Positions 1 through 64,000 of a stretch of DNA of 64,000 nt are shown here, piece after piece; positions within the stretch are counted from its first letter, which is position 1; every line of letters begins with the position of its first letter. The notes beneath the pieces were generated by a model that saw only the letters and a list, made by a program, of their open reading frames with translations, did not search any database and was not told where the DNA came from. The position numbers and the translations under genes were made by a program. The stretch comes from Flavobacteriaceae bacterium (GTDB taxonomy: Bacteria > Bacteroidota > Bacteroidia > Flavobacteriales > Flavobacteriaceae): contig JAGYKX010000007.1 in assembly GCA_018401115.1 (NCBI GenBank), forward strand, positions 124,001-188,000. Reading direction: 5' to 3'.

Positions 1-1430
1 AGTCAGTTGATCCGGGTATTTTGAGTTTTACCCATAAAGAAAATGCCTTTGTAGATTTTAACCAAGAGCGTTTATTGCCGCAAATGTTCAGCAATGAAGG
101 ACCTGTCATTATAAAAGCAGATCTCAATGGAGACCAACTGCCAGACTTCTTTTTCGGAGGGGCTAAAGACCAGGCTGCCGAATTATGGCTAAGCGATGGA
201 GAAAAATATCAGTCAAGTTCAAAAATTGAATTTGAGAAAGACGCCATGAGCGAAGACACAAAGGCGCTTTTTATTGACATTGATAATGACGGAGATCTAG
301 ACCTTTATGTGGGAAGTAGCGGAAAAGCGTATTCTAAGTTTTCATTTAACCTGCATGATAGAATATACATCAATCATGGAAACGGCAAGTTTGAGAAACA
401 AAACAACACCCTGTTTTCAAGGTCTTTCGCTACTGGGGCTCTAACGGCTGCAGACTTTGATAATGATGGAGACATAGATGTTTTTGTCGGAGAAAGATAT
501 CAAGTGGAAACCTATGGCAAAGATGGTCAGGGGTTTATTTTAAGAAATGATGGCGCAGGAAACTTTACCGAAGAAGCGCCTAAAGTATTTTCACAAATAG
601 GTATGCTTACAGATGCAAAGCACCTGGATGTGAACAAGGATGGTTTTGAAGATCTTATTGTCGTTGGAGAATGGATGTCTCCAAAGGTGTTTATAAATAC
701 TCAAGGGACATTTATTGAAGCCAATGAAAGCTTTGGATTGTCCAATGATCAAGGGTTATGGGCAACGCTAGAAATGGCAGATTTAAACGCAGACGGGCAC
801 CAAGATCTTGTATTGGGAAATATAGGGGAGAATAGCTTTTACAAAAAGGGTATGAAAATGTTTGTGAAAGATTTTGATGGAAATGGTACTGAAGAGCAAA
901 TCATGACTTATCACGAAAACGGAGAAGATTACCCCATCTTAGACCGAGACGAACTCTTTAAGCAAATTCCCTCTTTAAAGAAAAAATACCTTTATTACAA
1001 AGACTACGCCAGCGCAAATATGACTGATCTATTTGGATCAGACGTTTACCAAACAGCCTTAATAAAAGAGCTTCGAGAATTGAGCAGTGCCATTTATTGG
1101 GGCAGTGAAAATGGTTTTACAAAAAACATCCTAGCTCCTGAAATACAATACGCTAACGTGAGTAGTATTCTTTTGGAAGATACAGACAACAATGGAACAA
1201 TAGATATTGTTCTGGGAGGAAACCAGTCCAAAATAAAACCCCAATTTGGACCATTAGAATCTTCCAATGGTTGGATCTTAAAACAACAAAAGAACGGTAT
1301 CTTTGATAAGCCAGCATCTTTGGGTGTAAAAGGAGAGATTAGATCCATTATAAGCTTTAAAAATAAAGACCAATATTCAATAATTTTAGGTATAAACAAT
1401 GACAGTATCAAAATCAAAAACATTCATTAG
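1..1430 (+). CDS. FG-GAP/VCBS repeat lipoprotein, C-terminal part only
   Basis: The reading frame is already open at base 3, so this is the 3' part of a gene starting before the window. The visible part aligns by eye with the second halves of the two complete paralogues downstream: it opens with the same HKENAFVDFNQERLL-type segment that follows the ASPIC domain in them. It then carries repeated calcium-loop motifs of the form D-x-[DN]-x-[DN]-G-x-x-D (for example DIDNDGDLDLYVG, DFDNDGDIDVFVG), the mark of FG-GAP/VCBS beta-propeller blades. Signal peptide and ASPIC domain would lie upstream. Its end overlaps the next gene by 32 bases, which points to one operon. The ligand is unknown; binding of glycans or proteins at the cell surface is an inference from the family. 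Confidence 0.88.
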   Translation, partial: SVDPGILSFTHKENAFVDFNQERLLPQMFSNEGPVIIKADLNGDQLPDFFFGGAKDQAAELWLSDGEKYQSSSKIEFEKDAMSEDTKALFIDIDNDGDLDLYVGSSGKAYSKFSFNLHDRIYINHGNGKFEKQNNTLFSRSFATGALTAADFDNDGDIDVFVGERYQVETYGKDGQGFILRNDGAGNFTEEAPKVFSQIGMLTDAKHLDVNKDGFEDLIVVGEWMSPKVFINTQGTFIEANESFGLSNDQGLWATLEMADLNADGHQDLVLGNIGENSFYKKGMKMFVKDFDGNGTEEQIMTYHENGEDYPILDRDELFKQIPSLKKKYLYYKDYASANMTDLFGSDVYQTALIKELRELSSAIYWGSENGFTKNILAPEIQYANVSSILLEDTDNNGTIDIVLGGNQSKIKPQFGPLESSNGWILKQQKNGIFDKPASLGVKGEIRSIISFKNKDQYSIILGINNDSIKIKNIH

Positions 1431-1995
1431 CTTTTTATATTTTACCCTCTTAGGAATAGTTTTATCAAGCCTTGGCTCATGTCAGTCTAAATACGATCGC
1501 ACCGTAAAAAAGGAAATGGCCTCTGGCAAGAGAATAGATAGCTTGCAATTTAATTTGTATTTCGGAGATAGTAAAAAAGACTTCTTTGCCAAGTGCTGGG
1601 AACTAAACAAGAAAGGGCTTATTAAACAAGGCCCTAAAAATCAGTATGTAGCCTATGAGCTAAAAGGGACTTCTGAAACTTCCATGACCCACCTTTTTTA
1701 CGGAATATTTAATGAAGAAAAGCAAATGGTTGGTCTAGATATGGAGTTTACCTATGACGGATGGTCTCCATGGACAGAAAAGCTACAATCGGATAAATTG
1801 TTATTTGTTGCAATGGACACCCTTAAAAAATGGTATCCTGGGAACGATTTTTTCCTGTTAGAAAATGCGAAATTAAAAACCCCAACCTACGTTAAAATTG
1901 ACGGAAACAGACAGATAATCATACATGCGCAAGGAGATAAAGATGTCAAAGCCACTTTAGAAGACCTCAGATATAAGTTTCCTGATATAAAATAA
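1399..1995 (+). CDS. Small lipoprotein of unknown function
   Basis: A 198-residue protein with a hydrophobic N-terminus (about residues 9-28) ending in lipobox LGSC, with Cys29 as the probable lipidated residue. The mature part is mixed alpha/beta in appearance, with no motif I recognise. The ATG lies inside the preceding gene (32-base overlap), but it is the only start that keeps the signal peptide. It sits between two giant VCBS lipoproteins, with 4 bases to the next start, so it is co-transcribed and probably works with them. It could be an accessory or assembly subunit; no enzymatic residues are evident. Confidence 0.8.
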   Translation: MTVSKSKTFISFLYFTLLGIVLSSLGSCQSKYDRTVKKEMASGKRIDSLQFNLYFGDSKKDFFAKCWELNKKGLIKQGPKNQYVAYELKGTSETSMTHLFYGIFNEEKQMVGLDMEFTYDGWSPWTEKLQSDKLLFVAMDTLKKWYPGNDFFLLENAKLKTPTYVKIDGNRQIIIHAQGDKDVKATLEDLRYKFPDIK

Positions 1996-1999
1996 AACT

Positions 2000-4900
2000 A
2001 TGAATAAAGCCCATTTTAGTAAATTCCCCTTAACGTTAGCTTTGTGCTGCATGGTCATGATGTTGGTGAGCAGTTGTGAAGAGAGGGCCAATACCTTATT
2101 TGAAATTCAGGACAATAGCTCCATTGGAATGTCCTTTGAAAACAGCTTAGAATTCTCAAATGAATTTAATGTGTACACCTACCGAAACTTTTATAACGGA
2201 GGGGGCGTAGCCATAGGAGATATTAATAATGACGGTTGGGCAGACGTTTACCTAACCGCAAATCAAAAACCCAATCAATTGTTTTTAAACAAAGGGGACT
2301 TTAAATTTGAAAACATTTCGGAATCTGCAGGAATAGGCGGGAATAGAGCATGGTCTACAGGAGTGACTATGGTAGACATTAACGCAGACGGCTTTTTGGA
2401 TATTTATGTGTGTAATTCAGGCGATGTATCTGGAGACAGCAAACAAAATGAATTATTCATCAATCAAAAAGACAATACTTTCAAAGAAGAAGCAGCCGCT
2501 TATGGTTTAGCAGACAAAGGTTTTTCTACACATGCCTCCTTTTTTGACTACGATAAAGATGGAGATCTAGATGTGTATTTATTAAACAACTCTTACCAAG
2601 CCATTGGAAGTTTTGACCTCAGAAGAAATGAAAGACCCAAAAGAGATGTGCTGGGCGGCGACAAACTGCTCGAAAATCAAGATGGAATTTTTGTTGACGT
2701 GAGTGAAAAAGCAGGTATTTACGGATCGGTAATTGGTTTTGGATTAGGGGTTACTGTAGGGGATGTAAATAACGATGGGTGGGAAGATATTTACGTGTCT
2801 AATGATTTTTTTGAAAGAGATTATTTATATATCAATAATAGGGATGGTAGCTTTAAAGAAACCCTTACCGCTTCCATAAACTCCATTTCAGGAGCATCTA
2901 TGGGAGCAGACATGGCAGACATTAACAACGATCAAAAGGTAGATATTTTTGTCACTGAAATGCTTCCTTCCAATTACGAAAGACTTAAATCCGTAACTAC
3001 TTTTGAAAATTGGGACAAATATACCTACAACGTAAAAAATGGCTATTATCACCAATACACTAGAAACACACTCCAACTAAATAACGGAGACAATACATTT
3101 AGTGAGATTGGTAGATTGGCGGGTGTAGAAGCATCCGACTGGAGTTGGGGTGCATTGTTTTTTGACATGGACAACGACGGGCTAAAAGACCTTTTTATTG
3201 CCAACGGAATTTATAGAGACCTTACAGACCAAGACTACCTTCAATATGTCTCCAGTGATGAAGTCATTAATTCTATTGTGACTAACAACAAAGTAGATTA
3301 CGCTAGGCTCATAGATATTATACCATCTAATCCCATAGAAAATCAGGCCTATAAAAATTTAGGCGACTTGAAATTTAATAGAGACGCCTCTCTTGGTTTG
3401 GAGACCAAGGGCTTTTCTAACGGTGCCGCTTATGGAGATTTAGATAATGATGGCGATTTAGATTTGGTCGTGAACAATGTGAATATGCCACTATTTGTCT
3501 ACAAAAACACCAGTGAAAACAACAAAAACAATCACTTTATTCAGTTTAATTTAAAAGGAACTGGCAAGAACACATTTGCTGTAGGAACATTAATTGAGGT
3601 ATCTCAAGATGGCAAAACCTATAGCGTAGCACAACAGCCCATTCGAGGCTTTCAATCTAGTATGGACCAAAGACCACATATTGGTTTGCCCTCTGATAAT
3701 GCAGTTCAAGTAAAAGTCACTTGGCCAAACGGTATGGTAACCATTAAAGATGGGGTACAAACCAATCAACTGCTTCAGTTGGAAATGAGTGAAGGCCTGG
3801 CTCACACTAATTCAGCTAAAACTACAGATGCAATTATTTTCTCTGAAATAAAGACAGTTGCCGATTATGTGCACGAAGAAAACAACTTTATTGATTTTAA
3901 TAGAGACCGACTATTGCATCATATGATGAGTACCCCAGGGCCTAAATCTGCTATAGGAGACCTGAATAACGATGGAATTCAAGATATAGTGATTGGGGGT
4001 AGCAAAGGATTTAAAACAGTGATATTCTTTGGTGACAATCATGGACAGTTCAAGCCTTCAAAGGAATTTAACTTTTTAGAGGATTTGGCTGCTGAAGTAA
4101 CCGCTGTTGCGCTATTAGATGCAGACGGCGACGGAGACTTAGATATCTATTTAGGGAATGGAGGTATAGAATTTTCGAAATTTGCTTCTGAATTAGCAGA
4201 TCAATTATACCTCAATAATGGTGCTGGAATATTTAGTCCTTCGCCACATATGTTACCCACTGCAAGTACTTATTTCAATACATCTGTAGTAAGTTCAGGA
4301 GATTTTGACCAAGATGGTGATACCGATATATTTGTGGGTGAAAGATCTATTACTGCAGCTTATGGAGTTCCGGTAAATGGTCATTTATTACTTAATGACG
4401 GTTCAGGTAAGTTTGTAGATGAAACAGATAGCCTGGCACCAGAATTGAGTGAAATTGGTATGATTACAGATGCTAATTTTAGTGACATAGATGCAGATGG
4501 TGACATAGATTTAGTGGTAGTAGGAGAATTTATGGGTATAGAGATATTCTTAAATGAACAAGGATCATTTACAAAAAAATCGAGCGAATTGCAGCAGCTC
4601 AAAGGTTGGTGGAGTACCTTGAAAATCGCAGATATAAATCAAGATGGTTTTCCTGATTTAATTGTGGGAAATCACGGAGAAAACTCAAGATTTAAAGCAA
4701 GTAAAGAGCAGCCCATTTGTCTTTTTGTTCAGGATTTTGACCAAAATGGGGCCTTAGATCCTGTAATGGGTTTTACCGCAGCAGATGGTAAAGTGTACCC
4801 TTACAACTTAAGGCATAACCTAATCGATCAGATGAAAGGACTTAAAAAGAAATTTCCAGATTATAACAGCTTTAAAAATGCAGATTTAAAGGCTATTTTT

Positions 4901-5308
4901 TCAGAAGAAGCTTTAAACCAAAGTACAAAAGCAACAGCCATTGAATTAAAAACCTCTATTTTTATCAATGATGGAAATGGCGGGTATACCTCTATCCCAC
5001 TTCCAAAGCAGGTTCAAATGTCACCTGTATTTGCCATTGAAACTGGAGATTTTGATTTAGATGGCGACACAGACATAGTCCTTGGCGGGAACTTATTTAG
5101 GGTAAAACCAGAAGTGGGTAGGTACGACGCCAGCTTTGGAACATTTTTAGAGAATACAGGGAGTGATGTACTTGGATCTCCTGTATTTAAAACTACCCCA
5201 GGAAATAAAGGGTTAAAAGTAACCGGAGAAGTAAGGTCAATTCTTAAGACTAATAACAGCCTATTATTTGTTAGAAATAGTGATGCTATTTTGAGATATA
5301 CATTCTAA
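2000..5308 (+). CDS. VCBS/ASPIC-UnbV repeat lipoprotein (1102 aa)
   Basis: A signal peptide ends in lipobox VSSC (Cys26), followed by acidic residues (CEER); acidic residues after the lipid-Cys favour surface display in Bacteroidota. Residues ~65-505 hold FG-GAP/VCBS blades with calcium loops (DINNDGWADVYLT, DYDKDGDLDVYLL, DVNNDGWEDIYVS, DLDNDGDLDLVVN). Residues ~512-597 form an ASPIC/UnbV domain (QPIRGFQSSMDQRPHIGL, then VKVTWPNG). Residues ~640-1100 are a second set of blades. It is a paralogue of its two neighbours. It probably acts as an outer-membrane-anchored calcium-stabilised double propeller; the ligand is unknown. The following gene starts one base after the stop. Confidence 0.93.
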   Translation: MNKAHFSKFPLTLALCCMVMMLVSSCEERANTLFEIQDNSSIGMSFENSLEFSNEFNVYTYRNFYNGGGVAIGDINNDGWADVYLTANQKPNQLFLNKGDFKFENISESAGIGGNRAWSTGVTMVDINADGFLDIYVCNSGDVSGDSKQNELFINQKDNTFKEEAAAYGLADKGFSTHASFFDYDKDGDLDVYLLNNSYQAIGSFDLRRNERPKRDVLGGDKLLENQDGIFVDVSEKAGIYGSVIGFGLGVTVGDVNNDGWEDIYVSNDFFERDYLYINNRDGSFKETLTASINSISGASMGADMADINNDQKVDIFVTEMLPSNYERLKSVTTFENWDKYTYNVKNGYYHQYTRNTLQLNNGDNTFSEIGRLAGVEASDWSWGALFFDMDNDGLKDLFIANGIYRDLTDQDYLQYVSSDEVINSIVTNNKVDYARLIDIIPSNPIENQAYKNLGDLKFNRDASLGLETKGFSNGAAYGDLDNDGDLDLVVNNVNMPLFVYKNTSENNKNNHFIQFNLKGTGKNTFAVGTLIEVSQDGKTYSVAQQPIRGFQSSMDQRPHIGLPSDNAVQVKVTWPNGMVTIKDGVQTNQLLQLEMSEGLAHTNSAKTTDAIIFSEIKTVADYVHEENNFIDFNRDRLLHHMMSTPGPKSAIGDLNNDGIQDIVIGGSKGFKTVIFFGDNHGQFKPSKEFNFLEDLAAEVTAVALLDADGDGDLDIYLGNGGIEFSKFASELADQLYLNNGAGIFSPSPHMLPTASTYFNTSVVSSGDFDQDGDTDIFVGERSITAAYGVPVNGHLLLNDGSGKFVDETDSLAPELSEIGMITDANFSDIDADGDIDLVVVGEFMGIEIFLNEQGSFTKKSSELQQLKGWWSTLKIADINQDGFPDLIVGNHGENSRFKASKEQPICLFVQDFDQNGALDPVMGFTAADGKVYPYNLRHNLIDQMKGLKKKFPDYNSFKNADLKAIFSEEALNQSTKATAIELKTSIFINDGNGGYTSIPLPKQVQMSPVFAIETGDFDLDGDTDIVLGGNLFRVKPEVGRYDASFGTFLENTGSDVLGSPVFKTTPGNKGLKVTGEVRSILKTNNSLLFVRNSDAILRYTF

Positions 5309-5309
5309 A

Positions 5310-8300
5310 ATGAAAAAACACAACTTACTACATTTAGTTAAAAACACCTTTTTGCTCACAGCCCTATTTGCTGTGCTTCAAAGTTGCGAGTCTCCAAAAG
5401 AGGTCTCACCTGTTCATTTTAATTCCATTACAGCAGAACAAAGTGGGGTAGATTTTGAAAATACTTTAACGCCCAATGCAGATTTAAATATTATAGAATA
5501 CCTCTATTTCTACAACGGTGCGGGAGTGGCCATAGGAGATTTAAACAACGATGGATTGGAAGACCTATTTATCATTGGAAATCAGGTTCAAGACAGGGTC
5601 TATGAAAACTTGGGAGGGCTTAAATTTAAAGACCAAACAGCTGCTGCAGATATAAATACTCAAAACAGTTGGTCTAATGGGGTTACCCTAGCAGACGTAA
5701 ATAACGACGGCTTACTAGATGTATATGTCTCTGTTGTAGGAAATTATAAAACGCTGAAAGGACACAACAAACTGTTTCTAAATCAAGGTAATTTTAAATT
5801 CAAAGAAATTGCAAAAGAGGTTAATATTGCCTTTTCAGGTTTTGGCACACAAGCGAGCTTCTTTGATTATGACAACGATGGGGACTTAGATTTATATTTA
5901 CTCAACCATACCGTTCACACGCCAAGAAGTTATGGGAAAGCAGAAAAAAGAACAGAAAAAGATGCGCTTTCAGGTGATTTGTTATTTGAAAACACTTTAG
6001 AAACAGGTGTTTTAAATTTTATAGACGTTACTCAGGCTGCTGGTATTTACAACAGCCCCTTAGGTTATGGGTTAGGCTTGGCTACCGCAGATTTAAACAA
6101 AGATGGGTTTATTGACATTTATGTTGGTAATGATTTTCATGAAAACGATTATATCTACCTCAATAATGGAGACAAGACCTTTAGGGAAGCTAGTGCGAAA
6201 ATGACTAGCCATAGCAGTAGATTTACCATGGGATTAGACGCTGCAGACCTTAATAACGACGCCCTAATAGATGTGTTTTCATTAGATATGATGCCAGACC
6301 AAGCCACCATACGCCTTAAATCTGGTGGAGAAGATTCGGATAAAGTAGCTCAAATCAAAGAAGGTTTTGGGTTTCAGACACAGTATTCCAGAAATAATTT
6401 TCAATTAAACAACGGACAAGGGGCTTTTCAAGAAATAGCCCTTCTCACAGAAACTTACGCGACAGACTGGAGTTGGTCTGCGCTTATAGAAGACTTTGAC
6501 AACGACGGGTTTTCCGATATTTTTATTAGCAACGGTATTTATAGAAGACCTAATGATTTAGATTATATAAATTACCTCAGTAACGTAAACTTTAGCCAAT
6601 ACAACCAAGACCAACAAGACCTTTTAGAAAAAAAGCTCATTGAAGAAATGCCCCAATTGGAAATTGCCAATGTGTTGCTGCACAATCAAGGAGATTATAA
6701 ATTTAAAAAATACTCAGAAGCAGCAGGCCTAAAAAACAACTATTCCAATGGAGCTGCCTATGCAGATTTGGATTTAGATGGAGATATGGACCTAGTGGTT
6801 AATAATATTAATAGCCCCTTAGAGATCTTAGAAAACACCCAAGATCCCAGTATGCACAATTTTGTGGGGATAAAGTTGGTGCCTTCAGCGGAAATTAAAA
6901 ACACGAGTGGTGCCAAGCTAACCCTATTTTCGGGGCAACAAATTTGGTATAAAGAGCTGAGTGCTACCAGAGGCTACGCATCGGCTTCCAGCCAAAATAT
7001 TCACTTTGGAATTGGGAAAAATACCACTATTGATTCATTAACTATAATGTTTCCTATTGGTGGGAAACAAACTATTAAAAATGTTTCTATTAATTCCTAT
7101 CAGGAAATAAGTGCGCTTATAGACTCAAGAATAGCACCAACCAAAACAGACAAAAACAATACGGGTGCCGTTGTAGACTTTCCATATACCCACCAAGAAA
7201 ACAAATATTACGACTACGAAAGAGAGCCTTTAATGCTGGAAAAACTGTCTACTGAAGGACCTTGTTATGTGTATGAAGACTTTAATGGAGATGGTTTAAA
7301 AGACTTATTTATTGGGGGTGCTAAATACCAAGAAAGTGCTTTTTATACCCAAAATGAAGCAGGCACTTTTACTGCCGAAATTAAAACAGTCATTAGTGAA
7401 GACGCCCTCTATGAAGACGTAGACGCTGCAGCCATAGACTTTGACAATGACGGAGATTTAGACCTCTATGTTATGAGTGGGGGTAATGACAGTCCTGAAG
7501 GAGACATACAATTGGTAGACAGGCTTTATATTAACGACGGCAAAGGAAATTTTACCAGGTCTAAGGCCAATTTACCTATGGCCAATGGAGGGAGTATTTC
7601 AGTAGCAGATTTTGACAATGACGGATTCTCAGATTTGTTTTTAGGGTTTAGGTCTGTACCTGGAGCCTATGGTATTTCACCCTCTAGTGTCATTTTAAGA
7701 AATACCCAAAAAGGAAATTTTGAACTTTTGGCACGTGAAGACTACGGCATGATTACTGACAGTGCGTGGGGAGATATGAATCAAGATGGACTACTAGATT
7801 TAGTGCTTGTAGGAGACTGGATGCCCATCACAGTATTAATTAACAAGGACGGAAGGAATTTTGAAAACCAGACTGAAGCATTGGGCTTGGCTAATACTCA
7901 AGGCTTATGGAATACTGTATTAATTCAGGACCTAAATGGTGATAATAAACCAGAAATTATTGCAGGAAATGCGGGTTTAAACATGAAGATTAAAGCTTCT
8001 GTAGATCATCCAGTGGAAATATATCTTGAAGATTTTGACAAAAATGAACAACTAGACCCTACGATATTTCATACTTTCGAAGGGGAGCACATCCCATTTG
8101 CCTCTAAAGATATGCTCAGCAAACAAATGCCTATGCTCAAAAAGAAGTTCACTTCCTACACCTCCTTTTCTAAGGTGAGGGAAATAGGTCAACTTTACGA
8201 CAATCCAACAGATGAAATAGAAACCAAATACCTTAAAGAGCTTCGCTCTATGGTGTACGTCAACAACGACATTTTCCAGGGAGTGCCACTGCCTATTGAG

Positions 8301-8585
8301 GCACAAATGAGCAGCATTGAAGATTTTTATTTAGACAATCAATCCGGAGATTTAAAATTGTATTATGTTGGGAATTACAAAGGATTTGTGACAGAACTAG
8401 GAAATTCTCCTGCCAATACTGGAGGAATACTGTCCGGATTTAACGGAAATACGTTCACTAAAAACAACACTTTACCTCTCCCTCCTTTTATGGAAGCAAG
8501 AGCAATTGGGCCTTTGAATGACAACAAATTATTGGTGCTTTTCAACAATGACACCGCCAAAACTATTGAATTAAATCATAAATAA
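5310..8585 (+). CDS. VCBS/ASPIC-UnbV repeat lipoprotein (1091 aa)
   Basis: Same architecture as the previous gene. The lipobox is LQSC (Cys26, then ES). N-terminal FG-GAP/VCBS blades (DLNNDGLEDLFII, DYDNDGDLDLYLL, DFDNDGFSDIFIS, DLDLDGDMDLVVN) run to about residue 510. The ASPIC/UnbV domain is at ~517-607 (ATRGYASASSQNIHFGIG, LTIMFPIGG). A second propeller region follows to the C-terminus. A conserved LKKKFTSYTSF segment near residue 950 also occurs in both sister proteins and may mark a family-specific insertion. It is separated by one base from the genes on either side. Its role is inferred to be substrate or partner binding at the surface; no catalytic motif is seen. Confidence 0.93.
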   Translation: MKKHNLLHLVKNTFLLTALFAVLQSCESPKEVSPVHFNSITAEQSGVDFENTLTPNADLNIIEYLYFYNGAGVAIGDLNNDGLEDLFIIGNQVQDRVYENLGGLKFKDQTAAADINTQNSWSNGVTLADVNNDGLLDVYVSVVGNYKTLKGHNKLFLNQGNFKFKEIAKEVNIAFSGFGTQASFFDYDNDGDLDLYLLNHTVHTPRSYGKAEKRTEKDALSGDLLFENTLETGVLNFIDVTQAAGIYNSPLGYGLGLATADLNKDGFIDIYVGNDFHENDYIYLNNGDKTFREASAKMTSHSSRFTMGLDAADLNNDALIDVFSLDMMPDQATIRLKSGGEDSDKVAQIKEGFGFQTQYSRNNFQLNNGQGAFQEIALLTETYATDWSWSALIEDFDNDGFSDIFISNGIYRRPNDLDYINYLSNVNFSQYNQDQQDLLEKKLIEEMPQLEIANVLLHNQGDYKFKKYSEAAGLKNNYSNGAAYADLDLDGDMDLVVNNINSPLEILENTQDPSMHNFVGIKLVPSAEIKNTSGAKLTLFSGQQIWYKELSATRGYASASSQNIHFGIGKNTTIDSLTIMFPIGGKQTIKNVSINSYQEISALIDSRIAPTKTDKNNTGAVVDFPYTHQENKYYDYEREPLMLEKLSTEGPCYVYEDFNGDGLKDLFIGGAKYQESAFYTQNEAGTFTAEIKTVISEDALYEDVDAAAIDFDNDGDLDLYVMSGGNDSPEGDIQLVDRLYINDGKGNFTRSKANLPMANGGSISVADFDNDGFSDLFLGFRSVPGAYGISPSSVILRNTQKGNFELLAREDYGMITDSAWGDMNQDGLLDLVLVGDWMPITVLINKDGRNFENQTEALGLANTQGLWNTVLIQDLNGDNKPEIIAGNAGLNMKIKASVDHPVEIYLEDFDKNEQLDPTIFHTFEGEHIPFASKDMLSKQMPMLKKKFTSYTSFSKVREIGQLYDNPTDEIETKYLKELRSMVYVNNDIFQGVPLPIEAQMSSIEDFYLDNQSGDLKLYYVGNYKGFVTELGNSPANTGGILSGFNGNTFTKNNTLPLPPFMEARAIGPLNDNKLLVLFNNDTAKTIELNHK

Positions 8586-8586
8586 A

Positions 8587-9921
8587 ATGAAAGTAATTAA
8601 ATCACTCCTTTTGTGTAGCACTGTTTTTATATGCCTATTAAGCTGTGAAGAAAACAACACCTACAAAGATCGCTTAAAAGATCCTCAGCTATTTCACAAT
8701 AGCATGCAGCAACTATCTGACGTGATCGTTTACGATATTTTTTCTCCAACTGTAGCTTCTAGGGTATATATGTATCCTTCAATCGCGGCCTATGCTATCA
8801 TGCAAAAACAGTATCCTAATAAATACGAGGATATGGCGGGACAAATCAGCGACTTTAAAACCATACCGGAAATAAACGACAAAGATATTCATCCTGAATT
8901 GGCTGCCATTCACGCCTTTTTAAAAGTGGGTACTGCCTTAATTTTTTCTGAAGATAAAATAATAGAATACAGAGATTCCCTTTACGCAAGCCTAGAAGAA
9001 GACGGACTTCCCGCTAATGTAAAAGAAGCTTCGCTGGCTTATGGAGAGGTAGTCGCTGCGCATATTTTGGCTTGGGCAGACACTGATTTTTACAAACAAA
9101 CCAGAACCTATCCTAAATATACCATCCAGGAGGGTACTGCTTTTTGGAAGCCTACACCACCAGATTATATGGAAGGTATAGAGCCGCACTGGAATAAAAT
9201 AAGAACCCTAGTCTTAACTACGGCGGATCAGTTTGAACCAGCCCCGCCTTATCCTGTAGACATGAGCAAAGACAGTCCATTTTACCAAGAATTAATGGAA
9301 GTGTATGAATTGGGTGAAAAAATAGATGGCAGCACAGAGGCAACAGAAATTGCTAGTTTTTGGGACTGTAACCCTTATGTGTCTCACCATAGAGGACACG
9401 CCATGTTTGCCACTAAAAAAATTACTCCAGGAGGGCACTGGATTGGGATTACCAAAATTGCTGCCAAACAGGCTCAAAGCAATATGGATGAAAGTATCAA
9501 TGCCTATGCTAGGGTATCTATTGCCTTATTCGACGGGTTTATTTCATGTTGGAATACCAAATGGAATACCTTAATCGTTAGACCCGAGACCATTATTAAC
9601 GAGTTTATAGATGAAACTTGGTTGCCTTTACTTCAAACACCTCCTTTTCCAGAATACACCTCGGGGCATTCTGTAATCTCAAGGGCTTCTGCCGTAGCAC
9701 TCACTGACATTTATGGGGACAACTTTTCATTTACAGACACCACAGAAGAGGTGTATGGATTAGGCGCAAGGTCTTATAGCTCATTTATTGAGGCCTCAGA
9801 AGAAGCTGCTGTGTCTAGGCTTTATGGAGGAATACATTACAGAAGAGCAATAGAAGAGGGTGTAAAGCAAGGAGATGCCGTAGGTAAATTCTTAGTAGAG
9901 AAGTTAAAAACCTTAAAATAA
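8587..9921 (+). CDS. Vanadium-dependent haloperoxidase/PAP2-like lipoprotein
   Basis: A 444-residue lipoprotein (lipobox LLSC, Cys20). The C-terminal third carries the vanadate/phosphate-binding signature shared by vanadium haloperoxidases and class A acid phosphatases/PAP2: Lys325-x6-Arg332-Pro, then Ser-Gly-His at 359-361, then Ser410-Arg411-x5-His417. The usual final Asp of the signature (H-x3-D) is Ala421 here. Members of this superfamily either oxidise halides with peroxide or hydrolyse phosphate esters; the sequence cannot tell which. It starts one base after the upstream VCBS gene, so it belongs to that operon. It probably acts in the periplasm or at the surface. Confidence 0.85.
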   Translation: MKVIKSLLLCSTVFICLLSCEENNTYKDRLKDPQLFHNSMQQLSDVIVYDIFSPTVASRVYMYPSIAAYAIMQKQYPNKYEDMAGQISDFKTIPEINDKDIHPELAAIHAFLKVGTALIFSEDKIIEYRDSLYASLEEDGLPANVKEASLAYGEVVAAHILAWADTDFYKQTRTYPKYTIQEGTAFWKPTPPDYMEGIEPHWNKIRTLVLTTADQFEPAPPYPVDMSKDSPFYQELMEVYELGEKIDGSTEATEIASFWDCNPYVSHHRGHAMFATKKITPGGHWIGITKIAAKQAQSNMDESINAYARVSIALFDGFISCWNTKWNTLIVRPETIINEFIDETWLPLLQTPPFPEYTSGHSVISRASAVALTDIYGDNFSFTDTTEEVYGLGARSYSSFIEASEEAAVSRLYGGIHYRRAIEEGVKQGDAVGKFLVEKLKTLK

Positions 9922-9962
9922 AGTATCTTAGACAAAAATAATCAACAACCAAATTATCACGT

Positions 9963-11552
9963 ATGTTAGGAATTTTATCTTTTGTTGGGTTTACCCTTTT
10001 GGTAGCCGTAGTAGCCTATTTTGCTACAAGAAAAACCAACGAACAATCTTCAGATGGCTATTTTCTTGGCGGAAGAAGTTTAACTGCTGGTGTAATTGCG
10101 GGTTCGCTATTACTAACCAACTTATCTACAGAACAAATTGTAGGACTCAATGGTTCCGCATATGAAAGTGGTTTATCTGTAATGGCCTGGGAAACACTTG
10201 CCGCCATAGCTATGGTCGTTACCGCAATATTTTTATTGCCCAGATATTTAAAAGGAGGGCTTACAACAGTCCCGCAATTTTTAGCAACCCGATTTGACGT
10301 CACTACTAAAACAATTACCTCTGTGCTTTTCCTCACAGGATATGTAGTGGTTTTACTGCCTGTTATTTTATATTCAGGGTCTGTAGCCATCAGTGGGATG
10401 TTTAATATTCCAGAATTATTAGGCGTTACTGAGACAGAAGCCCTATGGATTTGTGTCTGGGGTATTGGAATTATAGGTGGAATATATGCCGTATTTGGTG
10501 GTTTAAAAGCCGTTGCGGTATCTGATTCTATCAATGCCATTGGCCTTTTGATTGGAGGGCTTATGATTCCACTTTTTGGCCTTATGGCTATTGGAGACGG
10601 AAATGCTTTGGACGGTCTGAGTATTTTGGTACAAGAAAACCCCGACAAATTCAAATCCATGGGGGCTGAATCTGACCCAGTACCCTTCCACACTATTTTT
10701 ACTGGGATGATGCTGGTGCAATTATTTTATTGGGGAACCAACCAACAAATCATTCAAAGGGCACTTGCCGCCAAAAACTTAGCAGAGGGTCAGAAAGGAC
10801 TCATGTTAGCCGCATTTATAAAAGTATTGGGACCTTTATTGGTCGTATTACCCGGACTTATTGCCTATCATTTATTTGAAGGGGGCCTTGAAAAGGCCGA
10901 TACCGCTTACCCAATGCTCGTAGCAGAAGTATTGCCTGAAGCCTTGGTGGGATTTTTTGCCGCAGTACTCTTTGGGGCCATTTTAAGCTCCTTTAACTCT
11001 GTGCTCAATAGCTCGGTTACCCTGTTTGGTGTAGACATTTACAAACAACACATTAACCCAGAAGCCAGTGAGCTTCAAATGGTAAAAAATGGTAAACGCT
11101 TTGGGCTAATTTTAGCGATTGCTGCTATGTTTATAGCACCATTAATTGCTAATGCCGGAACACTATTTGACTACCTTCAAGAAGTGAACGGAATTTATAG
11201 TATTCCTATCCTAACGATTATATTTGTGGGTTATACCACCAAAAGAGTTCCTGCAATAGCCGCTAAAGTTGGTGTTATTTCAGGGTCGCTTTTATACATC
11301 ATTAGCCAGTTTATACTTCAGCCAATAGTGACAGAAAATGGGGGTACATACCCGCATTACTTAGATGTTATGGCCATTTTATTTTTACTCAACACGGCGA
11401 TTATGTTGGTAATTGGTCAATTTAAACCAATGGCTACACCATACGAATTGAGCTATACAAAACAAGTAGACATCCTTCCTTTTAAATATGTCAAAGAGGT
11501 TGGAATAGCCATCTGTGTTTTGGTGATTGGCGTATACTTATACTTTGCCTAA
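9963..11552 (+). CDS. Sodium:solute symporter, YidK-like (SSS/SLC5 family)
   Basis: A 529-residue inner-membrane protein with about 13-14 hydrophobic segments. It has strong family landmarks: the N-terminal GYFLGGRSLTAGVIAGSLL segment, NLSTEQIVGLNG, a mid-region FGGLKAVAVSDSIN, and LAEGQKGLMLAAFIKVLGPL. These match the YidK branch of SSS transporters as I remember it. It probably couples Na+ entry to uptake of a small organic solute, possibly a sugar; the substrate is not readable from sequence. It is the last gene of the VCBS/haloperoxidase-like operon (41-base gap) and is followed by a strong terminator, so it may import what the surface proteins release or bind. Confidence 0.9.
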   Translation: MLGILSFVGFTLLVAVVAYFATRKTNEQSSDGYFLGGRSLTAGVIAGSLLLTNLSTEQIVGLNGSAYESGLSVMAWETLAAIAMVVTAIFLLPRYLKGGLTTVPQFLATRFDVTTKTITSVLFLTGYVVVLLPVILYSGSVAISGMFNIPELLGVTETEALWICVWGIGIIGGIYAVFGGLKAVAVSDSINAIGLLIGGLMIPLFGLMAIGDGNALDGLSILVQENPDKFKSMGAESDPVPFHTIFTGMMLVQLFYWGTNQQIIQRALAAKNLAEGQKGLMLAAFIKVLGPLLVVLPGLIAYHLFEGGLEKADTAYPMLVAEVLPEALVGFFAAVLFGAILSSFNSVLNSSVTLFGVDIYKQHINPEASELQMVKNGKRFGLILAIAAMFIAPLIANAGTLFDYLQEVNGIYSIPILTIIFVGYTTKRVPAIAAKVGVISGSLLYIISQFILQPIVTENGGTYPHYLDVMAILFLLNTAIMLVIGQFKPMATPYELSYTKQVDILPFKYVKEVGIAICVLVIGVYLYFA

Positions 11553-11587
11553 CAGCTTAAAAAACACTCAGATACTTTTTTAAAAGC

Positions 11588-11612
11588 GCGGCCTAAAGGC
11601 CGCACTTTTTTT
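11588..11612 (+). terminator. Rho-independent terminator after the symporter
   Basis: A perfect 6-bp stem GCGGCC/GGCCGC with TAAA loop (11588-11603) is followed by a T-rich run. It closes the operon that begins before the window. Confidence 0.9.
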
Positions 11613-11648
11613 AACGTCCCTTTAAAACATTAAGAGCCCCTTCTTTTA

Positions 11649-11656
11649 TACCTTTG
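11649..11656 (+). promoter_or_regulatory. -7 promoter element TACCTTTG
   Basis: It matches the Bacteroidota TAnnTTTG element. The G is only four bases before the ATG at 11661, so the transcript would be leaderless or nearly so. No TTG at the -33 spacing is seen. Confidence 0.5.
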
Positions 11657-11660
11657 TTGT

Positions 11661-12308
11661 ATGGGTCACAAAAAAATCAGCTGTTTTATTCTATTCCTAC
11701 TCATTGGATGTGGTTCCATATGGGCACAAGAAAGCACTAGTAAACGGGTAAAAATTGGTGACAACAAAAAAGAAAAATCCGGAGAAACACCTTTTAAACT
11801 ACCCCCTCCAAACAGCAAAAACACCCCTGAAAAACTCTTGTATCCTGTAGCGGAAACCTTAGAGAAAAACGGAATAAAAATGCTTCCTGACAGAACTTTA
11901 GTTCAAGCAGGAGCTTATTTAAAAATAGATCCCAAAATACGAGAAAAAGAAAATAAAAAAGCCAAAAATTACTTTGGCAATGTGAATTTAGGGGCTGTAA
12001 AAACAGTGTCTAAATTTGTTGGTGTGGTGTGTAGGGACCACGAATATGTAGATGGAGACCGTGTTAGAATTTACCTTAACGGCCACATTGTAGCACAAAA
12101 CCTTTTCTTAACTGCTGGCTTTCAAGGAGTGAATGTAGACCTGAAAGAAGGCATAAACACACTGGTTTTCGAAGCATTAAACCAAGGTGCCTCTGGGCCA
12201 AATACAGCTCAGGTAGACGTATACGACGAAAAGGGAAACCTAGTACACCAAAACATCTGGAACCTTTCCACTGGAGCTAAAGCCACTATGGTATTGGTGA
12301 GAGAGTAA
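11661..12308 (+). CDS. Secreted protein of unknown function
   Basis: A 215-residue protein with a signal peptide (residues 1-23, ending near SIWAQ). A Cys at 17 sits in LIGCGS, so a lipoprotein reading is possible, but the AQ site suggests signal peptidase I. A Lys/Pro-rich linker follows (about 28-65). The C-terminal ~110 residues are beta-rich (YFGNVNLGAV, VRIYLNGHIVAQNLFL, LKEGINTLVFEALNQG), which resembles a small beta-sandwich. I do not recognise a characterised family. It stands alone between a terminator and a convergent acylase gene, with its own promoter element directly upstream. No catalytic residues are apparent. Confidence 0.78.
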   Translation: MGHKKISCFILFLLIGCGSIWAQESTSKRVKIGDNKKEKSGETPFKLPPPNSKNTPEKLLYPVAETLEKNGIKMLPDRTLVQAGAYLKIDPKIREKENKKAKNYFGNVNLGAVKTVSKFVGVVCRDHEYVDGDRVRIYLNGHIVAQNLFLTAGFQGVNVDLKEGINTLVFEALNQGASGPNTAQVDVYDEKGNLVHQNIWNLSTGAKATMVLVRE

Positions 12309-12360
12309 GAATACTCTACCTAGGAAAATCATTAGCATCTTTTTAAGTATCAGAAAAAGT

Positions 12361-14532
12361 CTATTCCCCCGGATGGTAGGTTCGCTGAGCGTCTTTTAAC
12401 ACGGCTTCTTTATAAAAAAGTACTTCCTTAAAATTAGCCTCGGCATAACGAGACACTTGGTCTCCAAAATGGGGCGAATTTAGATCGCCACTCTGCCCAC
12501 CTGCTAAAATACTTTTTGCTTGAAGTTTATCTCCAAAGGAGACTGCTGCAACAAAACTATTCCCTCTGGTTCCGTAAATTTTCTTCGTGTTGTTGGTGTA
12601 CCTAGCACCAAAAGCAGCCAAAGCGCCCCATCTACCTGAAGCAAAACCAATAGGAGTACTGGGTAACGAATCATTAAATGCTTGTCTAGGATCTCCATTG
12701 AGCCTTTGGTATCTATTCATATTACCCCAAGGGATATTCCAGGTGCCAAAATCTGCATTGAGTTGCTCCAGGGTTTCCTCAAAAATAGCCAAACGCTCTT
12801 TCTCAGAAGAACTACTACCAAAATAGGTCATGAGTTCCATATCTGACATGGCAAAAGGTCGTTTTCCCTTTTGCCCATAAAGGGTACCGTAAAAATGAGC
12901 CAAAGTCATGGCTACCGAATCTTCGGAAGTTTTAAAATCCCATTGCCTCAATACTTCAATGGCCGCTTTCATTTCTCCATAAGGTTGTCCCAATTGATCA
13001 AATGCGCTTACTAAGCCTGGAATTAAAGCCTCAAATGCTGGTAAAAATGGATCATGAGCCAGTGTGATAAGTCCGTCTAAATCAATTTGATTTATCTCAC
13101 TTAGCAATGAAATGGCATGTACCCCTCTAAAATTTTCTTGATCTTTAGACATGTAAATCGGATAATCCTCACGTTTAGGACTGTATTGTAATGCGGCCGT
13201 ATAAGGGGTTGAATTACAATTTTGAAGCCAACCGTTCTTTGGGTTCAATAGTAATATATTCTCTTCTACAGTATGTAATCCCTGCCAATCAGTGGCAGGA
13301 TTACTTCCATCTACGGGTTGGGTAAAGTCAAAAGTCACATCTCTTTTTGGTACAAAATTTCCATGGAAATAAGCAATATTACCATCTGAGTCTGCATAAA
13401 CTGTATTGTTAGATGAATTGGTTCTCAAATCCATCATTGATTTAAACCCTTTGTAATTGTCCTGCTTTGTTCTAATAAAAGCTTGTTTTAAAGCAGTAAC
13501 AGGGTTCCACATCATAGCAGAAGCAACCCATTGTCCCGCTTCCATATGGGTAATTGGACCATGGTGGGTACGATATCTTGGAAAAGATTTTTCTTGAATA
13601 ATTCCCAAAGAGTCTTTGAATTTTAGTCTTACCTCGGATACAGACACCTCCCTTTGCTCTGCACCGTATTGGTAAAACAAGCCAGCTTCATTTTTTATAA
13701 TGGTCTCCAAGTACTCATCCATCACGTCTGTATAAGTAGAGGTATGCATCCAACCTGTTTTCTCATTAAATCCCTGGTATACAAAAAACTGCCCCCAAGT
13801 AACTGCTCCATAAGCAGCTAAACCTTCTTCACTATTTACATGCACTTCTCCCCTAAAGAAAAATGAGGTATGTGGGTTAATTAAAAGCATGGCATCTCCG
13901 CTTTTTGTATGGGCTCCAGAAATGGCGATCCCATTTGATCCAGCTGGTTCCTCCTCAGATGTAGCTACAGCAATAGCTAGGGCTTCCTCTTTTGGGAGGG
14001 CAGCATCATTTTCATAAAAGGCCCGTATCTTTTTTTCGGAAATACGTTCAATATCTCCCCCAATAGACCCTTCTGAAAAATACATAGGCATCCATGGTTC
14101 AAAATAATCAATGAGCTTAGGATGTACCTCAGGATGTGTTTTTAAATAGAAATTTATTCCATCTGCAAAAGCCATACAAAGGGCTTTAATGTCCTCTGGA
14201 GCGTTTTCGTACATGGTTTTGGCCTCATCTGTTGTCATAAATAATTTAGCCCTGAGGTCTGAATAAATGGCACTTTGTCCTTCCACCTCAGCCAACCTTC
14301 CAATGGCCCAAATATAATTGTCTTCTACCCGTTGAAAATCATCTTCGCACTGGGCGTATAACAAACCAAAAACAGCATCTGTATCTGTCTTTCCATATAT
14401 GTGGGGGACTCCAAATGAATCCCTAATAATAGTGGTTTGTGCAGCGTGTTTCTCCTGACGTGCTGAGGCAGTATCTAAAGGTTCAGAACAGGCGGTGATC
14501 AAGAGGAATATAAAAATAAAAACAGTTCTCAT
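12361..14532 (-). CDS. Penicillin acylase family Ntn hydrolase (lipoprotein)
   Basis: A 723-residue protein with signal peptide and lipobox ITAC (Cys15). The family start RDSFGVPHIYG and a substrate-channel helical region lie in the alpha part. The autoprocessing site is in EEPAGSNGIAISG: Ser199 would become the N-terminal nucleophile of the beta chain after cleavage behind Gly198. Later family blocks include YADSDGNIAYFHGN and WGNMNRYQRLNGD. The family hydrolyses amide bonds of beta-lactams, acyl-homoserine lactones or other N-acyl compounds; the substrate here is unknown. It probably acts in the periplasm or at the outer membrane. It is transcribed convergently to the secreted protein gene and divergently from the ABC exporter. 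Confidence 0.9.
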   Translation of the reverse strand: MRTVFIFIFLLITACSEPLDTASARQEKHAAQTTIIRDSFGVPHIYGKTDTDAVFGLLYAQCEDDFQRVEDNYIWAIGRLAEVEGQSAIYSDLRAKLFMTTDEAKTMYENAPEDIKALCMAFADGINFYLKTHPEVHPKLIDYFEPWMPMYFSEGSIGGDIERISEKKIRAFYENDAALPKEEALAIAVATSEEEPAGSNGIAISGAHTKSGDAMLLINPHTSFFFRGEVHVNSEEGLAAYGAVTWGQFFVYQGFNEKTGWMHTSTYTDVMDEYLETIIKNEAGLFYQYGAEQREVSVSEVRLKFKDSLGIIQEKSFPRYRTHHGPITHMEAGQWVASAMMWNPVTALKQAFIRTKQDNYKGFKSMMDLRTNSSNNTVYADSDGNIAYFHGNFVPKRDVTFDFTQPVDGSNPATDWQGLHTVEENILLLNPKNGWLQNCNSTPYTAALQYSPKREDYPIYMSKDQENFRGVHAISLLSEINQIDLDGLITLAHDPFLPAFEALIPGLVSAFDQLGQPYGEMKAAIEVLRQWDFKTSEDSVAMTLAHFYGTLYGQKGKRPFAMSDMELMTYFGSSSSEKERLAIFEETLEQLNADFGTWNIPWGNMNRYQRLNGDPRQAFNDSLPSTPIGFASGRWGALAAFGARYTNNTKKIYGTRGNSFVAAVSFGDKLQAKSILAGGQSGDLNSPHFGDQVSRYAEANFKEVLFYKEAVLKDAQRTYHPGE

Positions 14533-14611
14533 TTCAATGGGCTTTTTAAAAGTATTAGCTATTTAATTTTCAAGAAGATATTGGTCGTTTTTTGTCTAAA
14601 TCAATAGATAG

Positions 14612-14633
14612 AAAGGTACAAAAAAGTACCTTT
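14612..14633. promoter_or_regulatory. Inverted repeat between divergent acylase and ABC genes
   Basis: Perfect 8-bp arms AAAGGTAC and GTACCTTT are separated by six A. Each arm reads outward as TACCTTT, close to the TAnnTTTG -7 element, so it could serve as a two-way promoter core or an operator. Neither side has a clear -33. Confidence 0.35.
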
Positions 14634-14655
14634 ACTCCATAGATCAAAAATACAA

Positions 14656-16428
14656 ATGACTGCAAATAAAAAAAGCCGTACAACAAAAGACAAAGACAAA
14701 CCCAAAGTCTCTATTTTACAAGCCTTTTCAACCATTATTTGGCCCAGAAGGAAGATGGTATTTATAGGTTTATTACTGATTGTAATCAGTAAAATAGCCA
14801 GTTTTGTTGCACCACTGTCTTTAAAAGTTTTAATGGATGAAATTATTCCCAACAAGGAATTGGACCGACTTAAAATATTAATTGCTGTAGTCATTGTAGC
14901 CATTCTGGTACAAGCCATCACGTCATTTTTACTGACAAAAATTCTCTCTGTACAAGCCCAATACCTCATTGCGGAATTGAGGGCTCAAGTCCAAAAAAAA
15001 ATACTAGGTCTGCCTATTCGATTTTTTGACAACACCAAATCTGGGGCCTTAGTATCTAGGATAATGACGGATGTAGAAGGGGTTAGAAATTTAATTGGAA
15101 CAGGCCTGGTGCAATTGGTAGGTGGAACTATAACAGCCATAGTCTCTTTAATTTTATTACTACAAATAAGTGTGTCTATGACTTTATTCACCCTCATTCC
15201 CTTGGCAATTTTCGCCATCATTGCCCTGAAGGCTTTTAAAGTAATTAGGCCTATTTTTAGGGCTAGAGGAAAAATCAATGCAGAAGTAACGGGAAGGCTT
15301 ACAGAAACACTTGGAGGTATTCGAGTAATTAAGGGTTTTAATGCAGCAAAACAAGAGGCCTTAGTGTTTGAAAAAGGGGTGCATGAATTGTTTGTCAATG
15401 TAAAAAAGAGCCTAACCGCTACTGCATTTATGACTTCATCTGCTACATTTTTATTAGGTCTAGCCACTACAGGTATCATGGGTATTGGCGGATACAAAAT
15501 TATGATGGAAACTTTGACCTTGGGAGAATTTCTAAGTTTCACCTTCTTATTAGGGCTCATGGTAGCACCTATTGTTCAAATGAGTAATATTGGAAGCCAA
15601 CTTACAGAAGCTTTGGCTGGCCTAGACCGAACGGAAGAGCTCATGAATGAAGCTGGTGAAGCAGAGGATCCTTTGCGCACTATCCCGCTAAAAAAGCTGC
15701 AAGGAGCATTAAGCTTTAAAGAGGTGTCTTTTGCCTACGAAGAGGAAAAAGATGTATTACACAGTATTAGTTTTAACGCAGCAGCTGGAGAAACCATTGC
15801 ACTTGTGGGTAGTTCAGGTTCTGGGAAATCTACTATAGCTGGCTTAGTAGCCACTTTTATTAATCCCGATCAAGGAGAGATTACTATAGATGGACACCCG
15901 CTAAGGGAAGTGACCTTAGAGAGTTATAGGAAACAATTGGGCGTTGTATTGCAAGATGAGTTTCTGTTTGAGGGGACCATTAAGGAGAATATATTATACG
16001 CCAGACCTAATGCCACGAACGAAAGTCTTTTAGAAGCAGTGAATGCAGCTTATGTCAATGAATTTACCGATCGTTTTGAGGCAGGTTTAGACACTTTAAT
16101 TGGAGAAAGAGGGGTGAAATTATCTGGTGGTCAAAGACAGAGAATTGCCATTGCTAGAGCCATTTTAGCGAACCCATCTATCTTAATTTTAGATGAAGCA
16201 ACTTCTAACTTAGACACAGAAAGTGAAGCGCTTATTCAGAAAAGTTTAGCAACCCTTACAGAAGGTAGAACTACTTTTGTCATTGCCCACAGGTTGAGCA
16301 CCATTAGGAAAGCCCATAAAATACTAGTGATTGAAGGGGGTAGAATTGCTGAGCAAGGAACACACGACCAACTCATTGAGGCCAAAGGAAGGTATTTTGA
16401 ACTTTTTACCTATCAGGCAAAAATTTAA
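14656..16428 (+). CDS. ABC exporter, permease-ATPase fusion (MsbA-like)
   Basis: A 590-residue half-transporter. Residues ~30-310 hold six predicted membrane helices of the type I exporter fold. The nucleotide-binding domain has Walker A GSSGSGKST (~383-391), Q-loop LQDEF, signature LSGGQRQR (~488) and Walker B ILILDEAT (~511), then the switch His in IAHRLST. All catalytic elements are intact. The family exports lipids, peptides or drugs as dimers in the inner membrane; the MsbA-like label rests on overall layout, not on substrate evidence. It is a single gene, divergent from the acylase. Confidence 0.92.
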   Translation: MTANKKSRTTKDKDKPKVSILQAFSTIIWPRRKMVFIGLLLIVISKIASFVAPLSLKVLMDEIIPNKELDRLKILIAVVIVAILVQAITSFLLTKILSVQAQYLIAELRAQVQKKILGLPIRFFDNTKSGALVSRIMTDVEGVRNLIGTGLVQLVGGTITAIVSLILLLQISVSMTLFTLIPLAIFAIIALKAFKVIRPIFRARGKINAEVTGRLTETLGGIRVIKGFNAAKQEALVFEKGVHELFVNVKKSLTATAFMTSSATFLLGLATTGIMGIGGYKIMMETLTLGEFLSFTFLLGLMVAPIVQMSNIGSQLTEALAGLDRTEELMNEAGEAEDPLRTIPLKKLQGALSFKEVSFAYEEEKDVLHSISFNAAAGETIALVGSSGSGKSTIAGLVATFINPDQGEITIDGHPLREVTLESYRKQLGVVLQDEFLFEGTIKENILYARPNATNESLLEAVNAAYVNEFTDRFEAGLDTLIGERGVKLSGGQRQRIAIARAILANPSILILDEATSNLDTESEALIQKSLATLTEGRTTFVIAHRLSTIRKAHKILVIEGGRIAEQGTHDQLIEAKGRYFELFTYQAKI

Positions 16429-16470
16429 GGTATCAGTGTTCTGTTAATTATTCTACTTAGAAAAAGCATG

Positions 16471-16525
16471 AACTATTGCATCTTTAGCTTGGATCAACTA
16501 TTGCGTCTTTAGCTAAGACCAACTA
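16471..16525. repeat. Short tandem repeat, 25-bp unit, about 2.2 copies
   Basis: Units at 16471-16495 and 16496-16520 both start AACTATTGC and continue TCTTTAGCT, differing at a few positions; a partial third copy (AACTA) follows. It lies in the gap between the convergent ABC and ferredoxin genes. Confidence 0.8.
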
Positions 16526-16557
16526 ATCGTAAATTCTTATTGCTTAAACAGTCCTAA

Positions 16558-16890
16558 TTACTCCTCTGGAGCTAACGTAACTTCCAATCCTTCCATTGCA
16601 GCAGTAATGGGAAGTTGGCATCCCAAACGGCTATTGTCTTGTACGTAAAAAGCCTCAGACAACATAGCTTCTTCTTCCTCAGACATAGGATTCAAGTCAT
16701 GTTGAGAGGTTACATAACACTGACAAGAAGCACACATGACCATTCCACCACAAATTCCTATAGTTCCCTCTGGAGCCAACTCATAGGAGCGCACCAATTC
16801 CATAAGGTTCATATTCATATCTGTAGGAGCAGTCACTGTATGGGAATGTCCAGCCCTATCTACAATGGTCACTTTAATATCTTGTGCCAT
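16558..16890 (-). CDS. 2Fe-2S ferredoxin, adrenodoxin type
   Basis: A 110-residue protein. The cluster ligands are Cys47, Cys53 and Cys56 (C-x5-C-x2-C in CGGMVMCASC) and Cys91 in LGCQL, the adrenodoxin/Isc-ferredoxin spacing; Cys58 is extra. It starts two bases after the stop of the upstream reductase gene, so the pair are probably an electron-transfer couple in the cytosol. It could supply electrons to Fe-S assembly or to a monooxygenase; mrp and nfu upstream on the same strand favour an Fe-S role, which is an inference. Confidence 0.92.
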   Translation of the reverse strand: MAQDIKVTIVDRAGHSHTVTAPTDMNMNLMELVRSYELAPEGTIGICGGMVMCASCQCYVTSQHDLNPMSEEEEAMLSEAFYVQDNSRLGCQLPITAAMEGLEVTLAPEE

Positions 16891-16892
16891 AC

Positions 16893-17951
16893 TTACTCTA
16901 TTTTTTTCACAACAGCCTTTGGGGCTTCTTTTTTGGTTCCATCAAATCCAGTAACACCTCCAACAGTGGTATATTTCATGACATATCTTTTATCAGGAAA
17001 TATACGACCATAGGCACTTTGGCACATGAGCGTAGCTTCATGAAAACCACAGAGAATTAATTTTAATTTTCCTGGATATGTATTGACATCTCCAATGGCA
17101 TAAACGCCAGGAATATTAGTCATATAATCCAAGGTATTGTCTACCACTATAGCATTTTTTTCAATTTCGAGTCCCCATGCGCCAATAGGTCCTAACTTAG
17201 GAGATAAACCAAAAAGGGGAATAAAGGCGTCTACACTTAATTCAATTGCAGCTTCTTCTCCTGCTTTTTGAATAAATGCTTTATTTAATTGGGTGTCTCC
17301 CGCTAAACCAATTACCTCAGCTGGAGTAATTAAATTTATCTTAGCCGAATTTTTAAGGTCCTGCACTTTCTCTACTGAGTCTAAAGCGCCTCTAAATTCA
17401 GACCTTCTATGTACCAAAGTGACCTCGCTAGCCACGTCTGCCAAAAAGATACTCCAATCTAATGCTGAATCTCCACCGCCCGCAATAAGTACTTTTTTAT
17501 TTCTATAAACCTCAGGGTCTTTAATCATATAAGAAACCCCTTTGTCTTCCCAAGATTCAATTCCCTCAATGGGGGGTTTTTTTGGCTCAAAACTTCCCAA
17601 TCCTCCAGCAATGGCAACTACTTTAGTGTGGTGCGCTGTTCCTTTATCAGTAGTGACAATAAAACTACCATCTGACTGTTTTTCAATCTTCTCTGCTCGT
17701 TCCCCAAGGGTAAAACCTGGAGAAAACGGTTTTATTTGCTCCATGAGATTGTTCACCAAGTCTCCAGCTAGCACTTCAGGGAAGCCTGGAATATCATAAA
17801 TAGGTTTTTTAGGGTACAATTCTGAAAGTTGGCCACCTGGCATTGGAAGGGCGTCTATTATATGGCACTTAAGTTGTAATAATCCCGCTTCAAACACCGC
17901 AAAAAGGCCTGTAGGTCCCGCGCCAATGATGAGTATGTCAGTCTTTATCAT
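16893..17951 (-). CDS. Ferredoxin--NADP reductase type 2 (thioredoxin-reductase-like flavoprotein)
   Basis: About 352 residues. The FAD-binding Rossmann motif IIGAGPTGL is at the N-terminus, a second NAD(P)-binding motif is GGGDSALDW, and the C-terminal FAD contact is IPGVYAIGDV. The CxxC redox pair of thioredoxin reductase is absent, which fits the ferredoxin/flavodoxin reductase branch. I chose the ATG at 17951 because a longer reading uses TTG at 17975 and adds residues before the FAD motif. It pairs with the ferredoxin gene two bases downstream. Confidence 0.9.
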   Translation of the reverse strand: MIKTDILIIGAGPTGLFAVFEAGLLQLKCHIIDALPMPGGQLSELYPKKPIYDIPGFPEVLAGDLVNNLMEQIKPFSPGFTLGERAEKIEKQSDGSFIVTTDKGTAHHTKVVAIAGGLGSFEPKKPPIEGIESWEDKGVSYMIKDPEVYRNKKVLIAGGGDSALDWSIFLADVASEVTLVHRRSEFRGALDSVEKVQDLKNSAKINLITPAEVIGLAGDTQLNKAFIQKAGEEAAIELSVDAFIPLFGLSPKLGPIGAWGLEIEKNAIVVDNTLDYMTNIPGVYAIGDVNTYPGKLKLILCGFHEATLMCQSAYGRIFPDKRYVMKYTTVGGVTGFDGTKKEAPKAVVKKIE

Positions 17952-17967
17952 AGCAATTGTAAAAACG

Positions 17968-17984
17968 TACTGCAAAATGCAGTA
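17968..17984. repeat. Small inverted repeat in the reductase leader
   Basis: TACTGCA and TGCAGTA arms with an AAA loop lie 17 bases before the chosen ATG at 17951. It could be an operator or an mRNA hairpin; there is no T-run. Confidence 0.4.
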
Positions 17985-18109
17985 TTACATGTTAAAATAT
18001 TCAATTTGAAAAATAGTCTTTAATGAAGTAATAGCTCATGATATTTGTCAGCAAATCGTTCAGTATTAAGCAGGATAAATCTCACGACAATTGCACTTCT
18101 AATAAATAC

Positions 18110-18349
18110 TTAGTCTTCGAGATTAATCACTTGTTCAATCTGTGGTGCGTACTTTTTAATAGTGAGCTCTACCCCACTTTTTAAGGTCATCTGATTGACT
18201 GTGCAGCCCACACATGCACCCATTAAACGTACTTTAACCGTATTACCCTCTATACCCTCTAAGGCAATGTCTCCCCCATCTGACTGTAAAAAAGGCCTAA
18301 TCTCTTCTAGAGCTTTCTCTACTTGTTGTAACAATACATCTGCTGTCAT
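18110..18349 (-). CDS. NifU C-terminal domain protein (Nfu-type Fe-S carrier)
   Basis: A 79-residue stand-alone Nfu domain. The family start (VEKALEEIRPFLQSDGGDIAL) and the cluster-binding Cys-x-x-Cys in GACVGCTVN are intact. Nfu dimers bridge a 4Fe-4S cluster between the CxxC pairs and deliver it to apo-proteins. It lies 48 bases downstream of mrp on the same strand, so the two Fe-S carriers are likely co-transcribed. It is shorter than NfuA, which has an extra degenerate HesB domain; that part is absent here. Confidence 0.93.
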   Translation of the reverse strand: MTADVLLQQVEKALEEIRPFLQSDGGDIALEGIEGNTVKVRLMGACVGCTVNQMTLKSGVELTIKKYAPQIEQVINLED

Positions 18350-18397
18350 TGACTAAAATTTAGTTGTCTATTTTTGCTTTTCAAAGGAAAAATATTT

Positions 18398-19540
18398 TTA
18401 TTTCTTAGGCTTTACTGCAGAACAGCCCGCCATGGTCGTTATTTTAATAGCCTCGGTTGGCGGTAAATCGGTCTGTCTAACCACCAATTCCCTCACAACA
18501 TTTCTAGTAATCTCCTCAAAGGACTCTTTTAAAGGGCCTTCTTCCTGAAGTGCGGCAGGGCGCCCAACATCTCCGGATTCTCTAATGCTTTGCACTAAAG
18601 GTACTTCTCCCAAAAATGGAATTTTTAAGTCTGAGGCTAAATTTTGAGCGCCTTCTTTTCCAAATATATAGTACTTATTTTCTGGTAATTCTTCTGGCGT
18701 AAAATAAGCCATGTTTTCTACCACCCCTAATACAGGTACATTTATGGCTTCTTGCATAAACATAGCAACTCCTTTTCTAGCATCGGCCAAGGCCACCTCT
18801 TGAGGCGTACTCACCACAACAGCACCAGTTACTGGTAGGGATTGCATAATACTGAGGTGTATGTCTCCGGTACCCGGTGGAAGGTCTAATAATAAGAAAT
18901 CCAACTCGCCCCAATGGGCGTCAAAAATCATTTGATTCAATGCTTTAGCTGCCATAGGCCCCCTCCATATTACTGCCTGATTGGGCTGGGTAAAAAAACC
19001 TATAGAAAGTACTTTAACACCATAATTTTCTACAGGTTTCATCTTAGATTTCCCGTCAATATTAACTGCCAGTGGTTTCTCAGAGGAAACGTCAAACATC
19101 AAAGGAATAGATGGACCGTAAATATCTGCGTCTAAAACACCTACTTTAAAGCCCATTTTAGCCAGTGTCACAGCCATATTTGCTGTTACAGTAGATTTTC
19201 CAACACCACCTTTTCCAGAGGCAATTGCCACGATATTTTGGATACCTGGAATAGGTTTGCCTTTTATTTCATTAGATGTGGCCTTTGGCGGAGTTACTAC
19301 CTTAACATTCACTGTTATTTTAGCCTTTTCATATACCTCAGAATGAATAATTTTAAGCACCTCTACCTCCGTTTTTTTACGTGCTTGTAAACTTGGATTG
19401 CCAATACTAATATCTACTGTTACCTCATCGCCAAAAATCTGGACATTAGTAACTGCACCACTCTCAACAAGGTTAACTCCCTCACCAGGTGCAGATATTT
19501 TAGATAATGCCTCTAATACGGCTGCCTTTTTTATTTGCAT
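18398..19540 (-). CDS. Mrp/NBP35 family Fe-S cluster carrier ATPase
   Basis: 380 residues. Residues 1-~85 form the MIP18/DUF59-like domain (VLEALSKISAPGEGVNLVESG). The deviant P-loop GKGGVGKST is at 109-117, followed by VLDADIYGPSIP and LLLDLPPGTGD. The family binds and transfers 4Fe-4S clusters and is an ATPase in the cytosol. The C-terminal Cys-x-x-Cys common in other members is not seen; only one Cys (MAGCSAV) lies near the end. It is the first gene of a run with nfu, the reductase and ferredoxin. Confidence 0.92.
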   Translation of the reverse strand: MQIKKAAVLEALSKISAPGEGVNLVESGAVTNVQIFGDEVTVDISIGNPSLQARKKTEVEVLKIIHSEVYEKAKITVNVKVVTPPKATSNEIKGKPIPGIQNIVAIASGKGGVGKSTVTANMAVTLAKMGFKVGVLDADIYGPSIPLMFDVSSEKPLAVNIDGKSKMKPVENYGVKVLSIGFFTQPNQAVIWRGPMAAKALNQMIFDAHWGELDFLLLDLPPGTGDIHLSIMQSLPVTGAVVVSTPQEVALADARKGVAMFMQEAINVPVLGVVENMAYFTPEELPENKYYIFGKEGAQNLASDLKIPFLGEVPLVQSIRESGDVGRPAALQEEGPLKESFEEITRNVVRELVVRQTDLPPTEAIKITTMAGCSAVKPKK

Positions 19541-19575
19541 ACTACGCTTGCTTATGACCTAAGGCCTATTTTGTT

Positions 19576-19587
19576 GGGGAATTCCCC
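19576..19587. promoter_or_regulatory. 12-bp perfect palindrome upstream of mrp
   Basis: GGGGAATTCCCC lies 36 bases before the mrp ATG and downstream of a possible minus-strand -7 element TATCTTTG (19617-19610). Operator function is only a guess. Confidence 0.35.
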
Positions 19588-19624
19588 TAATTAAACTGAT
19601 TCTAAATTACAAAGATACAGCTTA

Positions 19625-19972
19625 TCACTCAGATTTTAAAGCCAAATTTGGATCCCAAAAATAGCTTTCTAAGTCCACTATAGCATGCTCCTTAACCAGC
19701 ACCCCTTCACTCTCTAAAAGTTGCTGCATAAGATTGGTTCCACTAAAATGGTGTTTACCTGTAAGTAGGCCATTTCTATTCACTACCCTATGCGCTGGAA
19801 TACTCATATCTCCGTGAGAAGCGTTCATGGCCCAACCGACAATTCTGGCAGAACCCCTACTACCTAAATAGGCAGCTATAGCGCCATATGAAGTTACTCT
19901 GCCGTAGGGAATGAGTCGCACTACAGCGTAAACTCTATCAAAAAATGAAAGGGTCTTAGGACTATGCTTCAT
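19625..19972 (-). CDS. Alkyltransferase-like protein (ATL, MGMT fold without active Cys)
   Basis: A 115-residue protein matching the DNA-binding domain of O6-methylguanine-DNA methyltransferase: helix-turn-helix region GRVTSYGAIAAYLG, arginine-finger region ARIVGWAMN, then PAHRVV at 59-64. In active methyltransferases this motif is PCHRV; the acceptor Cys is Ala60 here, so alkyl transfer is not expected. ATLs bind O6-alkylguanine and recruit nucleotide excision repair. The start overlaps the 3' end of the upstream LysE-type gene by 11 bases. Confidence 0.9.
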   Translation of the reverse strand: MKHSPKTLSFFDRVYAVVRLIPYGRVTSYGAIAAYLGSRGSARIVGWAMNASHGDMSIPAHRVVNRNGLLTGKHHFSGTNLMQQLLESEGVLVKEHAIVDLESYFWDPNLALKSE

Positions 19973-20594
19973 GGTAAATCCTAAATAAAGTTACAGAGGC
20001 TAAAAACAACATTAGTCCGGCCAATATATAATTTGCTTTGGAAGAAAAAACCCTGTTTTTCTTTTGCAATTTTTTAAAATATACCGTGTATAAATACAAT
20101 ACAGAAAAAGTGCCCGCAGCGGTAGCTAACATAAAAACAAGGGTGTCTTCTAAAGTAAATGAAATCCATCCGGATGCTTTCCACATGGCATTTAGCCCAC
20201 TGTAATATGGAATACTCAATAAATTTACGGCTGCTAGAAACATCCCTTTAAAAAAACTGCTTCGTTTCTTTACTTTTAAAAAACCTGTCTTAGGCTTTTT
20301 TTGGCCTCTGGCCGACACAAAAAAGTATACTGAAAAAGCACAAAAAACACCTACGGCCACCTTCATTAAAAGGGCAATAACTTCTGGATGGCTAAATAAA
20401 AATTTAGAAATTAAAACAGCTATATACGCCTGAATTAAAACTACGACTACTACGCCTAAACTAAATATATACGCGTTATTTGGCCCTTTTTCTACACTGA
20501 TTTTAGCGGCGCTCATATTTAAAAGTCCAGGAGGTACTGTTGCCATGAAAGCGGCGGAAAAAGTAACAAAAAAAAGCACTAGCAAATGAGACAT
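19962..20594 (-). CDS. LysE-type membrane exporter
   Basis: A 210-residue integral membrane protein with about six hydrophobic segments. The N-terminal VPPGLLNMSAAKISVEKG resembles the PGP-type first loop of LysE/RhtB transporters, which export amino acids or related metabolites. The substrate is unknown. The 11-base overlap with the ATL gene indicates a two-gene unit, although the functional link is unclear. Confidence 0.75.
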   Translation of the reverse strand: MSHLLVLFFVTFSAAFMATVPPGLLNMSAAKISVEKGPNNAYIFSLGVVVVVLIQAYIAVLISKFLFSHPEVIALLMKVAVGVFCAFSVYFFVSARGQKKPKTGFLKVKKRSSFFKGMFLAAVNLLSIPYYSGLNAMWKASGWISFTLEDTLVFMLATAAGTFSVLYLYTVYFKKLQKKNRVFSSKANYILAGLMLFLASVTLFRIYHEA

Positions 20595-20646
20595 AAAAGA
20601 CGTTTAAACGCTTAGCGTATTACCCTAAGTGCTATCTATTAATATA

Positions 20647-21318
20647 CTAAGAAAAGCTAAAACGCAAATACGTAATGGGCTTTCCTAGGGCAAGATACTG
20701 ATTTTCATAGAAAGTTTGAATACCCAATACTTCTTCAGGACTGCCTTCATTTTTATATACATCATGATTGGCATAAGCGATTGGAAGTCCCATTCCTTGT
20801 AATAGACCTAAGGTATAGCCATGCATATATTCAGAGTCAGTTTTTAAGTGAACACATCCAGATGGGCTCAAAATTTGCCTATACCTATCCAAAAAAACAG
20901 GATTAGTTAACCGGTGTTTGGTACGCTTGTATTTTATTTGAGGATCGGGAAAAGTAATCCAAATCTCTGCCACTTCATGAGTGAAAAACAAATGCTCTAC
21001 GAGTTCAATTTGGGTTCTAATAAAAGCTACATTAGGTAGCGTCTCTTCCAATGCAGTTTTAGCACCACGCCAAAATCTTGCGCCTTTTATGTCAATTCCA
21101 ATAAAATTTTTATTCGGATATCGCTTAGCCAAACCAACTGTGTACTCTCCCTTACCACAGCCCAATTCCAATACTATTGGATTGTTATTCCCAAAAAATT
21201 GAGCCCATTGCCCCTCCTTTCCTAAGGATTTATTTAACACTTCTTCTCTTAAAGGCTGAAACACGTTAGTGAATGTTTCATTTTCTTTGAACCTTTTTAA
21301 CTTATTTTTACTTCCCAA
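20647..21318 (-). CDS. trmB: tRNA (guanine-N7-)-methyltransferase
   Basis: A 223-residue class I SAM methyltransferase. The SAM motif is VLELGCGKGEYTVGLA, and FIGIDIKGARFWRG and EIWITFPDPQIKYKRTKHRLT are TrmB hallmarks; the latter contains the PDPxxKxRHxxRR-like catalytic block. It methylates G46 of tRNA in the cytosol. The length is typical. It is a single gene, divergent from the glycosyltransferase. Confidence 0.95.
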   Translation of the reverse strand: MGSKNKLKRFKENETFTNVFQPLREEVLNKSLGKEGQWAQFFGNNNPIVLELGCGKGEYTVGLAKRYPNKNFIGIDIKGARFWRGAKTALEETLPNVAFIRTQIELVEHLFFTHEVAEIWITFPDPQIKYKRTKHRLTNPVFLDRYRQILSPSGCVHLKTDSEYMHGYTLGLLQGMGLPIAYANHDVYKNEGSPEEVLGIQTFYENQYLALGKPITYLRFSFS

Positions 21319-21390
21319 AGCAGTAATTATTTAAAGATTTAGCAAAGCTAAGGAAATATAAACTGATATTGTTTTTCGTTCTTTTGCAAG

Positions 21391-22497
21391 ATGGTAGTTG
21401 GTTCAAAAATTTTGGTAGCACCGCTCAATTGGGGATTGGGTCATGCTACGCGTTGTATCCCAATTATTAATGCACTCATAGGTCAGGGCTATGAGCCTAT
21501 TATTGCTACTGATGGGGTCGCATTAAATTTATTGAGGGTTGAATTTCCAGATTTACAATGGCGAGAGTTGCCTTCTTATCAGATAAGTTATCCCAAAAAT
21601 GGGAAGCATTTTAAATTCAAGATGATTTGGAATTCACCGAAGATGATAAAGGCTATAAAAAATGAAAAAAAGACCGTGAAAGCCATTTGTAAAGAAATGG
21701 ATATTCAAGGTATTATTTCTGACAATAGACTTGGGGTTCACTACAAAAAATTACCCTGCGTATTTATCACCCACCAACTTACAGTAATCACTGGAAACAC
21801 GACCAAGTTATCTTCAAAAATTCACCAAAAGATCATTCAGAAATTTAATGAGTGTTGGGTACCAGATGTCCCATGGAATGAAAATTTATCTGGAAAATTA
21901 GGTGTGAATAAAGACATTACTATTCCCATAAAACACTTAGGACCCCTAAGTAGACTTGAAAAATTAAACACCCCTATTAAACATGATTTATTGGTTTTAC
22001 TTTCTGGTCCTGAACCTCAAAGGACGCTTTTAGAGGAGAAAATTATAGAGGAACTTCACTATTTTAAAGGAAGCGTCATGTTAGTGAGGGGAATTGTAGA
22101 TGAAAAGGTTCCTGCGTTAAGTTTACAAGAGGAGCATATAGAAACCCATAATTATATGGCCTCTAAAGATTTAGAGCGCGCCATTAATTCTAGTGAAATG
22201 GTGTTGTGTAGATCAGGATACACCACTATTATGGATCTAGCTAAATTAGAAAAAAAAGCCTTTTTTATTCCAACACCTGGTCAATATGAACAAGAATACT
22301 TGGCGGAGCGATTAGACCACAAAGGAATTGTTCCCTGTTGTAACCAGGAGCATTTTTCCGTTGGAATGCTTCAAAAAATCTCACATTACAAGGGACTAAG
22401 TCATTTTGATTACGCCGTAGATATGGGTAGCTTGTTTTCAGTCTTTTCCAAGGTAAAAGAAAACTCTGAGCCAACATCTACCACACTTTCTACATAA
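21391..22497 (+). CDS. MurG-like glycosyltransferase of unknown acceptor
   Basis: A 368-residue GT-B fold protein. The N-terminal VAPLNWGLGHATRCIPII is a glycine-rich loop typical of this group. The C-terminal donor region is VLCRSGYTTIMDLAKLEKKAFFIPTPGQYEQEYLAERL, which resembles the MurG/UDP-sugar-binding domain. Donor and acceptor cannot be told from sequence. Its last 88 bases overlap, on the opposite strand, the end of the histidine kinase gene. Upstream, TTCTTTTG (21379-21386) is a one-mismatch -7 element four bases from the ATG. Confidence 0.85.
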   Translation: MVVGSKILVAPLNWGLGHATRCIPIINALIGQGYEPIIATDGVALNLLRVEFPDLQWRELPSYQISYPKNGKHFKFKMIWNSPKMIKAIKNEKKTVKAICKEMDIQGIISDNRLGVHYKKLPCVFITHQLTVITGNTTKLSSKIHQKIIQKFNECWVPDVPWNENLSGKLGVNKDITIPIKHLGPLSRLEKLNTPIKHDLLVLLSGPEPQRTLLEEKIIEELHYFKGSVMLVRGIVDEKVPALSLQEEHIETHNYMASKDLERAINSSEMVLCRSGYTTIMDLAKLEKKAFFIPTPGQYEQEYLAERLDHKGIVPCCNQEHFSVGMLQKISHYKGLSHFDYAVDMGSLFSVFSKVKENSEPTSTTLST

Positions 22498-23477
22498 ATC
22501 TTTTCTCCATGGGCTTCTAGGATATGCTTTACAATAGCGAGACCAAGACCCGAGCCTCCCTCTGCCCTGCTCCCACTTTTATCTACACGGAAAAAGCGCT
22601 CGAAAAGTCTCGGAATATTTGTCCGCTCAATTCCTTCTCCATTATCTGTAATGCGAACGATTACTTTGTTTTTAATCAGATTTTCAATAGAAACTTCAGT
22701 GGTCCCATTTTCATGCCCGTATTTAATAGCATTTACCATAAGGTTAATTAAAACCTGCTGTATTTTATCCTTGTCTGCTTTTACATATATAGGGGAATTA
22801 TAAACCCTGTCAAATGTCATGGTAATATGCTTTTTTGCAGCCCTAATTTCTAACATTTCAAAAGCTTGCTGGACCAGTTCTACAATGTCAAAAGTCACCG
22901 GCACTAAATTTAAATCTCCCACTTCTAATTTGGTAATTAAATCCAGGTCTTTAATAATATAAATGAGTCTATCTACACCTTTGGCAGCTCTTTCAAGGTA
23001 TTTCTTCCTGACATTCTTATCATTCATTGCGCCATCTAGTAGGGTTAAAATGTACCCTTGAACTGTAAAAAGAGGCGTTTTTAATTCGTGAGACACATTA
23101 CCTAAGTAATCCTTCCTATATTCTTCTGTAATTTTAAGGGTGTCTATTTCTACTTTTTTGTTTTGTGCAAAACGCTCAATTTCTTCTGTAAGCGTTTTCA
23201 TATCAGTTGTTATAGGGATATTTGTTAAAGATTTAGACTCTAACAGAGATACCTCATCATATATCTTTTTAATCCTCCGGTAAATAAACTTCTCAACTCG
23301 GAGCTGAATGACTATAAAACAAATGAAAAAACTAAGCAATAAATAAACCACTAAAACACCCCACACTAATGAATTTACTGAATGGAGAAGCAAACCCAAA
23401 GCCAGCGCGAGTAAAATAGAAATAATCAAAGAAGACCGCAGTGCAAAGCGATAAGATTTCTTTAGTTTAATTGCCAT
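22410..23477 (-). CDS. Sensor histidine kinase, PhoR-like
   Basis: 355 residues. Two membrane helices (~16-32 and ~39-58) have almost no periplasmic loop between them, so sensing is probably intramembrane or by partner proteins. The H-box is VSHELKTPLFTV with phospho-acceptor His130. The N-box is QVLINLMVNAIKYG, and the G-boxes are DNGEGIERTNIP and GGSGLGLAIVKHI. It follows the response regulator gene with a 6-base gap, and the pair form one two-component system. The PhoR assignment rests on pairing with an OmpR/PhoB regulator and on the divergent TTAACA-repeat control region. Confidence 0.9.
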   Translation of the reverse strand: MAIKLKKSYRFALRSSLIISILLALALGLLLHSVNSLVWGVLVVYLLLSFFICFIVIQLRVEKFIYRRIKKIYDEVSLLESKSLTNIPITTDMKTLTEEIERFAQNKKVEIDTLKITEEYRKDYLGNVSHELKTPLFTVQGYILTLLDGAMNDKNVRKKYLERAAKGVDRLIYIIKDLDLITKLEVGDLNLVPVTFDIVELVQQAFEMLEIRAAKKHITMTFDRVYNSPIYVKADKDKIQQVLINLMVNAIKYGHENGTTEVSIENLIKNKVIVRITDNGEGIERTNIPRLFERFFRVDKSGSRAEGGSGLGLAIVKHILEAHGEKIYVESVVDVGSEFSFTLEKTENKLPISTA

Positions 23478-23483
23478 AGAATG

Positions 23484-24176
23484 CTAAAGTACAAACTTAT
23501 AGCCAACACCTTTAACAGTTTTAAAGTTGCTGTCTCCAATTTTTTCGCGGAGTTTCCTAATATGAACGTCTATTGTTCTTCCCCCAACAACTACTTCGTT
23601 ACCCCAAACCTTATCTAAAATAACTTCTCTTTTAAATACCTTGTTTGGTTTTGAAGCTAATAAGGCCAGAAGCTCAAACTCTTTTCTTGGCAAAACCAAT
23701 TCAACCCCTTTATGAACAATTTTATATTCTTCTCTATTAATAGTAAGGTCTCCTACACTAATAATATCTTCCGATTCAGCATTTACAGTTCCTTCATTAA
23801 ATCTTCTGAGCAAAGCTTTTACCTTACTAACCAAAACTTTAGGCTTAATAGGTTTGGTAATATAGTCATCTGCACCAGCGTCAAAACCAGCCACCTGAGA
23901 ATAATCCTCTCCCCTAGCGGTTAAAAAAGCAATAATAGTATTTTCTAGAATGGGGGTTGATCTAATTTTCTCACATGCCTCTATACCATCCATCTCAGGC
24001 ATCATGACGTCTAAAATGATTAAATGGGGCTGTTTCTTCTTAGCTTTAGCCACCCCTTCTACACCATTACTGGCTGTATACACCTGGTATCCTTCTGCAG
24101 ATAAATTATAGCTCACAATCTCCAAAATATCTGGCTCGTCGTCTACTAAAAGAATCTTAATGTCTTTATTGTTCAT
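23484..24176 (-). CDS. Response regulator, OmpR/PhoB family
   Basis: 230 residues. The receiver domain has acidic pocket DDE (11-14), phospho-acceptor Asp56 in LIILDVMMPEMDG, and conserved Thr and Lys (FLTARG, DDYITKPIKP). A C-terminal winged helix (about 125-230) ends with GRTIDVHIRKLREKIG and VKGVGYKFVL. It acts as a DNA-binding dimer after phosphorylation by the kinase encoded next door. Its own promoter and TTAACA repeats lie directly upstream, so autoregulation is plausible. Phosphate control is an inference. Confidence 0.93.
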   Translation of the reverse strand: MNNKDIKILLVDDEPDILEIVSYNLSAEGYQVYTASNGVEGVAKAKKKQPHLIILDVMMPEMDGIEACEKIRSTPILENTIIAFLTARGEDYSQVAGFDAGADDYITKPIKPKVLVSKVKALLRRFNEGTVNAESEDIISVGDLTINREEYKIVHKGVELVLPRKEFELLALLASKPNKVFKREVILDKVWGNEVVVGGRTIDVHIRKLREKIGDSNFKTVKGVGYKFVL

Positions 24177-24199
24177 GGTTTATAAACATGGTTAATGGT

Positions 24200-24229
24200 C
24201 AAAAGTAAATATAATACTTATATGTCAAA
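24200..24229 (-). promoter_or_regulatory. Promoter of the response regulator-kinase operon
   Basis: On the minus strand TTTG (24229-24226), an 18-base spacer and TACTTTTG (24207-24200) match the Bacteroidota TTTG-N19-TAnnTTTG promoter closely. The start codon is at 24176. Confidence 0.65.
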
Positions 24230-24234
24230 CGGGC

Positions 24235-24260
24235 TTAACATTGATTTAATCTGTTAACAT
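24235..24260. promoter_or_regulatory. TTAACAT direct repeats, candidate Pho-box-like operator (regulator side)
   Basis: TTAACAT occurs at 24235-24241 and 24254-24260, 19 bases apart, directly upstream of the -33 of the regulator promoter. TTAACA repeats resemble the PhoP box of Bacillus. Confidence 0.45.
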
Positions 24261-24384
24261 TTAGATAAAAGACAAAAACCTTCCCAAATGATTGAATTTT
24301 ATGGGATTATTAAAATATCATCGAATTGCAGCGTTAAAATGGAGCGCTAAATAAAATAGTATTTCCACTCAATAAAACAATAAG

Positions 24385-24450
24385 TTAACACAGATGGTGA
24401 AACACTTAACATTAAGCTAAAAGTAAAAGTATTTTAACCACATACATTTG
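24385..24450 (+). promoter_or_regulatory. TTAACA repeats plus -7 element of the lipoprotein/receptor genes
   Basis: TTAACA is at 24385-24390 and 24406-24411 (21 apart). The -7 element TACATTTG is at 24443-24450, with no TTG at the -33 position. This is the layout expected of an activator-dependent promoter. The ATG is at 24480. The rest of the roughly 300-base gap shows no gene. Confidence 0.5.
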
Positions 24451-24479
24451 CTCAAACTAATTAAAATAAATTATTAAAG

Positions 24480-25874
24480 ATGAAAAAATCAATTTTAGCT
24501 CTTATGTTTTCTGGAGCAATTTTATTCACTTCATGTGAAACAGAAGCCACTGTAGACAGTGCTGAAGTTCAAAGAATTGTAGATGCTGCCGTTGCTGCTG
24601 CATTACAAAATTACCCAAACACTCAGGCAATTGCAGACGCTGCTGCTGCTGCTGCAACACAGGCGGTAAATTCTGGTTTGGCTACTTTAGATATTAATGG
24701 AGCTATTGAAGCGGCATTAAGTGCAGCAGATGCATTGACAAACCCAACCATTGTTCGTGTTGGAACTGGTGGGGTAACATATATTTCTTCTAATACAACT
24801 TGGACCAATGACAAAATTTGGTTAATGGAAGGTAAAATTGTAGTAGAAGATGGTACAACTTTAACTATTGAAGCAGGAACTATTGTAAAAGCAGCTGCTG
24901 GTACAGGAGCAAATGCTACCGTTTTGATTGTTGCTAAAGGTGCAAAAATTGAAGCAGTTGGAACTGCAGATAAGCCAATCATTTTCACTGATGCAAATGA
25001 TCAAATTGTATATGCTAATGGATCTACTTCTCCAAACCGTTCTTTAACTGATAAAGGGCTTTGGGGTTGTTTAATCATTCTTGGTAATGGTGTAGTAGGT
25101 GCTGCCAATGGAGAAGCTAATATAGAAGGGGTTGTTTCTGGATATGAGTTCACTAAATATGGTGGGTCTAACAATGCTGAAAGTTCTGGTACCTTAAAAT
25201 ATGTATCTATTCGTCACACTGGTACTCAAGTTTCCCCAGGTAACGAATTACAAGGATTAACTATGGGCGGTGTTGGTTCAGGAACTGTGATTGAAAACAT
25301 TGAGCTTATTGGTTCAGAAGACGACGGAATTGAGATTTTCGGAGGTGCTGTAAATGTAACCAATATTGTTATTGCAAATTTTGATGACGATGGTATTGAC
25401 TTAGATCAAGCATATGCCGGAACAATTAGTAATGCTGTAGTAATTATGGCTCCAGGTTCAGATACTGTTTTTGAAATTGATGGAACTGAAGAGCCAAACA
25501 ATGCAATCTTAGGAGAGTACACTGTTAAAAACGTAACAGCTTACGGAAGATCAGATGCTGCTAAATTCGACACTTTTGGTAACTGGAAAGAAGATGCTAC
25601 TGGATTTAATGAAAACGTATTATTTATAGACTTCCCAGCTGGAACAACGCTTGGTGGAATTGATGCAGATACTTATGATGGTGCTGGAACAACTACTGCA
25701 GAAGGAAAACTTAATTTCAAAGATTTCATCGTTGTAACTTCTGACTCTAAAACTACAGTTATAGGTGGGCAAGTAGAAGAGGCATCTGCAACTTGGATTT
25801 CAGTGAGTACTACTAGACCATCAAGTAAAGGTGCAGATGAGTCTGTATTTGGTTGGACACAATTTTTCAACTAA
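24480..25874 (+). CDS. Surface-type lipoprotein with Ala-rich helix and beta-rich body
   Basis: 464 residues with lipobox FTSC (Cys19, then ETE). Residues ~27-85 are an alanine-rich, helical segment (VQRIVDAAVAAALQ, AAAAAATQAV), encoded partly by GCT runs. The rest is beta-rich with regularly spaced Gly/Asn/Thr and segments such as LTIEAGTIVKAAAGTG, PIIFTDAND and DDDGIDLDQAYAGTISNAVV, suggestive of a right-handed beta-helix. I know no assigned function. Codons look biased toward GCT/GTT/ACT compared with neighbours, as in highly expressed genes. It is followed by a hairpin and a TonB-dependent receptor gene, and is probably that receptor's partner lipoprotein. Confidence 0.82.
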   Translation: MKKSILALMFSGAILFTSCETEATVDSAEVQRIVDAAVAAALQNYPNTQAIADAAAAAATQAVNSGLATLDINGAIEAALSAADALTNPTIVRVGTGGVTYISSNTTWTNDKIWLMEGKIVVEDGTTLTIEAGTIVKAAAGTGANATVLIVAKGAKIEAVGTADKPIIFTDANDQIVYANGSTSPNRSLTDKGLWGCLIILGNGVVGAANGEANIEGVVSGYEFTKYGGSNNAESSGTLKYVSIRHTGTQVSPGNELQGLTMGGVGSGTVIENIELIGSEDDGIEIFGGAVNVTNIVIANFDDDGIDLDQAYAGTISNAVVIMAPGSDTVFEIDGTEEPNNAILGEYTVKNVTAYGRSDAAKFDTFGNWKEDATGFNENVLFIDFPAGTTLGGIDADTYDGAGTTTAEGKLNFKDFIVVTSDSKTTVIGGQVEEASATWISVSTTRPSSKGADESVFGWTQFFN

Positions 25875-25900
25875 CAAAAAACATACCATACTTTACACAT

Positions 25901-25931
25901 AAAAGAATAGCTCTTATAGAGCTATTCTTTT
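25901..25931. terminator. Perfect 14-bp inverted repeat between lipoprotein and receptor genes
   Basis: Arms AAAAGAATAGCTCT and AGAGCTATTCTTTT enclose a TAT loop. The 3' arm ends in TTTT, so it can act as a terminator in either direction. It would leave the lipoprotein as the more abundant product if read-through into the receptor is partial. Confidence 0.75.
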
Positions 25932-25953
25932 GTTGTATAAAATAAATACATAC

Positions 25954-28767
25954 ATGAAGAAAAAAATATTATTCTTGTTCTTAACAGTAGCTTTCCAAGC
26001 TGCATTTGCTCAATCTGCTATTTCAGGACTTGTCATGGACGGCGATTTTAATGAACCGCTTGCTTTTGCCAATGTTATTGTACGTGAAAAGGGACAAACT
26101 CAAAGTACGCTGGGTTCAATTACAGACTTTGAAGGACGCTATTCTATAATTGTTAAATCAGAAGGTTTTTACGAAGTGGAGTTTTCTTATTTAGGCTATG
26201 AGACCAAAGTAATTAGCGATGTAAAAGTAGGAACTAATGATGAAGTTCAAGTAAATGTTACTTTAAATCCGAGTTCTAACCAATTAGAAGAAGTCGTGAT
26301 CACAGTATCTGCTAAAAAAAACAATGAAGCAGCAGTGTTAGCCATACAAAAAGGAGCCATAACCCTGTTAGATGGTTTATCTGCTCAGACCATGAAAAAG
26401 TCTGGAGATGGAGATGTAGCAGCAGCCATTAAAAGAATACCTGGTGTTTCTGTCCAAGGAGGAAAGTTTGTGTATGTAAGGGGATTAGGAGACCGATATT
26501 CTAAAACACTTTTAGGAAATGTAGAAGTGCCTGGATTAGACCCTGATAGAAATACCCTTCAATTAGATGTATTTCCTACCAATTTGATTGATAATATCTT
26601 AATTAGTAAATCTGCAAGTGCAGATTTACCAGCAGACTTTACTGGAGGTTTGGTAGATGTTATTTTAAAGGATTTTTCAGCAATACCTGAATACAGCGTT
26701 TCAATTTCTGCAGGTTATAATACAAATACTAATTTTAAAAATGCTCCTACACTTCCCGATTATTCACTCAATGCTTTGTCTTTTGACAGTGGAGCTAATG
26801 AGTTACCCTTTAATTCTGTAGTTGATTTTCCAAGACCTGTAAACGTAAATAACGCCCAACAAGAAGCATTTTTAATTTCAAGCACAAACGCCTTTACAAA
26901 ACAAATGGGTGTGAGTAGGGAAAATAATTTTATGGATTACAGTATTGGTGGAACCGCGTCTAACCAGTATAATATCTCTGAAAAAGTATCTATTGGTTTT
27001 ATTGCTTCTATGAATTATAAATTAGATACAGATTATTATGAAAGTGTGGTCAATAGAAGTGTTGCTGTTAGAAATGGTGAGCAGCAAGATTTTGACGGTC
27101 AAGAAGGAGAACTAGGTTCAATTCAATCCATTGCAAGTGGTCTTTTGGGTGTTTCAATAAAGACCGGAAGCTTTAAGCATAACGCAACTATCCTTGCAAT
27201 TAGAAGTGGAGAAAGCAACGGATTTGACGGTATTATAGAAGACTATATTGAAAATCCTTATTCTGGAGTTACTAATACTATGACACACACAGAAAGAGAG
27301 ATCTTAACGGTTCCATTTTCTGGAGCCTATCGATTGAGTGACAAGTTTTCATTTGATTGGAAGTTCGCTCCCTCTGTTGTTAGGGTAAGAGATATTGACT
27401 TTAGAAAATCTGTATTCAATGTTTTGAATAACGGAAATAGAATCATAGACAATTCTTCTACAGCACTTCCGTTAAGACTTTGGAGAGATCTAGAAGAATA
27501 TGGTGTTTCTGCAAAAGCAGATTTAAAATATGACTTTAAATTATTTGGCAAAGCAGGGAATAAATTAAAAATTGGAGTAGCCTATAACACCAAAGACAGA
27601 GAGTTTGGAACAGATCTATTCTCCATTGGTTACAGGGGTAACTCAATGGATTTAGATGGGAATTATGATAATATCCTAAACTCTAGCTTTGTTTGGAATG
27701 CTACTAAAGACACTGGATCTTTTGTAATTGGAGACTACCAGCCCACTAATCAATATAAAGCTCAAAATGAAACAGCTGGAGCCTATCTATCTACAGAATT
27801 AAATGTTTCAGAAAAGTTGAAAGCTACCTTAGGGGTAAGGTATGAACAATATAATGTGCTGTATTCTGGTCAAGATGTTTCAGGAGAGGTATATAATGAT
27901 GAGGAGTTTATAGATGTACAGGATTTTTATCCGTCTGCAAACTTTATTTATGCGGTAGACGAAGACACCAATATTAGAGCTTCTTACTCAATGACCACAG
28001 CACGTCCAAGTTTTAAAGAGAACTCAGCAGCCAATATATATGATCCTATAACGGAGCGATTCTTTGTTGGTAATGTTAATTTAAAACCTACCTACATTGA
28101 TAACTTTGATGTTCGTTGGGAACACTATGGTGAAGAGAATAGGTTTATGGCTATTAGTGGTTTCTATAAAAGCTTCGAAAACCCAATAGAAATTAATTAT
28201 TTTGATGTAACTACACCCAATACATTAATTGCGAGAAATACCGAGGAAGCAATTGTATATGGAGTAGAATTAGAGATGAGAAATTCCTTGTATTCGAATG
28301 ACAATTATCGCGTGTCTTTTAATATAAATTCCTCTTTAATTGTGTCTAAACTAGAAATGTCTGAAAATGAATTAATTGCACGCCAATCTGTGGCTGGAGA
28401 TAGACAAATAGACACTTTCCGAAAATTACAAGGACAGTCTCCATACTTGGTTAATGCAGGAATAACTTATAACTTATTTGAAAGTGATTTGGAAGCTGGG
28501 TTGTTTTACAATGTTCAGGGCAGGGCTTTACAAGTCATTGGTGTTGGACAGTTCCCAGATGTTTTTACGGAACCTTTCCACAGTTTAAACTTAAATGCAA
28601 GTAAGCGTTTTGGTGAAAACAAAAAGAAAACACTTACGCTAAAGGTAGACAACTTATTAAATGATGCTATTGAAAGCAGGTTTGATTATTTTGGAAACAC
28701 AGATTTTATTTTTTCTAGTCTTAATCCGGGGGTAAATGTATCCTTAGCGTTTGGCTACAAATTTTAA
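25954..28767 (+). CDS. TonB-dependent receptor with CarboxypepD_reg domain
   Basis: About 937 residues. The signal peptide MKKKILFLFLTVAFQAAFAQ is followed by a carboxypeptidase-regulatory-like domain (about 22-110: ISGLVMDGDFNEPLAFANV). The plug contains AAIKRIPGVSVQGGKFVYVRGLG, and a long 22-strand-type barrel ends in the aromatic C-terminus AFGYKF. I chose the ATG at 25954 since a TTG further up falls inside the preceding hairpin and puts extra residues before the signal peptide. It should take up a large or scarce ligand across the outer membrane. The upstream lipoprotein and PhoBR-like context suggest a phosphorus-related ligand, which is inference only. Confidence 0.92.
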   Translation: MKKKILFLFLTVAFQAAFAQSAISGLVMDGDFNEPLAFANVIVREKGQTQSTLGSITDFEGRYSIIVKSEGFYEVEFSYLGYETKVISDVKVGTNDEVQVNVTLNPSSNQLEEVVITVSAKKNNEAAVLAIQKGAITLLDGLSAQTMKKSGDGDVAAAIKRIPGVSVQGGKFVYVRGLGDRYSKTLLGNVEVPGLDPDRNTLQLDVFPTNLIDNILISKSASADLPADFTGGLVDVILKDFSAIPEYSVSISAGYNTNTNFKNAPTLPDYSLNALSFDSGANELPFNSVVDFPRPVNVNNAQQEAFLISSTNAFTKQMGVSRENNFMDYSIGGTASNQYNISEKVSIGFIASMNYKLDTDYYESVVNRSVAVRNGEQQDFDGQEGELGSIQSIASGLLGVSIKTGSFKHNATILAIRSGESNGFDGIIEDYIENPYSGVTNTMTHTEREILTVPFSGAYRLSDKFSFDWKFAPSVVRVRDIDFRKSVFNVLNNGNRIIDNSSTALPLRLWRDLEEYGVSAKADLKYDFKLFGKAGNKLKIGVAYNTKDREFGTDLFSIGYRGNSMDLDGNYDNILNSSFVWNATKDTGSFVIGDYQPTNQYKAQNETAGAYLSTELNVSEKLKATLGVRYEQYNVLYSGQDVSGEVYNDEEFIDVQDFYPSANFIYAVDEDTNIRASYSMTTARPSFKENSAANIYDPITERFFVGNVNLKPTYIDNFDVRWEHYGEENRFMAISGFYKSFENPIEINYFDVTTPNTLIARNTEEAIVYGVELEMRNSLYSNDNYRVSFNINSSLIVSKLEMSENELIARQSVAGDRQIDTFRKLQGQSPYLVNAGITYNLFESDLEAGLFYNVQGRALQVIGVGQFPDVFTEPFHSLNLNASKRFGENKKKTLTLKVDNLLNDAIESRFDYFGNTDFIFSSLNPGVNVSLAFGYKF

Positions 28768-28790
28768 TTGTTTTTATTATTTAGTTTTAA

Positions 28791-28818
28791 AACCCGGCTT
28801 CCAGCCGGGTTTTTTTTT
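28791..28818 (+). terminator. Rho-independent terminator after the receptor
   Basis: Stem AACCCGGCT/AGCCGGGTT with loop TCC is followed by a run of T to 28818. Confidence 0.92.
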
Positions 28819-28909
28819 GCCCACTGCACAAATCAAGAGACTCGTTAACAACTAATTAAGATTAGCGTAACAAAAAAAATGTATCTTTATTGTACAAAAC
28901 AATATTTTT

Positions 28910-29215
28910 TTGAAAAAAGTCCTCTACATACTTTTGTTCTTTGTGTTTGCTGTTGGTTTTGCACAGCAAAATGAGTATACAGAAATTCCTGGGTTAAAAA
29001 TTTATCCCAATCCAGTGACCCAAGGCAAAGTATTCATTGAGACAGACCTTGTAGGCCCAAAAAAAATTATTTTATTTAACGTCTTTGGAACTCCGGTACT
29101 TGAAAAAATTATCAAAACAAAAGAGTTGCCCCTTCCAAAGATCAAGCCTGGTATTTACGTTATTAAAATCTTTGCTGAAGCAAAAAGCAGTACTAGGAAA
29201 CTAGTGATCAAATAA
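28910..29215 (+). CDS. Minimal secreted protein consisting of a T9SS sorting domain
   Basis: 101 residues: a signal peptide (about 1-18, ending FAQ), then almost only a type A T9SS C-terminal sorting domain. This domain has the opening LKIYPNPV, the middle IILFNVFGTPVLEK and the end GIYVIKI...TRKLVIK. There is no cargo domain. The start appears to be TTG; the nearest upstream ATG (28879) is out of frame. Such domains are recognised by the type IX secretion machinery and usually removed. It is separated from the receptor by a strong terminator. The function of a cargo-free sorting domain is unclear. Confidence 0.8.
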   Translation: MKKVLYILLFFVFAVGFAQQNEYTEIPGLKIYPNPVTQGKVFIETDLVGPKKIILFNVFGTPVLEKIIKTKELPLPKIKPGIYVIKIFAEAKSSTRKLVIK

Positions 29216-29269
29216 AATTCCCTTCCTATTTTCCACCCATCCTCTCCAGATTTTCTTTCGAATAAAAGT

Positions 29270-29277
29270 TATATTTG
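29270..29277 (+). promoter_or_regulatory. -7 promoter element of tyrS (TATATTTG)
   Basis: A perfect TAnnTTTG match 14 bases before the ATG at 29292. No TTG at the expected -33. Confidence 0.5.
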
Positions 29278-29291
29278 TTTTCTAATCTTTT

Positions 29292-30599
29292 ATGGAACTG
29301 AGAATGCTTACAAATTTTATTGTTGAATTGAAATGGAGGGGTATGTTGCACGACGTCATGCCCGAAACTGAGGAACACTTATTAAGTGAAATGCGCGCTG
29401 CATATTTGGGTATAGATCCTACTGCAGACTCTTTACATATTGGTCACTTAGTAGGTGTTATGCTATTAAAGCATTTTCAAATTGCGGGTCATAAACCCTA
29501 TGCATTAATTGGTGGAGCGACAGGAATGATTGGTGATCCGTCAGGAAAATCAAATGAGCGAAATTTACTGGATGAAGCCACCCTGAGACACAACCAGGCC
29601 GCTTTAAAAGAACAACTTTCCAGATTTTTAGACTTTGATTCACAGGCACCTAATGCAGCCGTTCTTGTAAATAATTATGACTGGATGAAAGATTTTTCTT
29701 TTCTATCCTTTATCAGAGACGTTGGTAAGCATATTACAGTAAACTATATGATGGCCAAAGACTCTGTAAAAAAAAGACTTTCCTCAGAAGCTGCTGAGGG
29801 CATGTCATTTACTGAATTTACCTATCAATTGGTCCAAGGTTATGACTTCTTACACCTGTATAAAAACTTCCAGTGCACCTTGCAAATGGGTGGATCTGAC
29901 CAGTGGGGAAATATCACTACAGGAACGGAACTCATCAGGAGGATTGGAGGAGGTAAAGGATACGCATTAACTTGCCCACTGATTACTAAAGCAGACGGAA
30001 CCAAATTTGGGAAAACAGAAGGGGGCAACATTTGGTTAGACGCCAAGAGAACCTCTCCTTATGCATTTTTCCAATATTGGCTAAATACCTCCGATGTAGA
30101 TGCAGAGAAATACATTAAAATATTCACTTTATTAAACCAAGAAACCATTACAAAATTGGTTAATGATCACCAAAATGCACCTCATTTAAGACTGCTTCAA
30201 AAGAATCTTGCTAAAGAAGTAACTACAGCTGTACATGGTAATGAAGCGTATGAAAATGCCGTAAAAGCCAGTGATATTCTATTTGGGAAAACTACTGCAG
30301 ACGCGGTAAAAGCATTAGATACCCAAACCTTTCTAGCGGTTTTCGAAGGGGTTCCTCAGGCTGTACTTCCTTTTTCGAATTTGGAAAACGGATTGGATAT
30401 GATCGCAGCTTTATCTGCTGAAACTGGCTTTTTAAAATCCAATGGCGATGCCAGAAGAGAATTAAAACAAAACGCTATTTCTGTAAACAAAGAAAAGGTT
30501 GAAGAAACGTATTTAATTAGTCAAAAAGACCTGATTGATCAGAAGTATGTGTTGCTGCAAAGGGGAAAAAAGAACTACTTTATATTAGTTTTTGAATAA
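29292..30599 (+). CDS. tyrS: Tyrosyl-tRNA synthetase
   Basis: 435 residues, typical bacterial length. The class I signature is SLHIGHLVG and the second signature is KFGKT (KMSKS equivalent). The Tyr/tRNA specificity block [12 protein letters not shown] and a C-terminal S4-like RNA-binding domain (about 365-435) are present. It charges tRNA-Tyr in the cytosol. A second in-frame ATG at 29304 ([16 protein letters not shown]) is an equally plausible start. It is convergent with the LuxE-like gene. Confidence 0.96.
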
Positions 30600-30685
30600 C
30601 GTTATAGAATACTATATGCCTCTCATAAAACCACTCTAAAATTAGGTTACAGTTAATATATAAGCCAGTATTGACCGAAAAACTG

Positions 30686-31723
30686 CTAAGGCACCAATAA
30701 ATTACAGCCTCTAATAGCGGCATTGTCAAAACGACCTAAGATAGAGAAGCCTTTGTTTTTAAAAGTCTTTCCTAGATCTTGGGTGGCAATAAATGCGCAG
30801 GAATGTAAGTTGGCAAAGTCAATGACATTTACGCCTCCTGTTTTTCCGTCACCCACAAAATTAAAGGGGTCTTCCGTATCTCTAATCAGTATTTTCATCC
30901 ATGGAGGCGTGTTAAAAATACCATCTCCTTTGGAGTAAGCTTGAGACAAAAGTTCTGTCATTCCATATTCTGAATGAATTTTGGAAACGCCAAAACCCTT
31001 GGTTAAATTTTCATGAAGTGCCTCCCTGATCATTTCTTTTCGCCTACCTTTCATGCCACCAGTTTCCATTACTATAGTGTTTTTTAAAGACATGGAATAT
31101 TTTTCACTAAAATCCAGTAAAGCAAAAGAAACCCCGATCAAAAATATAGGAGTGTTTTTTGACTCCAATTCTAATAAAGTTCTATGGAGCGCTTCGTGGT
31201 TATTCAGGTAAAAACCAGATTGAAGGTGGCCACTTTTTGCAATGAAATCTTCTGCCATATAAATTAAAGAAGATCCCTCTCTTTCTAAATAAGCAGGTAA
31301 TAAAGCCAAAACACAGTAGTTCTCTACTGGGCCATAAAAAATCTCAAAAGCAGTCATGTAGCTGGCTTCATATAGCGATAAGTCGGGAACATAATGCTTT
31401 GATGTTTCAGATCCACTGGTTCCACTAGAGGTAAAATGAAAAAGTGGATTTTCCCTTTTATCTAAAAGTTTTGTCTCAGGAAAAGTTGTTGGCGGTTCAA
31501 GAGGCATCTGTGTAATAACCTGGTGGGTCTTAAAGAATGAGATAGGTAAAAAGGGAATGTCCTCAATGGTTTGAACGTGCTCAGGAGTCTTTTTGATTAA
31601 GCGGCAAAATTCGTGGTATACCGTATTGTATTTATATTGAAATGCAAATAATTCCAAAGCGTAGGCTTTAAATGCCTCTTGGGTATTTTCTAACGAAAAA
31701 GGAGCAGGAAAAATAGCTTTCAT
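30686..31723 (-). CDS. LuxE-like acyl-protein synthetase/acyl-adenylating enzyme
   Basis: About 345 residues. The glycine/serine-rich nucleotide loop FTSSGTSGSETSKHYV and SEYGMTELLSQAY resemble the adenylate-forming core of LuxE-type long-chain acyl-protein synthetases. I chose the ATG at 31723 (KAIFPAPFSLENTQ); a longer reading would run into the divergent gene. A minus-strand -7 element sits directly upstream. The substrate is probably a carboxylic or fatty acid; no lux genes are nearby, so bioluminescence is not implied. It may pair with the divergent SDR gene. Confidence 0.82.
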   Translation of the reverse strand: MKAIFPAPFSLENTQEAFKAYALELFAFQYKYNTVYHEFCRLIKKTPEHVQTIEDIPFLPISFFKTHQVITQMPLEPPTTFPETKLLDKRENPLFHFTSSGTSGSETSKHYVPDLSLYEASYMTAFEIFYGPVENYCVLALLPAYLEREGSSLIYMAEDFIAKSGHLQSGFYLNNHEALHRTLLELESKNTPIFLIGVSFALLDFSEKYSMSLKNTIVMETGGMKGRRKEMIREALHENLTKGFGVSKIHSEYGMTELLSQAYSKGDGIFNTPPWMKILIRDTEDPFNFVGDGKTGGVNVIDFANLHSCAFIATQDLGKTFKNKGFSILGRFDNAAIRGCNLLVP

Positions 31724-31727
31724 GGGG

Positions 31728-31757
31728 CAAAAATAGGGAATAAAAAACGTAATTTTG
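31728..31757. promoter_or_regulatory. Divergent -7 elements within a 39-bp gap
   Basis: Minus strand: TATTTTTG (31735-31728), four bases before the ATG at 31723. Plus strand: TAATTTTG (31750-31757), five bases before the ATG at 31763. Both fit TAnnTTTG and both imply leaderless transcripts. No -33 TTG at the usual spacing for either. Confidence 0.5.
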
Positions 31758-31762
31758 AGAAT

Positions 31763-32770
31763 ATGATACTTGTTACTGGAGGTACCGGCTTGGTAGGTGC
31801 CCATCTTCTTTTTAGTCTATGTGAGGACCGTCAGCTGTGTAGGGCCATTTACAGAGATGTAAAGGGATTAGAGGACGTAAAGAAATTATTTATTTTATAC
31901 GGCGACCTTAACTTAGCTCGCTATAAGACCATAGAATGGGTACTTGGAGATATATTGGACCTAGAGGAATTAAGCCTTGCTTTTAAAGAAGTTAACACTG
32001 TATATCACTGTGCTGCCCATATCTCCTTTGATCCCAGTGCATACAAAACCCTTAAATCTGTCAATGTTACAGGAACAGCTCATATGGTAAATCTTGCCTT
32101 AGACTACAAGGTGGGTGCTTTTTGTTATGTGAGTTCCATTGCTGCACTTGGAAAATCAGATACCCAAAAACACATAACAGAGGAGACAAATTGGAATATT
32201 AGCGATCCAAATGTATACGCCCTAACAAAGTATGAAGCAGAACTAGAGGTGTGGAGGGGTATTTGGGAAGGACTTTCTGCCTCCATTATAAACCCCGGTG
32301 TAATTCTAGGCCCTGGATTTTGGAAAAAAGGGAGTGGTAAATTGTTTTCATTTGCTCAAAAAGGCAGTCCGTTCTATTTCCCCGGTGGCTCAGGTTTTGT
32401 TGGAGTTAAGGATGTTGTGAACGCCATGCTACTCAGTGTTAAAACAAAAAAATGGGGAGAACGTTTTATTTGTGTGTCAGAAAATATTTCTTACCAGGAG
32501 CTGTTTGGATACATGGCAGACGGATTTAGGTTAAAAAAACCAACCTATAAACTCCCTTTTTGGGTCCTTGAAATCCTTTGGCGCTTAGATTTTATTAAGA
32601 GTTTGTTTTTAAAGGGCAACAGAAAAATAACAAAACACACACTAAAAGGGCTCAGATCTAGAGATTTTTACGATGCCAATAAATCCAGTCAAACGTTAAA
32701 TTTGGAATATACCCCTATTAAAAAAGTAATAGCAGAATGTTGTAACCTATTTAAAAACAATATTCCATAA
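31763..32770 (+). CDS. NAD-dependent epimerase/dehydratase (extended SDR)
   Basis: 335 residues. The N-terminal Rossmann motif is MILVTGGTGLVGAHLL (GxxGxxG). The catalytic region has a Ser pair (CYVSSIAALG) and the Tyr-x-x-x-Lys motif in YALTKYEAE. These are features of extended short-chain dehydrogenases acting on sugar nucleotides, steroids or carbonyl groups. The substrate is unknown. It starts 39 bases from the divergent LuxE-like gene; an acyl-adenylating enzyme beside a reductase would make a plausible lipid or carboxylate pathway, which is an inference. Confidence 0.88.
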   Translation: MILVTGGTGLVGAHLLFSLCEDRQLCRAIYRDVKGLEDVKKLFILYGDLNLARYKTIEWVLGDILDLEELSLAFKEVNTVYHCAAHISFDPSAYKTLKSVNVTGTAHMVNLALDYKVGAFCYVSSIAALGKSDTQKHITEETNWNISDPNVYALTKYEAELEVWRGIWEGLSASIINPGVILGPGFWKKGSGKLFSFAQKGSPFYFPGGSGFVGVKDVVNAMLLSVKTKKWGERFICVSENISYQELFGYMADGFRLKKPTYKLPFWVLEILWRLDFIKSLFLKGNRKITKHTLKGLRSRDFYDANKSSQTLNLEYTPIKKVIAECCNLFKNNIP

Positions 32771-32781
32771 AGGAACTTCAA

Positions 32782-33141
32782 TTATTCCAGAACGCTAGAA
32801 GCTTTAGCGGCCTTGTCGTAATTAGTTTTTAAGGCCTGTAGGCGTTTCTCTACCCTGCGGTATATAATTTCGTATTGCAATGGCTTTGAGGCGTAATACA
32901 AGTCATTTTGAGCGTACACTGTACTGTCTATATCGTACTTTTTATAGATGTATCCCAATGGAGTAATAGATTGCTCTTTAAACTGAGACCTGTCTGCAGT
33001 TACTGCTGCATTTAATACGGCCATATCATAAACTATAGATTCCATCTGATCCAAAGACAACACTCTTTTTGGTTTAGGCACAACTTGGTTGCTACAAGAA
33101 GTTACTAAAGAGAGTAGGGTAAAAAAGAACAGTTGCTTCAT
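32782..33141 (-). CDS. DUF4296 lipoprotein
   Basis: 119 residues, lipobox VTSC (Cys16), then a helical domain (LSLDQMESIVYDMAVLNAAV ... YKKYDIDSTVYAQNDLYYAS) that matches DUF4296 as I know it from Bacteroidota. Function unknown. It lies one base downstream of the dihydroorotase gene on the same strand, and the linkage with that gene and the DPM1-like gene recurs in Flavobacteriia from memory. It is probably periplasmic or outer-membrane attached. Confidence 0.85.
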   Translation of the reverse strand: MKQLFFFTLLSLVTSCSNQVVPKPKRVLSLDQMESIVYDMAVLNAAVTADRSQFKEQSITPLGYIYKKYDIDSTVYAQNDLYYASKPLQYEIIYRRVEKRLQALKTNYDKAAKASSVLE

Positions 33142-33142
33142 A

Positions 33143-34480
33143 TTAATCTCTGTTAAAATTAAGTCTCATGGCATTTTTATGATCACTAATCAAACCATTG
33201 TCATAAGCCAAGTGTCCGTTGACAAATGTTTTGTGAACGCTATTTGAAAAACGCGTCCCAGTAAATGGAGACCAGCCACATAAGGCGACAATATTTTCAG
33301 CATTTACTGTCCATGGGCTGTTGGGTTTTATCAAAACCAAGTCTGCATAGTAGCCCTCTCTTAAATAGCCTCGCCTATCAATATTGAATAAAATAGCTGG
33401 GTTGTGACACATCTTCTGAACCATTGTTGGCAAAGACAGTATCCCTTGGTCTACTTTTTCTAACATACCTACCAATACATGCTGTACAAGTGGGCCTCCA
33501 GAAGGTGCTTTGGCATACTTCTGCTGTTTTTCTTCTAAAGTATGGGGGGCGTGATCTGTTGCGATTATATCTATGCGATCATCTAATAAGGCTTCCCATA
33601 AACCCGCTCTGTCATTAACTGTTTTAACCGCTGGATTCCATTTAATTAAGCTTCCTTTCTCTGCGTAATCCTCCTCTGAAAACCAAAGGTGGTGTAAACA
33701 CACCTCTGCAGTAATTTTTTTGTCTTTTAAGGGAATGTCATTTCTAAATAAGGCCGTTTCTTTCGCTGTAGAAAGGTGAAAAACGTGTAGCCTCGCACCA
33801 GTCTCTTTAGCCAGTGCAACAGCTTTTGAAGAAGACAAATAACAGGCTTCTTCTGAGCGAATTTTAGGGTGGGCATCCATAGGGATGTCTTCGCCGTAAC
33901 GCTCAGTATAAGCGGTCATATTTGCCCTAATAGTTCCCTCGTCTTCGCAATGGGTGCAAATCACCAATTCGGTGTTTTTAAAAATGCCTTCTAATACTTT
34001 TTGGTTGTCTACTAGCATATTCCCAGTAGAGGATCCTAAAAATAACTTTACATTAGAAGTAGCGTTTTTATCCAAACGCTTTAATTCCTCTAAATTATCA
34101 TTGGTCCCACCAAACGGGAAGGCATAATTGGCAAAGGAGCTTTTTGCTCCTAAAGCAAACTTAGCCTCTAAAGCATCAATCGTAGTGGTTTGCGGGTTGG
34201 TGTTTGGCTGTTCCATAAAGGTTGTTATACCTCCTGCTACAGCTGCCCTACTCTCAGAATAAATAGTGCCTTTATGCGTAAGACCCGGTTCTCTAAAATG
34301 GACTTGATCGTCTATAATTCCTGGTAACACCCACATGCCATTTGCCTCTACTACAGTAGCATTGGGATGAGAAAGATCTTTACCTATCTTTTCAATAAAG
34401 TGGTCTTTGATTAAGACGTCGGCCTGAAAGGCCAAACTCTCATTGACTAAAGTTCCATTCTTTATTATCGTATACCCCAT
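33143..34480 (-). CDS. Dihydroorotase-like amidohydrolase
   Basis: 445 residues of the amidohydrolase superfamily. The metal motif usually D-x-H-x-H reads IDDQVHFREPG here: Gln59 replaces the first metal His, His61 remains. Other ligand-type residues are present: His in ICTHCEDE, His in LHVFHLST, and Asp in IATDHAPHTLEEK. The overall match is to dihydroorotases (pyrimidine synthesis, carbamoyl-aspartate to dihydroorotate). The Gln substitution raises the question of altered metal content. It starts one base after the stop of the DPM1-like gene. Confidence 0.86.
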   Translation of the reverse strand: MGYTIIKNGTLVNESLAFQADVLIKDHFIEKIGKDLSHPNATVVEANGMWVLPGIIDDQVHFREPGLTHKGTIYSESRAAVAGGITTFMEQPNTNPQTTTIDALEAKFALGAKSSFANYAFPFGGTNDNLEELKRLDKNATSNVKLFLGSSTGNMLVDNQKVLEGIFKNTELVICTHCEDEGTIRANMTAYTERYGEDIPMDAHPKIRSEEACYLSSSKAVALAKETGARLHVFHLSTAKETALFRNDIPLKDKKITAEVCLHHLWFSEEDYAEKGSLIKWNPAVKTVNDRAGLWEALLDDRIDIIATDHAPHTLEEKQQKYAKAPSGGPLVQHVLVGMLEKVDQGILSLPTMVQKMCHNPAILFNIDRRGYLREGYYADLVLIKPNSPWTVNAENIVALCGWSPFTGTRFSNSVHKTFVNGHLAYDNGLISDHKNAMRLNFNRD

Positions 34481-34481
34481 T

Positions 34482-35210
34482 TTAAAAATTATTTTTATTA
34501 AAAATACTTTGCCATTTGAGCTTTAAAACGCCAATAATGGCTTCGCCAACTATGGCGCTACTCATCTTTGATTTTCCCAACTCTCTGTCTTTAAAAACAA
34601 TTGGAACCTCTTCAATGACAAAACCTAAAACATGTGCCCTAAATTTCATTTCTATCTGGAAAGCATATCCAACAAATCGCACCCGATCCAAAGGAATGGC
34701 TTCTAGAACGCTTCTGGTGTAACAAACAAATCCTGCAGTTGGATCGTGTACCCTCATTCCTGTAATAAGTTTCACATAAAAAGACGCCCCGTAGGAGATT
34801 AAAATTCTGTATAAAGGCCAATTCACCACATTAATTCCCTTTTTATACCTAGAGCCTACTGATAGATCTGCTCCTTGCTCGCAGGCTTCAAATAAGGCTA
34901 TAAGGTCCTTTGGTGGATGTGAAAAATCTGCATCCATTTCAAAAATGTAGTCGTAATGTTTTTTTAAAGCCCACTTAAATCCGTGAATATAAGCAGTCCC
35001 TAAACCTCCTTTGCGGGTTCTTTCTTCTATAAATAGCTTTCCAGGATACTGGTTTTGTAGGGATTTTACTTGTGTTGCCGTACCATCAGGAGATCCGTCG
35101 TCTACAATCAGAACGTGGAAATCCATGGGAAGTTCAAAAACAGCCGCAGTGATTTGGCTAATGTTTTCAATCTCATTATAGGTGGGAATAATAACAAGTC
35201 TATTGGGCAT
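34482..35210 (-). CDS. Polyprenol monophosphomannose synthase-like GT2
   Basis: 242 residues, GT-A fold. VIIPTYNEIENI, VDDGSPDGTATQV and EMDADFSHPP (metal-binding DxD-type) are classic for dolichol/polyprenol-phosphate mannose synthases, as is the VGSRYKKG block. There is no C-terminal membrane anchor, as in the soluble yeast-independent type. It would charge a lipid carrier with mannose or a related sugar at the cytoplasmic face. The GT39 enzyme encoded divergently upstream is the kind that uses such lipid-linked sugars. Confidence 0.9.
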   Translation of the reverse strand: MPNRLVIIPTYNEIENISQITAAVFELPMDFHVLIVDDGSPDGTATQVKSLQNQYPGKLFIEERTRKGGLGTAYIHGFKWALKKHYDYIFEMDADFSHPPKDLIALFEACEQGADLSVGSRYKKGINVVNWPLYRILISYGASFYVKLITGMRVHDPTAGFVCYTRSVLEAIPLDRVRFVGYAFQIEMKFRAHVLGFVIEEVPIVFKDRELGKSKMSSAIVGEAIIGVLKLKWQSIFNKNNF

Positions 35211-35336
35211 GGTTGGACATATTTACGCACAAAAGTAGGATATAAATAGCGTAAAATGAGAATGAAACCGTGGTTTTATGTTTTTTTAAAGCCCTTAAAT
35301 ATAAATTCTAAAAGTAAGGTCTGGCGTAATTATTTG

Positions 35337-35344
35337 TAAATTTG
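35337..35344 (+). promoter_or_regulatory. -7 promoter element (TAAATTTG) before GT39 gene
   Basis: Matches TAnnTTTG, 17 bases before the ATG at 35362; no clear -33. Confidence 0.45.
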
Positions 35345-35361
35345 CGCACGAATCCATAAGA

Positions 35362-37080
35362 ATGAAAGGGAATAAACAAGAGCTTTTTTGGGGGATTATT
35401 ATCCTTATTGGTTTGGCCAATACCCTTCAGGCGTTTTTCACTGAGCTTATTTATGATGAGGCTTATTATTGGTATTTTTCCAAACAACTAGATTGGGGCT
35501 ACTTTGACCACCCCCCAATGGTAGCAGCCATGATTGCGTTGGGTAAACTGTTATTTAAAGGAACTTTAGGGGTGAGAATAGTAGGTGTTTTAAGTGGATT
35601 GGGGACCTATCTTTTAATTTGGAACACTGTTTCCAATACGTATAAAAAACACCATATTGGGGCATTTTTTGTCCTGTTGAGTTCTATGACCCTCTTGAAT
35701 GCCTATGGGTTTTTTACCTTACCAGATACGCCGCTACTCTTTTTCACTGCCTTACTTTTTTATATTCTCAAGTACTTTTTACAAAAACCCACATGGGGAC
35801 TCAGCATTGCATTGGGCTTAGTGATGGCAGCACTTATGTACAGTAAATACCACGCGGTACTGGTGATTATTGGTGTTTTAGTTGGAGTCCCTAGCCTATT
35901 AAAAAACAAGTTTGCTTGGGGGGCTGTTGTCGTGAGCCTTTTGGCTTACAGCCCACATTTGTTCTGGTTGTATTACAATGATTTCGTGTCTGTTGCTTAC
36001 CACCTATTTGAAAGACCCAATAGGGCGTATGATTTCTTTGATTTTGGTTTGGGATATTTTATAAATCTGGCGGCTCTTTTTGGGTTTTGCTTTCCTTTCA
36101 TTTATAAAGCATTATTTGGTTTATCTAGAGACACTGCACTTAAAAAAAGTTTGTTTGGTGTGATTATTACCGTGCTGGTATTTTTCTTTATTTCGAGTTT
36201 TAATAGGCGCATACAAACCCAATGGATGGTGGTGATATGTATTCCGATGGCCGTTTTAATATTTGACGCACTCACACAAAACTCCAGACTCAAAAAACAA
36301 TTGTGGGTGAGTGGTTGGATCAATATTGGGCTCATAATCTTTTTGAGAATTGGACTTGTGTACGAACCTCTCCTCCCTATTTCATATGAGGCACACGGAA
36401 ACAAAGCATGGACAGCTGCTTTAAAAGAAAAGGTAGGAGACCGAATGGTTGTTTTTGAAAACTCTTACAGGAACGCTCCAATGTATGCCTTTTACACTGG
36501 AAGCAAAGCCTATTCTCTCAACGCAATCAATTACCGCCAAAACCAATACAATATTGATGGTTCTGAAAACGAGCTTATTGGTAAAGAAATCGCCTATATA
36601 ACTAAGGATTCTCTGAGCTTTGCAGATCAGATCCCAGCAGATTTTTCTTTTGAAAAGGCTAAAGGAGTTCCCTATTACGGAACATGGATTCCCTCATTCA
36701 AGCCTTACAGTCAATTAAAAACTATGTTGATTCAAGCCAAAGACAACAGCCTTGTTTTTGAGCTACAAAATCCATATTCTTTCCAAATTTCTATGGAAGA
36801 AATCCGTGTTGGACTTGCTTTTCTTAATGAACACAAGCAATTCCAATACCTATCTGAATTAGAGGCTCTTGAGGTTGTTTCAAAAAAAAATGGTCCTGTA
36901 GCAACTAACAATCTCAAAAGAATAGTAATGCCCGGAGAAACAGTCACCCTTAAAGGCAAATACCATTTAAAAGATAGCGATTTAAGTATGGGTTATTTCA
37001 AACTAAGCATTTCCGCCAATTCAATGCCTTTTTTATTGGGGGCTAACTCACATAAATTAGCGACATGGAACTTGAATTGA
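35362..37080 (+). CDS. GT39-family (ArnT/PMT-like) membrane glycosyltransferase
   Basis: 572 residues with many hydrophobic segments (about 10-12 in the first 340 residues) and a soluble C-terminal domain. The first external loop holds the catalytic acidic motif DEAYYWYFSKQLDWGYFDHPP, typical of GT39/GT83 enzymes that move sugars from polyprenyl phosphates. The acceptor may be protein, lipid A or another glycan; unknown. It overlaps the DUF4271 gene by 16 bases. With the divergent DPM1-like synthase it would form a donor-plus-transferase pair. Confidence 0.88.
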   Translation: MKGNKQELFWGIIILIGLANTLQAFFTELIYDEAYYWYFSKQLDWGYFDHPPMVAAMIALGKLLFKGTLGVRIVGVLSGLGTYLLIWNTVSNTYKKHHIGAFFVLLSSMTLLNAYGFFTLPDTPLLFFTALLFYILKYFLQKPTWGLSIALGLVMAALMYSKYHAVLVIIGVLVGVPSLLKNKFAWGAVVVSLLAYSPHLFWLYYNDFVSVAYHLFERPNRAYDFFDFGLGYFINLAALFGFCFPFIYKALFGLSRDTALKKSLFGVIITVLVFFFISSFNRRIQTQWMVVICIPMAVLIFDALTQNSRLKKQLWVSGWINIGLIIFLRIGLVYEPLLPISYEAHGNKAWTAALKEKVGDRMVVFENSYRNAPMYAFYTGSKAYSLNAINYRQNQYNIDGSENELIGKEIAYITKDSLSFADQIPADFSFEKAKGVPYYGTWIPSFKPYSQLKTMLIQAKDNSLVFELQNPYSFQISMEEIRVGLAFLNEHKQFQYLSELEALEVVSKKNGPVATNNLKRIVMPGETVTLKGKYHLKDSDLSMGYFKLSISANSMPFLLGANSHKLATWNLN

Positions 37081-37718
37081 GATTTCAGCATATACCCGAT
37101 TGGACCATTGGATTGTTTTTTCTCTCCTTAGTGCTCATGAGCCTTTCAAAGATAGTTTATCCTCAAAGGCATTTATCGTTTTCTAATTTAATTAGCCACA
37201 ACAGATTCGTTTTTGTTTACAATAAAAAACAAGCATTTATCCACCCGTTTCAATGGTTTTGGGGCTTGTTCGCTGTTATAAATTGTAGTCTATTTCTTTT
37301 CTTTTTTACCCCAATTTTCCTTAAAAATTCATCTGTAATTAATATAAATTATTTGACTTGCTTTGCGCTTGTATCTGGATTTGTCGTGAGTAAAGCTATA
37401 CTTCAGAACATACACGGATGGTTGTTTGGAAACAAAAAATTGCTCAATGAAATTGTTTTTAAGAAAAATAGCTTCTTTAATTACGGGAGTATGGTCTTAT
37501 TCACTGCAAATATATTATTCGCATTTATTCCTTTTAATGCTAAACTTCTGTTTTACAGTAGTTTATTTTTATTTGTCTCCATTACGCTTATTGGGTGGAT
37601 ATTAATATTAAGAAATTATCAAAAGTATATCCTACATAATGTATTCTATTTTATTTTGTACCTTTGCGCTCTTGAAATAGCACCGTTTTTAATAATTGCA
37701 AGCATTTTTAATACTTGA
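37065..37718 (+). CDS. DUF4271 membrane protein
   Basis: 217 residues with about six hydrophobic helices and short loops; matches the DUF4271 profile as I remember it. The start overlaps the GT39 gene by 16 bases and hemD follows four bases after the stop. Association with hemD is common in Flavobacteriia from memory, but no function is known. An internal TACCTTTG (37659-37666) may serve as a promoter for hemD. Confidence 0.82.
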   Translation: MELELRFQHIPDWTIGLFFLSLVLMSLSKIVYPQRHLSFSNLISHNRFVFVYNKKQAFIHPFQWFWGLFAVINCSLFLFFFTPIFLKNSSVININYLTCFALVSGFVVSKAILQNIHGWLFGNKKLLNEIVFKKNSFFNYGSMVLFTANILFAFIPFNAKLLFYSSLFLFVSITLIGWILILRNYQKYILHNVFYFILYLCALEIAPFLIIASIFNT

Positions 37719-37722
37719 TTCC

Positions 37723-38469
37723 ATGAAGGTAAAAACAATTTTAGTCTCACAGCCAGAGCCAAAGATGGAAAACTCTCCATATGCAAGGCTTATTGACAAA
37801 GAAAAAGTAAAGGTAGATTTTAGACCATTCATTCATGTAGAAGGGGTAGACGCTAAAAGCGTAAGACAACAAAAAATAGACCTGAGCCAATTCACGGCAG
37901 TCATTTTAACAAGTAGAAATGCGGTAGATCATTATTTTAGACTGGCAGAAGAAATGAGGTTCAAGGTGCCAGACAGTATGAAATATTTCTGCCAATCGGA
38001 AGCTGTTGCTTATTACCTACAAAAATATGTGGTATACAGAAAACGTAAAATTTATGTAGGTAAAATGAATTTTGCAGACTTAGTGCCCTTATTTAAAAAA
38101 TACAAAGAAGAAAAATATTTACTCCCTTCCTCTGATGTATTAAAACCAACTGTACCTGAAACATTAGATCAATTACAACTCGATTGGAAAAGAGGTGTTT
38201 TTTACAAAACAGTGATTAGTGACTTATCCGATCTAAGCGATGTTTTATATGACGTATTGGTTTTCTTTAGCCCTTCAGGAATAGAATCCCTGCTCAAAAA
38301 CTTCCCTGAGTTTAAACAAAACAACACCCGAATTGCTGTTTTTGGAAATTCTACTATTAAAGCAGCCACAGATGCAGGACTAAGAATTGACATTAAGGCA
38401 CCCACCCCTGAAACACCTTCTATGACTATGGCGCTTCAAAAGTATATCAGCACAGAAAACAAGAAATAA
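37723..38469 (+). CDS. hemD: Uroporphyrinogen-III synthase
   Basis: About 248 residues. The two-lobed HemD fold is suggested by VKTILVSQPEP, AVILTSRNAVDHYF, and the second-lobe block VLVFFSPSGIESLL ... RIAVFGNSTIKAATDAG. It cyclises hydroxymethylbilane to uroporphyrinogen III in tetrapyrrole synthesis. I chose the ATG at 37723; an earlier start at 37696 would lie inside the DUF4271 gene. Sequence conservation in this family is low, so the call relies on the spaced motifs. Confidence 0.87.
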   Translation: MKVKTILVSQPEPKMENSPYARLIDKEKVKVDFRPFIHVEGVDAKSVRQQKIDLSQFTAVILTSRNAVDHYFRLAEEMRFKVPDSMKYFCQSEAVAYYLQKYVVYRKRKIYVGKMNFADLVPLFKKYKEEKYLLPSSDVLKPTVPETLDQLQLDWKRGVFYKTVISDLSDLSDVLYDVLVFFSPSGIESLLKNFPEFKQNNTRIAVFGNSTIKAATDAGLRIDIKAPTPETPSMTMALQKYISTENKK

Positions 38470-38554
38470 TTGTTTTGTTTATAACTTATTTTAAGTAATT
38501 CTTTAAAAATACAACAATTCGCTATTTTTAAGGACGTATAAACCCGTTCTCATC

Positions 38555-39928
38555 ATGCGAAATATTCTTTTAATAGGTGCTGGAAAATCTACTGCTTACC
38601 TCATTGATTATTTATTAGATCAATCAAAAAAAGAGGGTATTTCACTTTGCATTTTAGATAGAGAAACAGCTCATATACCGAAGCAAATAGCTTCTCATCC
38701 TGCACTTACTATTGTAACTTCCTCTGTCACTGATACAGTTATGAGACAAAAACAGATTGCATTAGCAGACATTGTAATCTCTATGCTTCCTGCTCATATG
38801 CATATTTTAGTTGCCAAGGACTGTCTGGCACTTGAAAAACACTTGGTTACTGCTTCCTATGTGAGCCCTGAGTTAAAAGAAATGGAGGATCAGGTAAAAG
38901 AAAAGGGATTGATTTTCCTCAATGAAATGGGGGTAGACCCTGGGATTGATCATATGAGTGCCATGGCATTTATGGACCAAATAAAAAACAAAGGAGGAGA
39001 AATTAAATTATTTGAATCCTTCACTGGCGGCTTAGTGGCTCCCCAAGAAAAATCAAATTTATGGGACTACAAATTCACATGGAATCCAAGAAATGTGGTG
39101 ATAGCAGGACAAGGCGGTGCAGCTAAATTCATACAAGAAGGCACCTACAAATACATCCCTTATCACAAATTATTTAGGCGTACTGAATTCATGCACATTG
39201 AAGGCTATGGAAAATTTGAAGCCTATGCCAATAGAGATTCTCTAAAATACAGGTCTGCATACGGCCTAGAAAATGCCCTAACGTTATACAGGGGAACCAT
39301 GAGAAGGGTTGGTTTTTCAAAAGCTTGGAATATTTTTGTGCAATTGGGACTCACAGACGACAGTTACCATATAGAGGAGAGTGAAAAAATGAGTTATAGG
39401 GCGTTTATTAATTTATTTCTACCCTATTCTCCAACAGATAGTGTAGAGTTAAAAGTACGGCATTATCTGAAAATTGACCAAGACGACATTATGTGGGACA
39501 AGCTCATGGAATTAAACCTGTTTAGTGACAAGCACTTTTTAACCAAACAAAATGGCACACCCGCTGAACTACTTCAAGAGATCCTGGAGGCCCATTGGAC
39601 CCTTGGCTTGGAGGAAAAAGACATGGTGGTTATGTACCATAAAATAGGCTATGAACTCCAAGGAGAAATGCGACAATTAGACGCTCATATGGTGGTTGAA
39701 GGAGTTTCTCAAACACATACAGCAATGGCTAAAACGGTAGGTTTACCTCTTGCTATGGCCTGTTTACTTATTTTAAATAGAGACATTAGCACGCCTGGAG
39801 TGCGTATCCCTATACACCAAGAAATCTATAGGCCCGTTCTAAAGCTCTTGGCTCAAGAAGGTGTTGTATTTAAAGATTTTGAGGTGCCATATTTGGGATA
39901 TGCAACAGAATACGTGGCTAGTTCTTAA
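38555..39928 (+). CDS. Saccharopine dehydrogenase-family protein
   Basis: 457 residues. An N-terminal Rossmann motif (ILLIGAGKSTAYLIDYLL) and NEMGVDPGIDHMSAM are hallmarks of the glutamate-forming saccharopine dehydrogenase (LYS9-like) group. A C-terminal substrate domain contains GTMRRVGFSKAW. It likely acts in lysine catabolism, converting saccharopine to an aminoadipate semialdehyde. An Lrp/AsnC regulator gene follows 74 bases downstream on the same strand, consistent with amino-acid control. Confidence 0.9.
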   Translation: MRNILLIGAGKSTAYLIDYLLDQSKKEGISLCILDRETAHIPKQIASHPALTIVTSSVTDTVMRQKQIALADIVISMLPAHMHILVAKDCLALEKHLVTASYVSPELKEMEDQVKEKGLIFLNEMGVDPGIDHMSAMAFMDQIKNKGGEIKLFESFTGGLVAPQEKSNLWDYKFTWNPRNVVIAGQGGAAKFIQEGTYKYIPYHKLFRRTEFMHIEGYGKFEAYANRDSLKYRSAYGLENALTLYRGTMRRVGFSKAWNIFVQLGLTDDSYHIEESEKMSYRAFINLFLPYSPTDSVELKVRHYLKIDQDDIMWDKLMELNLFSDKHFLTKQNGTPAELLQEILEAHWTLGLEEKDMVVMYHKIGYELQGEMRQLDAHMVVEGVSQTHTAMAKTVGLPLAMACLLILNRDISTPGVRIPIHQEIYRPVLKLLAQEGVVFKDFEVPYLGYATEYVASS

Positions 39929-39970
39929 ATTACAACATAAAAATGAGGCTAAATTTATAAATAATGAAAC

Positions 39971-39999
39971 AAAATATGTAGTTTTACTTAAAATATGTA
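39971..39999 (+). promoter_or_regulatory. Direct repeats before the Lrp-type gene
   Basis: AAAATATGTA occurs at 39971-39980 and 39990-39999 (19 apart); the second copy is also inside an inverted repeat ACTTA/TAAGT ending at the ATG. AT-rich repeated sites of this kind suit autoregulation by an Lrp protein. Confidence 0.4.
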
Positions 40000-40002
40000 A
40001 GT

Positions 40003-40473
40003 ATGACTAATAGTGACTCCCTTCCAAAAATAGACGGAATAGATAAAGAAATTCTCCGATTCCTCATGGAGGACGCTAGAAAACCCATCTTAGAAATCGC
40101 TAGAAAAATTGGGATCTCTGGGGCAGCTATTCACCAAAGGCTCAGAAAACTAGAAGCCTCAGGAGTTATTAAAGGATCAAAATTTATTGTCAACACCAAG
40201 ACACTAGGCTATAATACCATGGCCTACATTGGCGTGTATTTAGACAAAGCCATGAGCAATCCAGCGGCAGTAAGTGCATTAAAAAAAATACCAGAAGTTC
40301 TAGAATGTCATTACACTACTGGAAATTGGTCCATATTGATCAAAGTGCTCTGTAAAGATAATGAACACCTCATGCGTTTACTCAACCAAGAAATTCAACA
40401 GATAAAAGGAGTGTCAAGAACAGAAACATTTATTTCCTTAGACCAACAAATAGACCGACAGATTGGGTTTTAA
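40003..40473 (+). CDS. Lrp/AsnC family transcriptional regulator
   Basis: 156 residues. The N-terminal helix-turn-helix (about 12-62) reads DKEILRFLMEDARKPILEIARKIGISGAAIHQRLRKLEASGVIKG, typical of the family, followed by the ligand-binding RAM domain (IPEVLECHYTTGNWSILIKV). It would sense an amino acid as an octamer or dimer. The genomic partner is the saccharopine dehydrogenase gene upstream. Its end overlaps the convergent metallopeptidase gene by four bases. Confidence 0.93.
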   Translation: MTNSDSLPKIDGIDKEILRFLMEDARKPILEIARKIGISGAAIHQRLRKLEASGVIKGSKFIVNTKTLGYNTMAYIGVYLDKAMSNPAAVSALKKIPEVLECHYTTGNWSILIKVLCKDNEHLMRLLNQEIQQIKGVSRTETFISLDQQIDRQIGF

Positions 40474-41159
40474 TCCCTTGAGCCTAAATAACGCAATACA
40501 AAATAAGCCAATGTCGCTAAGGCACCAATAGCAGCTACTACATAGGTTCTTGCTGCCCATTTTAGGGCGTCTTCAGCACCAGCATATTCTTCTTGTCCTA
40601 CGATTTGTTTGCGCTTTAACCAAGCCAAAGCCCTGTTGCTAGCGTCGTATTCCACAGGCAATGTTATAAAAGTAAAGGCAGTTACAATGCCGTATAAAAC
40701 AATTCCAGCAAGTAATAAGCCACTGCCCAATGCCGTTGTAGCAGAAAGGACCAAACCACCCATAATAACCCATTGAGAAAGGCCAGAAGCGACCTGAACT
40801 GCAGGCACCATTTTAGAACGCATCTGAAGCCAAGGATACGCCACTGCATGTTGTACGGCATGGCCGCACTCGTGCGCAGCAACTGCTGCTGCTGCTGCAT
40901 TTCGCTGTCCATATACAGACTCACTTAAATTAACTGTTTTTGTCAATGGATTGTAGTGGTCTGTGAGTTGTCCAGGGGTAGACACCACTTTAACATCTCT
41001 AATGCCATGGTCTTCCAACATTCTTTGCGCCACCTCAGCGCCGCTCATACCATTTCTGAGCGTCAATTTTGAGTAAGTTGCAAACTTAGATTTTAATTTT
41101 TTACTCACCGCCATACTCACTAGGGCCATGAGTCCTACAATAATATAATACAACATCAT
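40470..41159 (-). CDS. Zinc metallopeptidase, YugP-like membrane protein
   Basis: 229 residues. A zinc motif His96-Glu-Cys-Gly-His100 (HExxH) lies in AAHECGHAVQHA; hydrophobic segments are at the N-terminus and in the second half. This matches the Zn_peptidase_2 (YugP) family, whose physiological substrates are unclear. The protein should sit in the inner membrane. Its gene ends inside the last codons of the Lrp gene (four-base overlap). Confidence 0.9.
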   Translation of the reverse strand: MMLYYIIVGLMALVSMAVSKKLKSKFATYSKLTLRNGMSGAEVAQRMLEDHGIRDVKVVSTPGQLTDHYNPLTKTVNLSESVYGQRNAAAAAVAAHECGHAVQHAVAYPWLQMRSKMVPAVQVASGLSQWVIMGGLVLSATTALGSGLLLAGIVLYGIVTAFTFITLPVEYDASNRALAWLKRKQIVGQEEYAGAEDALKWAARTYVVAAIGALATLAYFVLRYLGSRD

Positions 41160-41234
41160 AATAATAGCTTTTTAAATATCACAGCAAAAATAACACCAAA
41201 ATAAACTGTCAGTATTTCCACTGACATTTTGGCC

Positions 41235-41489
41235 TTACTTGTATTTTAATTTTAAGACAATCACTGCTAAAGTCAATACAGAAGTAATGACATTGGCAAA
41301 AATAATTGGTGCGCTGTTGTGATACAGTCCATAGACCAACCACAGTACTACCCCTGTAAACATTACCAAATACATAGAAAGAGAGATGTCTTTAGCAGAT
41401 TTATCTCTCAATACCTTCACTACTTGGGGGAGGTAAGCTGCCGTGGTAAGTGTAGCGGCAAGCAAACCAATCATCTCTATTGTTTCCAT
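41235..41489 (-). CDS. SemiSWEET sugar transporter
   Basis: 84 residues, three predicted helices. The PQ motif (AAYLPQVVKVLRDKSAKDIS, Pro21-Gln22) and the second-half VLWLVYGLY and ANVITSVLTLAVIVLKLKYK match SemiSWEETs, which work as dimers and carry sugars across the inner membrane by facilitated diffusion. The length is typical for the family. It starts 13 bases after the leuS stop, so both may share a transcript; there is no obvious functional link. Confidence 0.9.
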   Translation of the reverse strand: METIEMIGLLAATLTTAAYLPQVVKVLRDKSAKDISLSMYLVMFTGVVLWLVYGLYHNSAPIIFANVITSVLTLAVIVLKLKYK

Positions 41490-41502
41490 AGTTCGCGTAA
41501 GA

Positions 41503-44334
41503 TTAGCCTACTATATTAATAATTTTACCAGGCACCACAATCACCTTTTTAGGGTCCCGCCCGTCCAATTGCTGTACGGTTTTTTCATGCGCCATTACTG
41601 CAGCTTCTATTTCCTGTTTAGACATATCCATTGGAAGGGTCAATTTAAATCGCATTTTACCGTTAAAAGACACTGGATACTCTTTCTCAGATTCCACCAA
41701 ATAAGCTGGATTAAATACCGGGAAAGGCGCCGTAGAAATAGATGCTTCGTGACCCATAGCTTCCCACAACTCTTCTGCAATATGAGGGGCATAAGGAGAC
41801 ACTAAAATAGCTAAAGCTTCTAAAATTTCTTGGCTCGCACATTGCTGTGCAGCCAATTCATTCACACAGATCATAAAAGTAGACACCGAAGTATTAAAAG
41901 AGAAGTTTTCAATATCTTCCGTCACTTTTTTAATGGTTTTATGCAGTGTTTTAAGTTGCGCTGCACTCGCTGGTTCTGCTTTAAAAACAGGGCCACTTTC
42001 GTTAAAATACAACTTCCACAATTTCTTTAAAAAACCATGGGTTCCGGTAATTCCAGCAGTATTCCAAGGCTTAGATTGCTCTAATGGCCCTAAAAACATT
42101 TCGTACAAACGCAGAGCATCTGCGCCATATTGTTCGCAAATAGCGTCTGGACTCACCACGTTATACTTGGATTTAGACATTTTCTCTACCTCTCTACCTA
42201 CCTTATAAACACCTTTGTCTTCTAATTCAAAAGTAGCTGCTGCGTATTCTGGTCTCCATGCCTTAAAAGCATCTATATCTAACTCGTCAGACACATTTAC
42301 CATTGACACGTCTACGTGAATGGGCTGAACAGATCTCCCGTTAATTCGGGATTTAGACACATAAGTGTTTGTATCAGGAAGTCTGTAAACAAAGGCAGAA
42401 GTTCCCGTAATCATTCCTTGATTGATTAATTTTTTTGCAAACTCACCCTCTGGTAATACACCCAAGTCATACAATGCTTTCTGCCAAAAACGGGCATATA
42501 GCAAATGGCCTGTAGCATGTTCACTCCCTCCAATATAAAGATCTACCTCTCCCCAGTAATCCAAAGCCTCTTTTGAAGCCATTTCTACTGAATTGGTAGC
42601 GTCCTTGTACCTGTTAAAATAAAAAGAGCTTCCCGCCCAACCAGGCATGGTATTTAACTCCAAAGGAAAAACAGTCTTTTGGTCAATAGCCTGGTTAGAC
42701 ACGACCTGATGCGTCTTAGTACACCAAGCCCAATAGGTCGCATTTCCAAGAGGTGGCGCACCAGTTTCTGTGGGTAAATATTTAGCTACTTCAGGCAATT
42801 GAATCGGTAAATGGGCTTTGTCTATAAGCACTGGCACCCCATTGTTATAATAAATTGGAAAAGGTTCCCCCCAATAACGTTGTCTACTAAACACCGCATC
42901 TCTCAACCTATAATTCACTTTTCCATAGCCAGACCCTAAGGCTTCTAAGGCCAATATTGATTTGTGCAAAGCTTCTTTGTAGGGTAATCCAGACAAGAAA
43001 TCTGAATGGTCAATTACAGCCCCTTCTTTTTGGGTAAAAGCTTCCTGAGATATGTCTACGTTTTTAAAAATATTTGGAATAGGCAAATCAAAGTGTTTGG
43101 CAAAATCGTAATCACGTTGGTCCCCACATGGAACCGCCATTACTGCGCCAGTACCATAACCAGCCAAAACATAATCTCCAATCCATACAGGAATAGGCTT
43201 CTCTGTAATTGGATGGCTTGCATAAGCCCCTGTAAAGACTCCAGAAATGGTTTTCACATCTGCCATTCTATCCCTTTCAGAACGCTTGGCTGTTGCTTGA
43301 ACGTATGCCGCAACCGACGCTCTCTGTTCAGGAGAACAGATACGATCTACATAAGGATGTTCCGGTGCTAGGGTCATAAAAGAAACCCCATAAATAGTAT
43401 CTGGACGGGTCGTAAATACCTCAATGGGTAGCGACTCATTACACCATTCGCTCGGTTGTGTATGGAAAGTAACCATAGCACCTTTAGATTTTCCAATCCA
43501 ATTGATTTGGCTGTCTTTCAAGGGTTGAGGCCAATCTAAAAGATCTAAATCTTGAAGCAATCTTTCCGCATAGGCAGAAATTCTCATACTCCATTGCAGC
43601 ATCTTTTTTCTCACTACAGGGTGGCCACCACGCTCAGAAACTCCATTGACAATTTCGTCATTTGCCAAAACTGTACCCAGGCCAGGACACCAATTTACCT
43701 GAGCCTCTGCCAAATAAGTTAATCGGTATTGTTGTAATATTTTTTCTTGGCTTTCAACCGATGCCGTTGTCCATTCTTCCGCAGAAAAAGATTTCACTTC
43801 TTCCTCAACTGCAGCCAACACGCCTTCATTTCCAAATTTCTCAAAATGTGCAATGAGCACATCTATAGGCGTAGCTTTATCTGCAGCCTTGTCGTACCAG
43901 GCATTAAACAGCAGGCCAAAAATCCACTGGGTCCATTTGTAGTAATCACTCGAAGAGGTTCTGACCTCTCTATCCCAATCAAAAGAGAAACCTATTTTAT
44001 CTAATTGCTCCCTATACCTATCAATATTAGCTTGAGTAGTAATAGCAGGATGTTGCCCTGTTTGAATGGCGTATTGCTCAGCAGGTAAACCAAAAGAGTC
44101 ATAACCCATAGGATGGAGTACATTAAAACCTTTGTGTCTTTTAAACCTGGCGTAAATATCTGAGGCTATATATCCTAATGGGTGCCCCACATGTAAGCCT
44201 GCTCCAGAGGGGTAAGGAAACATATCTAACACATAATATTTGGGTTTATCGCTTTTGTTTTCTGCTTTAAATGTCTTGTGCCTGGCCCAATATTGCTGCC
44301 ACTTAGATTCTATCGCTGTAAAGTTGTACTCCAT
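41503..44334 (-). CDS. leuS: Leucyl-tRNA synthetase
   Basis: About 943 residues. The class I signature is in PYPSGAGLHVGHPLGY, the catalytic Lys loop is EKMSKSKYNVVSPD, and an editing CP1 domain is inserted (TTRPDTIYGVSFM, GTGAVMAVPCGDQRD). The C-terminal anticodon-binding helical domain is present. I chose the ATG at 44334 (EYNFTAIESKWQQYW); earlier in-frame starts add residues not found in the family. It acts in cytosolic translation. Confidence 0.96.
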   Translation of the reverse strand: MEYNFTAIESKWQQYWARHKTFKAENKSDKPKYYVLDMFPYPSGAGLHVGHPLGYIASDIYARFKRHKGFNVLHPMGYDSFGLPAEQYAIQTGQHPAITTQANIDRYREQLDKIGFSFDWDREVRTSSSDYYKWTQWIFGLLFNAWYDKAADKATPIDVLIAHFEKFGNEGVLAAVEEEVKSFSAEEWTTASVESQEKILQQYRLTYLAEAQVNWCPGLGTVLANDEIVNGVSERGGHPVVRKKMLQWSMRISAYAERLLQDLDLLDWPQPLKDSQINWIGKSKGAMVTFHTQPSEWCNESLPIEVFTTRPDTIYGVSFMTLAPEHPYVDRICSPEQRASVAAYVQATAKRSERDRMADVKTISGVFTGAYASHPITEKPIPVWIGDYVLAGYGTGAVMAVPCGDQRDYDFAKHFDLPIPNIFKNVDISQEAFTQKEGAVIDHSDFLSGLPYKEALHKSILALEALGSGYGKVNYRLRDAVFSRQRYWGEPFPIYYNNGVPVLIDKAHLPIQLPEVAKYLPTETGAPPLGNATYWAWCTKTHQVVSNQAIDQKTVFPLELNTMPGWAGSSFYFNRYKDATNSVEMASKEALDYWGEVDLYIGGSEHATGHLLYARFWQKALYDLGVLPEGEFAKKLINQGMITGTSAFVYRLPDTNTYVSKSRINGRSVQPIHVDVSMVNVSDELDIDAFKAWRPEYAAATFELEDKGVYKVGREVEKMSKSKYNVVSPDAICEQYGADALRLYEMFLGPLEQSKPWNTAGITGTHGFLKKLWKLYFNESGPVFKAEPASAAQLKTLHKTIKKVTEDIENFSFNTSVSTFMICVNELAAQQCASQEILEALAILVSPYAPHIAEELWEAMGHEASISTAPFPVFNPAYLVESEKEYPVSFNGKMRFKLTLPMDMSKQEIEAAVMAHEKTVQQLDGRDPKKVIVVPGKIINIVG

Positions 44335-44483
44335 GTCATGCTGCTTTTGTTTGGTCAGGGTGTTTACAAACCCTAAACCCTCAGTTTTATACTGCGGCAC
44401 AAAAATAAGTTTAATTGTGCAAAGCGAAAAGAAATTAAAGGTTTGAGCCAACACAAATATTCAAACTAGCTTTAGATTTGCTA

Positions 44484-44491
44484 TAAGTTTG
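44484..44491 (+). promoter_or_regulatory. -7 promoter element (TAAGTTTG) before ftsX
   Basis: Matches TAnnTTTG, 28 bases before the ATG at 44520; no -33 TTG at standard spacing. Confidence 0.4.
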
Positions 44492-44519
44492 TTATTTTTA
44501 CCTTCTATTCGTTTATCCT

Positions 44520-45395
44520 ATGGGCCAATCCTTTGAACGTTATCAAAAAAGAAGACTAATTTCTTCCTACTTTTCCGTGATACTCAGCATTAGTTTAGTG
44601 CTATTTTTATTGGGTGTTTTGGGTGTTTTGGTCATCAATACCAAAAAGCTTGGAGACCACTTTAAAGAGCAAATAAAAATTACTGTTTTCTTAAGGGAGA
44701 ATGCTAAAAAAGTAGAAATATCTCAGTTAAAACAATCACTAGCCTTAGCGCCTTATACTAAAGAAGCCGTTTTTGTATCTAAAGAAGACGCTGCAGAGCA
44801 ACTCAGAGAAGATATTGAGGAAGATTTTCTAGGTTTTTTGGGATACAACCCCCTTAAAAACGCCATTGATTTGACGCTTTTAGCTGCATATGTAAGTCCG
44901 GAAGAAATTGCTGAAATTGTTGCAGATTTGAGTGCAAAATCATTTGTTGCAGAAGTAGCTTACGACCAGCCGCTAGTGAACTTATTAAATGATAATATTA
45001 AAAAAATCTCTTTTTGGATCCTAGTAATTAGTAGTGTAATGACTTTTATTGCAGTATTACTCATCAATGCTTCTATTCGCTTGGCCCTTTATTCAAATAG
45101 GTTTATTATTAAAACCATGCAAATGGTAGGTGCCACAAAGCAATTTATCAGAAAACCCTTTATGGCCACCAATATAAAGCTGGGTATCATTGGAGCCTTT
45201 GTGGCCCTGAGTGGTATTGGGAGTTTAATGGCCTATTTAGACTTTGTTTTTCCAAGCTTAGGTCTTTTGAATGACCCTATTACGCTTGGTATTGTTGCGC
45301 TAGGGGTTTTTTTACTGGGTGCCGTAATAGCTGGAATAAGCACATTTTTTGCTGCCCAACGGTTTTTAAACCTAAGAACAGCAGAACTTTACTAA
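44520..45395 (+). CDS. ftsX: Cell division protein FtsX
   Basis: 291 residues. The cytosolic N-terminus, one helix (~20-40), an extracytoplasmic domain (~45-155) with KITVFLRENAKKVEI, then three further helices give the FtsX layout (permease-like partner of FtsE). It controls cell-wall hydrolase activity at the septum. No ftsE is adjacent, which is usual in this phylum. It opens a plus-strand run with DUF3098, uppP and truB. Confidence 0.92.
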   Translation: MGQSFERYQKRRLISSYFSVILSISLVLFLLGVLGVLVINTKKLGDHFKEQIKITVFLRENAKKVEISQLKQSLALAPYTKEAVFVSKEDAAEQLREDIEEDFLGFLGYNPLKNAIDLTLLAAYVSPEEIAEIVADLSAKSFVAEVAYDQPLVNLLNDNIKKISFWILVISSVMTFIAVLLINASIRLALYSNRFIIKTMQMVGATKQFIRKPFMATNIKLGIIGAFVALSGIGSLMAYLDFVFPSLGLLNDPITLGIVALGVFLLGAVIAGISTFFAAQRFLNLRTAELY

Positions 45396-45409
45396 CCTAA
45401 AATAATCAA

Positions 45410-45658
45410 ATGAAACAAGATAAATCGCCCAAAAAGTCCTTTGTATTTGGTAAAAAAAATTATCAATTTCTGTTTATTGGAATTGGTTTTATGACCCTAG
45501 GATTTATATTAATGTCTGGAGGTAAAAGTACAGATCCCAATATATTTAATCCTGAAATTTACAATTTTAGAAGAATAAGACTTGCTCCTACCCTAGTATT
45601 AATCGGTTTAGGAATTCAAGCCTATGCTATTTTACTAGACCCTAACAAACAGAAGTAA
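45410..45658 (+). CDS. DUF3098 small membrane protein
   Basis: 82 residues with two hydrophobic helices separated by an Asn/Pro-rich loop (GGKSTDPNIFNPEIYNFRR), matching DUF3098, a Bacteroidota family usually found between ftsX and uppP. Function unknown. The next gene starts directly after its stop. Confidence 0.9.
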   Translation: MKQDKSPKKSFVFGKKNYQFLFIGIGFMTLGFILMSGGKSTDPNIFNPEIYNFRRIRLAPTLVLIGLGIQAYAILLDPNKQK

Positions 45659-46456
45659 TTGGAACTACTAGACGCATTAATTCTTGGAATTATACAAGGT
45701 ATTACAGAATTCCTCCCGGTCTCCTCTAGCGGTCATTTAGAATTAGCCAAAAGTATCTTGGGGGCAGAAGCTTTGGCAGAGCAACAATTGAGTTTTACTG
45801 TAGTCCTGCATTTTGCCACTGCATTAAGCACAATGGTTATTTTCAGAAAAGATATTGGAGAAATTATCCTAGGACTCTTTAACAGAAAAGACTCAGAATC
45901 AAGGAATTTCGCCCTTAAAATAATACTTTCTATGATTCCTGCAGTGGTGATCGGTTTGTTTTTTGAAGAAACCTTAGAATCACTTTTTTCAGGACAAGTC
46001 ATTTTTGTAGGGAGTATGTTATTGGTTACAGGAGGCTTACTCTACATTGCTGATCGCTCTAAAGAAAATCAAAAAAAAGTAAGTTACAGCCATGCTGTAA
46101 TCATTGGTTTAGCCCAAGGAATTGCTATGCTTCCAGGTATTTCAAGGTCTGGCGCTACAATTGCTACTGCAGTACTACTCAAGGTAGACAAATCCAAGGC
46201 AGCGAGATTTTCGTTTTTAATGGTCATACCACTCATCTTTGGTAAAGTAGCCAAAGATGTACTCTCTGGAACCATTGCTTTTGAAGGGACGGATAGTCCG
46301 GGTTTAATAGTGGGCTTTTGTGCTGCTTTTGTATCAGGCCTTTTGGCTTGCCAATGGATGCTGACGCTTGTTAAAAAAGCAAAATTATTTTACTTCGCCC
46401 TATACTGCTTATGCGTAGGAAGCACAGCCATTATTTTGGGATTAATCAATAACTAA
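45659..46456 (+). CDS. uppP: Undecaprenyl-diphosphatase (BacA family)
   Basis: 265 residues, about eight helices. The catalytic blocks are GIIQGITEFLPVSSSGH (Glu17, His26) and PGISRSGATIATAVLL with the essential Arg. It recycles undecaprenyl pyrophosphate at the inner membrane for peptidoglycan and glycan synthesis. The start is TTG directly abutting the upstream TAA; the family N-terminus begins right there, so no ATG alternative fits. Confidence 0.94.
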   Translation: MELLDALILGIIQGITEFLPVSSSGHLELAKSILGAEALAEQQLSFTVVLHFATALSTMVIFRKDIGEIILGLFNRKDSESRNFALKIILSMIPAVVIGLFFEETLESLFSGQVIFVGSMLLVTGGLLYIADRSKENQKKVSYSHAVIIGLAQGIAMLPGISRSGATIATAVLLKVDKSKAARFSFLMVIPLIFGKVAKDVLSGTIAFEGTDSPGLIVGFCAAFVSGLLACQWMLTLVKKAKLFYFALYCLCVGSTAIILGLINN

Positions 46457-46459
46457 AAT

Positions 46460-47176
46460 ATGTCATTACACGACCTAAGCTTAACGGATTTTGAAACAGG
46501 GCAAATCTTACTGATAGACAAGCCACTACATTGGAGTTCTTACCAGGCTGTTAATGCTGTTAAATGGGGTATTAAGACAAAGTTTAATGTCAAAAAAATA
46601 AAAGTAGGTCATGCAGGTACCTTAGACCCATTGGCTACTGGATTATTGATTATATGTACAGGAAAATTCACTAAAAAAATTACAGAATTACAAGGCCAAA
46701 TAAAAACATATACCGGAACTATTTCACTAGGAAAAACAACACCTTCTTACGATTTAGAAACTGAATTTGACGCGCATTTTGACACAGATCATATTAGTGA
46801 GCAGCAGTTATTATCTACAGCTGAATTATTTACTGGAGACATACAACAGAGGCCTCCGGTATTTTCTGCGCTAAAAAAAGAAGGCAAGCGATTATATGAA
46901 TACGCAAGAGCTGGAGAGGCGGTAGAAATCCCCACTAGGCAAGTAAGCGTGTACTCATTTAAGATTACCACAAAAACTTTTCCTGCCATTGAATTTGAAA
47001 TAGTCTGTAGTAAAGGTACTTATATCAGATCCTTAGCCCATGATTTTGGAAAATCCTTAAAGAGTGGGGCGCATTTATCTTCACTTAGAAGAACCAAAAT
47101 AGGAGATTTTAGCGTAAATAATGCAATAGATGCAGCTTCATTCAAAGACTTGTTAGAAAAAAGTGTCCCCTTTTAA
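46460..47176 (+). CDS. truB: tRNA pseudouridine synthase B
   Basis: 238 residues. The catalytic motif is GHAGTLDPLATGLLI with Asp56; YTGTISLG, RPPVFSALKKEGKRLYEYAR and CSKGTYIRSLAHD are further TruB blocks. It makes pseudouridine 55 in the T-loop of tRNAs. The gene starts three bases after uppP. A C-terminal PUA domain is not obvious, which is normal for shorter bacterial forms. Confidence 0.95.
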   Translation: MSLHDLSLTDFETGQILLIDKPLHWSSYQAVNAVKWGIKTKFNVKKIKVGHAGTLDPLATGLLIICTGKFTKKITELQGQIKTYTGTISLGKTTPSYDLETEFDAHFDTDHISEQQLLSTAELFTGDIQQRPPVFSALKKEGKRLYEYARAGEAVEIPTRQVSVYSFKITTKTFPAIEFEIVCSKGTYIRSLAHDFGKSLKSGAHLSSLRRTKIGDFSVNNAIDAASFKDLLEKSVPF

Positions 47177-47273
47177 AAGGGCGCCTTTAAAAGGAATGTT
47201 TTCAATGTGTTCAAGAAGGAAATAACCCTTTTTAGCCCAGACTTATTGAAATCTTATTAAATAATCCACATTA

Positions 47274-48032
47274 ATGTCTCATTGGAAAGTGCTTATTAAT
47301 CAAAAATTAATCCAGTTTGTTTACTTTGTTAATCACCTGAACAGGCGTCAATTGGCTTTTTTAAGCACCCTCTTTTCCATGGGATTTCTCCTTCTAATCC
47401 TGGGGAACCTTCACCTATATCCAAACTATTTCAGTACAGAAAAAGACATAGAAATCTTAATGGCATTGGAATCAACCCCCCTTCCAAAAAAAGACAATAA
47501 AGCGACTTCAGAAAAAAAAGAAGTCCCAGAAAAATCAGAAAAATTCAACAGTAATACCGCATATAATTCGGCTAAAAAAGCGACCTATAACCCAAAAGAA
47601 ACTAAGACTCCTAGTGGGATTAATGCTGCTTCAGGCACTAAAGAAGTTAGTATAGGCAATTCATTTAGTGAAAGGCTAAAAGCACTAGAAGAAGAAAATC
47701 AAAAAGTCCTAGACAGCTTAAAAGCCCAAAAGAGCAGCAGTACTAATTTACCCTCAAGAACAAGGGTTTACTACCATTTATTTGAACGAGATAAAACTTC
47801 CCTCCCAATTCCTGTGTATACTTGCAAGCAAGGAGGAAAAGTAGTTGTCAATATAAAAGTTTCTCCTGAAGGGATGGTTATTGGCACGGAAATAAATTCC
47901 GCTAATAGCACCACTACCAACGGATGTCTATTAGAAAACGCCCTTAAATATGCTTCAAAATCTCAATTTAATAGCCGAGAAGGCAAAATGCAATGGGGCA
48001 CAATCACCTATTACTTTCAGGCAAAAAACTAG
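47274..48032 (+). CDS. TonB-like energy transducer
   Basis: 252 residues. One membrane helix (~28-48) is followed by a Lys/Glu/Pro-rich periplasmic linker (about 60-150). The C-terminal ~80 residues resemble a TonB/AonB C-terminal domain (GGKVVVNIKVSPEGMVIGTEI ... QWGTITYYFQ). No ExbB/D genes are close. It probably links the proton-driven inner-membrane complex to outer-membrane receptors, but a TonB-like protein with another role is possible. Confidence 0.72.
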   Translation: MSHWKVLINQKLIQFVYFVNHLNRRQLAFLSTLFSMGFLLLILGNLHLYPNYFSTEKDIEILMALESTPLPKKDNKATSEKKEVPEKSEKFNSNTAYNSAKKATYNPKETKTPSGINAASGTKEVSIGNSFSERLKALEEENQKVLDSLKAQKSSSTNLPSRTRVYYHLFERDKTSLPIPVYTCKQGGKVVVNIKVSPEGMVIGTEINSANSTTTNGCLLENALKYASKSQFNSREGKMQWGTITYYFQAKN

Positions 48033-48121
48033 CGTAAATAAGGTGCCCAAGAATACTTTGTGGTTCTTAAAGTTTAAACTTCATGGGACACTACAGGTTC
48101 AAAAAAATATCCTTTCGAGCA

Positions 48122-48727
48122 CTAAAGGCCTAATAAGACTAAAAAATCTTGAAGGGTAGATTGACCTTTATCTTTGTTGTACCACAACTGTAAAGACTGT
48201 TTAAAGTCAGTATCTAGGCTACCGTGAATTTCTCTGTAATCTGCTGCCATTTTTGTAGCTTCTGTAGGCCTTGGACCCCAATCTGCTAAAACCTCTAAAG
48301 TGTTATTATCTAAAATAAGTACCTTGGGAATGGAACGTCCCCCGTTGGTCAAATAGGCGTCCATTATAACTGGATGTTCATCTCTTGAAATAATCGATAC
48401 AGACCAGTTAGGATGGCATTCGGCTATTTTAGAAACCATCGGAAGGCTTTGTGCTGCGTCTCCACACCAACTCTCAGAAAGTACTAGAAAGCGAATATCT
48501 CTAGGGTCAATTTTAATACTGGTTTCAATTTCTGAAGGAATCTTTAAAGTTTTATTTAAACGTTGCATACGTTTGTTATTCAAAAGGGTGTAGTTGGCTA
48601 AAGCCTCACTTTGTTCAACCCCTGTACTCATTTCTTTGAGAACTAATTCCTGCATAAGTATCATATAAGAAGGATAGTCTAGTGCAACTTTCATAGCAGA
48701 TTCTATTTGAGCTTTTATTAGGGACAT
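48122..48727 (-). CDS. Thioredoxin-family protein with single active-site Cys
   Basis: 201 residues without a signal peptide. The thioredoxin-like fold is indicated by IRFLVLSESWCGDAAQSLP (Trp87-Cys88-Gly-Asp) and by the cis-Pro region GGRSIPKVLILD. The second Cys of the usual CxxC is replaced, so the protein cannot form the normal dithiol; monothiol chemistry is possible. It matches the bacillithiol-reductase-associated/Thioredoxin_9 type group as far as I recall. Single gene, divergent from tag. Confidence 0.8.
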   Translation of the reverse strand: MSLIKAQIESAMKVALDYPSYMILMQELVLKEMSTGVEQSEALANYTLLNNKRMQRLNKTLKIPSEIETSIKIDPRDIRFLVLSESWCGDAAQSLPMVSKIAECHPNWSVSIISRDEHPVIMDAYLTNGGRSIPKVLILDNNTLEVLADWGPRPTEATKMAADYREIHGSLDTDFKQSLQLWYNKDKGQSTLQDFLVLLGL

Positions 48728-48774
48728 CTAAAAAAAAAATTATAGTTTAGAAAAAATGATTAGCGTGTAAAAAT

Positions 48775-49329
48775 ATGAATAAAAAGAGATGTAGCTGGTG
48801 TGAGGGAGACCCTATTTACGAGGACTATCACGATAGTGAATGGGGAAGAGTTGTTAAGGATGACCGTGTTTTATTTGAATTTTTAATCCTAGAGGGCTTT
48901 CAAGCGGGATTGAGCTGGATCACTATACTAAAAAAAAGAAACGCCTTTAGAGAAGCTTTTGATCTGTTTGATTATGAGAAAATAGCGAAGTACAAAGAGG
49001 AGAAAATAGCCACACTACTTCAAAACCCGGAGATTGTTAGAAACCGACTTAAAATCAGGTCTAGCATTCAAAATGCAGCTGCTTTTATGAAAATTCAAGA
49101 AGAGTTTGGCAGCTTTAATCAATATTACTGGGGCTTTACTAAAGGAAAGACTCTTATAAATAAAGTGAATTTGTACAAAGAAGCGCCTGCATTTACTCCT
49201 TTATCTTTAGAAATAAGTAAGGACCTAAAAAAAAGAGGTTTCAATTTTGTAGGTCCTACTATTGTATATGCTTTTATGCAAGCAACTGGCATGGTAAATG
49301 ACCATGAAGTCAGTTGTTATCTATACTAG
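48775..49329 (+). CDS. tag: DNA-3-methyladenine glycosylase I
   Basis: 184 residues. The N-terminal CSWCEGDPIYEDYHDSEWG and C-terminal MVNDHEVSCYLY hold the Cys and His residues that bind zinc in Tag. Helix-hairpin-helix-type DNA contacts are in the middle. It removes 3-methyladenine from alkylated DNA. The end overlaps the convergent DUF3127 gene by four bases. Confidence 0.94.
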   Translation: MNKKRCSWCEGDPIYEDYHDSEWGRVVKDDRVLFEFLILEGFQAGLSWITILKKRNAFREAFDLFDYEKIAKYKEEKIATLLQNPEIVRNRLKIRSSIQNAAAFMKIQEEFGSFNQYYWGFTKGKTLINKVNLYKEAPAFTPLSLEISKDLKKRGFNFVGPTIVYAFMQATGMVNDHEVSCYLY

Positions 49330-49709
49330 AATGGAAGATCGTCGTGATCTTCTTCATTTAAATTGTCTGCGGGGCTAAAAGCTTCCATTGGAGGCACAGG
49401 AGGAATGCCTGCTGCAGATTCTGAACTAGCTGCTTCCAAAGCATCTATTTTCCAGCCTTGAATAGAATTAAAATACTTGGTCTCTCCTTGTGGACTCTGC
49501 CACTCTCTTCCCCTTAAATTAATACCCACTTTCACCTTCTGGCCTGGAGAAAATGAATTTAAAAGATCACATTTGTCTTGTACAAACTCAATCATTATGT
49601 GCTGAGGGTACTGCTCTTCGGTAGTTACAACCAGCTCTCTTTTTCTAAAACCATTCGTTCCAAAAGTTTTAGTTTCATCTATTAATTTCACAGTCCCTTG
49701 TACTTCCAT
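49326..49709 (-). CDS. DUF3127 OB-fold-like protein
   Basis: 127 residues. A beta-rich OB-like region (1-90: VQGTVKLIDETKTFGTNGFRKRELVV ... QKVKVGINLRGREWQ) is followed by an acidic, disordered tail (ESAAGIPPVPPMEAF ... EEDHDDLPF) like the tails of single-strand DNA-binding proteins. This matches DUF3127. Nucleic-acid binding is inferred from fold and tail. Single gene. Confidence 0.86.
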   Translation of the reverse strand: MEVQGTVKLIDETKTFGTNGFRKRELVVTTEEQYPQHIMIEFVQDKCDLLNSFSPGQKVKVGINLRGREWQSPQGETKYFNSIQGWKIDALEAASSESAAGIPPVPPMEAFSPADNLNEEDHDDLPF

Positions 49710-49834
49710 GTGGTGTCTTTTAAATTAAAATTTGTCAAAAACAAAGGTAATAAAATGTAATAAACCCCTTTGGGTTTCTTTCTCAAAATAATGCCTAATT
49801 TTAAAGAATATCCGTTTTCACAGGATTTAAATTT

Positions 49835-50980
49835 ATGAAAGCATCTATTAAACTGTATTATGTTAGGCCCCTACTTATTTCAATAGCACTTGTTATTGTG
49901 GGTCTTATACTTTGGAATACCCATAATTTTTTAAGAGAATTTAAAAAAGAAGCACAAGATAAAATGACTATTTGGGCTACAGCCCAATCACAATTCATGG
50001 GTGCAGATCCCAATGTGCCTCTTGGAGATTTGGTCTTAAAGATTTTTCAATCCAATACCAAAACCCCCATGATTCTTTCTCATACAGATGGGTCCTATAG
50101 CTTTAACAACTTCGATGAAGACATTTCCCAAAATGCTGAAATGCTGGAGGTACTCATCGAAAGATTTGCGAAAGAAAACCCGCCAATTAAAATCAAAGAA
50201 GGAGAAACCGTATTGGCTACACTGTATTATGGAGAGTCTCCAAACTTAAAAAAGCTTCGGTATTTTCCATTGGCACTACTATTGATTCTTGCCTTATTTT
50301 CTGCCGTGGTATATTTTGCACTAAAATTAGAAAAAGTAGCCGCCCAAAATGTTTTATGGGCCAGTATGGCTAAAGAAACAGCCCACCAGATAGCCACGCC
50401 CCTCAGTGCGTTAATTGGCTGGAACAGCCTTTTGATTGAACGGGGTATATATCCTGAAATTTCAGTTGAAATAAATAAAGACCTTGAAAGACTCTCTACA
50501 ATTAGTAACCGTTTCTCTAGCATAGGCCTAGAAACTGGTTTAGAGAAAGTAGCACTAATAGAAACTACCCAGGAGGGAATAAAATACCTCAGCGATAGAT
50601 TTCCAAAATCTATTGACCTTCAATTTAAGTCCCACTTGGAATCACATATGATCCCATTAAATAAACCGCTTTATTTTTGGTGTCTGGAAAATTTAATAAA
50701 AAATAGCGTAGACGCTATGAAAGGTCACGGAACTATTATTGTTCAAATCTTAAAAAACAAGAAATACATGGTAGTAAGTGTTCAGGATCACGGGCCTGGA
50801 ATTGAAAAAAAACACCTTAAAAAAATAACCGACCCGGGATTTAGCACTAAAAAATCTGGTTGGGGGCTAGGACTTTCCTTGACCAAAAGGATTGTGACCC
50901 AGTTTCACAAAGGGATCTTAAAAATACACTCAGAAACCAACAAGGGTACGCGTATTGAAATGCATTTCCCTTTGGTCTAA
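49835..50980 (+). CDS. Orphan sensor histidine kinase
   Basis: 381 residues. Two helices (~12-27 and ~145-162) flank a periplasmic sensor of about 115 residues. The H-box is AKETAHQIATPLSALIGW with His184; the ATPase part has NLIKNSVDAM, DHGPGIEKKHLKK and GWGLGLSLTKRI. No response regulator is nearby, so the partner is encoded elsewhere. The ligand is unknown. Confidence 0.88.
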   Translation: MKASIKLYYVRPLLISIALVIVGLILWNTHNFLREFKKEAQDKMTIWATAQSQFMGADPNVPLGDLVLKIFQSNTKTPMILSHTDGSYSFNNFDEDISQNAEMLEVLIERFAKENPPIKIKEGETVLATLYYGESPNLKKLRYFPLALLLILALFSAVVYFALKLEKVAAQNVLWASMAKETAHQIATPLSALIGWNSLLIERGIYPEISVEINKDLERLSTISNRFSSIGLETGLEKVALIETTQEGIKYLSDRFPKSIDLQFKSHLESHMIPLNKPLYFWCLENLIKNSVDAMKGHGTIIVQILKNKKYMVVSVQDHGPGIEKKHLKKITDPGFSTKKSGWGLGLSLTKRIVTQFHKGILKIHSETNKGTRIEMHFPLV

Positions 50981-51070
50981 TTTAGAGCCAAAAGACAGTA
51001 TCTGAAGATGTCTTTATTTAGCAATTTAAATAAAAAGTCATTCAAGGCAGTTGCTTAATTAGTTGTCTAA

Positions 51071-51466
51071 TCAGCTATTGTAAGCGGCCTTTATATCTGC
51101 TGCTACAATCTCGAACTCAGAAGGAATAAGGGTCTCTTTTTTAGAAAAATTTGCGTCTGCCATACTATTTAAAGGAATTAGGTGCACATGTACATGGGGT
51201 ACTTCTAAACCAATCACAGTAAAACCAACCCGCTTGCAAGAAACTGATTTTTCAATGGCCTGTGCTACTTTTAAAGAAAATGACATGAGCGAAAGGTACT
51301 CTTCTTGTGGCAGATCGGTAATCTTATCTACTTCTTTCTTAGGAACACAAAGCGTATGGCCCTTTGCATTTGGATTTACATCTAAAAAAGCAATACAATC
51401 TGCTGTTTCTGCAATTTTATAAGCAGGAATCTCGCCTTGAATTATTTTGGTAAAAATACTAGCCAT
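51071..51466 (-). CDS. HIT-family nucleotide hydrolase
   Basis: 131 residues. The histidine triad PHVHVHLIPLN (His91, His93, His95) and the N-terminal IFTKIIQGEIPAYKI are classic for HIT/Hint proteins, which hydrolyse AMP-amino or AMP-phosphate links. The start and length fit the family. It lies 88 bases downstream of greA on the same strand. Confidence 0.93.
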   Translation of the reverse strand: MASIFTKIIQGEIPAYKIAETADCIAFLDVNPNAKGHTLCVPKKEVDKITDLPQEEYLSLMSFSLKVAQAIEKSVSCKRVGFTVIGLEVPHVHVHLIPLNSMADANFSKKETLIPSEFEIVAADIKAAYNS

Positions 51467-51554
51467 TTGTAAAGGGTTATGAATAAATCAGTGATTTACA
51501 AAGTGTAAAAAATTCTTTTTTCAGTACATAAAGGAGGTTGTTTCCTGCGCTAAA

Positions 51555-52031
51555 TTAAGACCTAGTAATGGCTACAATCTCAAAGCCAATGGTTCCATTA
51601 GGTACTTTAATTTCAGCAATGTCTCCCACTTTCTTTCCCAGTAAACCTTTTCCAATTGGAGAGTTCACAGAGATTTTTCCAGACTTGAGATCTGCTTCGC
51701 TTTCAGCCACTAAGGTGTATGACATAAGCATTCCGTTTTGGGTGTTTTTTAATTTCACTGTAGAAAGCACCAAAACTTTAGATGTATCTAATTGTGACTC
51801 ATCTATTAATCGCGCTCCAGCTAAAATCTCTTCCATTTTAGCAATTTTAAGCTCCAATAGACCTTGGGCTTCTTTTGCCGCGTCGTATTCAGCGTTTTCA
51901 GATAAATCTCCTTTATCTCTCGCTTCTGCAATAGCTTGCGAGGCCTTTGGCCTTTCAATATCGCGCAACTGATTCAATTCGTCTTTCAACTTTTTTAATC
52001 CCTCTGCAGTGTAATAAGATACTTTACTCAT
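51555..52031 (-). CDS. greA: Transcription elongation factor GreA
   Basis: 158 residues. An N-terminal coiled coil with the acidic tip (AEARDKGDLSENAEYDAAKEAQ) inserts into the RNA polymerase secondary channel to trigger transcript cleavage; the C-terminal domain has SPIGKGLLGKKVGDIAEIKVPNG. The tip Asp and Glu are intact. Its leader carries a hairpin with a U-run. Confidence 0.95.
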   Translation of the reverse strand: MSKVSYYTAEGLKKLKDELNQLRDIERPKASQAIAEARDKGDLSENAEYDAAKEAQGLLELKIAKMEEILAGARLIDESQLDTSKVLVLSTVKLKNTQNGMLMSYTLVAESEADLKSGKISVNSPIGKGLLGKKVGDIAEIKVPNGTIGFEIVAITRS

Positions 52032-52050
52032 ATCTTCATGGTTTTAAATA

Positions 52051-52088
52051 GAAAAATCCTCTATTGTAGAGGATCTAAAACAAAGATA
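52051..52088 (-). promoter_or_regulatory. greA leader: -7 element and hairpin followed by U-run
   Basis: On the minus strand a -7 element TATCTTTG (52088-52081) is followed at once by a perfect 8-bp hairpin (52074-52056: ATCCTCTA, loop CAA, TAGAGGAT) and TTTTTC. The hairpin lies 25 bases upstream of the greA ATG. It resembles a leader terminator. Confidence 0.6.
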
Positions 52089-52116
52089 CACAATTTTTTA
52101 TTCAAAACAGCATGTT

Positions 52117-52575
52117 ATGCCTAAAGTCAAAACCACAAAAACCCTTGCTATACTTCTGTTTTTTAGCACTTTGATAGTCAACTGCAGTACCCAAAATTCA
52201 AGAAGAAACCCATACCTTCAAGAAATTAACTTTTCTATTGAACTCAATTTGAGTTTACCTAAATACAACCCACTTAAAATAATAGGCAATCCTGTTTATA
52301 TTGATGCTACGGGTATTGGAACCAAAGGAATTATTGTCATGAATTCTGGATTCGATCAGTTTGTTGCTTTTGAAGCTAGCTGTGCCAATCATAGCCCAAA
52401 TAGCTGCAGCACACTATTTATTGAGGGTCAAAAGGGGACCTGTGACTGTGACGCTTTTAGCTACAGTCTATTTACGGGACAGCTACTAAACCCAGCCAAT
52501 AATTCGGAAAGAACCTATGATCTGCTGGCCTACCAAACGCAGGCCAGCGGAAACACAGTAAGGGTATTTAATTAA
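52117..52575 (+). CDS. Rieske-like lipoprotein lacking the full ligand set
   Basis: 152 residues with lipobox IVNC (Cys23). The C-terminal part has Rieske-like order: FEASCANHSPNSC, then GTCDCDAFSYSLFTGQLLNPA, which resembles the CxH ... CxxH plus SxFxxxTG layout of Rieske proteins. Here the first pair is Cys89-x-x-His92 and the second is Cys109-x-Cys111 without a His. A normal 2Fe-2S Rieske centre is therefore unlikely unless ligands differ. Probably periplasmic. Single gene between divergent greA and convergent TonB-dependent receptor. Confidence 0.7.
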   Translation: MPKVKTTKTLAILLFFSTLIVNCSTQNSRRNPYLQEINFSIELNLSLPKYNPLKIIGNPVYIDATGIGTKGIIVMNSGFDQFVAFEASCANHSPNSCSTLFIEGQKGTCDCDAFSYSLFTGQLLNPANNSERTYDLLAYQTQASGNTVRVFN

Positions 52576-52611
52576 AGCATCGGCGAAGCCAAATAAGCCT
52601 TCAAGATTTTC

Positions 52612-54795
52612 TTAAAAAGAAAAGGTGGCGCCCAACAAAAAGTTGGTTCCCGCCTGGGGATAGTAGCCAGCTCCTTCTATGGTTGTCACAGTCCCTGGAG
52701 TTGAAAAATCGTCGTCGTAGGTGAAAAAATAACCGTTACTCACAAAAAGATTATTAAACAAATTATTCGCCAAAAGATTCAAACTAATCTCCTTAAAAGT
52801 ATGGGAAGGATTCCAAGTGTATTGGGCATTTAAATCCGTATGGCTGTAGCCTTTTAATACCGAGGCAGCTGAGTCTATATTTCCCATGTACTGCTTACCA
52901 ACCCGCTTGTAGAGCATACTTAAAACAAAGTGATCATCTACCTTATACTGGACCATTTGTCCTGCAATAAATCTTGGTGAAAAGGCTATTTGTGTGTTGC
53001 CAAGGTCCCTGAGTTCCCCATCCCTTTTAAAAAAATAGTCTAGATTCCTATGGTCGCTAAAAGATACATTGGCCTGCCATAACCATTTATTTGAGATTTG
53101 TTTCTGAGCATCTATTTCAATTCCTAACCTATAACTATCTCCCACATTGGCCCTGAGTGGCGCCCCCACATCGTTTAAAGCCCCAGTTAAAACCAGTTGG
53201 TCTTTATAACGCATGTAAAATAGGTTGGTATTTAATTGAAAAGAGGGCGACAAATAACGCCATCCCAACTCTATGTCCCTAAGCTGCTCAGGCTTAGGAT
53301 TGCCACTTTCATAGTCATTTCTATTGGGTTCTCTATTCGCCACAGCATAGGAAACATATATACTATTGGTTTTATTGGCTTGATACGTTAGGCCCATTTT
53401 TGGATTGAAAAAACCAAATTGATCATCTACAAGCCCAGTTTCTTCTCCATTGGCCGTATAGCCCACACCCCTGTACTGAAGATCTACAAAAGAAATCCAT
53501 TTTTGACCAAATTGTTGCTGCCACTTCAAATAAATATTCGCATCTGTTTTAGTAGAAAAATCGTCATAATAGCGGTCTCCTATATGCGCTGTGCCCATAT
53601 GCTGTGCCCAGATCACTTCACCAAAATGTGCCCCTTCATACTTGTTTAATGCACCTCCAAGAATGAGCTGTCCCTTATTGGTTTTCTTGGTCACCGAAGT
53701 AGTGAAGCCATAAAAGCTGTTGTCTAACCACCGCCTTCTTATCAAATCAGTAGGCGTATCTTGCGGCAAACCAATGCCGTAAGAACCATCTGTTTCGCCT
53801 TCCTTATACTGCTCAAAATAACCCCTTCCTCTAGTGAAATGAAGGGCAAATTGGGCGTTCCAACCACCCGCTAATACTTCATTCCAATGTAATTGGGCAT
53901 GGTCTTGTTTGTAGTTGTCCTCTTCCTTGTCATGAAATTGAAGGACTCCATTGACATCTGTGTACATTCCAGATGGATTGAATGTTCTGTTTTCACTAAG
54001 GGTTTGTGTATCTATTCCGTTCCATGCCTGGTAAGTAACCTCATGACCACCAAATAAAAGTCCTTTTAAAGTAGTACTGCCTTTTTGATAGGTACCCTGT
54101 AAAAAGTAAGACGACAAACGGGCGCTTGCCCTGTCAATATAGCCATCCGAAACAATACGAGACAGTCTTCCAGAAAGGCCAAAATGGTTGTTTAAAACAC
54201 CTGTGTTAAACTGAACGCTGTTGTTCAAGGTATTAAAACTACCCACAGCGCTTCTGATTTGGGCAGAGGCTTCGGTCGCAACGTCTTTGGTAGAAATATT
54301 TAAACTGGCCCCAAATGCTCCAGCACCATTGGTAGAAGTACCTACCCCTCTTTGTAGTTGTACAGAAGAGACGGAAGAACCAAAATCTGGCAGGTTCACC
54401 CAAAAAGTACCCTGAGACTCTGGGTCGTTATAGGGAATTCCATTAATAGTTACATTGACCCTAGTCGCGTCTGACCCCCTGACCCTAATTCCGGTGTATC
54501 CAATTCCTGCTCCAGCATCTGAAGTAGTGACTACTCCTGGTAAATATTGCAACAAAATAGGTAAATCCTGTCCTAAATTTCTAGACTCAAAATCTTTGGC
54601 CTTTACATTAGAAAAGGATACCCCCATTGCTTTTGTAGCCCTAAGGGCGCTGACAAAAACCTCGTTTAAGGCAATTTCTTTTTGGAGCAAACTGTCTGTT
54701 TGCTTTTTTGGTACACCATTAGTTGGTTGCTTTGTTTGGGCCCAGACTGCTGTTGTGAGCAGCGCTGTAGCCAGTGTAGTGAAAACAATTTTCAT
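52612..54795 (-). CDS. TonB-dependent receptor under TPP riboswitch (probable thiamine uptake)
   Basis: 727 residues. A signal peptide (1-19, TAVWAQ) precedes the plug region (DLPILLQYLPGVVTTSDAGAGIGYTGIRVRG, RVNVTINGIPYNDPESQG), and the barrel ends in the C-terminal aromatic FLLGATFSF. No CarboxypepD_reg domain is evident. A thiamine pyrophosphate riboswitch lies in its leader, so it should import thiamine or a precursor across the outer membrane. A PnuC-type transporter gene follows the same strand upstream, suiting vitamin uptake. Confidence 0.9.
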   Translation of the reverse strand: MKIVFTTLATALLTTAVWAQTKQPTNGVPKKQTDSLLQKEIALNEVFVSALRATKAMGVSFSNVKAKDFESRNLGQDLPILLQYLPGVVTTSDAGAGIGYTGIRVRGSDATRVNVTINGIPYNDPESQGTFWVNLPDFGSSVSSVQLQRGVGTSTNGAGAFGASLNISTKDVATEASAQIRSAVGSFNTLNNSVQFNTGVLNNHFGLSGRLSRIVSDGYIDRASARLSSYFLQGTYQKGSTTLKGLLFGGHEVTYQAWNGIDTQTLSENRTFNPSGMYTDVNGVLQFHDKEEDNYKQDHAQLHWNEVLAGGWNAQFALHFTRGRGYFEQYKEGETDGSYGIGLPQDTPTDLIRRRWLDNSFYGFTTSVTKKTNKGQLILGGALNKYEGAHFGEVIWAQHMGTAHIGDRYYDDFSTKTDANIYLKWQQQFGQKWISFVDLQYRGVGYTANGEETGLVDDQFGFFNPKMGLTYQANKTNSIYVSYAVANREPNRNDYESGNPKPEQLRDIELGWRYLSPSFQLNTNLFYMRYKDQLVLTGALNDVGAPLRANVGDSYRLGIEIDAQKQISNKWLWQANVSFSDHRNLDYFFKRDGELRDLGNTQIAFSPRFIAGQMVQYKVDDHFVLSMLYKRVGKQYMGNIDSAASVLKGYSHTDLNAQYTWNPSHTFKEISLNLLANNLFNNLFVSNGYFFTYDDDFSTPGTVTTIEGAGYYPQAGTNFLLGATFSF

Positions 54796-54816
54796 TCGTA
54801 ATAAAATTAGTACGAA
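54795..54816 (-). promoter_or_regulatory. Hairpin at the receptor start codon
   Basis: Arms TTCGTA and TACGAA with a 10-base loop end at the ATG. It may hide the ribosome-binding region and form part of the riboswitch expression platform; no strong terminator is seen between aptamer and ATG. Confidence 0.4.
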
Positions 54817-54932
54817 TAAAAGGGGCTGTTATTCTGGTTAAAATTCAGTGAAATGGTCGCTTAAAATACACAGATTGAACTTATTTGATCAAAATAAATG
54901 CGCAAATAAAAAACAATAGTAGCTTTTAAGCA

Positions 54933-55015
54933 GTCCCTTGGCAGCATTACCCGCCCAGGTTCCATGGGTATAATCTCAGCTTATTCAATAAATGAAGTTC
55001 GCACCCCTTTGAGAC
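54933..55015 (-). ncRNA. TPP (THI-element) riboswitch aptamer
   Basis: On the minus strand the conserved core segments are present in order: GGGGTGCG, then GCTGAGATTATACCC, GAACCTG, GGTAATGC and AAGGGAC. Flanking GTCTC (55015-55011) and GGGAC (54937-54933) pair as P1. It lies about 137 bases before the receptor ATG. Thiamine pyrophosphate binding should reduce expression. The 54796-55091 gap holds no gene beyond this element and its promoter. Confidence 0.93.
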
Positions 55016-55019
55016 AAAG

Positions 55020-55050
55020 CAAAGATAGGGGGCAAATCCTTAGGGCACAA
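55020..55050 (-). promoter_or_regulatory. Promoter of the TPP riboswitch transcript
   Basis: TTG (55050-55048), a 20-base spacer and TATCTTTG (55027-55020) match the Bacteroidota promoter. The expected transcript start falls at the first base of P1 of the riboswitch. Confidence 0.6.
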
Positions 55051-55091
55051 TCTTTTTTTAAAGAAATATCACTTGGCGTTTCACTGCGCGC

Positions 55092-56630
55092 TTAGTCAGG
55101 CATATGACCTGGATCGAGTAAGTCTAACACAGTTTTTACGGGGGTAAAGGTTTCTTTGGGCACTTCTATAAAAATGGTATTCCATTCCCACATGCCGCCA
55201 TTCCAAAGCCCTGGAAGTTCTAACACTTTGACCCTTTTGCCCAACCGGTTCTTCTCGGCAATAAAAGCAGTAGATGGATTGTTAAAAGCGGAAAGGTCAA
55301 AAGTTTCTCCTTTGTAGTTTTTAATTCCACAGACAATATCTACAGGATTAAAATGGGTAGACGCTTCAAATATTTCCAATTGTTCTGGGTCCTTAACCGC
55401 CACTTGTGAAGCTTCAATAATCTGAAGGCTTTCTTGGCCTGAGCTGTCCTTTATCCAAAATGGGCCCCCTCCTGTTTTCCCTTCATTCTCCACCATACCA
55501 CAAACCCGTATGGGTCTTTGAAATAACTCCAATAAGAAATCGCGTTGCGCTTCTAGAGTCATTTCTTCAAAGTACTCTGGTAAGTTTTTAGAAAAAGTCT
55601 CCTTAAAATAAGTGACCATAAATGCCAAATCGGTGGCATCTAAGAGAATTTCAGAATCTAAGGCTTCGGTGTAAGCAAATAATTGTTGTTGCACCTGCAA
55701 GAGTTTACCCCCCAATATTTTTTTATACTGTAAAGAGGTATCTAAATAATGTGGAGTGCAAACGTTGTCTACATTTTTTATAAAAATAATGTCGGCCTGT
55801 AAGGCCCCCAAATTATCCAATAAAGCACCATGACCCGCTGGATGAAACACCAAACGTCCGTCTTTATCTCTCAGCGGATGCAAATCCAAACCAACCACCA
55901 ATGTGTCTGTTTCCGACTTTTGATGCGAAAATTGAACCTTAAATGGGCCTAAGTCTCTAAATTTATCTGATGCTGAGATCTCCTTTATGGCCGCATTAAA
56001 AGCGTCTAAATGGTGTTCAGAAATTGTAAAATGCAATTGCGCCTTACCCTTACTTTTGGCATAATGCAGGGCTTCCAAAATATGTTCTTCCAAAACCAGC
56101 GGCGTCTGCCCTTCAATTTTATGAAATGGCAATAAAGCCTTTGGTTTATTCCCTAAATTAAGTCCTGGACTTTGCAATAACGCTTTGAGATAGGCCATTA
56201 CAGAAGCAGGAGCGTCAAATGAAAAATCTACAGGAAGCTGCTTTAAAACGGAGTCGTGAAAAGGAAAATGATGGGCTTCCTTTATAAAATCAGATACTTC
56301 TGCATGGGCTTTTAAGTAAGCAGAAAAAGAAAAATCTTTCGCTTCACTAGCCTCCAAAAATGAGAGTAGTGGCTTAAACATTCTCGTTGCCGCCCCTGAA
56401 GCAGGGACAAATTTAACGGCATTTACTGTGTTTTGAGCTGCCTCAAAAAACTGTGCTAATTTTCGCGCCTCCCTAGGTTTTAAAACAGAAATTCCGTCAC
56501 CGACAGTAGCGGCTCTCTCTAAAGCTTGTTTAGGAATACCCCTTCTAAATGTTTTTAAATCTTCTGTAACCTTATCTACAGAGATATTGAGGTCCTTAAA
56601 TTGTTGAATATCTTGAGCGGTCCAAATCAT
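55092..56630 (-). CDS. DUF4301 protein with nucleotidyltransferase-like motifs
   Basis: 512 residues, DUF4301 family, no signal peptide. PASGAATRMFK (76-86) resembles the glycine-rich LAxGxGTRM signature of nucleotidyltransferases; KPKALLPFHKIEG (162-174) resembles the following Lys-Pro-containing block; and HPAGHGALLDNLG with FIKNVDN (263-289) matches the PxGHGD and NxDN blocks of UDP-sugar pyrophosphorylases. I infer a UDPGP-like GT-A fold; this is not an established annotation to my knowledge. It overlaps the upstream kinase gene by four bases and lies just before the TPP-regulated receptor gene. The substrate is unknown. Confidence 0.8.
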   Translation of the reverse strand: MIWTAQDIQQFKDLNISVDKVTEDLKTFRRGIPKQALERAATVGDGISVLKPREARKLAQFFEAAQNTVNAVKFVPASGAATRMFKPLLSFLEASEAKDFSFSAYLKAHAEVSDFIKEAHHFPFHDSVLKQLPVDFSFDAPASVMAYLKALLQSPGLNLGNKPKALLPFHKIEGQTPLVLEEHILEALHYAKSKGKAQLHFTISEHHLDAFNAAIKEISASDKFRDLGPFKVQFSHQKSETDTLVVGLDLHPLRDKDGRLVFHPAGHGALLDNLGALQADIIFIKNVDNVCTPHYLDTSLQYKKILGGKLLQVQQQLFAYTEALDSEILLDATDLAFMVTYFKETFSKNLPEYFEEMTLEAQRDFLLELFQRPIRVCGMVENEGKTGGGPFWIKDSSGQESLQIIEASQVAVKDPEQLEIFEASTHFNPVDIVCGIKNYKGETFDLSAFNNPSTAFIAEKNRLGKRVKVLELPGLWNGGMWEWNTIFIEVPKETFTPVKTVLDLLDPGHMPD

Positions 56631-57193
56631 TTTTTAGCAAGTAAAGCGTCTATATGTGCTACGGCTGTAGCCAATCTAGTTTTCTTATCCCCTTTTAAAA
56701 GGACATAAGGACGGTTGTATTTATCGAGGGTGTCTTTAAAATAAGTGAACATTTCTGCCCTAGCAGTGGGTTTATCCCTAAGGTCGTCTGCCTCCCACGG
56801 CACGTCTATATAAGTTAGGAAATACAAGTTATAGGAATTTTCCAATGCGTATTTTTCAAGTACTGGGTCACAGTATCCAATATAATAGGCTTCAGAATAT
56901 ACTTTAGTCTCCAATAAATCAGTGTCACAAATTAACAAATCTGTCGCTTTTTGGGCCAATTTGTTTTCTAATGCAATTTGTCCGGCTGCAATGGGTAAAA
57001 GATCATGAGGCTCACAAGTCTTGCGTTCTTCATTCCATTTATCTTGCAAATATCCTCTGGCAAACTCAGGCGCCCAAACCGTGTTGTAGTGTCTGGCCAA
57101 CTGTTCAGATAAAGTTGTTTTCCCCGTAGATTCTGGACCAAAAAGGACTACTTTGACAAGTGAAGTGGGCTGTTGCTTAAATTTTTCTTCCAT
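56627..57193 (-). CDS. NadR-like P-loop kinase (AAA ATPase domain)
   Basis: 188 residues. Walker A GPESTGKTT (19-27) and LICDTDLLETKVYSE are characteristic of the ribosylnicotinamide-kinase domain of NadR. The nucleotidyltransferase half of NadR is absent. It overlaps pnuC by 46 bases and DUF4301 by four, so the three are translationally coupled. In the family the kinase traps vitamin or nucleoside imported by PnuC; here thiamine or nicotinamide riboside are both possible, and the TPP riboswitch nearby favours thiamine. Confidence 0.86.
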   Translation of the reverse strand: MEEKFKQQPTSLVKVVLFGPESTGKTTLSEQLARHYNTVWAPEFARGYLQDKWNEERKTCEPHDLLPIAAGQIALENKLAQKATDLLICDTDLLETKVYSEAYYIGYCDPVLEKYALENSYNLYFLTYIDVPWEADDLRDKPTARAEMFTYFKDTLDKYNRPYVLLKGDKKTRLATAVAHIDALLAKK

Positions 57194-57786
57194 GATTGGT
57201 ATCCGAGTAGGGCAATAATAGTAAACAGTATATATTGAAAGGCGGTAAAGGTAAGGCCTTTATACCAATAAAGTGGTATGCTAATCAGGTTCCCTACAAT
57301 CCAAAAATGCCAGTGCTCCCATTTTTTTTTAGCCATAAGCCACATGGCAACAAAGAATATTGCGGTAGTAAAAGTGTCTACATAAGCCGTCCATACTCTA
57401 AACATATCAAAGGACATATATACCACAACCACAAACAAAATAGCGCCAATAAATAAATAGCCGGCTTTACGCCAGTCATTTCTAGAAACTCGAGATATTT
57501 GAGGCTCATGGTGTTCTGTTCCTTTATACCACCAAAACCACCACCCATAAATACTCATTGCGGTGTAATAGCCATTAATCAGCATGTCTCCCAGCAAACC
57601 GTACACCCATAAGATATAAACAAAAATACCTGTGCTCACCAAACCTGTTGGAAAGACAAGTATATTCTCTTTATGGGCAAACCACACAGAGAGCACCCCT
57701 AAAAATACTGCGGTCATCTCCAAGCCAACCAAAATAGGGGACGCCCCAAAATAAGCCCCAAAGAAAAATTCAAATACCTCATTCAT
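57148..57786 (-). CDS. pnuC: PnuC-family vitamin/nucleoside transporter
   Basis: 212 residues, about seven hydrophobic helices. The aromatic block MSIYGWWFWWYKG and HWHFWIVGNLISIPLYWYKGLTFTAFQYILF are typical of PnuC transporters, which carry nicotinamide riboside, riboflavin or thiamine (PnuT) by facilitated diffusion coupled to a kinase. The gene overlaps the kinase gene by 46 bases. PnuT identity is inferred from the nearby TPP-controlled receptor, not from a diagnostic residue. Confidence 0.9.
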   Translation of the reverse strand: MNEVFEFFFGAYFGASPILVGLEMTAVFLGVLSVWFAHKENILVFPTGLVSTGIFVYILWVYGLLGDMLINGYYTAMSIYGWWFWWYKGTEHHEPQISRVSRNDWRKAGYLFIGAILFVVVVYMSFDMFRVWTAYVDTFTTAIFFVAMWLMAKKKWEHWHFWIVGNLISIPLYWYKGLTFTAFQYILFTIIALLGYQSWKKNLSNSPLHLSK

Positions 57787-57803
57787 TTAGCACTATTTAT
57801 CTG

Positions 57804-58487
57804 TTAATAGACACTTCCATTTTTTTTAGCTTCTAAAAAAGCTTCTTTTAATTGGCCCTCTCGGGCCGATGCCTTTTGAATTTCTAACCCCCAAACACCT
57901 CCAAAATCACCTATTTCAAAAAGGTGTATTTCAAAAAATTGTTGGAACCCATTCACTGGTGCACAGGCGGCTAAAATAGCCCCTGAAAACCAAAAGACCC
58001 CAATGTCTTTTAAAAAACTCAATCCTGGGGTCCCGATTATTTTGTATACCGTTTCCTTAGCAGCCCAGATATGAGTCAAGGTAGGCACAGCTGTTTCATT
58101 AGTAGCGCCATAAGTGGTAAATTTATGTGCAATTTTAAGTATCTTATCCCTTTTCATCTCTATATCTATACCAACCGGTATATTTTTATGCACTACCAAA
58201 GCTGTTTGTATAAAAGAATGCGATATTGAGACAAAGCTTCCATCTTTAAGATGGGGTTTACCATGCAAATCATATGATAAATCACTGTCTTGGTAGCCTG
58301 CTATTTTTAACAAATGCCTAATGCTCAAATAAGCCCTTCTATGCAGTTCAGATTTCATATGAGCCAGTCGGTCTTTACTGTAAGCTGCCAGAGAAATACC
58401 CTCTTGCAAAGCAGGCTCAGATTCCGTGACCTCCCACAGATATACCATGCCATTTGAATCTATTGGAATTGTCTTTTGGAGCGGCAT
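57804..58487 (-). CDS. 4'-phosphopantetheinyl transferase, Sfp type
   Basis: 227 residues. The magnesium-binding motif VGIDIE (Asp108, Glu110) and the catalytic WAAKETVYK (Trp141, Lys144, Glu145, Lys149) are intact. It transfers phosphopantetheine from CoA to a carrier-protein Ser. It lies 17 bases upstream of pnuC on the same strand, so may share a transcript although the roles differ. It is divergent from ahcY. Confidence 0.92.
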   Translation of the reverse strand: MPLQKTIPIDSNGMVYLWEVTESEPALQEGISLAAYSKDRLAHMKSELHRRAYLSIRHLLKIAGYQDSDLSYDLHGKPHLKDGSFVSISHSFIQTALVVHKNIPVGIDIEMKRDKILKIAHKFTTYGATNETAVPTLTHIWAAKETVYKIIGTPGLSFLKDIGVFWFSGAILAACAPVNGFQQFFEIHLFEIGDFGGVWGLEIQKASAREGQLKEAFLEAKKNGSVY

Positions 58488-58506
58488 TTAATTCTGAGCT
58501 ATGTTG

Positions 58507-58514
58507 TATCTTTG
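58507..58514 (+). promoter_or_regulatory. -7 promoter element (TATCTTTG) of ahcY
   Basis: Perfect TAnnTTTG, 40 bases before the ATG at 58555; no -33 TTG at standard spacing. Confidence 0.5.
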
Positions 58515-58554
58515 CAACTTAATAATAATACGAAAGTAAAAATAAAAAAAGACT

Positions 58555-59871
58555 ATGAGTGCAAATCCCCTACCCTATGTACCTTATAAGGTAAAAGATA
58601 TTGGATTGGCCAACTGGGGCCGTAAAGAAATTACATTAGCAGAAGCAGAAATGCCTGGGCTAATGGCCTTGAGAGAAGAGTACGGACCTTCTCAACCTTT
58701 AAAAGGTTCTAGGATTGCTGGTTGCCTGCATATGACCATTCAAACAGCGGTACTCATCGAGACCTTAGTAGCTCTGGGTGCAGAGGTAACTTGGAGTTCT
58801 TGTAATATTTTTTCTACACAAGATCACGCAGCAGCAGCTATTGCAGCAGCAGGTATAGCGGTTTACGCCTGGAAAGGAATGAATGAAGAAGAATTTGACT
58901 GGTGTATTGAGCAAACCCTTTTCTTTGGGGAATCTCGCGAGCCGTTGAATATGATCTTAGATGACGGTGGAGATTTAACTAATATGGTATTAGACCAATA
59001 CCCCGAATTAGCTGAGGCCATAAAGGGGCTTTCAGAAGAAACTACCACAGGAGTGCACCGATTATACGAAAGGGTTAAAAAGGGTACCTTACCCATGCCA
59101 GCTATTAATGTAAATGACTCGGTAACCAAATCTAAATTCGACAATAAGTACGGATGTAGAGAATCTGCTGTAGACGCCATTAGACGTGCCACAGATACCA
59201 TGCTTGCTGGAAAAAGAGTGGTAGTTGCAGGATACGGAGACGTTGGAAAAGGAACTGCTGCCTCATTTAAAGGCGCTGGTTCTATAGTAACTGTGACTGA
59301 AATTGATCCTATTTGTGCCCTTCAGGCAGCTATGGATGGTTTTGAAGTGAAGAAAATGGCTTCTGTCATTGGAAATGCAGACATAGTGATTACCACTACT
59401 GGAAATAAAGATATTATTCGTGGAGAGCACTTTGAGGCGTTAAAAGACAAAGCAATTGTTTGTAATATAGGTCACTTTGACAATGAGATAGACATGGGTT
59501 GGCTCAATAAAAACTACGGAAACACAAAAGAGGAGATTAAGCCTCAAGTAGATATGTACACCATTAATGGTAAAAACGTCATTGTACTGGCAGAAGGAAG
59601 ATTGGTAAATCTAGGTTGTGCCACTGGACACCCTAGTTTTGTAATGAGCAACTCTTTTACCAATCAAACATTGGCACAAATAGAGCTTTGGACCAACTCC
59701 AATGCTTATGAGAACAATGTATATATGCTTCCTAAGCACTTAGATGAAAAAGTAGCTGCTTTACATCTGTCTAGACTAGGTGTAGAGTTAGAAACACTCA
59801 ACGAAGAACAAGCAGATTATATTGGAGTTACTGTTCAGGGGCCTTTCAAACCTGAGTATTACAGATACTAA
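58555..59871 (+). CDS. ahcY: S-adenosylhomocysteine hydrolase
   Basis: 438 residues. The NAD-binding motif is [15 protein letters not shown] (~222-236), and substrate blocks include [40 protein letters not shown] and the C-terminal [12 protein letters not shown]. It splits SAH into homocysteine and adenosine in the methyl cycle. Single gene ending in a strong terminator. Confidence 0.96.
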
Positions 59872-59890
59872 ATACAACCGCTTAATAATA

Positions 59891-59918
59891 AAAAAACCCG
59901 CCAATGGCGGGTTTTTTT
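59891..59918 (+). terminator. Rho-independent terminator of ahcY
   Basis: Stem AACCCGCC/GGCGGGTT with loop AAT, followed by T run; A-rich 5' side means it could act in both directions. Confidence 0.92.
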
Positions 59919-59963
59919 ATACATCAATAGTATTGATTTAAATACTTAAAGAAATAGTTAAGA

Positions 59964-60000
59964 CAAAAAAATCCTATGCTGCGTAAGCAACATAGGATTT
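59964..60000 (-). terminator. Terminator of the rplU-rpmA operon
   Basis: On the minus strand the stem AAATCCTATG/CATAGGATTT with an inner TGC/GCA pairing is followed by a T run (60000 toward 59964). Confidence 0.85.
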
Positions 60001-60023
60001 AAATTATTATTTAAAGCGTACTA

Positions 60024-60284
60024 CTAAGCCTCAAATGGCTCAATAGAAACAAAAGACTTACCGTCTACTTTTTTAGTGAATTTCACTAATCCGTCTACTC
60101 TTGCATGTAATGTGTGGTCTTTACCAGCATATACATTTTCGCCTGGATTGTGTTTAGTTCCACGCTGTCTCACGATGATGTTCCCTGCAATAGCAGCTTG
60201 GCCACCAAAAATCTTAACCCCTAAGCGTTTTGATTCTGATTCTCTACCGTTTTTAGAACTACCTACACCTTTTTTATGTGCCAT
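60024..60284 (-). CDS. rpmA: 50S ribosomal protein L27
   Basis: 86 residues, beginning [25 protein letters not shown], then the L27 block [33 protein letters not shown]-terminal residues reach the peptidyl transferase centre. No Firmicutes-type N-terminal cleavage extension. Second gene of the L21-L27 operon, 26 bases after rplU. Confidence 0.97.
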
Positions 60285-60310
60285 GATCTATCTATTTTTA
60301 ACTTTATTAT

Positions 60311-60832
60311 TTAGCTTAAAGCAGCAATTAAGTCTGCTTTTTTCATTGCTGAAATTCCTTCAATCCCCTTTGCTTTTGCCAAGTCTTTTAACTCAGCAAC
60401 TGTTTTAGAAGATAGATCTTCCGTAGCTTTAGGAGCAACTTTTTTAGCAGCAGCTGGCTTTGCTTCAGCTGGTTTAGCAGCAGCTTTAGTTGCCGCTTTT
60501 TTAGCAGGTGCTTTAGCGCCAGAAGCAATAATCCCTTCAATTACAATTTCAGAAAGGTATTGTCTGTGACCGTTTTTAACACGGTATCCTTTTCTTCTTT
60601 TCTTTTTGAAAACAATGACTTTGTCTCCTTTAAGATGTTTAATTACCTTGGCCTCTACTGCGGCTCCTTCTATAGCTGGGGCGCCAATGGTAATGTTTTT
60701 ACCGTCTTCTAAAAGCATTACGTTAGAGAAATGAACTTTCTCTCCTTCTGCTTCTGGCAAACGATGAACAAAAACCTTCTGGTCTTTTGCAACTTTAAAT
60801 TGCTGCCCTGCTATCTCTACAATTGCGTACAT
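60311..60832 (-). CDS. rplU: 50S ribosomal protein L21 with C-terminal extension
   Basis: 173 residues; normal L21 is about 103. Residues 1-102 are a complete L21 (AIVEIAGQQFKVAKDQKVFVHRL, KVIVFKKKRRKGYRVKNGHRQ). Residues ~104-136 are an Ala/Lys/Pro linker. Residues ~142-172 (TVAELKDLAKAKGIEGISAM, then KKADLIAALS) form a SAP/Rho-N-like helix-extended-loop-helix, which often binds nucleic acid. A clear promoter lies upstream. Confidence 0.95.
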   Translation of the reverse strand: MYAIVEIAGQQFKVAKDQKVFVHRLPEAEGEKVHFSNVMLLEDGKNITIGAPAIEGAAVEAKVIKHLKGDKVIVFKKKRRKGYRVKNGHRQYLSEIVIEGIIASGAKAPAKKAATKAAAKPAEAKPAAAKKVAPKATEDLSSKTVAELKDLAKAKGIEGISAMKKADLIAALS

Positions 60833-60880
60833 AGCTAATGATTAATAGTTAATTAACGCCCAAATAAGTTTAGGCGGGTG

Positions 60881-60911
60881 CAAATATACGCTTTCTCATT
60901 TGATATACAAA
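60881..60911 (-). promoter_or_regulatory. Consensus promoter of the rplU-rpmA operon
   Basis: On the minus strand TTTG (60911-60908), exactly 19 bases, then TATATTTG (60888-60881): a perfect match to the Bacteroidota TTTG-N19-TAnnTTTG promoter. The leader to the ATG at 60832 is about 45 bases. Confidence 0.85.
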
Positions 60912-61091
60912 TCCTTTTTTTAAAGAAAACAACTGAAATATTTCAAACATAATTAACCTATAATCTATAAAGAGATGCCGATAATCTTAATTTGGACCTC
61001 AAAATTTTATTTTAAGTACCATAATGACCTATCTTAGTGTAACATTTTTAGGTTTTAATACACCTATAATTAAATATAAATTTAAAGAAGC

Positions 61092-62417
61092 ATGAAAAAG
61101 AATCTTTTCGTTGGGCTTTGCATGGGAATGCTCGCCTTTACAGTACAAGGACAAGAGGTAGCGTATGAAGAGTACGACCTAGACAATGGCCTTCACGTAA
61201 TTTTACATCAAGACAATGGTGCGCCTGTAGTGACCACATCTGTCATGTACCATGTAGGTGGGAAAGACAGAAGTGAAGGTCGTACTGGTTTTGCGCATTT
61301 TTTCGAACATTTATTGTTTGAGGGAACTGAAAACATAGACAGAGGTCAGTGGTTTGACATTGTCTCTTCCAGAGGGGGGAAGAACAATGCCAATACGTCA
61401 CAAGACAGAACGTATTATTACGAGGTCTTTCCGTCTAACAATTTAGAGTTAGGTCTTTGGTTAGAGTCAGAAAGAATGTTACATCCTGTAATTGATCAAG
61501 TAGGTGTAGACACTCAAAACGAAGTAGTTAAAGAGGAGAAAAGACTGCGAGTAGACAATTCTCCTTACGGGAATCTTTTAAATGTAGTGGGAGAGAACCT
61601 ATTTAAAGTACATCCTTATAAAGATCCAAACATCGGGTACATGAAAGATTTAGACGCTGCTACTTTGGAAGAATTTATTGACTACAAAAACACCTATTAC
61701 GGACCTAACAATGCTGTGCTTGTTGTAGCAGGAGATATAGATGTAGCCAAAACAAAGAAAATGATTCAGGACTACTTTGGCCCAATTCCTTCTGGAAAAG
61801 AAGTCGTTAGAAACTACCCTAAAGAAGCGCCAATCACCGAGGAGATAAAAGCCCAAGCTTTTGACAATAATATTCAAATTCCTGCAGCGGTTGTAGCTTA
61901 TAGAACCCCAGGTTTTGCAACTAGAGAGGCGTATGTTTTAGATATGATTTCTTCCTATTTAAGTGATGGGAAAAGCTCTAAACTATACAAAAAAATGGTC
62001 GATGATCAAAAGCAAGCACTTCAGGTAGGTGCCTTTAATGTTGGTCAAGAAGACTACGGAATGTATTTAGTGTTTGGTTTGCCACTGGGAGAGGTTAGCT
62101 TAGAGACCCTAGTCAGTGAAATGGAGGCAGAAATTTCTGCTGTGAGATCTGGTTTAATTTCAGAAAGTGATTACCAAAAACTTCAAAATAAATTTGAAAA
62201 CCAATTTGTAAACTCAAATTCAAGTGTAGAGGGAATTGCCAACTCTTTGGCTAGAAACTATATGCTTTATGGAGACACCTCTTTGATCAATAAGGAGATA
62301 GACATATACAGATCTGTAACACGAGAGGAAATTCAACAAGTGGCAGAAGCTTATTTAAAGCCCAACCAAAGAGTTGTGATTGATTACCTACCTACCCCTA
62401 AAGAAGAAACCAAATAG
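61092..62417 (+). CDS. M16 (pitrilysin) peptidase, catalytic subunit
   Basis: 441 residues with a signal peptide (about 1-20, ending VQGQ). The inverted zinc motif His-x-x-Glu-His is in FAHFFEHLLFEG, with the distal Glu in NEVVKEEKRLR. Periplasmic peptidase of the two-chain M16B kind. The second subunit starts two bases after its stop, so they should form a heterodimer. Substrates are probably peptides or unfolded proteins. Confidence 0.94.
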   Translation: MKKNLFVGLCMGMLAFTVQGQEVAYEEYDLDNGLHVILHQDNGAPVVTTSVMYHVGGKDRSEGRTGFAHFFEHLLFEGTENIDRGQWFDIVSSRGGKNNANTSQDRTYYYEVFPSNNLELGLWLESERMLHPVIDQVGVDTQNEVVKEEKRLRVDNSPYGNLLNVVGENLFKVHPYKDPNIGYMKDLDAATLEEFIDYKNTYYGPNNAVLVVAGDIDVAKTKKMIQDYFGPIPSGKEVVRNYPKEAPITEEIKAQAFDNNIQIPAAVVAYRTPGFATREAYVLDMISSYLSDGKSSKLYKKMVDDQKQALQVGAFNVGQEDYGMYLVFGLPLGEVSLETLVSEMEAEISAVRSGLISESDYQKLQNKFENQFVNSNSSVEGIANSLARNYMLYGDTSLINKEIDIYRSVTREEIQQVAEAYLKPNQRVVIDYLPTPKEETK

Positions 62418-62419
62418 TT

Positions 62420-64000
62420 ATGAAAAAAATTATACTGAGTTTAGTAATTGCGCTTACTACTGTGAGCCTTTACGCACAAATAGATAGAACTACAATGCCA
62501 GAGGCTGGACCAGCCCCAACAATCAATTTAGAGGAACCCACCCGTTTTGAGCTTAAAAATGGATTAACTGTGATGGTGGTAGAAAACCACAAATTACCCA
62601 GGGTGTCCATCCAATTAAGCATAGATAATCCGCCGAGTTTAGAAGGAGAAAAAGCAGGTGTTTCAAGTTTGGCTGCGGGATTATTAGGCAATGGAAGCAC
62701 CAATATATCCAAGGATGCTTTTAACGAAGAGGTAGATTTTTTAGGCGCTAGCTTAAATTTTGGTGCGTCTTCTGCTTTTGCTAGTTCCCTGTCTAAATAC
62801 TTTCCTAGGATATTAGAACTTATGGCAGACGCTGCCATTAACCCTAATTTTACGGAAGAAGAATTTCAAAAAGAAAAAGAAAAACTGCTGACAGGTTTAA
62901 AATCACAAGAAAAAGATGTTTCTGCAATGGCTGGTAGGGTTCAAAGTGCTATTGCCTATGGTAAAGAGCATCCTTATGGAGAGTTTGCAACAGAAGAAAC
63001 CGTGAACAAAGTAAGCCTTGAAGATGCTAAAAAATTCTACCAAACTTACTTTAATCCAAACAATGCTTATTTGGTGATCATTGGTGATGTAGATACAAAA
63101 GCGGTTAAAAAATTAGTGAAGAAGCATTTTAATTCCTGGGAGAAAGGCGCTCAAGTATTGACCAATTGGAAAAACCCAGTAGCATCTAAAGAAGCGACCA
63201 TTAACTTTATAGACATGCCCAATGCCGTTCAGTCTGAAGTGAGTGTTCAGAATGTAGTAAATCTTCAAATGAAAGATCCAGACTACCTTCCAACCTTAAT
63301 GGCCAATAGAATATTAGGCGGTGGGGGTTCTGCCAGATTATTTCAAAATTTAAGAGAAGACAAAGCATACACTTACGGCTCGTATTCAAGTATTGGAAAC
63401 AGCAAATATGTTCCTTCAAGGTTCAGAGCGTATGCCAGTGTTAGAAATGCTGTGACTGATTCCGCTGCAGTACAAATATTAGAAGAGATTCAAAAAATCA
63501 CCTCTGAGCCAGTAACCCAAAAAGAATTAGATGCTGCAAAAGCCACTTATGTGGGGAATTTTGTCATGGCCTTGGAAAGACCTAGCACAATTGCTAATTA
63601 CGCATTAAATATTGAAACAGAAGGGCTGCCAAAAGACTTTTATAAAACCTATTTAGAGCGCATTAACGCCATTACTGTGGCAGATGTTCAACAAGCTGCA
63701 GGAAAGTATTTTAGCACAAAAAACACCCAAGTGGTCGTAACAGGAAAAGGTAAAGAGGTCTTGGAGAATTTGGAGAAAATGACTTTCCAAGGGAAAAAAC
63801 TTCCTGTGAAATATTTCAACACCAATGCAGACCAAGTAGAAAAGCCAGAATATAAAATGGAGCTTCCAGCTGGAGTAACTGCTCAAAGTGTTATTGAAAA
63901 TTACCTAGATGCTATTGGAGGAAGGGCTGTTCTAGAAAAGGTAAAAACAGTCTCTATTTTTGCTTCAGGTGAAGTTCAAGGTATGGCATTAAACTTTCAA
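62420..64000 (+). CDS. M16 peptidase, non-catalytic subunit (runs past window end)
   Basis: Open from ATG 62420 to the window end (at least 527 residues). A signal peptide ends near LYAQ. The M16 fold is clear (FELKNGLTVMVVENHKLPRV, GGGGSARLFQNLREDKAYTY), but the zinc motif HxxEH is absent: the matching place reads AGVSSLAAGLLGNGS. Arg and Tyr of the R/Y pair in the second half are kept (ARLF, YTYG). After the M16 part a further domain begins (VIENYLDAIGGRAVLEKVKT), which looks like the start of a LolA-type outer-membrane-associated domain and is cut by the window. Confidence 0.9.
   Translation, partial: MKKIILSLVIALTTVSLYAQIDRTTMPEAGPAPTINLEEPTRFELKNGLTVMVVENHKLPRVSIQLSIDNPPSLEGEKAGVSSLAAGLLGNGSTNISKDAFNEEVDFLGASLNFGASSAFASSLSKYFPRILELMADAAINPNFTEEEFQKEKEKLLTGLKSQEKDVSAMAGRVQSAIAYGKEHPYGEFATEETVNKVSLEDAKKFYQTYFNPNNAYLVIIGDVDTKAVKKLVKKHFNSWEKGAQVLTNWKNPVASKEATINFIDMPNAVQSEVSVQNVVNLQMKDPDYLPTLMANRILGGGGSARLFQNLREDKAYTYGSYSSIGNSKYVPSRFRAYASVRNAVTDSAAVQILEEIQKITSEPVTQKELDAAKATYVGNFVMALERPSTIANYALNIETEGLPKDFYKTYLERINAITVADVQQAAGKYFSTKNTQVVVTGKGKEVLENLEKMTFQGKKLPVKYFNTNADQVEKPEYKMELPAGVTAQSVIENYLDAIGGRAVLEKVKTVSIFASGEVQGMALNFQ

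Follow-up and report, generated by a model that had tools for sequence, protein, structure and literature searches.

A probable thiamine uptake and trapping locus with a NadR-type kinase in a Flavobacteriaceae bacterium

We investigated what a PnuC-family carrier, a NadR-type kinase and a DUF4301 protein do beside a TonB-dependent receptor that is preceded by a TPP aptamer, in a window of 64,000 nucleotides (the whole stretch of DNA analysed) from a Flavobacteriaceae bacterium. An initial annotation had proposed that these genes form a salvage system. Our analysis upholds one part of this proposal, a thiamine set of TPP-controlled receptor, PnuC-type carrier and trapping kinase, but not a role for DUF4301. 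With a probability of roughly 0.7, we read the locus as a system for vitamin B1 uptake and trapping in which the NadR-type kinase replaces TPK (ThiN/Tnr3) and DUF4301 is dispensable for salvage.

Layout of the locus and its TPP aptamer

Using ORF, Pfam and Rfam searches, we confirmed the annotated order, in which PPTase, pnuC, kinase and DUF4301 genes lead into the aptamer-preceded receptor gene, all on the minus strand (Table 1). The ORF coordinates also bear out the claimed overlaps of 46 bases between pnuC and kinase and 4 bases between kinase and DUF4301, and the kinase start is supported by a methionine aligned with it in 12/12 rows of profile A3. The ORF filter retains the longer of overlapping frames and leaves loci L298 and L308 without a kinase ORF and L013 and L069 without a DUF4301 ORF. 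A PPTase gene is present in 68 of the 80 named DUF4301 loci; we regard it as a conserved neighbour and do not think that it takes part in thiamine salvage.

Table 1. Features of the locus, in window coordinates
Feature	Position	Strand	Match
PPTase, 4'-phosphopantetheinyl transferase-like gene	57804..58487	-	PF01648 (ACPS), 28.3 bits, cut-off 25
pnuC, PnuC-family carrier, probable thiamine carrier (PnuT-like)	57148..57786	-	PF04973 (NMN_transporter), 164.8 bits
kinase, stand-alone NadR-type ribosylnicotinamide-kinase domain, proposed TMP-forming thiamine kinase	56627..57193	-	PF13521 (AAA_28), 143.9 bits
DUF4301, predicted UDP-glucose-pyrophosphorylase-type fold	55092..56630	-	PF14134, 575.5 bits
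TATCTTTG, promoter-like motif, probably a separate promoter for the transcript of aptamer and receptor	55020..55027	-	match to TAnnTTTG
TPP riboswitch aptamer of the receptor	54917..55018	-	RF00059, 40.2 bits, E 1.6e-6
TonB-dependent outer-membrane receptor, proposed thiamine receptor (OMthi/OMR1 type)	52612..54795	-	PF00593 and PF07715 (barrel, plug), over cut-off

No TPP aptamer reaches the Rfam gathering threshold of 54.3 bits within the 64 kb; the match in Table 1 comes from a local search and is the only TPP match of the genome at E ≤ 0.001. A model built from 24 members, the window included, matches in 66/80 named DUF4301 loci. Across 69 rows (the window, 66 loci and two second hits), in an alignment that was fitted to the structure, 99.3% of pair cells are standard, as opposed to 38–55% in slid controls, and both sides change in 5 of 13 pairs. 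The window aptamer is real but weak. Relatives of the receptor adjoin an aptamer in related loci.

The aptamer lies between DUF4301 and the receptor, and the four upstream genes are therefore not downstream of it. A promoter-like motif begins 9–14 nt ahead of the aptamer in 67/67 loci, while it occurs anywhere in 54/660 control windows of equal length; the window copy, TATCTTTG, fits TAnnTTTG, which we take to be the consensus of the Bacteroidota -7 promoter element. Because this motif stands just ahead of the aptamer in every locus, it points to a riboswitch that acts on the receptor only, and since the aptamer has a promoter-like motif of its own, there is no sign of TPP control in cis over pnuC and the kinase.

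The consulted passages of PMC5613172 describe OMthi-pnuT-tnr3 thiamine uptake in gut Bacteroidetes, comprising a TPP aptamer, a TonB receptor, a PnuC-family carrier and tnr3 (TPK). As far as those passages go, the window locus shares an aptamer directly before a TonB receptor, albeit below gathering, a PnuC-family carrier and, by inference, an ATP-using thiamine-activating enzyme. It differs in that tnr3 appears to be replaced by a NadR-type kinase, in that the genes for kinase and carrier precede the aptamer and, if the promoter motif is a guide, are not part of its transcript, and in its extra neighbours (the PPTase, PcrB-like and RF-1-domain ArfB-like genes, and DUF4301). At the window locus, a NadR-type kinase probably takes the place of the usual B1 kinase, which is missing. 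Passages of PMC12236431 describe MAGs of Flavobacteriales and Cytophagales in which omr1 and thiL are present and biosynthesis is absent, the same salvage pattern, although they name no thiamine kinase for these MAGs.

Kinase and carrier: thiamine or nicotinamide riboside

The nearest structures to the kinase are NadR chains (E down to 2.9e-26, profile A3), and it shares with NadR (1lw7, 8x7f, 9x6f, 6gye) the kinase domain and, by sequence, the P-loop. Unlike NadR, it is linked to thiamine genes and has no DNA-binding or NMN adenylyltransferase (NMNAT) domain, the latter judged from the TIGR01526 alignment, in which the 188-residue protein covers only positions 164–320 (99.6 bits, cut-off 341.15). 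The kinase resembles a vitamin B3 enzyme. The carrier matches PnuC structure 4qtn (phmmer, E 4.8e-7) and TIGR01528 over its cut-off (93.2 versus 42.45 bits), and its gene lies directly ahead of the kinase in 15/20 regions and in 11/20 regions outside the order.

Both genes thus carry nicotinamide riboside names, and the pair could, though this is unlikely, serve that compound as PnuC and ribosylnicotinamide kinase, leaving thiamine to the receptor. NadR models are the best matches of the kinase, though under their cut-offs. Outside the order, a search of roughly 10 kb at each kinase region found no aptamer in 15 of 20 cases; these kinases may serve another substrate. Within the order, however, 44 of 94 kinase matches in 148 genomes have a TPP aptamer 20–717 nt downstream on the same strand, and an aptamer is present in 87/92 kinase genomes versus 26/56 others. 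Further evidence against the nicotinamide riboside reading comes from a Thiamine_BP gene (PF01910), absent from the window, which lies just ahead of pnuC in many relatives and occurs in 35/80 named loci. In addition, G133 and G143 hold a separate NMNAT-fused NadR-like protein besides the kinase of the locus, the NMNAT part of fused kinases being recognised by a motif rather than a family search.

The distribution of TPK (PF04263) bears on the same question. Using profile A3, we found the kinase in 92 of the 148 order genomes and TPK in 49: 84 have the kinase only, 41 TPK only, 8 both and 15 neither. The two largely exclude each other (Fisher p 3.5e-16, genomes treated as unrelated), a complementarity that reflects fewer independent events than genomes counted because the genomes are related. 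All 8 genomes with both belong to one genus (g2), and within the window's family the sampled genomes that lack the kinase, G064 and G119, both carry TPK. The window's own genome, from an assembly that is 91% complete, has no TPK match. In a survey that covered TPK, ThiE and ThiL, neither TPK nor a strong ThiE was found in 78/92 kinase genomes, and their thiamine would therefore need another phosphorylating enzyme. One genome, G145 (99% complete), has an aptamer and ThiL but no kinase, TPK or strong ThiE.

In the kinase tree, the window kinase falls within a supported set of 19, of which 17 are labelled aptamer-linked, and aptamer linkage requires 9 changes versus 25.6 when shuffled, with labels that include two loci wrongly called aptamer-linked (L067 and L081). 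With these two excluded, a comparison of 34 aptamer-linked with 11 NMNAT-fused kinases found no alignment column that clearly tells the two groups apart. The annotation's own alternative, nicotinamide riboside genes merely neighbouring a thiamine receptor, is hence unlikely for aptamer-linked kinases, even though no residue sets them apart from NMNAT-fused ones. Its proposal of thiamine uptake with a trapping kinase gains from Thiamine_BP ahead of pnuC in relatives and from the kinase tracking the absence of TPK, and we infer that thiamine is the substrate of the kinase.

Predicted fold and distribution of DUF4301

The DUF4301 protein matches PF14134 only (Pfam, E ≤ 0.001), with no match to PF01704 (UDPGP); PF01704 was found in 0/148 genomes, and the controls gave no match either. 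Searches against PDB sequences returned 2i5k at E 0.14 with profile A1 and nothing at E ≤ 5 with profile A2. Its structural model (pLDDT 91.7) resembles UTP-glucose-1-phosphate uridylyltransferase of the UDPGP superfamily (2i5k, 2icx, 4r7p) along the chain, with Z about 22–24. Alignment to 2i5k_B gives VIA Z 24.0 (323 of 512 aligned, 3.7 Å), and Foldseek gives E 2.1e-11 and TM 0.46–0.50. The model suggests that DUF4301 is probably a UDP-sugar-pyrophosphorylase-like enzyme with a UDP-glucose-pyrophosphorylase fold, presumably set apart from the superfamily by a mostly helical stretch (residues 86–152) between two motif-like stretches. No characterisation of DUF4301 was found in the open-access literature searched.

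Such a predicted nucleotidyltransferase-type fold could mean that DUF4301 works in thiamine salvage, for example by nucleotidyl transfer to thiamine phosphate, and its overlap with the kinase, its fusion to the kinase in 17/80 named loci and its synteny across the window's family point the same way. Its distribution, however, makes this very unlikely. DUF4301 is missing from 69/92 kinase genomes, none of the 44 kinases close to an aptamer comes from a genome with DUF4301, and three fully complete genomes of the window's family (G030, G072 and G087, 100%) lack it but keep pnuC-kinase. Six named loci have pnuC and DUF4301 yet no kinase, in the 39 loci of other families that have DUF4301 neither kinase nor pnuC lies within five ORFs of it, and three Aquimarina loci (L156, L165 and L169) hold DUF4301 with no pnuC, kinase, receptor or aptamer. 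Outside two families, that of the window and f2, in which DUF4301 lies between kinase and aptamer, the protein is thus absent from such clusters, an outcome that the annotation had named as one that would refute its proposal. The kinase is also fused to the PPTase in G121, G130, G135 and G140, and fusions are weak evidence because the partner is DUF4301 in some genomes and the PPTase in others. That the kinase-DUF4301 fusion could mean a shared function was counted against the uptake and trapping reading. We conclude that DUF4301 is probably a neighbour outside the thiamine-salvage core. We give scarcely any credence to a single kinase-DUF4301 salvage enzyme in which the kinase would make thiamine monophosphate and DUF4301 would add a nucleotidyl group or otherwise modify it, which in Flavobacteriaceae would yield either a novel thiamine nucleotide or a novel pathway to TPP.

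Other roles for DUF4301 were considered. Replacement of ThiL, raised because ThiL is absent from the window's genome, was ruled out by ThiL over cut-off in 7/12 genomes of the window's genus and, at E below 1e-89, in each of the 20 further genomes from the window's family in the order sample. GalU (TIGR01099) was found in 0/148 genomes at the strict limit of E ≤ 1e-40, equally with and without DUF4301, and this distribution speaks neither for nor against DUF4301 as its replacement. In 6 loci, which belong to two families, the gene directly ahead of DUF4301 encodes a GT3 glycogen synthase, PF05693 (the G044 locus was lost to the ORF filter); a glycogen link was rejected, with PF05693 in 0/80 named loci and beside 0/39 loci of other families.

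Proposed route and its implications

In the uptake and trapping reading, the receptor, expressed from its own promoter and shut off by the TPP aptamer, would carry thiamine across the outer membrane, and the PnuC-type carrier would pass it across the inner membrane. The NadR-type kinase, standing in for TPK (ThiN/Tnr3) in these bacteria, would then phosphorylate it to thiamine monophosphate, unable to leave, from which ThiL, presumably encoded elsewhere in the genome, would make TPP. ThiL is over cut-off in 117/148 order genomes and gives no match in the window's 91% complete genome; among five genus genomes at least 90% complete, a ThiL match is present in four and is partial in one of these. 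It is highly improbable that the kinase is itself a thiamine pyrophosphokinase making TPP in one step: five genomes with the kinase but no TPK or strong ThiE (G000, G037, G083, G106 and G146) lack a ThiL match, yet these are only 65–94% complete, the ThiL counts above speak against it and NadR kinases transfer one phosphate.

Among the matches listed in our search of open-access literature, no title or abstract opening named a NadR-like thiamine kinase, nor did those on receptor, PnuC and riboswitch name such an enzyme. The placement of DUF4301 in the UGPase fold, as modelled, makes that family directly testable. If the uptake and trapping reading is true, a NadR-type thiamine kinase would fill the phosphorylation gap in 78/148 order genomes, which have the kinase but lack TPK and a strong ThiE and so both of the recognised routes to phosphorylated thiamine that were tested. 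Many ‘nicotinamide riboside’ annotations would then need correcting, and the presence of the kinase would flag Bacteroidota that depend on external B1.

Composition of the block and its relatives

ORF calling of the window recovered the five minus-strand ORFs in which the initial annotation had seen a possible vitamin or nucleoside salvage system of TPP-controlled receptor, PnuC, NadR-like kinase and DUF4301, and likewise the overlaps it had described between pnuC and the kinase gene (46 bases) and between the kinase gene and DUF4301 (4 bases).

Features of the window block; the five ORFs lie on the minus strand
Feature	Position	Pfam name
PPTase	58487-57804	ACPS
pnuC	57786-57148	NMN_transporter
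NadR-type kinase	57193-56627	AAA_28
DUF4301	56630-55092	DUF4301
TAnnTTTG	55020-55027	
TPP aptamer	54917-55018	
TonB receptor	54795-52612	TonB plug + barrel

Using a profile of 23 DUF4301 proteins, we collected 80 named loci, the best 80 of at least 586 and thus biased to the window's kin. These contained PPTase (68), PcrB-like (45), thiamine-binding-like (35), pnuC (65), kinase (60, including 17 fused to DUF4301), RF-1-domain ArfB-like (49) and TonB receptor (65) genes. The usual order opens with an opposite-strand gene, presumably AHCY, followed by PPTase, PcrB-like, Thiamine_BP, pnuC, kinase, DUF4301, ArfB-like, aptamer and receptor. The small gene preceding pnuC matched Thiamine_BP at 29.5 bits (Pfam cut-off 24.9) and is absent from the block stretch of the window. 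In several loci (L114, L121, L124, L125, L126 and similar), the stretch from DUF4301 to the aptamer-receptor pair holds small ORFs of ~100 residues together with a regulator-like ORF of ~450-470 residues and, in many cases, a large HK-like ORF; the regulator there in L058 resembles, by eye, a sigma54-type response regulator. A contig titled Klebsiella pneumoniae (L175) carries the flavobacterial block, its title probably a binning or label error, while a locus titled as a Proteobacteria MAG (L189) has DUF4301 and lacks the block.

In four genomes (L326 = G130, L327 = G135, L328 = G140, L329 = G121), the NadR-type kinase instead has its other neighbour, PPTase, as fusion partner (matched by the PPTase profile at E 4.5e-23 to 3.6e-11), and the aptamer follows the kinase match at 22-41 nt. 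Because it fuses to DUF4301 in some loci and to PPTase in others, fusion here tracks adjacency and is by itself no proof of shared function.

The TPP aptamer and its own promoter-like element

The window aptamer gave no match at the Rfam gathering score; local search found it at 40.2 bits (E 1.6e-6), the sole match in its genome (2.37 Mb, 91% complete). Low scores are usual in the order, since 113 of the 148 Flavobacteriales genomes sampled match at E ≤ 0.001 and 41 of these exceed the cut-off. With a model built from 24 members, the aptamer was present in 66/80 named loci. The 14 without it include three Aquimarina loci that have DUF4301 and lack pnuC, kinase and receptor there; two further Aquimarina loci (L152 and L182) carry the block.

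TAnnTTTG, which we take to be the Bacteroidota -7 element, starts 9-14 nt upstream of the aptamer in 67/67 related loci (the window and 66 named), compared with 54/660 upstream control windows. With TTK 17-23 nt further upstream, it occurs in 41/67 loci versus 7/660 controls, the loci being kin and the counts non-independent. This near-fixed placement suggests that aptamer and receptor would be transcribed from a start of their own and that control by this riboswitch would not reach pnuC, kinase or DUF4301.

A NadR-type kinase in genomes mostly lacking TPK and a strong ThiE

The kinase profile (12 rows) gave 94 matches in 92/148 order genomes, the second matches of G133 and G143 being fused to NMNAT. 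Thiamine pyrophosphokinase (TPK) was found in 49/148. Overall, 84 genomes had the kinase without TPK, 41 had TPK without the kinase, 8 carried both (all from one genus, g2) and 15 neither (Fisher p 3.5e-16, genome relatedness ignored). Three of these 15 carry ThiE, completeness is 52-84% in ten, and one is 0.3 Mb, leaving G145 (99% complete) as a true exception. The kinase was not found where pnuC and DUF4301 were retained in six named loci and in G064 and G119, both of which have TPK.

ThiE was counted at a best E ≤ 1.3e-22 (33 genomes), leaving out as weak 28 of the 61 genomes matching at E ≤ 0.001. On this count, TPK and ThiE are both missing from 78 of the 92 kinase genomes, and 73 of the 78 match ThiL at E ≤ 0.001, a few weakly. 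Uptake, a thiamine kinase and ThiL is therefore the simplest pathway in these 78 genomes, for which the NadR-type kinase is a candidate thiamine kinase.

For 44/94 kinase matches, an aptamer lies 20-717 nt downstream on the same strand. None of these close pairs comes from a DUF4301 genome; there the distance is 1.6-8.1 kb with other genes intervening (for aptamers located downstream within 15 kb, on the same strand of the same contig). We mapped 20 kinase regions within the order, the majority belonging to other families. In 15 of these, pnuC directly precedes the kinase, and 11 have an aptamer (in G033 on the opposite strand); outside the order (19 regions from the class, one from the phylum), the figures were 11/20 and 5/20. 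The range of the pnuC-kinase pair thus extends beyond its association with DUF4301. Kinases without an aptamer may serve some other substrate.

Gut Bacteroidetes rely for thiamine uptake on OMthi, pnuT and tnr3, encoded close to TPP riboswitches (PMC5613172). The specificity of PnuC-like carriers is argued to be predictable from their riboswitch (PMC7749635); in the window, the riboswitch lies beside pnuC rather than before it. Marine Flavobacteriales MAGs are reported with omr1 and ThiL and without biosynthesis, and the corresponding excerpt of PMC12236431 names no thiamine kinase for them. Among the matches listed in our literature search, none described either a NadR-type thiamine kinase or what DUF4301 does.

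DUF4301 and the overall reading of the locus

The AlphaFold2 model of DUF4301 (pLDDT 91.7, pTM 0.91) had UDP-glucose pyrophosphorylases (UGPases) as its top Foldseek matches (E 2.1e-11, TM 0.46-0.50), and structural comparison with yeast Ugp1p by VIA gave Z 24.0 over 323 residues at 3.7 Å. Several of its conserved stretches, among them PASGAA.RM, PK, GHG and N.DN, resemble motifs known from UGPases and UDP-GlcNAc pyrophosphorylases. At the sequence level this link is weak, with E 0.14 in one profile search and no match in a second.

DUF4301 occurs in 26/148 order and 66/395 phylum genomes. None of 39 loci from other families (all 30 phylum-sample matches outside the window's family and nine named loci titled outside Flavobacteriaceae; some contigs are short, and the nine may overlap with the 30) had a kinase, pnuC, thiamine-binding gene or receptor within five ORFs. 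The three Aquimarina loci without the aptamer (L156, L165 and L169) show PPTase-DUF4301 without thiamine genes, followed in each by a 1145-residue ORF.

Six loci from two families of the order (L061, L062, L068, L063, L064 and L065) carry a GT3 glycogen synthase gene immediately before DUF4301; in L062 and L068 this gene separates the kinase from DUF4301. In heterotrophic eukaryotes, UDP-glucose is the substrate of GT3 enzymes (PMC11046441), and the adjacency fits a sugar-nucleotide role for DUF4301. GalU (TIGR01099) was found in 0/148 order genomes at E ≤ 1e-40, so at that strict limit the order's UDP-glucose source is not standard GalU.

Our overall reading is that the window most likely holds a locus for the uptake and trapping of thiamine whose kinase is non-standard, and that DUF4301, with its predicted fold of the sugar-nucleotide type, is most likely a neighbour.
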